Source: a virus
Virus record (IMG/VR): IMGVR_UViG_3300031741_000022
Coordinates: 1 to 23,257 of that record
Strand: one strand, 5' to 3'
DNA: 23,257 nt
The translations under genes and the position numbers were made by a program. Below, piece after piece: positions 1 to 23,257 of the stretch (its first letter is position 1; every line of letters starts with the position of its first letter). The notes below the pieces were generated by a model that was not told where the DNA came from, ran no database searches, and saw nothing but the letters and a program-made list of their open reading frames with translations.

Positions 1-148
1 CCGTTACGGCTACTGCCGCCTGATTAGCTACTGAAAAAACCCTTCCGGCTAAAACTGCTGTATCATATTTGCCAGCGGCGCTTACCAATCTTCTGTCACT
101 GTCGATTAGGGGTGGTCTACCCACTCCATCTTTATCTTGTCCGTACAT
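1..148 (-). CDS. Virion structural protein, N-terminal part (cut by window edge)
   Basis: The reading frame starts with ATG at 148, behind a GAGGTGAT ribosome binding site, and runs open to the left edge, giving 49 residues. The visible part is rich in Ala, Val and Gly, including AAGKYDTAVLAG and VANQAAVAV. It lies 15 bp downstream of a run of small virion genes that follow the capsid gene, so it is probably another head, neck or tail structural protein. I do not recognise a specific family. The structural role is inferred from position and composition. Confidence 0.65.
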   Translation of the reverse strand, partial: MYGQDKDGVGRPPLIDSDRRLVSAAGKYDTAVLAGRVFSVANQAAVAVT

Positions 149-163
149 AAATCACCTCATATT

Positions 164-343
164 TTAAATTGCGTTAAATGCATAAATCAGGCTCAAGTCG
201 TCTTCCCATGTGCCGTCATGGAAAATATACTTTTCCCCGGTGTCAATGACATGGAAGGTTGAGCCTTCGGGCGGGGCAGTCGGTTTGGCATCGGATGACA
301 CCCCGTTGAATCTTTGGATATTGGTTTCAAGTTTGATGGTCAT
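164..343 (-). CDS. Small virion-associated protein, 59 aa
   Basis: This short ORF starts with ATG at 343, with AAGGGGG as a well-placed ribosome binding site. It begins 9 bp after the stop of the upstream 179-aa gene. The protein contains GSTFHVIDTGEKYIF followed by HDGTWED. A similar pattern, a threonine- or glycine-rich strand followed by 'DTGxxYxxxDGxW', is common in short beta-strand proteins near phage head and tail genes. It has no signal peptide or membrane segment. I infer a minor structural or decoration role from the neighbourhood; the biochemical function is unknown. Confidence 0.65.
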   Translation of the reverse strand: MTIKLETNIQRFNGVSSDAKPTAPPEGSTFHVIDTGEKYIFHDGTWEDDLSLIYAFNAI

Positions 344-352
344 AGCGCCCCC

Positions 353-892
353 TTATAACAGCGACTCAGCATAAGCACCCTTTGACATGGGATAGTAAAA
401 AAGATGCGCTGTGGCTGAAATGGTGGCGGTTTGAGTAACATCAGACGCTAACATCCCAATGGTTCCGGCAGTATTTGCACCGGCTGCGGTTTCGCCACCA
501 AGTATATGCAATTTTCCGGCTGATTCAAGATCGGATAGTCCGGGTCCATCGGTTAAAACGGCTGCTGTAGCAACGACCCCACCAACCCACACAATGCGCT
601 GATGAGCGCCTAAACTGGCAATGGTAGCACACTTTCCACACATGGCATTAACTGCGATAGTGGGAGTTGTAAAAGTGGTATTGAACAATACTTGGGTAGC
701 ATGTGCGCTGGCAGCGGATGTTAATTCAACGAAAAGCTGAACTACTGCAATCCTGCCTACGATTGTGAAAAGTTCGGTTTGTGCTGCAATTGTGAAATTT
801 GCCGCGACTAAAACGGCGTCGGTTGTTTTGACATGCATCCCTGTGATGAGATCTGCGATTCTTGCCCGTGTACTTGACGCGTAGTTTGGCAT
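353..892 (-). CDS. Predicted virion structural protein, 179 aa
   Basis: The protein is rich in Ala, Thr, Val and Ile, with few charged residues and alternating hydrophobic stretches. This is typical of beta-rich virion proteins such as head decoration or neck proteins. There is no signal peptide or recognisable catalytic motif. It starts with ATG at 892 behind an AGGATGGTGA site. The gene sits in the late cluster two genes after the 159-aa structural protein and is followed 9 bp later by the 59-aa gene. The structural role is inferred from composition and position; I cannot name a family. Confidence 0.7.
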   Translation of the reverse strand: MPNYASSTRARIADLITGMHVKTTDAVLVAANFTIAAQTELFTIVGRIAVVQLFVELTSAASAHATQVLFNTTFTTPTIAVNAMCGKCATIASLGAHQRIVWVGGVVATAAVLTDGPGLSDLESAGKLHILGGETAAGANTAGTIGMLASDVTQTATISATAHLFYYPMSKGAYAESLL

Positions 893-916
893 TTGTCACC
901 ATCCTATTTTTATGGG

Positions 917-1087
917 TTATTTTTTTACTGCTGTTTCTCTTTTACCAGCCGATTTTGATATGGCCGTTTCTTTTTTGGGTTTGTTGGCCTCTTTCAACTG
1001 CCTGGCAATTTCACCAGACATAAATTGTTTAAATCCGGGCCTGGTAATTATTGCGTCACAAACCTCTTTGATACCTGCTTGATCCAT
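917..1087 (-). CDS. Small basic protein, 56 aa
   Basis: ATG at 1087 follows a GGAGT ribosome binding site in ATAGGAGTAAACC. The N-terminal half looks helical (GIKEVCDAIITRPGFK). The C-terminal half is strongly lysine-rich and polar and ends in VKK, suggesting a flexible nucleic-acid-contacting or protein-contacting tail. It lies between the 159-aa and 179-aa structural genes, in the same direction and tightly spaced. I recognise no family. A small head-associated or assembly protein is possible, but only by context. Confidence 0.6.
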   Translation of the reverse strand: MDQAGIKEVCDAIITRPGFKQFMSGEIARQLKEANKPKKETAISKSAGKRETAVKK

Positions 1088-1136
1088 GGTTTACTCCTAT
1101 TGCCACGGAGTTTCCCCCGTGACTGTTAGGCTGAAA

Positions 1137-1616
1137 TTAATCAACAATATAATTGGAATCCTTGTATCTTGGCACAACATGAGCAACAACGCTCACAAAA
1201 TCCGTGGCCTGGCCTGAATTGTCAATCGTAACACCAAGGACGTCAAACCCATTTTCAATATCAAAACCGGCAGGATCAATCTGCATTACGACAATCATAT
1301 TTTTTGCGGTTGCGGGCAAATCGTAAGTGATGGCATCGGTTCTCCTGGTCAATACACTTGTAAGGCTGATATCGGTGTTTGAAAAAATTGGCAGCGTGTT
1401 TGTGATTGCCTTTGAATCAGATCCATCAACCGCCGTACACTGAACAGGATCGATCCCGGTTGCATCTGCTTGAGCCTGCGTAAAAATAAGCTCAAGGTAA
1501 ACCATGTGGGCCAGCTTGAGGCTGATATAGTCGGTCGTCACGCCGCCATTAGTGGTAACAGGTGCAGTTAAAACAACAGGCACCGCATCTTCTGGAATTC
1601 TTGGATAAAGACCCAT
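1137..1616 (-). CDS. Predicted head-associated structural protein, 159 aa
   Basis: This is the first gene after the major capsid protein, 26 bp downstream of its stop, with a very strong AAGGAGGT ribosome binding site before ATG at 1616. The protein is mostly beta-strand-like and acidic, has no membrane segment, and alternates hydrophobic with Thr, Ser and Asp residues. Genes in this slot of HK97-like phages often encode capsid decoration or head-completion proteins. That is the most likely role, but it rests on position and not on a recognised motif. Confidence 0.7.
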   Translation of the reverse strand: MGLYPRIPEDAVPVVLTAPVTTNGGVTTDYISLKLAHMVYLELIFTQAQADATGIDPVQCTAVDGSDSKAITNTLPIFSNTDISLTSVLTRRTDAITYDLPATAKNMIVVMQIDPAGFDIENGFDVLGVTIDNSGQATDFVSVVAHVVPRYKDSNYIVD

Positions 1617-1642
1617 TATGGACCTCCTTTTTTATTTAAAAA

Positions 1643-2983
1643 TTATCTTGCTGCTAAAAGGACAGTTGAGCTTGTGGAAGTCCCTTTATTCGGCGTTAAT
1701 GGCGCTTTTTGTTTTGGCTGGCCATCAAAATGAGTGACAAATCGAACTGCTGTCTGATTATTCAGAAATTTAATATGACCGGAAATTGCAGTTTCAACAC
1801 CACCGCGATCAACCGTTTTATACTGGCTCAAATCAGTCAGCATGATATCGCCAAGATCACCCAGCGTAGAAGCCTGTTCAATTGGAATTACAGGATAACC
1901 CCATAATGTACCGATAACACCAGGAGCGCCCGCAAAGTTTGGCATAAAAGCGTTTGAAATTGCACCACCAGTACCAACGGATACAGTAAGGTTCAAAAGC
2001 TGGTCAAGAGTGTTTTGGTTTATAATCCAGACAACAGAATTGAGATTTTTCAAATGTATTCTGGTCAGCATCATGGTTATATTTCTGTGGGTAATGGTAT
2101 CAGCATCCTGCCCGGATTGTTTTGCCTGGGAAACCTTATTCGGTGCATTGATCAAACCAAGGGCTTCACCAGATCCAGATCCACGAAAGACCATTTCCTG
2201 TTTTCTGAATGCAAGTTCTTCACCAAAGAGATTATTCATTTCAGATTGCAGGGCAGGCACGTCTTGCTGAATTTCGTTTGACATAAAATAAAGCCCGGTC
2301 AAACGGTTTGGCTCCCATCTGGTTTTCTTCAAGACGGTTTTTGTGCTTTCGATTTCTGTCAATTCCTTATCGTTATACCAACGGATACCGCCACCACGGC
2401 TATCATCAACCCTGGAATCTTCATCAATTTCATATTGATCATAAAACATGCCGCCAATGGTCATAGAATCTGTTCTGGAAAGCAAAGCGTTATTGTTCCA
2501 GCCGTTTGTCATAAGATCAATGACGGATTCGCCCTGAAGCAAAAAGCCACCATCTTCTCCAACAGCCTCAACCATTCCAACACCAGCCGCGCGGGTTTCT
2601 TGGGTTTCAAGTTCTCTTTCGCCGACTTGATCAAGTCTTGACCTGGCTTCCTCTGTGGGTTTGCCGTGTCCATTTTTTGCGACTATGATCATATCCCGGC
2701 ATTGTTCGCCCAGGGGAAAACGTGATCTGTAAATGGGCTGATCTTCAACTTCAATATTCCTGGTTTCACCCTCTGTATCACCACCTTCGGCAAAAAGGTT
2801 TTCTTCTTCAAGCTTGACGGCTCTTTGCTCTGTGTCGATTTCTGTTCCGAGATGATCCATATCATCCATGATGGTTGTGATTTCAGTATCCTGCTCGGTT
2901 GTTCTTGTTTCTAAAGCTCTCAACTCTTTGAGCTTCGCCATTTTTTCACGATAAGCTTTTTGCAGCTTCTGTAATTTATTCAT
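1643..2983 (-). CDS. HK97-family major capsid protein with N-terminal delta/scaffold domain
   Basis: The 446-aa length fits an HK97-fold capsid precursor. Residues 1-60 form a charged helical coiled-coil region (KLQKLQKAYREKMAKL), followed by an acidic linker. This is the typical delta domain that acts as an internal scaffold and is removed by the prohead protease. The mature shell protein probably begins around RAAGVGMVEAVGEDGG (about residue 130), where the E-loop and P-domain-like sequence follows. The start overlaps the stop of the protease gene by ATGA, and GGAGGA lies just upstream. The order portal, protease, capsid supports the call strongly. The exact cleavage site is inferred. Confidence 0.93.
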   Translation of the reverse strand: MNKLQKLQKAYREKMAKLKELRALETRTTEQDTEITTIMDDMDHLGTEIDTEQRAVKLEEENLFAEGGDTEGETRNIEVEDQPIYRSRFPLGEQCRDMIIVAKNGHGKPTEEARSRLDQVGERELETQETRAAGVGMVEAVGEDGGFLLQGESVIDLMTNGWNNNALLSRTDSMTIGGMFYDQYEIDEDSRVDDSRGGGIRWYNDKELTEIESTKTVLKKTRWEPNRLTGLYFMSNEIQQDVPALQSEMNNLFGEELAFRKQEMVFRGSGSGEALGLINAPNKVSQAKQSGQDADTITHRNITMMLTRIHLKNLNSVVWIINQNTLDQLLNLTVSVGTGGAISNAFMPNFAGAPGVIGTLWGYPVIPIEQASTLGDLGDIMLTDLSQYKTVDRGGVETAISGHIKFLNNQTAVRFVTHFDGQPKQKAPLTPNKGTSTSSTVLLAAR

Positions 2984-3618
2984 CTTTTCAATCCTCCTTC
3001 GGATCTCTCAAGAATTAAAATGTCAACTTCAAGATTTTTGTCAGTTGCGCCGGTTGCGGCGGCTCTTGCCTCGGTTACGAGGTCTTTTTTTATATCTGTT
3101 AATGATCTCAAGGCTACACTTGTATCCGGATAGGCTGGATATGTGACCGGCCCAAAATCATATATTACTTCAAGTTCTGAAATATCCCGTTTTGCGATAT
3201 CCTTATCCAAGTCATTCCAATGATCGCCATTAACTCTAAAACCAAACGATTGACCTGTTAAAAGGCCCAAATCAACCTCTTTGGCCGTCTCCCTGAAATT
3301 ATGAGTATCGACCGGCGTGGCTTCATATCTTACGCCGTCTTTATCTTCAGTTATTTTAAGGTTTATCCCTTCCCGGGCAAATATCAAAGAAGCATCATGA
3401 TTTTTAAGGCCACGGACATCAGATCCTTTAAGGGCTTTTGTTGCTGCACCGGGTAAGATGCGCTCAATAAACCCGCCTAAGTCCTCACTCCATTTATTAT
3501 AGACAATGGGATAACCATAAATACTTCCTATGGTCCCGTCATCGTTTCTGGTGACTTTTACAGGGGTTCCGATAGTTCTTCTTTCGCGCCCGTCATCATC
3601 TTTTTTTAGTTCTGGCAT
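2980..3618 (-). CDS. HK97-type prohead maturation protease (U35/S78-like)
   Basis: This 212-aa serine protease should cleave the delta domain of the capsid protein and other head proteins inside the prohead. The family signature is visible: GSIYGYPIVYNKW near residue 31, the catalytic-type His in LKNHD (H74), and the nucleophile-type Ser in GQSFGFRV (S124). The strand ELEVIYDFGPVTYPAYPD near 148-165 follows. The C-terminus is charged and helical, as is common where self-cleavage occurs. ATG at 3618 has an AAGGTGAT ribosome binding site. Its stop overlaps the capsid start. In the usual order it would follow the portal directly, but here a homing endonuclease gene lies between them. Confidence 0.93.
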   Translation of the reverse strand: MPELKKDDDGRERRTIGTPVKVTRNDDGTIGSIYGYPIVYNKWSEDLGGFIERILPGAATKALKGSDVRGLKNHDASLIFAREGINLKITEDKDGVRYEATPVDTHNFRETAKEVDLGLLTGQSFGFRVNGDHWNDLDKDIAKRDISELEVIYDFGPVTYPAYPDTSVALRSLTDIKKDLVTEARAAATGATDKNLEVDILILERSEGGLKR

Positions 3619-3631
3619 ATTATCACCTTTT

Positions 3632-4498
3632 TTAAATTCCTAATGCCATTTGAAATGGCTTTTCAACTTTTGCACCCTTCGATATATTTTCTTTTGCCCA
3701 CATGGGTTGTAAATTTTTCAATGACCAACACTTTTTAAAATCTTCATGCTCTGGTTTTGTGAAATTATGTGCTGCTATTGGTATTTTATGGTCAATGTGC
3801 CATTCTCCATAATTACCCCATGACATTCCGGGTTGAAATTTATTTTCAAGATGGTGTTTTAATTCATTAAGAGTGAAATTTACTAATGTTTCCCAATGAC
3901 GATTTTTCTTTTCACCTTTTAAAACACCCCATAAAGAACGTGAGATATTTGAATTAAGTTTATAAACTGGATTTAAGGATGCTTTTTTATAAGCCATTTG
4001 TTTTGATATTTTATTTCCACCTTTCCAATTCCAACTTTTCTCATTTGTATATTTACCTTTTAATGAGTTTGATATTAATTCCTTTTGCTCATCGCTAATT
4101 TTTTTACCCTTATTAGATTCAGATAATTTTTGTTTTGTGTCATCTGATAAAATTTTGCCCTTATGAGATATTGACATATTTTTTTTATGTTCGTCTGTGA
4201 AAACAATCCCTATTCTTCCTTTTGATATTTTTTCACAATGTGCCTTTGGTCTTTTTTTTCCATAAAGATGATTATTTTTACCAGATATCTTTTTTATATG
4301 TTCGATTGATAATGATTTGCCTTTTTTGGCTTCTGACATTTTTTTTAAATGTTCATCTGTAAAAGGTTCTCTTTTTTTATTTTTCCAATTATGACCATGA
4401 ATAAATCTTAACGGTTGGCCTTTAACAGATCCTCTCCTTTTGTCAGTTACTTTTGACATTTTAACATAACCACCGCACCCACATTCACATAATTTCAT
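3632..4498 (-). CDS. HNH homing endonuclease with NUMOD3 repeats, free-standing
   Basis: The protein is 288 aa from ATG at 4498; an upstream TTG at 4510 is also possible but less likely. An N-terminal Cys cluster (CECGCGG) is followed by four or five NUMOD3-type DNA-binding repeats at about residues 40-150, of the form 'DEHxKKxSxxxKGK'. The C-terminal HNH domain shows WHIDHKIPIAAHNF (about 233-246) and CWSLKNLQPMWAKEN (about 257-271). Proteins of this kind are phage homing endonucleases. It sits exactly between portal and protease, overlapping neither by more than a few bases, with no room for an intron. It is visibly more AT-rich and lysine-rich than its neighbours, which suggests recent arrival. 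Confidence 0.9.
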   Translation of the reverse strand: MKLCECGCGGYVKMSKVTDKRRGSVKGQPLRFIHGHNWKNKKREPFTDEHLKKMSEAKKGKSLSIEHIKKISGKNNHLYGKKRPKAHCEKISKGRIGIVFTDEHKKNMSISHKGKILSDDTKQKLSESNKGKKISDEQKELISNSLKGKYTNEKSWNWKGGNKISKQMAYKKASLNPVYKLNSNISRSLWGVLKGEKKNRHWETLVNFTLNELKHHLENKFQPGMSWGNYGEWHIDHKIPIAAHNFTKPEHEDFKKCWSLKNLQPMWAKENISKGAKVEKPFQMALGI

Positions 4499-4502
4499 AA
4501 TA

Positions 4503-6491
4503 TTATCCAATACTTAGGTAACAATCACAACCTTGATGGAGTCCGGGATGATGTTTTGTTCCTCTTATTTTCATTGGAGCTTCAGCACCTTCTGGATTAA
4601 GCTCATCTCCATTATTCACAAATGATTGTCCAGATATAACCCTCTTCCCGTCTAAACTACGGCAAAAAGGACAAGTCTTAGGGCCACGGATTCGCCAAAT
4701 AGTCCCTAAACCAATACTGAAAGCTACTGCCTGGTAAACAGCACTTGAACATCTTACAGTTTCAGATTGTGCTATTTTTCCAGACCTGGTTTCTTCCCAT
4801 TCGTCCACCCTGACCTCCAAAGCTTCCAGATCATCTTTTAACAAGGCTGTCAATTGACCAAGGGAGCTTTCTGTGTGGCGCTCTGCATATCGTTTGGTAT
4901 AATCATCAATAAATCTTTCAAGATCATCAGATACCCCGATATCAACGCCCATCTCTTCGGCGCTGGCCGCCTGAATTGCCTCTGAAAAACTCCTGATAAC
5001 TGGACCTATTTTAGATTTTATTTCAGCCGGCATTTTTCGGTAAAAATCATCAAGCCAGGTTTGCATGTCTCTGTTTTCCCGGCTTTTGCGCTGCTTATTT
5101 ACTTGTGCTTTTACTGCGAGCCCCTCTTTATTTACAATGTCCTGGGCAGCTCGTTTAAAAAGAGGATAATATTGTTTTGCTATCCGGTCTCTGAGTAGGA
5201 TGGAAGTTTTTGCCCTGTATTCGATCATTCTGAGGTTTTTATCTTCTTTGGCTGGATCTGTCTTGGTTTCTTGGGCAAAATCTGCGGCCTGGTCGGATGA
5301 AATGAAATTTAAGGGAACAAAATACTGATCACCACCCGGCACTGGGTTTCTATTTTCAAGTTTATTAATATCATTTGCAGACATTGCGCCTTTTGACCAT
5401 TGAGAATCATAATATGCTGATCTTGCCTCAGTATCACCCCTTAAAAGTCCCTCAACAAGCATTTCAACATAAAGACCACGCCTTCTTTGATCTGTAGTCA
5501 AAAGTTGCATGTTCTGGGCCTGTTCCCACCTTACAAGCCATGATCTAAGGCATTGAGAAACATAAGAACCATTTTCCTGCTCTAAATTGTTGTTGTTTGA
5601 GTTCGCACCATGGATAGCGATCTTGTGGGGAGGCACTTTATACATTCCGCAAATATCTAGGTCCTGGTGTTGCCTGGTTGATATGAATTGAGCATCATCC
5701 ATCGGTATTGTAATCGGATTATACTTTACGCCCCTTGTCAAGACCATTGCATTATGACTTTTGCCAAGGCTCCCATATTGTTTTTTGATATCTTTTGCAA
5801 ACTCTTGGGCACCATCACCTAAATTCTGTTCAGTCTCAAAAGTACCTGACGGATGGATACCTTGACCGAAAAATAAAGATCCATAATCCCGTGCGGCAAC
5901 ACCAAGGGCGATTGCTTCACGCGCATTGGCTATAACAGACATTCCCTTAATGCCATCGAAACCAAACCCGGCAATATGGAACATATTATTTCTTGTTCTT
6001 TGCTGAATTTTGCCCGTTTTAGGGTCCCGCCATTCGTAATAGATCCCTTTGCGATTATTTTTTACAGATATGTCCCCAGGTTTTGGGAGCTGGATTATTT
6101 GCGTTACTTCGCCGGTCCTGGGGTTTCTTTTAAGATCATTGAAAAAATTACCCCATGTCAAAAGATGACTTTGCCCGGTTTCACGCCAATGAAATGAATC
6201 TGTATTTTTATTTGGCTGATTATGCAGGATATCATAGAGGGGTTCGTCTGTGGCCCTCTTTTTGCTCCCGTCTTTCCCGGTTTTATAAAGAATCAAGGGC
6301 AGGCTTGCAATATCACTGGCTATAAGCGAGACACAAGAAAAAACAGCCAGATATTTAATGGCCGTTTCTTCATTTATCGGAACACCTGATTTTGTAGGCC
6401 CGCCACCTGTGGCATTATACCAAAAGTCAGAATATGCAGATAATGACCCGGTTTTAATATTCTCTCTAAGCTCTTTGGCCAAAAATCCCAT
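4503..6491 (-). CDS. Portal protein fused to a C-terminal MuF-like head morphogenesis domain
   Basis: At 662 aa this is about 200 residues longer than a normal HK97-type portal. Residues 1 to about 400 carry portal features: EETAIKYLAVFSCVSLIASD, the LYDILHNQPN region, and YKVPPHKI with a following NNNNLEQ segment. A long charged helical linker follows (about 410-565). The last 95 residues resemble phage Mu gpF/SPP1 gp7 domains: a TCPFC pair (C607, C610), SLDGKRV, then KHHPGLHQGCDCYL (H647/H648, C655, C657). The portal forms the dodecameric DNA channel; the MuF domain probably acts in early head assembly. The stop of the membrane-protein gene abuts this start. Confidence 0.9.
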   Translation of the reverse strand: MGFLAKELRENIKTGSLSAYSDFWYNATGGGPTKSGVPINEETAIKYLAVFSCVSLIASDIASLPLILYKTGKDGSKKRATDEPLYDILHNQPNKNTDSFHWRETGQSHLLTWGNFFNDLKRNPRTGEVTQIIQLPKPGDISVKNNRKGIYYEWRDPKTGKIQQRTRNNMFHIAGFGFDGIKGMSVIANAREAIALGVAARDYGSLFFGQGIHPSGTFETEQNLGDGAQEFAKDIKKQYGSLGKSHNAMVLTRGVKYNPITIPMDDAQFISTRQHQDLDICGMYKVPPHKIAIHGANSNNNNLEQENGSYVSQCLRSWLVRWEQAQNMQLLTTDQRRRGLYVEMLVEGLLRGDTEARSAYYDSQWSKGAMSANDINKLENRNPVPGGDQYFVPLNFISSDQAADFAQETKTDPAKEDKNLRMIEYRAKTSILLRDRIAKQYYPLFKRAAQDIVNKEGLAVKAQVNKQRKSRENRDMQTWLDDFYRKMPAEIKSKIGPVIRSFSEAIQAASAEEMGVDIGVSDDLERFIDDYTKRYAERHTESSLGQLTALLKDDLEALEVRVDEWEETRSGKIAQSETVRCSSAVYQAVAFSIGLGTIWRIRGPKTCPFCRSLDGKRVISGQSFVNNGDELNPEGAEAPMKIRGTKHHPGLHQGCDCYLSIG

Positions 6492-6683
6492 TTAAGAATC
6501 CTTTTTAAAAAAAACAGGCGCAAACTCTCCGAATACTCCCAAACTAAAGAAAATAACACCGATAACGGACAAAGACAGGCCCAATCCGTACAATAAGAAA
6601 AGGCCGTATCCAATGAGAATACAGCCTAAAAACATCAAGACGATATATGAACCAATATTGTTAAATATCTTCATAAAGTACAT
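6492..6683 (-). CDS. Small two-helix membrane protein, 63 aa
   Basis: After a short basic N-terminus, two hydrophobic segments are visible: IGSYIVLMFLGCILIGYGLF (about residues 10-29) and a second at about 32-53. The C-terminus ends FFKKDS. The stop is directly next to the portal ATG, so the two genes are translationally linked. ATG at 6683 and ATG at 6674 (MKIFNN) are both possible; neither has a clear ribosome binding site. The gene is the first after the terminator at 6755-6786 and so may open the head operon. A holin or a superinfection-exclusion protein is conceivable, but nothing in the sequence proves either. Confidence 0.65.
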   Translation of the reverse strand: MYFMKIFNNIGSYIVLMFLGCILIGYGLFLLYGLGLSLSVIGVIFFSLGVFGEFAPVFFKKDS

Positions 6684-6754
6684 TTATGCACATTGAGGCA
6701 TAATATACAAGCATTTTGTGTATATTTATTTTTAATAGGTGAATTAAATAAAAA

Positions 6755-6786
6755 AATAGGCCGCTTTAGATTTAAGGCGGCCTATT
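6755..6786 (-). terminator. Rho-independent terminator, possibly bidirectional
   Basis: AATAGGCCGC and GCGGCCTATT form a perfect 10-bp stem, extendable by three further pairs including a G-U, around a 6-base loop. On the minus strand the stem is followed by a run of seven T and then ATTT. On the plus strand a T-run follows after a short gap. It lies 26 bases after the stop of the ParB-like gene and should separate that transcript from the head operon. Confidence 0.88.
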
Positions 6787-6811
6787 ACAAGTTTTTTCTA
6801 TATATGGTGGT

Positions 6812-7723
6812 TTATTTTAATTTAGGAAGTGGCTTTCCAGTCCTATACGCCAGGTTCGTGTTTTTACCTGTCCTAAAAGAATTCCATGCAAGTATAGCTC
6901 TGTATACATATTCGTTATTTGAAATCCTTCTTTTTTGATATTTGGAACGTAGGCTTTCGAATCCAGCCAGCAATAGAAAATTTCTAAATTTCATTTCCGG
7001 TGAACTTTTATCTAAATGCTCTCCATCCCTAACATTTGTCCAAAAAATATTAGCGTCTACCTTATCAATCTTCCATGTCTCAAACATAGCATAAACCACT
7101 GCTACCCTTCCTATATGTGATGACTCTTTTTTTGAAACACCAGTTAAAATATCACAAACAAACTCACCCTCATCAAGATATTCTTTAAGAAGATCAACTT
7201 TATTTTCTTTTGTAAGCCTTGTTGAGTCTCTTTTGACTCCAACACCAGGCCCCTTTGAAACTGTCCCTTTTTTTGTTAATGATTTATCAAGAACAGCAGC
7301 ACCAACAACAGTGGACGCCACAAAAATGGGCCAATTAAGATCTAATGCAAGTGCCTCTACTGATACCATGTCTTTTAAGCTTCTTGGTAATATTTCAAAC
7401 TGTCTGTATATTTCAGATGCTTCAAGCTCATCTTTTGCTTTAAACTTTTCTACGATACATGGCATTGTCAAGTCTGATTGGACAATGGCACTGCATACAT
7501 GCTGACCATTTACCAAAACTTCACGATCACCTTTAATTGATACAAAAGCGACATCACCAAATCTAAACTTACCTTCAGTCATTTTATTGGCAAGATCATC
7601 AACATGTGTCAACCTGACAATCCGCTGTCTGTCATACGTGTTGAAAGTTAGATAATGTTTTGCTTTCCCTGGATCAACCTCAACCATTCTTCTCTCAATT
7701 AAACACTTTCTTAAATCTGACAT
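6812..7723 (-). CDS. ParB/DGQHR-like domain protein, 303 aa
   Basis: The N-terminal third has the arrangement of ParB-like and DGQHR-type domains: a strand-rich region, then EVLVNGQHVCSAIV (N72, G73, Q74, H75), which corresponds to the 'DGQHRxxA' motif of the family. The rest is helical and basic, ending in a lysine-rich tail. The start at 7723 has a strong AAAGGAGCG site, and the gene follows the KorB/ParB-like 212-aa protein by 20 bases. Members of this fold include DNA-binding partition factors, nucleases and DndB-type regulators. Which applies here cannot be decided; Asp of the usual motif is Asn. The gene ends at the terminator at 6755-6786, so the pair forms the end of a transcript. Confidence 0.65.
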   Translation of the reverse strand: MSDLRKCLIERRMVEVDPGKAKHYLTFNTYDRQRIVRLTHVDDLANKMTEGKFRFGDVAFVSIKGDREVLVNGQHVCSAIVQSDLTMPCIVEKFKAKDELEASEIYRQFEILPRSLKDMVSVEALALDLNWPIFVASTVVGAAVLDKSLTKKGTVSKGPGVGVKRDSTRLTKENKVDLLKEYLDEGEFVCDILTGVSKKESSHIGRVAVVYAMFETWKIDKVDANIFWTNVRDGEHLDKSSPEMKFRNFLLLAGFESLRSKYQKRRISNNEYVYRAILAWNSFRTGKNTNLAYRTGKPLPKLK

Positions 7724-7743
7724 AGTACGCTCCTTTTTTAAAA

Positions 7744-8382
7744 TTATGCTTCAATAAGACTTTTTGTTAATTCGATCATATATAAAGCAGCTTCTTTCGT
7801 AACTGATGACCACTTTTCCAACCTGATTCTTTGTATCTCTCTGTAAAAATTATCAAAGGCTGTTTTCATATCCTTATCTAAATACAATTCAAGATTGCCC
7901 CTTAGTTCATCTTCTGTTAATTTCCTATTAACAAATGCTCGTTTCTTATTGACCTGCTTTTCAATCTCATTTTCAGTTGATTCTTTTTTTATTCCAGACA
8001 CCACCATTGAAACATGGTGGGCAGTTATTTTTCCTTCAGGCGCTGTATCAATTACCTTTTGCCATGCTTCTTTTTGTTGTTCTGGTTTAAGTTTTGTTAG
8101 GGGTCTGGTTTGTGCCTCATTTGTTGGTTGAATGTCTACAATTGTAGACAAATTATCATGGACCAAAGAAGATTCAATAAACTGGTATGCTCTTGGCCTA
8201 CTCATATCCCATTTATCTTTGCAGTAGTCCTCAAAAGTCGAATGGGTATCACGATATAAACGAGAGTCTCTTATTTTGGCAAGAGCAGAACCTACTTGAT
8301 GAAAAGCTGTCATGTTTTTATCTATAATAGTTTCAAGCTCTTTGAGTTCTGTTTTTTCTATTGTTGATAATTCTAATAACAT
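7744..8382 (-). CDS. KorB/ParB-like DNA-binding protein, 212 aa
   Basis: The most telling segment is TFEDYCKDKWDMSRPRAYQF (about residues 50-69), followed by a stretch with PTNEAQTRPLTKL. This combination is typical of phage and plasmid proteins with a helix-turn-helix and a ParB/KorB-like middle part, where the second motif sits at the end of the DNA-binding region. The remainder is helical and charged. I prefer ATG at 8382, with GGGG just upstream, over ATG at 8394, which has no ribosome binding site. With the following ParB-like gene it may form a DNA-binding pair, perhaps for plasmid-like maintenance or regulation of late genes. The role is inferred. Confidence 0.7.
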   Translation of the reverse strand: MLLELSTIEKTELKELETIIDKNMTAFHQVGSALAKIRDSRLYRDTHSTFEDYCKDKWDMSRPRAYQFIESSLVHDNLSTIVDIQPTNEAQTRPLTKLKPEQQKEAWQKVIDTAPEGKITAHHVSMVVSGIKKESTENEIEKQVNKKRAFVNRKLTEDELRGNLELYLDKDMKTAFDNFYREIQRIRLEKWSSVTKEAALYMIELTKSLIEA

Positions 8383-8410
8383 AGTACCCCACATTTTTTA
8401 CAGGTGCGCT

Positions 8411-8536
8411 TCATTTTTTCCTTGGTACATCAAAATAAGGGCTTTTACATTTCGGACACATTCGGACGTCTTCTTTTCTTGGAATCCATTTGTGGCCGCA
8501 CCTTAGACACTTGATTTTTTTTATTTTATTTTTCAT
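8411..8536 (-). CDS. Zinc-ribbon protein, 41 aa
   Basis: This very short ORF encodes KCLRCGHKWIPR, then MCPKCKSPYFDVPRK: two CxxC knuckles about 19 residues apart and a basic tail, a textbook rubredoxin-like zinc ribbon. Such mini-proteins are frequent in phage and plasmid genomes next to ParB-like genes. ATG at 8536 gives the full knuckle pair. The upstream 44 bases contain repeated TATAAGTA elements instead of a standard ribosome binding site. The following 212-aa gene starts 28 bases after this stop. A DNA-binding or transcription-modulating role is plausible but unproved. Confidence 0.8.
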   Translation of the reverse strand: MKNKIKKIKCLRCGHKWIPRKEDVRMCPKCKSPYFDVPRKK

Positions 8537-8567
8537 ACTTATATACTTACGCTAAGGTTTACTTATA
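8536..8567. repeat. Three TACTTA direct repeats before the zinc-ribbon gene
   Basis: The plus strand carries TACTTATA at 8536-8543, TACTTAC at 8544-8550 and TACTTATA at 8560-8567. The copies start 8 and 24 bases after the first, that is, in multiples of 8. A TTGACT hexamer (minus strand, 8567-8572) overlaps the last copy, but I see no good -10 box at the right distance. The cluster fills most of the gap between two small genes and may be an operator for the ParB-like transcript. Confidence 0.4.
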
Positions 8568-8580
8568 GTCAAGGGGTTTT

Positions 8581-8739
8581 TTAATTTAATTTTTTTGTCC
8601 GTTCTTTTAAGCATATTTCAAAAGTGGATTGTTCGACATCAAACCCTACGCTGTCAATTTTGTCACCTGTAGCTTCCTCATATTCCTTGATATTTCTCAA
8701 TAATCTATTTAAAAATTGTGTTTGTGCTTCCTTGTTCAT
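8581..8739 (-). CDS. Small hypothetical protein, 52 aa
   Basis: ATG at 8739 follows AGGAGCTTGAA, a strong ribosome binding site at good spacing, and comes 12 bases after the stop of the large terminase gene. The protein is charged and probably mostly helical (EAQTQFLNRLLRNIKEYEEA), with no cysteine pairs, signal peptide or membrane helix. I recognise no family. The strong translation signal and position inside the terminase-to-ParB transcript argue that it is real. Confidence 0.65.
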   Translation of the reverse strand: MNKEAQTQFLNRLLRNIKEYEEATGDKIDSVGFDVEQSTFEICLKERTKKLN

Positions 8740-8750
8740 TTCAAGCTCCT

Positions 8751-11453
8751 TTAAATAAATATTACAGCCGGTTGAGTAGTGTCCTCAACTTCCGGCAGTT
8801 CGGCCCCCTTCATTGCCATTGCCATGGCAACCATTCCATCAATCCTACCTGTTGATTTATGTTTTTCAAATTTTCTTAAACCTGTGGCCCCCTCTACAGT
8901 AACCGCATTAGATGCGCACATCGTCATAACTTTATTGCCCCCATGTCTTGCCCTGGATTCAACAAATACATCTTCAACCGCTTCAATAGCAGGGTCCATG
9001 TCTTTTTCGCCTTGGCCGTGATTAACCATACATAAAGCGCCATCATTGTGATATTCTTCTTTTATTTTTTCACCTTTCTTTTTTGGCTTTTTTATATAAC
9101 TTTCACATTCTACTTTATCTAATGCCAATATAAAATCATCAATACGCCATCGGTCAAACCTCAATTCAGATATATGATACATTAAATGAATCTCATGAAC
9201 CTTTTTAGCTATAAACTCGTAATTAATTACCTTGCCTGGCGTGGTCTCGATTAACCCTTCCTTGACCCATGTATCATAAGGTACACGGTCTTTTTTCTTG
9301 TGTTCCATGATCAGGTCTGCAGGTTTCCAGAAATAGGCAAATATATGGTGTTCATTTTCCCAATATGCATCAAGAACAAGCGCCGAAAGGTCACTTTTTT
9401 TAGACAGGTCAAGGCCTGCGGTTATGCGGCCCTTCGATAATGCGTCAAGGCTCGGTATGGCATTGTTTTTAGTCCATACGCCTATTGACATAAATGGGCT
9501 GTTGGTGGATATGCGCTGGTTTAATCTTAGGTTTCTAAAGCCGGGTTCTGAGCTGGGCATGTTGTGTGCTGTATTGGCAAGGGATATCATGTCTTTCATG
9601 CTTAAAAAGTCGTCAAGGGCAGGATTCGACAACTTCCAGGACTCCCGGTCCATTATATCAATCTCATCGCCTTTTTCGTCATGTATTGGGCTTGTGAATA
9701 GAAATAGCTTTACTGTGGGATCCGTGTGGCCGTTTTTTATCACGTAGTCAATTTCCTCGGATAAAACCGCCAGGTCATCTGCCGCCTGTGTTGAAATAAT
9801 CCATAGCATGGGTTCTTCATGGGCTCCGAAGCCTTGGACAAGGGTATCGTAAAAATCTCTATTGGCTCCAAATTGGGCAAGCTCATCAAAGGCCAATAAT
9901 GCAGGACTGATACCATGTTTTGATTTTGCTTCGGCTGAAAGGGCTTTATAGACAGATCCTGTGTATCGACCTTCAATTTCTTTTTTCGTGGCCCTGATAA
10001 TGGTGGCTTCTTTTAATTCTTCATCGGCATAAATCATATTGGTCATGTATTTAAAAACAATGGCTGCCTGGTCACGCTCAAAGGCTGCTGAGTTCATTTG
10101 CTCGTTTCGTTTGGCTTCTGGGCCTATGAGGTGGGTAAGGACAATGGCTGCTATCAGGGGAGTGTTGTGGGTAGGTACCATTGTTTTGCCACAAAGAAAT
10201 AAACTATTTGGGCTGTCAACCCGGATACATTTTGTTGGTACACTGGCTATTTTTTTAACAGATGTGATTTGAATTGTTCTGCTTCTTGATTTCATTATCC
10301 TGTCGGTTGTTTTTTTCTGTCTTAACAATTTCCTTTTTAATCTGAAAACTGGAAGGATATATCTGAGACAGCAGAATTGAACATAATATCCGGTTCCTTC
10401 CACAACCCGGCCATTGCATCTCAATGGTTTTTCTCGTACTGAATATTTAACACCAAGACTTGATAATAGTTCACAAAATCCACCAAGCAAAAATATATTT
10501 ATTGTTGTAAATTCCTGGGCCCGCCCTTTTTTGTCACATGTTCCATCAGTATCCATAAGACCTTGTAATAATGAAAGCCTTTGTTTTATAGATGCTCTTA
10601 AATATTCGTTGGGGATATGTTTATTTTTTATCAAATCAAGATGTCTTAATTTTGTTTGTATTTTTTTTGATCTGTCACCACCACGACCACTTGAAAGTCT
10701 AATCCTCCATGGGCTTCTGTTTGTTTCCTGGGTGGCTTTTGTTTCCTGTCCGTCTTTATTCAAGATATAAATCATTTCTTTTATATCTTGATCACCACAA
10801 CTTAATCTTGCACTGTCTGAATCACCATCGCCAAGCCAAGCGCCCAAAACGTATGGTTTTATGGGAAGTCTTTTTGTTTTTCCTTTAATCGGTGAAGAAA
10901 TATTTATAGAATGATTATTCGTTGTTCCATTAATACATTTCTGAGTTCTGAAAATATCCTTTATGTTTCTGACCTGTTTATTTTTAAATTTTACCTTTGG
11001 GTAAACAGAGATTGACCCGGGTTCGTCAATTAGTGCATATGTCTCCCATAAATGCTGCTCATCACAAATTATGGTATCATTATTTGAAAATGAAACAGAA
11101 TAGCAATCAATATTTTTTATATCACTTTCAAACGTTACCTTGCATTCATTTCCAAACTCGTCATAAAGGATATCGCCCGGTTTTACGTCATCCATCGTTG
11201 TCCATCCGGTAGGTGTCGGTAGCGGTGTATTAAGAGCAAGCCCCTTTCCGTTCTTTTTTCCCATGGATAGGATTGCTTTACGGACAATACGCAGGCCGTT
11301 TTCATCAACAGGAGAATAGACTTCCATGATTATTTTTTTTTGCCAGGGGCGCAAAACAAAAGGTTTCCCTTGGTGCATACCTTCAGGGATGGTAAGGGTT
11401 TGGATGAAGTCAATCATGTCTTGAGCGCGTTTTGTGTCTATGTAGTTTGGCAT
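8751..11453 (-). CDS. terL: Large terminase subunit (HK97-type) containing an intein
   Basis: The 900-aa precursor should yield a 540-aa packaging motor after splicing. The terminase parts are residues 1-70 and 431-900. The Walker A motif is split by the intein: GKKNGK (65-70) joins T431. Downstream lie PALLAFDELAQFG (Walker B-like), LWIISTQ (coupling motif), then the RNase H-type nuclease with GLDLSKKSDLSALVLD and a late acidic residue in GRIDGMVAMAMA. The protein packages concatemeric DNA into the prohead by ATP hydrolysis and cuts it. The start ATG at 11453 lies inside the end of the 63-aa gene and lacks a clear ribosome binding site, so translation is probably coupled. It follows TerS, in the usual order. 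Confidence 0.95.
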   Translation of the reverse strand: MPNYIDTKRAQDMIDFIQTLTIPEGMHQGKPFVLRPWQKKIIMEVYSPVDENGLRIVRKAILSMGKKNGKGLALNTPLPTPTGWTTMDDVKPGDILYDEFGNECKVTFESDIKNIDCYSVSFSNNDTIICDEQHLWETYALIDEPGSISVYPKVKFKNKQVRNIKDIFRTQKCINGTTNNHSINISSPIKGKTKRLPIKPYVLGAWLGDGDSDSARLSCGDQDIKEMIYILNKDGQETKATQETNRSPWRIRLSSGRGGDRSKKIQTKLRHLDLIKNKHIPNEYLRASIKQRLSLLQGLMDTDGTCDKKGRAQEFTTINIFLLGGFCELLSSLGVKYSVREKPLRCNGRVVEGTGYYVQFCCLRYILPVFRLKRKLLRQKKTTDRIMKSRSRTIQITSVKKIASVPTKCIRVDSPNSLFLCGKTMVPTHNTPLIAAIVLTHLIGPEAKRNEQMNSAAFERDQAAIVFKYMTNMIYADEELKEATIIRATKKEIEGRYTGSVYKALSAEAKSKHGISPALLAFDELAQFGANRDFYDTLVQGFGAHEEPMLWIISTQAADDLAVLSEEIDYVIKNGHTDPTVKLFLFTSPIHDEKGDEIDIMDRESWKLSNPALDDFLSMKDMISLANTAHNMPSSEPGFRNLRLNQRISTNSPFMSIGVWTKNNAIPSLDALSKGRITAGLDLSKKSDLSALVLDAYWENEHHIFAYFWKPADLIMEHKKKDRVPYDTWVKEGLIETTPGKVINYEFIAKKVHEIHLMYHISELRFDRWRIDDFILALDKVECESYIKKPKKKGEKIKEEYHNDGALCMVNHGQGEKDMDPAIEAVEDVFVESRARHGGNKVMTMCASNAVTVEGATGLRKFEKHKSTGRIDGMVAMAMAMKGAELPEVEDTTQPAVIFI
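10164..11243 (-). mobile_element. Intein with LAGLIDADG endonuclease in terL, class 3 features
   Basis: This in-frame 360-residue insertion (G71-N430) interrupts the Walker A motif of TerL. Block A is LNTPLPTPTGWTTMDD without a Cys or Ser at position 1. Block B contains CDEQHLWE, with H134 and W136. Block F is TKCIRVDSPNSLFL, with C409. Block G is VPTHN, with T428, followed by +1 residue T431. Trp in block B, Cys in block F and Thr in block G are the WCT triplet that defines class 3 inteins. Two LAGLIDADG motifs, VLGAWLGDG (202-210) and LLQGLMDTDG (295-304), indicate an active-type homing domain. The N-terminal boundary (G71) is inferred from terminase alignment logic. Confidence 0.9.
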
Positions 11454-11629
11454 AATTCGTTATAATATAAATATCCTTTCTCTGCACAATAAATAGAACA
11501 ATATTGTTTTCCGTCATAATCGTTATAAATCGGCCTTGGATTGTGGGGATGATGATCGTCTATAGGTTCATGCAAGTTTTGGCCGCACCATTCACACAAA
11601 GTTGCTACATGATAATATTTGTCTGCCAT
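11438..11629 (-). CDS. Small treble-clef-like zinc protein, 63 aa
   Basis: The protein has LCEWCGQNLH (C12, C15) and QYCSIYCAEKGY (C44, C48). This CxxC...CSxxC pattern is typical of small treble-clef zinc proteins. A histidine-rich segment (DDHHPHNP) lies between the pairs. ATG at 11629 has GGGGTGAT upstream. The gene lies between terS and terL and overlaps the terL start by 16 bases, so it probably controls terL translation by coupling. Whether the protein itself takes part in packaging is unknown. Confidence 0.75.
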   Translation of the reverse strand: MADKYYHVATLCEWCGQNLHEPIDDHHPHNPRPIYNDYDGKQYCSIYCAEKGYLYYNELCQTT

Positions 11630-11632
11630 CTA

Positions 11633-12061
11633 TCACCCCTTAAAAATTAATCCGTCCCGTTTTGATTTTGGTTTTGAGCCTTGGCCTTTTTGACCTTTTG
11701 CCGCCGTGGTATTGTTGACAGTGATACCGAGTTTCGTTCCGATCTGACACATGGCAGAATTACAATTATTTTTTATGCCGACCCAGGGCGATTGTTTCTC
11801 AACTCCGGTTTTGGGGTTCTTAGACACACAGCCTTTTTTTAATTCGTCATTGGCCATATCACGCATGGCCGCTTCTTCACAGTATGCCTTTAACATGTCA
11901 TAGTGCTGTGGTTTGAAATGGTCCACCGGGTAGGCTTTAACTATCCGGGTCCAGATTACCCGGGCAGGCTTTGTCATTCCTGGCATGGGGCTTTTGCGTT
12001 TGTTGACTGGTGCTGGCAGTACGTGCATGTTTGGTTTTTGTGGTCCTCGGTCTCCCATCAT
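11633..12061 (-). CDS. terS: Small terminase subunit, P27 family
   Basis: The 142-aa size and plan match P27-type small terminases: an N-terminal GDRGPQKPNMHVLPA (family 'GRPPKP...L...G' region), then ARVIWTRIVKAYP, a helical centre with HYDMLKAYCEEAAMR, a WVGIKNNCNSAMCQIGTKLG helix pair at about 92-111, and a Lys/Gly-rich C-tail. TerS recognises the packaging site and delivers DNA to TerL. There are two successive ATG codons, 12061 and 12058; GGGGG upstream suits the second slightly better. The stop of the 37-codon fragment upstream abuts the first ATG. TerL follows after one small gene. Confidence 0.88.
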   Translation of the reverse strand: MMGDRGPQKPNMHVLPAPVNKRKSPMPGMTKPARVIWTRIVKAYPVDHFKPQHYDMLKAYCEEAAMRDMANDELKKGCVSKNPKTGVEKQSPWVGIKNNCNSAMCQIGTKLGITVNNTTAAKGQKGQGSKPKSKRDGLIFKG

Positions 12062-12175
12062 TTACCCCCTAAATTTACGGTTTACTAATATCCTGACTGC
12101 AATCTCGCTCATGAGTTCGCTCGTTAAAAAGGATTTAGGGGTGCATCCCCCTATGCTATTTAAATAACTATACAT
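12062..12175 (-). pseudogene. 37-codon ORF, possible C-terminal part of a gene split by the HNH insertion
   Basis: The frame from ATG at 12175, overlapping the HNH stop, to TAA next to the terS start encodes KSFLTSELMSEIAVRILV and then a basic end. That helix-rich segment looks like the end of a real protein and not random translation. The ORF at 13090-13266 on the other side of the HNH gene looks like the matching N-terminal part. No clean in-frame join can be drawn at the shared GGGGGA, so a small independent gene is also possible. The AGGGG/CCCCT inverted repeat at the HNH end lies within it. Confidence 0.4.
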
Positions 12176-13103
12176 TTAGCTGTCCAAACAATAGCATTTG
12201 ATCACCACCAGGAGACGCACCATCACCTTTAACTTCTGAATTGCATTGACGACAAGCAAGCTGTGCGTTCTTATAACTATTCTCACCACCTTTGGATAAT
12301 GGTATGATATGATCATGGGTTGCCTGTAATGGATGGTTATTAGGCCTTGTTAAATTTAACTTCCTACCACACACCTGACATCGACCACCATCCCGAAGGA
12401 ATAGAACTTTCAAGTCTACCTTTTCAATATATCTATCGTTTGATACCTTCATGCTCCTTGTTATCCTTTCACGCTGGTGTTGGTTCTTTTTCATCATCTT
12501 TTTACTGCACCCTGGACTGCATGTCGTTTGATTACTACTGTATGTTTCAAATGTATTGTTGCATTGGTAATAAGCGCATGTTTTAGTAATCAAAATTAAA
12601 CCATTTAGTTCTCTGTATGTCTGTCTATCTATTTTTTTATTATATGAATACGTGCATTTATAACACCTCTTTCTATTTGAAAGTTTAGATGTAAATAGTT
12701 GGTTGCAATCCACACACTCTATAAAATGAACCTTACATGATTGCATTTCTGCTTCTTTTAAATCTATACAGTCTTGGCACATACTCCTACGGAACACGGC
12801 ATCGTTATGGCATCCATCAGAACTGCAAATACGTTTCTCTTTCCTTGCCCGCATCGAGTCAATACATCTATCACAACGATATCCATCACTATTGGCTTTA
12901 TTTTTTCCGCACTCTTGACATAATCCTGCTTGTTTGTGTTCTAATCTCCTTTCCCTTGTTGCCTTGTTTACTCTTGCCCGGCATCTCTCACAACTTGAAT
13001 TACCATAAGCTTCAGCACCACAACCCACACACAACCCAAGGAAACGCCTCCATTTCAATATCAGGCTACGTCTTATATATGCTTTTTTGCTAAGACCTGG
13101 CAC
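12168..13103 (-). CDS. Multi-zinc-finger HNH endonuclease, probable homing nuclease
   Basis: The 311-aa protein starts with GTG at 13103 behind GGGGGA. Five successive four-Cys units precede the nuclease: C25/28/38/41, C62/65/77/80, C93/98/109/112, C130/133/147/150 and C176/181/195/199. The C-terminal HNH domain reads LFLRDGGRCQVCGRKL, then ATHDHIIPLSKGG (H263, D264, H265), with N279 and CRQC (284-287). It sits between two genes of the packaging module and disrupts a small ORF (fragments at 13090-13266 and 12062-12175). The space is too small for a group I intron. It is likely a mobile endonuclease with an extended zinc-finger DNA-binding array. Confidence 0.85.
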   Translation of the reverse strand: MPGLSKKAYIRRSLILKWRRFLGLCVGCGAEAYGNSSCERCRARVNKATRERRLEHKQAGLCQECGKNKANSDGYRCDRCIDSMRARKEKRICSSDGCHNDAVFRRSMCQDCIDLKEAEMQSCKVHFIECVDCNQLFTSKLSNRKRCYKCTYSYNKKIDRQTYRELNGLILITKTCAYYQCNNTFETYSSNQTTCSPGCSKKMMKKNQHQRERITRSMKVSNDRYIEKVDLKVLFLRDGGRCQVCGRKLNLTRPNNHPLQATHDHIIPLSKGGENSYKNAQLACRQCNSEVKGDGASPGGDQMLLFGQLNV

Positions 13104-13266
13104 AACGATTCCCCCGTTTAAACCCCATCTTAGAGGGCTGCTTGATCCGATGACTAACCACCATCACCGCATCGTTGCTATACGTTAACTTCATTGGTAT
13201 TGGTGGATGATATACCATTGGCCTGTACCTATGAAACCACCTCAATAGATCGCTGTATGATATCAT
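13090..13266 (-). pseudogene. 58-codon ORF, possible N-terminal part of a split gene
   Basis: ATG at 13266 overlaps the stop of the HNH gene upstream by ATGA, the usual coupling in this genome. The product starts MISYSDLLRWFHRYRPMVY and continues with PPIPMKLTYSNDAVMVVSHR, which reads like genuine protein. The ORF runs 14 bases into the GTG-started HNH gene and stops at TAG. I infer a small phage gene cut by the HNH gene, with its end at 12062-12175. It could also be an intact 58-aa gene. Confidence 0.45.
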
Positions 13267-13574
13267 AGCTTCTTATTCCAAAAATGTTTCGGGTCCAATG
13301 GCAACCCATCAACCCCACACCCGACCGCATATCCTCGGGCTTCTTCTTTGGCTTTCACGGAATCGTGACACGCTTTACAAAGCGGTTGCCAATTGGATCT
13401 ATCCCAAAAAAGCTCCACGTCTCCCTCGTGTCTTATGATATGGTCCGTTACCTCAGCCGCCTTTGTCTTGCCCACCTGTAAGCAATACTTACACAGCTTA
13501 CCCACAAGGAAAGCCTTAGACATGCGGTTCCACTTCGCATTATATAAATATTGATACGGTCTATCGTATGACAT
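13263..13574 (-). CDS. HNH endonuclease of the packaging module (HK97 gp74-like)
   Basis: The 103-aa protein has a compact HNH fold: LCKYCLQVGK (C28, C31), VTDHIIRHEGD (D44, H45), WDRSNWQPLCKACHD (N61, C66, C69, H70), and the C-terminal GVDGLPLDPKHFW typical of this family. Family members sit just before the small terminase in cos-type phages and are needed with TerS/TerL for specific DNA cleavage and packaging; that is the probable role here. A GGGAGGT site lies before ATG at 13574. The 58-codon ORF starts in its stop codon. I read this as a resident phage gene, unlike the two larger HNH genes. Confidence 0.9.
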   Translation of the reverse strand: MSYDRPYQYLYNAKWNRMSKAFLVGKLCKYCLQVGKTKAAEVTDHIIRHEGDVELFWDRSNWQPLCKACHDSVKAKEEARGYAVGCGVDGLPLDPKHFWNKKL

Positions 13575-13576
13575 AC

Positions 13577-14008
13577 TTACCTCCCACCAGGATCAACATT
13601 AGGAAAAATAGGCTCAAAGTCACCACAGCCCCAACAATGTGGATACTGATCACAATCACGCTGCAACTTACAATATTGCCCACGGTTAGAATATCCTTTT
13701 TGAGCGACCCTTCTCCTTTTCTTTTTCTGATGTTTTTTAGCATATCGTTCATTCCTTTGCTCTTTGGCCACCTTGATAGAGTGTGCCTTTGAATGTTCAG
13801 GACATCTCAACTTTGGAGGCCCAATCCTACCCAGATACACGTCACACCCACAATCAAGACACTTAGATATTCTCTGCATCATATATCCATCCTTGTGGTG
13901 TGGACAAGTATATCCGGAATATCTTTTTCCATTCGCCATCTTTATGTTGTTGCTGGTTATTATTTCAGATTCGTCTATTGTACATCCACATGAGCAAAAG
14001 TATTTCAC
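13577..14008 (-). CDS. Cysteine-rich zinc-binding phage protein, 143 aa
   Basis: GTG at 14008 is the best start: GGAGG lies 8 bases upstream and GTGA overlaps the stop of the lipoprotein gene. A TTG start at 14023 would add five residues. The protein has Cys/His clusters FCSCGC, YTCPHHKDGY, CLDCGCDVYLG and RCPEHS in the N-terminal half. A strongly basic stretch follows (KKHQKKKRRRVAQK), then CKLQRDCDQYPHCWGCGD. Two or three zinc sites and a nucleic-acid-binding basic region are likely. I know no exact family. Its place next to the packaging HNH gene suggests a DNA-related role. Confidence 0.75.
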   Translation of the reverse strand: MKYFCSCGCTIDESEIITSNNIKMANGKRYSGYTCPHHKDGYMMQRISKCLDCGCDVYLGRIGPPKLRCPEHSKAHSIKVAKEQRNERYAKKHQKKKRRRVAQKGYSNRGQYCKLQRDCDQYPHCWGCGDFEPIFPNVDPGGR

Positions 14009-14217
14009 GGTTGTTGCCTCCAATATTTTTTAATCAATTTACGATTCCGGATCTTCCACGCAATCTCAACAGGACAATTAATCTCAACCGGTACATATCT
14101 TTTCATTAGCTCTGCATAGTATTTTATCTGCTCTGGTTCTTGTTTGGTGTGCTGGCCCTCGCAAGCACTTAAAACGGAAAATAAAAGGATTGTCAGTGAT
14201 ATTGTGGCTATTTTCAT
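14005..14217 (-). CDS. Small predicted lipoprotein, 70 aa
   Basis: MKIATISLTILLFSVLSAC is a short basic start, a hydrophobic core and an LSAC lipobox, so Cys19 should be lipidated and the remaining 52 residues exposed at the membrane surface. The mature part is charged, with a basic end. Its start overlaps the RusA stop by ATGA and its own stop overlaps the next gene by GTGA, so it is locked into the replication-packaging operon. Phage lipoproteins in such spots may block superinfection or assist lysis (Rz1-like). Neither is shown; Rz1 would normally be nested in Rz, which is absent here. Confidence 0.75.
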   Translation of the reverse strand: MKIATISLTILLFSVLSACEGQHTKQEPEQIKYYAELMKRYVPVEINCPVEIAWKIRNRKLIKKYWRQQP

Positions 14218-14666
14218 CCGTCTATCCTCTCAATCTTTAGCCACACTCCTGGCCGATCTTTGTCATATCCATACCATTTATCCTCAACTCTCATCGGTAT
14301 TGGTATGAAACAATCCATATTGTCATCCTCAATGAACCCATGCGCAACCAATAAATCAGCAAGGATCTGGACAGTATTATGAAAATCAAACTTATGCTTT
14401 GAGCCCCGGACAAAGAAGAATTTCACCACAACAGGTTTCTGGCACCCATCAAAATAATTGCCCACAGCTTCACGAAATAGATTTTCCCGTGTGGCGTATT
14501 CTTCAACATATCCTTTTGCTGAATATTTCTTTATCCCCATGGCTTTGAGATATTTCTTGACGGTTTTGGAAGGGAGAAGGATAACACGTTTGTTTGGTGC
14601 CTTGCCTATTGTTGTGGCTATTTTTGAGTTTTTAAGGCTGGGAACGTTATTTTTGATGAATATCAT
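14214..14666 (-). CDS. rusA: RusA-like Holliday junction resolvase
   Basis: The 150-aa protein carries the RusA pattern PSLKNSK near the N-terminus (NxxR/K loop) and the acidic active-site region KFDFHNTVQILADLL (D94, D104), followed by GFIEDDNM (D114, D115). RusA-type enzymes are dimers that cut four-way junctions and allow debranching of replicated phage DNA before packaging. ATG at 14666 has an AAAGGAGTT site. The gene follows the primase-helicase by 10 bases and precedes the lipoprotein, the usual place of resolvases at the end of a replication module. The insertion between residues 10 and 70 is somewhat longer than in E. coli RusA. Confidence 0.88.
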   Translation of the reverse strand: MIFIKNNVPSLKNSKIATTIGKAPNKRVILLPSKTVKKYLKAMGIKKYSAKGYVEEYATRENLFREAVGNYFDGCQKPVVVKFFFVRGSKHKFDFHNTVQILADLLVAHGFIEDDNMDCFIPIPMRVEDKWYGYDKDRPGVWLKIERIDG

Positions 14667-14676
14667 TCTAACTCCT

Positions 14677-16308
14677 TTAGTTTTGACTATAATTACCAGT
14701 AAATCGATATTTCAAACTACATTCTCCAAGTTTACCTATCTCCCTAAACCTTACTTTTTGAATAATGATCGTTGTTAAATTAGTTTCAAAATCTCGATAA
14801 ACACAGATACCATTATCAGCTTTATTTCTCCATTGGGCCCCGCCTGAAATATCATACATTGTTGGTGGATCATATTTACCATCGGTATTTTTTATTAGCT
14901 TTGTTGGGTGAGCTATGACCCATATATGCAAACCGTTGAACCTTGCAAACCGTCTTATTTTTGTAAGTTGTCTTGAAATATACTGATCTTCTCTTTCTCC
15001 TGGTCTTTGGTCGTGTTCAATCTCATTCCACGGATCAATAACCAAACCCTTGATACCATATTGCAAACAAAGTATTCTGGCATATTTAAGAATTGCATCA
15101 ACTGAAATAATTTCGTCTTTAGGTATAATAAACCTAAGATGTTCTTCTAAAAAATTCGTTCCTTCTGTAACTTCTGCCGGGTCCATACGTTGACCGTATT
15201 TTGTTGAATCAAAACTTTTATCTATTAATTTTTCCAATAATGTTTTCATATGGCGCTTAACGGGCCAATTCTCAGGGCTGAAAGATGCTATTCTCCAGCT
15301 ATGTTTTAAAATCAGGTTCATACAAAGTGCATCTATGAAATTTGATTTACCTGCGCCTGGTATGCCTGTAACAATGGTCATTTCACCAACCTTGACAGTA
15401 TATAATTCGTCTAACGATTTCCACCCTGTAGACTCTCCACCCCCTACACCAAAACTATATTCATGTAAAATTTCAGGCAAACAATCAACAGGTGAAATAA
15501 TCCCTTCAACCGGGAATGGTTTTGCTTTATTTAGTACCATCCTGAGTGCTTCTTTGCCTTTATTTTTTAATATATCATTGGCATCCTTGCACCCTTCAGG
15601 ATAGGTGATAACAAAGCATTTTTCATAGCCAATCCTACGCCCAAGTTCATATGTGACCGCATGCCCAGGCTCGTCATTATCACCGGCAATAATTATCTTT
15701 TTAAACTTATCAAAAAGTTTTTCTGTATTTTTTAGAAAATCAAACTTAGAATTAAATGTTTTGGCATTTGGTGCCGGGGCTCCATCAGGTATGCTCGTTG
15801 CTTCATATCCAACCTCAAGGACTGATAATGCATCAACCTCTCCTTCTGTGACGACCAAAATTTTATCTGTGGATGTTTTTATTTTATCAAATCTATATAG
15901 GCATTTTTTACCGCCTTTTTCTTGCCTAAAATCTTTTGTAGCTGTTTTGTATTTTATATTTGCGCACACGGAATTATAAAAATATGGAAATTTAACCCAA
16001 CCCTTACCGCCTGAATTTTCAAACCCAATATGTTCTTGATTAAGGATTCCCTCTGATATTCCCCTGGATTCAAAATATTTAATTACATTTTCAGGAAGTT
16101 TTGTTTTAGGATCTTCAAATGCTTTTTGTTTTTCGCCGCCCAGGCTCCCAGACCAAGAGCAATGATGGCAAAACCAGCACCCTTCTATCGTATTAACAGC
16201 CAAGCATTTCTCTTTTGATTTTTTTCTGGTTGGTGAACATTGTGGGCAAATGGTTCTAACTTCTACGCCAGAAGCGTTTATATTTATTCCATAGTCTGAA
16301 AAATCCAT
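14677..16308 (-). CDS. Primase-helicase, T7 gp4/Twinkle type
   Basis: The 543-aa protein joins three parts. An N-terminal zinc motif has C21xxC24 and C47xxC50 (ICPQC, FCHHC). A TOPRIM fold at about 148-240 has LVVTEGEVDAL (E155) and IIAGDNDEPGHA (D210, D212). A DnaB-like RecA core begins GESTGWKSLDELY, with Walker A GIPGAGKS (315-322), LVIDPWNEIEHD as Walker B region and WVIAHPTK further on. It should unwind the fork and prime lagging-strand synthesis. Its ATG shares one base with the stop of the 78-aa gene (TGATG). Its position after the O-like initiator supports this. No polymerase gene is visible here. Confidence 0.93.
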   Translation of the reverse strand: MDFSDYGININASGVEVRTICPQCSPTRKKSKEKCLAVNTIEGCWFCHHCSWSGSLGGEKQKAFEDPKTKLPENVIKYFESRGISEGILNQEHIGFENSGGKGWVKFPYFYNSVCANIKYKTATKDFRQEKGGKKCLYRFDKIKTSTDKILVVTEGEVDALSVLEVGYEATSIPDGAPAPNAKTFNSKFDFLKNTEKLFDKFKKIIIAGDNDEPGHAVTYELGRRIGYEKCFVITYPEGCKDANDILKNKGKEALRMVLNKAKPFPVEGIISPVDCLPEILHEYSFGVGGGESTGWKSLDELYTVKVGEMTIVTGIPGAGKSNFIDALCMNLILKHSWRIASFSPENWPVKRHMKTLLEKLIDKSFDSTKYGQRMDPAEVTEGTNFLEEHLRFIIPKDEIISVDAILKYARILCLQYGIKGLVIDPWNEIEHDQRPGEREDQYISRQLTKIRRFARFNGLHIWVIAHPTKLIKNTDGKYDPPTMYDISGGAQWRNKADNGICVYRDFETNLTTIIIQKVRFREIGKLGECSLKYRFTGNYSQN

Positions 16309-16544
16309 CAGAATGCCTTTTGTGATAATGTGCTTGGAATTTTTTTGATGAAAGTGCTAACAGATGGGAAAAAGTTTTCTCTTAAAATAATTTCTTTACA
16401 CACCAGCGGGAATATATCATCAGTGAATTTGTTTTTGATGTTGAGATAATAAAGCGCCATCTGTTCATCAGTGGTATTGTAATTATAAATTGTTTTTAAC
16501 TTTTTCATTTCTTTTTTAAAAAGCTCTTTATTTAAAAGTCCCAT
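16308..16544 (-). CDS. Small helical protein, possible helicase loader, 78 aa
   Basis: ATG at 16544 lies inside the end of the O-like gene (13-base overlap) with AGGAGAG upstream; its stop is fused to the primase-helicase start. The protein is helical: an N-terminal Lys-rich helix, TDEQMALYYLNIKNKF, then ILRENFFPSVSTFIKKIP. The pattern of an aromatic-rich helix pair followed by 'xFFPSxxxF' recalls the N-terminal domain of G39P-type helicase loaders, and the place between initiator and helicase is where loaders occur. The similarity is weak, so the assignment is tentative. Confidence 0.6.
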   Translation of the reverse strand: MGLLNKELFKKEMKKLKTIYNYNTTDEQMALYYLNIKNKFTDDIFPLVCKEIILRENFFPSVSTFIKKIPSTLSQKAF

Positions 16545-17266
16545 TCTGTACTCTCCTTAAATTCATCTTCCCATCGCCTTGCAGATATCCAACCTTGTGC
16601 ATATTTAGGAGTTTGCCCTTTATCTATTTTTTCTTGTCTTATGTTTGCTTCGTGTTTTGCACTTTTTAATATTTTATCAACCAAATTATCAGTAAGTAAA
16701 GTAATCTCAAGCCATGAATCGGCTGCACTTGCTTTGTCTAATTTATAATTAAAAATTTCCCAAAATAGTTCAAATGTGTCTAATCTTTTCCCTGATAATT
16801 TCTTTTTTTTCTTTGTTAAATAATGTTTTCCCTCATGCAAATGAGGTATATTCTTTTCTTTCTTTAAATACTGTCTTTTGTCAGTACCAATTTTGGCACT
16901 ACCATTTGTTCCATTTTTGGCACTACCCCGTGCCATTTTTGGCACAAAAACCCAACTTGTGTAAACCTTGTTAAATCGGTATTCTGTGGTTTTTTTTGTT
17001 CCATTTTTGGCACTACGTTTTATTACTTTTATAATGTTCTTTTTTTGGAGTTCTTTTACTGCCCTGTGGATGTGTCGCCTATCAAGATTGGTGAATTTTT
17101 CAAATTGAGATAATGATATCGCATCTGTCTTTTTATTATACCCGTATGTCTTTCTTAATATCATCAAAAGGCATTGCATTTGAGTTGCAGCAATTGGATA
17201 TTTTATTAATGCTTCCATTATCTCATTAGCTATGGCAGTATAGCCATTTTCTTTTTGTGGAGACAT
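16532..17266 (-). CDS. Replication initiator, phage O-protein-like
   Basis: Residues 1-100 have the replication O N-terminal winged-helix plan: NGYTAIANEIMEALIKYPI, QCLLMILRKTYGYNKK, SLSQFEKFTNLDRRHIHRAV and KELQKKNIIKV. A low-complexity middle (about 83-130) contains the repeated SAKNGT encoded by DNA iterons. The C-terminal part (about 160-244) is helical with WISARRWEDEF and should contact the helicase or its loader. In lambda, O binds iterons within its own gene to open the origin; the same layout is visible here. The start ATG at 17266 follows directly on the stop of the 62-aa gene. Confidence 0.87.
   Translation of the reverse strand: MSPQKENGYTAIANEIMEALIKYPIAATQMQCLLMILRKTYGYNKKTDAISLSQFEKFTNLDRRHIHRAVKELQKKNIIKVIKRSAKNGTKKTTEYRFNKVYTSWVFVPKMARGSAKNGTNGSAKIGTDKRQYLKKEKNIPHLHEGKHYLTKKKKKLSGKRLDTFELFWEIFNYKLDKASAADSWLEITLLTDNLVDKILKSAKHEANIRQEKIDKGQTPKYAQGWISARRWEDEFKESTEWDF
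16887..17016. repeat. Four iterons inside the initiator gene, predicted replication origin
   Basis: The plus strand shows CCAATTTTGGCACTAC (16887-16902), CCATTTTTGGCACTAC (16911-16926), CCATTTTTGGCAC (16933-16945) and CCATTTTTGGCACTAC (17001-17016). The third lies in GTGCCATTTTTGGCAC, a perfect 6-bp inverted repeat. Three copies are read in one codon frame (SAKNGT-like) but the third is in another frame (PKMARG), so the conservation is at DNA level. Flanking DNA is AT-rich. The arrangement parallels lambda ori within gene O. Confidence 0.8.
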
Positions 17267-17455
17267 TTAAAATTCAATTTCATATGGCTTTGTTATTTCA
17301 ATAATACCAGAGCAAATAATCTTTTGATTAATCTCTGCTCCGGTAGAATATATCATTTCCAGTTTATCGCTTTGTATGATACCGTATTTTGTTTTTAGAT
17401 ATTCAGAAATTGCAGTTTTTATATCTGATGGATCTAAAATTATATTTATATCCAT
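17267..17455 (-). CDS. Small hypothetical protein, 62 aa
   Basis: This gene lies between the HTH regulator (2 bases after its stop) and the initiator (stop directly next to the initiator ATG). The protein is small and mixed alpha/beta, beginning MDINIILDPSDIKTAI, with no cysteine motif, signal or membrane segment. Because it is squeezed between two functional genes of the replication operon it is likely expressed, but I recognise no family and cannot suggest a role. Confidence 0.65.
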   Translation of the reverse strand: MDINIILDPSDIKTAISEYLKTKYGIIQSDKLEMIYSTGAEINQKIICSGIIEITKPYEIEF

Positions 17456-17457
17456 AA

Positions 17458-17622
17458 TTAATCCTTAATACCAAGAACTGATTTAAGTTTTTCAAGGTTT
17501 TCAGGAGAAGGATTGCCGCCGTTTTTTTCCCATAGGCTATATGTATTTAGGTGAACACCTATAGCCCGGGCAACTTCAATCTGGGACATTTGTTTTTTTT
17601 GTCTGAGTTTTTTTAAATCCAA
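17458..17622 (-). CDS. XRE-type helix-turn-helix regulator, 54 aa
   Basis: The sequence is a minimal Cro/C1-type DNA-binding domain: LDLKKLRQKKQMSQIEVARA, then GVHLNTYSLWEKNGGNPSPE and a final helix ENLEKLKSVLG. I choose TTG at 17622 because AAGGTG lies 6 bases upstream and the domain begins there. A longer frame opens farther upstream (17697) but would run through the predicted promoter. It is the first gene after that promoter and so probably represses or modulates its own replication operon, acting as a dimer on operators around the start site. A partner repressor is not visible in the window. Confidence 0.82.
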   Translation of the reverse strand: MDLKKLRQKKQMSQIEVARAIGVHLNTYSLWEKNGGNPSPENLEKLKSVLGIKD

Positions 17623-17665
17623 AACGATCACCTTTTTATTGTTGTTGTTGTGTATCACATTACAA

Positions 17666-17694
17666 TAAATATACCCACAAAAACAGAATGTCAA
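17666..17694 (-). promoter_or_regulatory. Sigma70-like promoter of the replication operon
   Basis: On the minus strand TTGACA (17689-17694) is a perfect -35 box. TATTTA (17666-17671) lies 17 bases downstream; an overlapping TATATT lies at 15. It sits in the gap between the 86-aa gene and the HTH gene and would start transcription about 35-40 bases before the TTG start. It should drive the regulator, initiator, primase-helicase and resolvase genes. Confidence 0.65.
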
Positions 17695-17702
17695 CAACTA
17701 TT

Positions 17703-17963
17703 TTAAATAACCTCCCCCGTAAATTCCATCCCCTGTTTGACCTTATGAATTTTGATAGCGTCCATCTTGATCCACTTATAAGGCTTCACAACAGCCGTTT
17801 TCTTGTTTTCCTTGACGAGTCTGCCGCAGATCCTATGGCCGTTGCTGGTTTTGAATGTTACTATTGCAATCAGCTCCCGGAGTTCTGGAATAGCCTGGAC
17901 TTTCAAGTGTTCGGTGTACAGCGATTCGAGTTTTTGGTTTAATTTTTCACGGTTTGTTTTCAT
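17703..17963 (-). CDS. Small SH3-like protein, 86 aa (apparently 5'-truncated by a frameshift)
   Basis: ATG at 17963 has AGGAG 7 bases upstream. The product has a helical N-terminus (NREKLNQKLESLYTEHL) and a strand-rich C-terminus, HRICGRLVKENKKTAVVKPY, resembling small phage SH3-like proteins with 'GxVxxxNxKTxxV'. The frame stays open upstream with natural-looking codons to about 18077, and a TTG at 18038 could serve as start. The likely original ATG at 18096 is one base out of frame, owing to a run of eight A. It is therefore either a shortened but functional gene or a frameshifted one. Function unknown. Confidence 0.7.
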   Translation of the reverse strand: MKTNREKLNQKLESLYTEHLKVQAIPELRELIAIVTFKTSNGHRICGRLVKENKKTAVVKPYKWIKMDAIKIHKVKQGMEFTGEVI

Positions 17964-18096
17964 TCTCACGCTCCTTTTTTCAAGTTGTTCCGGGGACAAT
18001 CCCATATATCTAACTAATTCTTTATTGCTCTCACTCAATTTTTTAAAAGCACGCCGTCTTTTGTATTTCCGGATTAGTTTTTTTTAGCCATTTCAT
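17964..18096 (-). pseudogene. Out-of-frame 5' part of the 86-aa gene
   Basis: ATG at 18096 has AGGAG at ideal distance and begins MKWLKK. The frame then stops after 17 codons. If one A of the eight-A run (18078-18085 on the plus strand as T) is removed, it continues as LIRKYKRRRAFKKLSESN and ELVRYMGLSPEQLEKRS straight into the downstream gene, giving about 130 aa. ATG at 18091 would instead need one extra A. This suggests an indel in a homopolymer, a sequencing error or slippage. Confidence 0.5.
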
Positions 18097-18118
18097 TTTA
18101 AAACTCCTTTACCTGATT

Positions 18119-18340
18119 TCAATGCTTCATTTCGGCTTCATGTTTTTTCAATGCCTGACAAGACTTTTTATAATCGACATAAAGAGGGCAGCTTTTAGTT
18201 TCTATCACAGCTTCAAGGACTTTTTTCATGCCGTCCCAATATTTAAGATACGAGCCCATATTTGTAGCCTTAGGCACCAACCCCACAGACACGGCTTTTT
18301 TCATTGCTATTTCAAGCATTTTGTCTGATATTTTTGTCAT
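18119..18340 (-). CDS. Small hypothetical protein, 73 aa
   Basis: ATG at 18340 has GGGGAGGAG upstream with good spacing. A longer frame to 18448 exists but has no such signal and reads through alanine-rich low-complexity sequence. The product starts MTKISDKMLEIAMKKAV and is probably helical, with two cysteines (SCPLYVDYKKSC) 11 residues apart. The leader GGAGTTTTAAAATGA is nearly the same as that of the next gene at 18096. I recognise no family. Confidence 0.7.
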   Translation of the reverse strand: MTKISDKMLEIAMKKAVSVGLVPKATNMGSYLKYWDGMKKVLEAVIETKSCPLYVDYKKSCQALKKHEAEMKH

Positions 18341-18402
18341 TTTAAAACTCCTCCCCAAAATAAAACTTGTTAAAACCAATAGCCTTATCATCAAGATAAT
18401 AA

Positions 18403-18546
18403 TTACTCCCCCCTTTGCTGCCGCCGCCGCATTTTTAAATAAGCCCAAGAAATCTGTTCCTCACATTCTTTTTTTGTGATCAGGCCATCGTCAAGCTGTT
18501 CATGTGCTTCTTTTTTTGCTTCTGCGTATTCTTGTTGTGGTGTCAT
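18403..18546 (-). CDS. Small helical protein, 47 aa
   Basis: ATG at 18546 overlaps the stop of the 30-aa gene by ATGA and has AAGGGGAT upstream. The product is highly charged and should form one or two helices: QQEYAEAKKEAHEQLDDG, LITKKECEEQISWAYLKM, then a basic end with RRRQQRG. The middle part 'LDDGLITKKEYEE' is the kind of helix pair seen in small SHOCT-like segments, but it is too short to assign. The function is unknown. Confidence 0.6.
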   Translation of the reverse strand: MTPQQEYAEAKKEAHEQLDDGLITKKECEEQISWAYLKMRRRQQRGE

Positions 18547-18635
18547 GATAAATATCCCCTTGCAATTTCATAGGCTTCTAAAAAACCACATTGACGGTGT
18601 TTGATAATTATAATTGTTAGGTCTTGGATTGTCAT
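18543..18635 (-). CDS. Very small protein, 30 aa
   Basis: ATG at 18635 has AAAGGAG five to six bases upstream, and the stop overlaps the next gene by ATGA. The product, MTIQDLTIIIIKHRQCGFLE and ten more residues, may be a single helix after a hydrophobic strand. A longer in-frame ORF begins at 18764 but passes through the hairpin at 18654-18681 and lacks a ribosome binding site. The translation signals support expression; the function is unknown. Confidence 0.5.
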   Translation of the reverse strand: MTIQDLTIIIIKHRQCGFLEAYEIARGYLS

Positions 18636-18653
18636 GGTTGCTCCTTTTTTTAA

Positions 18654-18681
18654 GCCGGGGCTCACCCGATGCGAGCCCGGC
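18654..18681. other. GC-rich hairpin in the leader of small genes
   Basis: GCCGGGGCTCAC pairs with a close reverse complement ending GAGCCCGGC, with a 6-bp perfect GGGCTC/GAGCCC core, a bulged G and a loop of about 9 bases. On the minus strand it is followed by TTAAAAAAAGGAG, not a T-run, so it does not look like a simple terminator. It is the most GC-rich element in the neighbourhood and lies 19 bases before an ATG. It may be an mRNA-stability or translation-control element. Confidence 0.5.
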
Positions 18682-18754
18682 ACGATATATAATTTTTTTG
18701 TTATGGTTAAAATCGGTTTGTGCGGTGTTGGTTCGTTGGCACCTCCTTTTATGA

Positions 18755-18969
18755 TTAAATCCATTGATCGGCCATTGCTTCAGCGATGCCATGAAAAAAA
18801 ACACTCCTTTCATGTTAAAGCCATCTTTGATGATATCAAACACATCCCCTTGGTAATGCGGCCCAGGTGATTCAGTGGGAAGGATATCACAAGACATTGC
18901 ATCATGACCCATTTTCAAAAAAGCATCCCTTACAATACCTGAAAACTCACATGCAATAAGGATTTTCAT
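18755..18969 (-). pseudogene. Remnant of a phage DNA-methylase-like gene with internal deletion
   Basis: ATG at 18969 (AAGGACG upstream) begins MKILIACEFSGIVRDAFLKM, followed by GHDAMSCDILPTESPGPHYQ and GDVFDII. This is the conserved N-terminus of a phage family annotated as DNA (cytosine) methyltransferase-like, normally around 200 aa or more. After residue about 52 the expected catalytic region (AHPPC-type) is missing. Instead, in a different frame, HGIAEAMADQW and then a stop at 18755 match the family's C-terminal end. So the middle has been lost and the ends are joined out of frame at a run of eight T. The in-frame translation continues to 18568 as nonsense. Confidence 0.75.
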
Positions 18970-18979
18970 TTTATCGTCC

Positions 18980-19153
18980 TTATTTATAAGCTTTGTGCTG
19001 CTCTTTGGTTATGTTTCCACGTTCTGACAGCGTATCAAGCCAATTGTTCCAGCTTTTTTTTCTAAGTACTATATTTTTAACACCTATTTCTTGGATTTTG
19101 ACATAAGGAAGACAATTAACTTCCCATGTTTTTATAACTTCTGATTTTGTCAT
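18980..19153 (-). CDS. Small phage protein of the 'WNNxxD' type, 57 aa
   Basis: ATG at 19153 has GGGAG about 7 bases upstream; the longer frame from 19189 lacks one. The protein reads MTKSEVIKTWEVN, then LRKKSWNNWLDTLSERGNIT and KEQHKAYK. A tryptophan-containing helix followed by 'R(E/K)xWNNxxDxLxxxGxIxxxQ' is a recurring pattern in short phage early proteins of unknown function. It is the first gene downstream of the promoter at 19196-19224, with 10 bases to the methylase remnant, so it heads the small-gene operon. Confidence 0.72.
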   Translation of the reverse strand: MTKSEVIKTWEVNCLPYVKIQEIGVKNIVLRKKSWNNWLDTLSERGNITKEQHKAYK

Positions 19154-19195
19154 GTTCCCGCTCCCTGTTTTATGTGTGTTTGTTTCCATGGTTAG

Positions 19196-19224
19196 ATAAT
19201 ACTAAAACAGAATAACAATGTAAA
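19196..19224 (-). promoter_or_regulatory. Sigma70-like promoter of the small-gene operon
   Basis: On the minus strand TTTACA (19219-19224) and TATTAT (19196-19201) are separated by exactly 17 bases. Both boxes differ from consensus by one base. It lies in the 196-base gap between the helicase stop and the 57-aa gene. Direct repeats at 19231-19263 sit just upstream of the -35 box. Confidence 0.62.
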
Positions 19225-19230
19225 ACCAGG

Positions 19231-19263
19231 TGAGAGGCGATTAAAAGCAATGAGAGGTGATTA
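19231..19263. repeat. 20-bp-spaced direct repeats upstream of promoter
   Basis: TGAGAGGCGATTA (19231-19243) and TGAGAGGTGATTA (19251-19263) differ by one base and start exactly 20 bases apart, two helical turns. A related element, TATCGCCTATTTG on the plus strand (19314-19326), gives AGGCGATA on the other strand. They lie directly upstream of the -35 box, as would be expected for an activator or repressor site. The rest of this 196-base gap is AT-rich without visible coding. Confidence 0.6.
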
Positions 19264-19349
19264 TGGGTTAATATTGGGTGTTTTCGATTAAGTTCATATA
19301 AGTTTGGCTATTATCGCCTATTTGCTTTGATTTTTAAAATAAAATAATA

Positions 19350-21095
19350 TTAATTTATAGCCCACCCAATAAACCTTGAAACCGGGTTTTTAATTTCGCC
19401 GTTATCGTCTTTGGTTAAAGGCCTGGAAGTCATTATCAATTGGTTTTCGCTCCGGGTTGCTGCCACATAGAAAAGGCGTATTTCTTCTTGAATATCATTC
19501 TTTGAGATAGACTGTTTTGATGGAAAAATTCCATCATTTAATCCAATTAAAATTACTGTGGAAAATTCTAGTCCTTTGCTACTGTGCGCGGTCATCAACT
19601 GCAACCCCTCAACATCCTCTTTAATCTCGTCACTCACATCAAAAGTAGCCAGCCAATTCAAATACTCATCAATGGTCCCGTCATAATGATCAAGAATCCA
19701 AGCATAAACAAAGTCAAATATGGGCTCAGTATCAAATCCAAAATCAATATCCTTCATCAGATCAATTGCGCTGGCCATGTCCGTTCTTTCGGCAACTTTG
19801 AACCATTTCTGCCAAGTGTAGGAATCCTTGTCTGGTGTGGCTTTCCATGCTGAAAAATGGCTCATATATTCTACAGTTGCATCCCAGCGAAGGTCGGCGT
19901 ACTCTTGGGCTGACATATCAAGATATTGCTTGATCAGGAGAAAGGAAAAATTGTCATGCTCATTCACAATCAATTTTAAAAATGAATGGAAGATCCGGAA
20001 AAAATCAGACCGGACCAGTTTTGATTTCTTGCCGATATATTCATGTTTGATATTGGCTTCTGTCAGCAGGGTTGAAAGCTTTTCGAGCATCCAATGGTTT
20101 CTTGCAAGGATGGCCACATTGCCATCAAAGGTATTGCCACCCATTTTAATACCCTTAACAAGCGCCGTTGAATCCATTTTATACCTTACCACTATTGGCG
20201 CTATCTGCTCACGAACAGCACGCATAGGCTCCCCAATAGACACCCCACAATGCTCAATGAGCTGGTTTGCAGCATCAACGATATTGGCACTTGATCTGTA
20301 ATTGTCCGTGAGATTATAGACATCAAAAAGGTGCTGGTTACGAATGAGATATTCCGGGTCAGATCCCTGGAAACTAAAAATACATTGTCTGAAATCACCT
20401 ATTACGAATTGTGCTGCATTACAGGCGCTGCACAGGGTGTTTAATATGTTCCACTGTAATGGGTTCATATCCTGGCATTCGTCCCCCATTATATGCTGAA
20501 GGGTCAGAAACTTGCTGATCTTTGGGATGAGTTTCAAAAACTTGGTCAAAATCATACCATATGTAAGGGCGTTGTTTTCGTGGCAGCGGGCAAAGAATGC
20601 GTTCATGACCTCATTTGCATGGACATAATTAAGATCTGTTACTCCATGAGTATAATAAACCTTAAAAGCCGCATCAACCTCCCCTTTTTTGACGTTTTTC
20701 CAGCTTCGCCCATTGTGATACCCCAATTCCATCGCAACGTCCTTTAAAAGGAAATTTTCTTCCCAATTTGAATAGACCGTAATTTTCCCAGGTTTCAGGC
20801 CCACAAGTTCACCATATGTCTGAAGATAATTAAGGGCGATTCCGTGCATTGTTCCGGCTGTAATCCTGGTTGCTGGGGTTCCAATTTCCTTCATTAAGCG
20901 GTCTTTGATCTCTCCGGCGGCTTTCCTGGTAAATGTGCAAACAGCGATATCGTACCCGCTCACATTGCAATTTTCAATCAGGTGCTGGATTCTGGAAATC
21001 ATCACCCTTGTCTTCCCACTGCCGGCCGGGGCGACGCACAATAGTTTTTTTGATTTTGATTCTACTACTTTTTGTTGTTCGGTTGAAAGTATCAT
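19350..21095 (-). CDS. UvrD/Rep-type superfamily 1A DNA helicase
   Basis: The 581-aa protein has the ordered SF1A motifs: Q-motif STEQQ at the start, Walker A APAGSGKT (22-29), motif Ia VCTFTRKAA, motif II GDECQDMNPLQ, motif III VIGDFRQCIFSFQG, motif IV NYRSS, motif V MTAHSSKGLEF with GLNDGIFP and motif VI EEIRLFYVAATR. It should translocate 3' to 5' along single strands and may act in replication restart or recombination with the neighbouring ATPase genes. It is shorter than bacterial UvrD (about 720 aa), chiefly in the 2B region. ATG at 21095 has AAAGGAG. The gene follows the radical SAM gene by 12 bases. No terminator is seen after it. Confidence 0.95.
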   Translation of the reverse strand: MILSTEQQKVVESKSKKLLCVAPAGSGKTRVMISRIQHLIENCNVSGYDIAVCTFTRKAAGEIKDRLMKEIGTPATRITAGTMHGIALNYLQTYGELVGLKPGKITVYSNWEENFLLKDVAMELGYHNGRSWKNVKKGEVDAAFKVYYTHGVTDLNYVHANEVMNAFFARCHENNALTYGMILTKFLKLIPKISKFLTLQHIMGDECQDMNPLQWNILNTLCSACNAAQFVIGDFRQCIFSFQGSDPEYLIRNQHLFDVYNLTDNYRSSANIVDAANQLIEHCGVSIGEPMRAVREQIAPIVVRYKMDSTALVKGIKMGGNTFDGNVAILARNHWMLEKLSTLLTEANIKHEYIGKKSKLVRSDFFRIFHSFLKLIVNEHDNFSFLLIKQYLDMSAQEYADLRWDATVEYMSHFSAWKATPDKDSYTWQKWFKVAERTDMASAIDLMKDIDFGFDTEPIFDFVYAWILDHYDGTIDEYLNWLATFDVSDEIKEDVEGLQLMTAHSSKGLEFSTVILIGLNDGIFPSKQSISKNDIQEEIRLFYVAATRSENQLIMTSRPLTKDDNGEIKNPVSRFIGWAIN

Positions 21096-21107
21096 TTTTG
21101 CTCCTTT

Positions 21108-21986
21108 TTATTTATAATCATTCCACGCTTTTTCAATAGTTGGATATTGTCTATAATAGTGCAGATTGATAAACCGTTTAAATTTTCTGGTATAATCATT
21201 TCTTACATATGGCATAGGGTATGGTGTCAACCCATAGTCATGAATTATTTGGCATCTATACAAATCTTCTTTTTCGGTTGTATTATAACCGATCAGAACA
21301 TAAACACCGTTAGCCGTTGACCTCATTTTATGGTGATTTAAAAGCCTTAATCCATTTATTATTAATGGTTCATCTTGCATCCGGTCCCAAGCAAAATGCA
21401 ATGGAGTTGAAAATTTTGTTTTATGCAATGCGTCTGCTTTTTCATCGTCCAATAATCGTAAATCATAACCGTTTTCATCCCTGACTGATAGATTTTCTGC
21501 CCATATTTCTTCAAACGTATCTTTCCAATACGGATCTTGAAAAGTGTTATTATTCAACAAACAAATTGTATCGTGTTTCTCATCGTGGAAATCCCATATT
21601 GATTCATGGGTGGTATCTGAAAATGGATGCACCATCTTTGGCACCTTGCAAAAATCGCAAGTATTAAAACATGGCCTCCAGGTATAACCAAGGCTGTAAT
21701 CTATATCAAATAGGCTATAATCAGGCTTCATTCTTTCAATTTCTTCCGGCAGGACCGAACCATCTATTGCAGGCCCACCATATTCATCGGCAGTAAATTT
21801 TTTGATATTTTTTTCAAATAGTATAGAGGCATAAGTATAGTCTGATTTAAACACTGGTTGTGTACTATCATCTTTCTTGCCGTATTTAAAAAGCATAACA
21901 CTATCGCCAGCTTTTTTATGCCATGCAGATATTTTCATCAACGCAAGGTTATGTTTTGGTGCATCTGTTAATAAATTAATTTTCAT
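21108..21986 (-). CDS. Phage radical SAM protein with B12-binding-like N-terminus
   Basis: The 292-aa protein begins with a Rossmann-like strand, then HNLALMKISAWHKKAGDSV, the usual start of phage radical SAM proteins whose N-terminus resembles a cobalamin-binding domain. PDYSLFDIDYSLGYTWRP leads into the cluster motif CFNTCDFC (C106, C110, C113), a CX3CX2C site for a 4Fe-4S cluster that cleaves S-adenosylmethionine. The region after it has ICLLNNNTFQDP, as in the family. No DxHxxG cobalamin ligand is visible. Substrate and role are unknown. ATG at 21986 has GAGGT upstream. It is co-oriented with the helicase, so it belongs to the early genes. Confidence 0.85.
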   Translation of the reverse strand: MKINLLTDAPKHNLALMKISAWHKKAGDSVMLFKYGKKDDSTQPVFKSDYTYASILFEKNIKKFTADEYGGPAIDGSVLPEEIERMKPDYSLFDIDYSLGYTWRPCFNTCDFCKVPKMVHPFSDTTHESIWDFHDEKHDTICLLNNNTFQDPYWKDTFEEIWAENLSVRDENGYDLRLLDDEKADALHKTKFSTPLHFAWDRMQDEPLIINGLRLLNHHKMRSTANGVYVLIGYNTTEKEDLYRCQIIHDYGLTPYPMPYVRNDYTRKFKRFINLHYYRQYPTIEKAWNDYK

Positions 21987-22133
21987 TTCAACCTCATTTT
22001 AAATATACCTGTCTTTTGATGCCATAGTCATCCATATTAAACAATCCTTAAAGCTTAGTCTTTCTGTGTTCTTGTCAGGTACACAATTACCGGGAGTGTG
22101 AAAACCGCATCCGATTATTTTATGGAAGGATAA

Positions 22134-22439
22134 TCAATCCTGTTTGAACCGTTTCCAGTCCAACCGAAAGCTGACCAGTTTTTGCCTTGAAAACTGAGGC
22201 CACATAAAAAGGGAATGACATTTTGCCTGTTTATTCTGGCTACCGAGCTTAACAGTGCCAAAAAACCCCGCATCAAGGGCAACACAAGAAAGGAATAAAA
22301 AAAGCCCATGACCTGGGATAAGATCATGGGCTTTGATGGTATTTGAGTTGATGCTCCTCATGTAAAAGGCCCTGCCCTCACGGGTAATAGGCAACTCAAA
22401 ATCATAATTATCATTATATTTAATCTTACATGTTAGCAT
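22134..22439 (-). CDS. Doubtful 101-codon ORF crossing a terminator
   Basis: ATG at 22439 opens a frame with a plausible first third (KIKYNDNYDFELPITREGR), but the middle coincides with the hairpin at 22301-22334, coding KAHDLIPGHGLF. The ribosome binding site AAGGAT is far upstream. After its TGA at 22134 the same frame stays open for 44 more codons to TAA at 21999, including GFHTPGNCVPDKNTERLSF. It could be a decayed gene with a nonsense codon, a short gene with overlapping terminator, or non-coding. A competing frame at 22115-22327 is equally unremarkable. I recognise no family. Confidence 0.35.
   Translation of the reverse strand: MLTCKIKYNDNYDFELPITREGRAFYMRSINSNTIKAHDLIPGHGLFLFLSCVALDAGFFGTVKLGSQNKQAKCHSLFMWPQFSRQKLVSFRLDWKRFKQD
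22301..22334 (-). terminator. Rho-independent terminator
   Basis: On the minus strand AAAGCCCATGA pairs perfectly over 11 bp with TCATGGGCTTT around a 12-base loop, and four further T then ATT follow. This is a strong terminator for transcripts coming from the recombination module at the right. The plus strand shows no T-run after the stem. It lies 129-162 bases after the stop of the 66-aa gene. Confidence 0.8.
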
Positions 22440-22462
22440 ATTAACAATTTAATCCTTTCTTT

Positions 22463-22663
22463 TTATGGTGTCAAGTTATTTTCTTTATATCCTAACCGCT
22501 CCAAATAGCTCATACCGTTTCCAATCAACCTCTTGTCAAGTTTTGCCATGATCTTTGCGCGTTTTTCTTCACATTTTTTAGAACAGTATCCATTTACCCG
22601 GCTTTGAAACCAATCAACATCAAGATAGTATTTTAAACACTCTGCACATCGTTTGACTTTCAT
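22463..22663 (-). CDS. Small treble-clef-like zinc protein, 66 aa
   Basis: The N-terminal half has VKRCAECLKYY (C6, C9) and GYCSKKCEEKR (C27, C31), a CxxC...CSxxC zinc site like that of the 63-aa protein before terL. The C-terminal half is a basic helix with KIMAKLDKRLIGNGMSYLER. ATG at 22663 lies 3 bases after the stop of the ATPase gene and has GAGGTTT upstream, so the two are co-translated. A nucleic-acid-binding accessory role is plausible. It ends well before the terminator. Confidence 0.75.
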   Translation of the reverse strand: MKVKRCAECLKYYLDVDWFQSRVNGYCSKKCEEKRAKIMAKLDKRLIGNGMSYLERLGYKENNLTP

Positions 22664-22665
22664 TT

Positions 22666-23217
22666 TTAAACCTCAACCACAACAAAACTTTCCGGCACCG
22701 TCGCCACCGGATGACACGTTGAAAATAAAACCTGCTTATCAACCGCCCCCATATCCTCCAAAGCCGCCAGCATATGATCATCGTCAAGCTCTGCACATTC
22801 CATGATGATGATATTTGCATCAAGTACATGGCCCAGGGCAGCATCAAAGATTTGTTTTTGAGCACCACTTAAACCATTATAAGGAGTATAAACCCCAGTC
22901 TCAATATCAACCTCCCAGCCGATAAATAATCCATCGTCAAGACTGATTGCAGCCTGTCCAGATGGTAACACCTCATTCATTTTATCAATTATCTTTGAAA
23001 ATGATGCAGATACGGCGGCGTTTTTCTTGGCTATCAATTCTTTTTTCGTGGCCTTGGCGGTTTCAAGGTCTGTCTGGGTTTTGGTCCTTTCCTGTTTGGT
23101 TTTTTCTATGGTTTCATTAATTCCTTGTAATTTCAGGAAAATGGCTTCCTGGGCGCGAAGGGTTTGGCCTTTTGATATTAGGCCTGAAATGCTGTCTGTT
23201 AGGATTTGTTTATTCAT
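22666..23217 (-). CDS. C-terminal half of an SMC/RecF-like ATPase, separate gene
   Basis: The 183-aa protein begins with a coiled coil (about 20-70, Lys/Glu/Thr-rich) and then carries only the second half of an ABC-type ATPase head: signature motif NGLSGAQKQIFDAALGHVL (LSGAQ 116-120), Walker B IIIMECAELD (E140 at the usual Asp place, E143), and a STCH switch-like His (H169). No Walker A is present. A partner with Walker A and the first coiled-coil arm would be expected immediately upstream, beyond the right edge. Such split or shortened SMC-like ATPases occur in phage recombination modules. ATG at 23217 overlaps the upstream stop by ATGA. Confidence 0.75.
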   Translation of the reverse strand: MNKQILTDSISGLISKGQTLRAQEAIFLKLQGINETIEKTKQERTKTQTDLETAKATKKELIAKKNAAVSASFSKIIDKMNEVLPSGQAAISLDDGLFIGWEVDIETGVYTPYNGLSGAQKQIFDAALGHVLDANIIIMECAELDDDHMLAALEDMGAVDKQVLFSTCHPVATVPESFVVVEV

Positions 23218-23257
23218 TTCACACCACCTTTAAACTTTTTAAGTTCCATCTTCGCGA
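23214..23257 (-). CDS. C-terminal end of an upstream gene (cut by window edge)
   Basis: The last 13 codons read AKMELKKFKGGVK before TGA, which overlaps the ATG of the ATPase gene. The AAAGGTGGTG of this end also serves as its ribosome binding site. The stretch is too short to identify. By position it may be the partner half of the split ATPase or another recombination protein. Confidence 0.6.
   Translation of the reverse strand, partial: AKMELKKFKGGVK

Follow-up and report, generated by a model that had tools for sequence, protein, structure and literature searches.

A large terminase (TerL) gene in a viral stretch of 23,257 nucleotides (IMG/VR record IMGVR_UViG_3300031741_000022; this whole stretch is hereafter called the window) is interrupted inside its Walker A motif, and we asked what the inserted segment is and how the interrupted protein could become functional. 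We are highly confident that a class 3 intein, full-length and bifunctional, occupies the K^T site in the P-loop of this HK97-type phage TerL. Its anatomy, homology and site, the intact catalytic residues, the fold prediction and the empty sites in relatives are established here.

An in-frame insertion in the Walker A motif of an HK97-type terminase

The minus strand of the window, on which all features below are located, carries a head module made of capsid, protease, portal, TerL and TerS genes. The TerL ORF (8751..11453) encodes 900 aa, in which Pfam identified a LAGLIDADG_3 domain and, downstream of it, the terminase ATPase (TerL_ATPase) and nuclease (TerL_nuclease) domains. The C-terminal part of the ORF matched the HK97 large terminase (PDB 6Z6D) with an E value of 4e-100, and the spliced TerL sequence is 40% identical to HK97 gp2 with 93% of the length covered. 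With an ATPase whose Walker A motif would read KKNGKT after splicing and with a C-terminal nuclease, the product is, judging from its sequence, an HK97-type large terminase. The N-extein (residues 1-70; 11244..11453) ends in SMGKKNGK, which is Walker A through its Lys, as placed by the HK97 gp2 alignment. The C-extein (residues 431-900; 8754..10163) starts from T431, the Walker A Thr and predicted +1 nucleophile, and contains the remaining ATPase and the nuclease domain, as revealed by domain matches and the same alignment. A search of IMG/VR for close relatives of the TerL extein found an identical contig alone (3300031631_000080, L002), which is identical to the window over 6786 bases, intein included.

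Between the two exteins, the insertion provides 360 in-frame codons and no stop, for which the chance is about 3e-13 at this base composition. It corresponds to residues 71-430 (360 aa; 10164..11243), with Gly71 beginning at base 11243 and Asn430 finishing at 10164, and splits Walker A exactly between K70 and T431, that is, between the invariant Lys and Thr that define the TerL1-a site. These limits come from matches to PDB sequences, the homologue alignment and the structural model; the boundary is fixed by the Walker A Lys before it and by the block A motif LALNTPLPTPTGW after it, which aligns to MsmDnaB1. When the insertion was removed, the junction aligned without gaps to HK97 gp2 (SIARKNGK|TGLIA; LSIARKNGKTGLIA) and also to the TerL of a Sinorhizobium phage (AP-16-3). 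The initial annotation had located an insertion at 10164-11243, between the Lys and the Thr of the TerL Walker A, and had proposed that splicing restores GKKNGK-T. The coordinates proved exact to the base, the ungapped alignment with HK97 gp2 bears out the placement, and the same junction suggests that GKKNGK-T would indeed be restored.

A group I or group II intron was rejected, as an Rfam scan of the insert for structured RNA or an RNA intron returned no hit and the insert can be read as an open frame. The GC content of the intein is 35.6% (GC3 27%) versus 42-43% for the exteins (GC3 41-47%), which is compatible with a separate origin but is not a proof of it, because other genes of the window are equally AT-rich.

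Other ORFs of the window can be recorded here. A NUMOD3 protein, likely a free-standing homing endonuclease, is encoded between the portal and protease genes (3632..4510), and its GC content of 29% is the lowest among the genes measured (GC3 19.5%). Two HNH nucleases are encoded upstream of TerS: one (12168..13103) contains many Cys-rich, zinc-ribbon-like repeats, and the other (13263..13574) is short and similar to the HNH genes usual beside HK97-type terminases. By eye, the start of a short ORF (18568..18969) resembles a phage DNA methyltransferase or a related protein (MKILIACEFSGIVRDAF) and the resemblance is then lost, giving the impression of a possible frameshift. Finally, the ORF at 21108..21986 encodes a phage radical SAM-like protein (phrog_9298, E 3e-43).

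The splicing domain carries the class 3 residues

Class 3 inteins are characterized by a Trp at block B position 12, a Cys at block F position 4 and a Thr at block G position 5 (the WCT triplet), generally with no N-terminal nucleophile (PMC3196547). By phmmer against the PDB, both splicing half-domains matched the class 3 DnaB inteins of M. smegmatis (6BS8) and M. chimaera (6RIX) (E about 1e-23), while the class 1 gp41-1 matches were far weaker (E 5e-3 for 6qaz and 2e-4 for the WCT-engineered variant 6riz), the grouping with class 3 rather than with other classes being drawn from these scores and not from a tree. The N-terminal half of the HINT splicing domain (blocks A and B; 11019..11243), with Gly at position 1, aligns to residues 2-69 of MsmDnaB1, and the C-terminal half (blocks F and G; 10164..10280), ending in MVPTHN, aligns to residues 102-139. 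Trp136 (11046..11048), in the motif HLW, occupies block B position 12 and aligns to QHQW of MsmDnaB1. Cys409 (10227..10229), in KCIRV, occupies block F position 4, is aligned to VRCVEVDNP of MsmDnaB1 and is the predicted initiating nucleophile. Thr428 (10170..10172) at block G position 5 is followed by His429 and Asn430, T431 being the +1 residue. In addition, His134 (11052..11054), at block B position 10, is the predicted base of a Cys-His-Thr triad such as that described in MchDnaB1 (PMC7664689), which corresponds to C409-H134-T428 here.

W136, C409, T428 and H134 are invariant in 167 of 167 aligned homologues, a set drawn with LAGLIDADG patterns and this query and therefore biased towards intact full-length relatives rather than a random sample; because recruitment went through the endonuclease patterns and this query, the selection did not itself impose invariance on the splicing residues. 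At position 1, the same homologues have a non-nucleophilic residue in nearly all cases (A in 116, P in 22, G in 18). Here, the boundary set by the empty-site alignments places Gly71 at this position, and the first Cys, Ser or Thr is Thr76 (intein residue 6). A class 3 intein with W136, C409 and T428 as its WCT triplet and without Cys or Ser at position 1 is what the initial annotation had proposed, together with an alignment to intein-free TerL proteins and known class 3 inteins as a check. This alignment placed Gly, and no nucleophile, at position 1; the triplet lies at just these positions, and the 6BS8 and 6RIX matches, WCT and Gly71 together argue for the class 3 assignment.

Among the relatives, L004 (Cys) and L096 and L114 (Ser; GAQMGK^SLALDT) are WCT inteins that possess a nucleophile residue at position 1, and they offer naturally occurring examples with which the importance of position 1 in WCT inteins can be examined. 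Moreover, in L004 and L005, both from IMG/VR, one TerL ORF contains two inteins (near 858-2057 in L004). The first is of the WCT type and begins with Cys (GSTK^CLALDT); the one that follows it resembles a class 1 intein (CVTADTLI...THN).

A LAGLIDADG domain inserted in the predicted fold

The middle of the intein matched PI-SceI, the yeast VMA intein, by phmmer against the PDB (E 2e-5), and PF14528 scored above the cut-off. We found two LAGLIDADG motifs, each with a predicted catalytic Asp: YVLGAWLGDG (10824..10853), in which Asp209 aligns with PI-SceI Asp218, and LLQGLMDTDG (10542..10571), supported by Pfam as well as by the alignment, in which Asp303 aligns with PI-SceI Asp326. In PI-SceI, D218 and D326 form the catalytic pair. 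An AlphaFold2 model, covering the intein plus five extein residues on each side and built from 43 sequences, reached a mean pLDDT of 91.7 and a pTM of 0.92. Foldseek ranked PI-SceI first for this model (E 7e-21) and also matched I-DmoI, and class 3 DnaB inteins were recovered with TM-scores of 0.80-0.87 by target length. In the model, a LAGLIDADG domain is thus inserted into a HINT domain; the endonuclease that had been anticipated inside the insertion is supported by PF14528, by the fold match to PI-SceI and I-DmoI and by the paired Asp residues.

Related inteins and signs of mobility

Matches to the intein were found in 730 published phage records, 485 of them nearly full length, and relatives are present in at least 596 stretches of IMG/VR and in 324 stretches of GTDB genomes. 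Most of the kept relatives, whose host proteins were assigned by reading the flanking residues, interrupt a K^T or K^S pair, chiefly within the P-loops of TerL-like and DnaB-like proteins. Among the matches listed, the two best-scoring inteins (L093, L013) lie in terminases that show only weak similarity to the present TerL (E about 1e-11), and for the host protein of the third best (L015) no similarity to this TerL could be detected. Over all homologues, intein and extein similarity are weakly correlated (rho 0.32). Compared at the sequence level, this mismatch is in keeping with horizontal transfer among genes that have the site in common.

Of the three HK97-type TerL genes of a Sterolibacterium MAG (L176, L177, L178), one carries the intein, and in the other two the site is empty and the RKNGKT codons are undisturbed. 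Their flanks share 47-49 of 60 identical bases upstream and 54-59 of 60 downstream, so that the occupied and empty copies are a usable natural pair for homing tests. For the phage of the window, no close intein-free allele was found, and because relatives are only about 40% identical in the extein, the homing target was deduced from more distant genes.

Proposed splicing and homing pathway and its alternatives

By analogy with the inteins studied so far, we infer the splicing chemistry, the lack of ATPase activity before splicing and the homing activity. The TerL mRNA would be translated into the 900-aa precursor, in which the HINT domain would fold. With His134 and Thr428 activating it and Trp136 packing against it, Cys409 would attack the Lys70-Gly71 peptide bond, giving the branched thioester of class 3 inteins; the N-extein would then be transferred to Thr431 (+1), Asn430 would cyclise, and an acyl shift would link K70 to T431. 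Splicing would therefore rebuild GKKNGKT and release an active TerL of 540 aa. The unspliced precursor should be unable to hydrolyse ATP, because it cannot form a normal P-loop, and it has been argued that an intein at the TerL P-loop blocks both the active site and complex formation (PMC5050341). The LAGLIDADG domain, for its part, would cleave TerL genes that lack the intein, acting at their conserved K-T codons, and repair would copy the intein gene into them.

We also considered that the first residue might be misplaced, the insertion being then a class 1 intein with a conventional N-terminal Cys or Ser, as some WCT relatives indeed have Cys (L004) or Ser (L096, L114) at position 1. However, the boundary is fixed on both sides by the alignments with MsmDnaB1 and with intein-free HK97-type TerL, the residue found there is Gly, and no Cys, Ser or Thr precedes Thr76. 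Considering the Gly at this fixed boundary, a class 1 intein was rejected, with virtually no chance left for it. Inactive class 3 inteins are known (PMC3196547), and the insertion could likewise be a decayed, non-splicing intein in a dead TerL gene or a remnant phage, like the Arthrobacter Arth_1007 pseudogene. On the contrary, the catalytic residues are all intact here, whereas in Arth_1007 neither the block F Cys nor the block B His is left (PMC3196547). Moreover, the frame is open over 900 codons, the TerL ATPase and nuclease domains are conserved, the neighbouring head genes are intact, and an identical sequence exists on a second contig. A pseudogene was rejected on the intact catalytic residues and 900-codon frame, and decay appears very improbable.

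A class 3 intein of this kind could also be conditional, with splicing withheld until a signal, such as redox or stress acting on Cys409, and thereby setting the time at which the packaging motor is assembled. The class 3 intein of mycobacterial DnaB, which has the catalytic Cys in common with this one, is reported to respond to oxidative stress, reactive chlorine and zinc (PMC6195587, PMC8557812, PMC7360933). If this were true here, the intein would be a timing switch on DNA packaging and not a neutral parasite. Yet the TerL inteins that were tested spliced readily, mostly to ligated exteins (PMC5050341), and no feature of this sequence points to a switch, so that we regard conditional splicing as very unlikely.

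Comparison with known systems

The bifunctional class 3 intein described here is a new, clean but otherwise ordinary representative of a family that is well known and very widespread, and knowledge of class 3 inteins is unchanged by it. A WCT intein at the K^T site of TerL is not novel, because site TerL1-a, between the invariant P-loop Lys and Thr, is part of the published catalogue of mycobacteriophage TerL inteins (PMC5050341), and the intein of Kanye sits at that junction. In the same work, five of the seven mycobacteriophage TerL intein types were tested and all of them spliced in E. coli, and two of these inteins cut empty TerL genes (PMC5050341). The TerL of Kanye, a cluster E mycobacteriophage (L011), is homologous and shares with this one the Walker A K^T site, WCT, a LAGLIDADG domain and Thr+1; the two inteins are only 33% identical, position 1 is Ala in Kanye and Gly here, and both host and phage differ. 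The TerL1-b intein of phage Baka (L175, from 2912), considered as a class 1 outgroup, has the WCT triplet too; its apparent first residue is an Asp that lies one position beyond the K^T site (SRQNGKG^DLGHNT).

MsmDnaB1 and MchDnaB1 (6BS8, 6RIX) resemble this intein in their HINT domain, WCT, block B His, THN end and P-loop ATPase host; unlike it, they are mini-inteins without homing endonuclease in a bacterial DnaB. PI-SceI shares the combined splicing and LAGLIDADG architecture and the paired aspartates, but it uses class 1 splicing with Cys1, resides in a eukaryotic V-ATPase and has an extra DNA-recognition region. Together with the collected relatives, this example indicates how commonly, in phages of numerous bacterial phyla, P-loop ATPases carry a class 3 intein at this same Lys^Thr/Ser junction. 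HK97 gp2 (PDB 6Z6D), with its ATPase, nuclease and RKNGKT Walker A, resembles the host protein as it would be after splicing and differs from the precursor in having no intein; what the window adds is a class 3 intein in good preservation, hosted by an HK97-type terminase for which the structure of a homologue of the spliced form has been solved.
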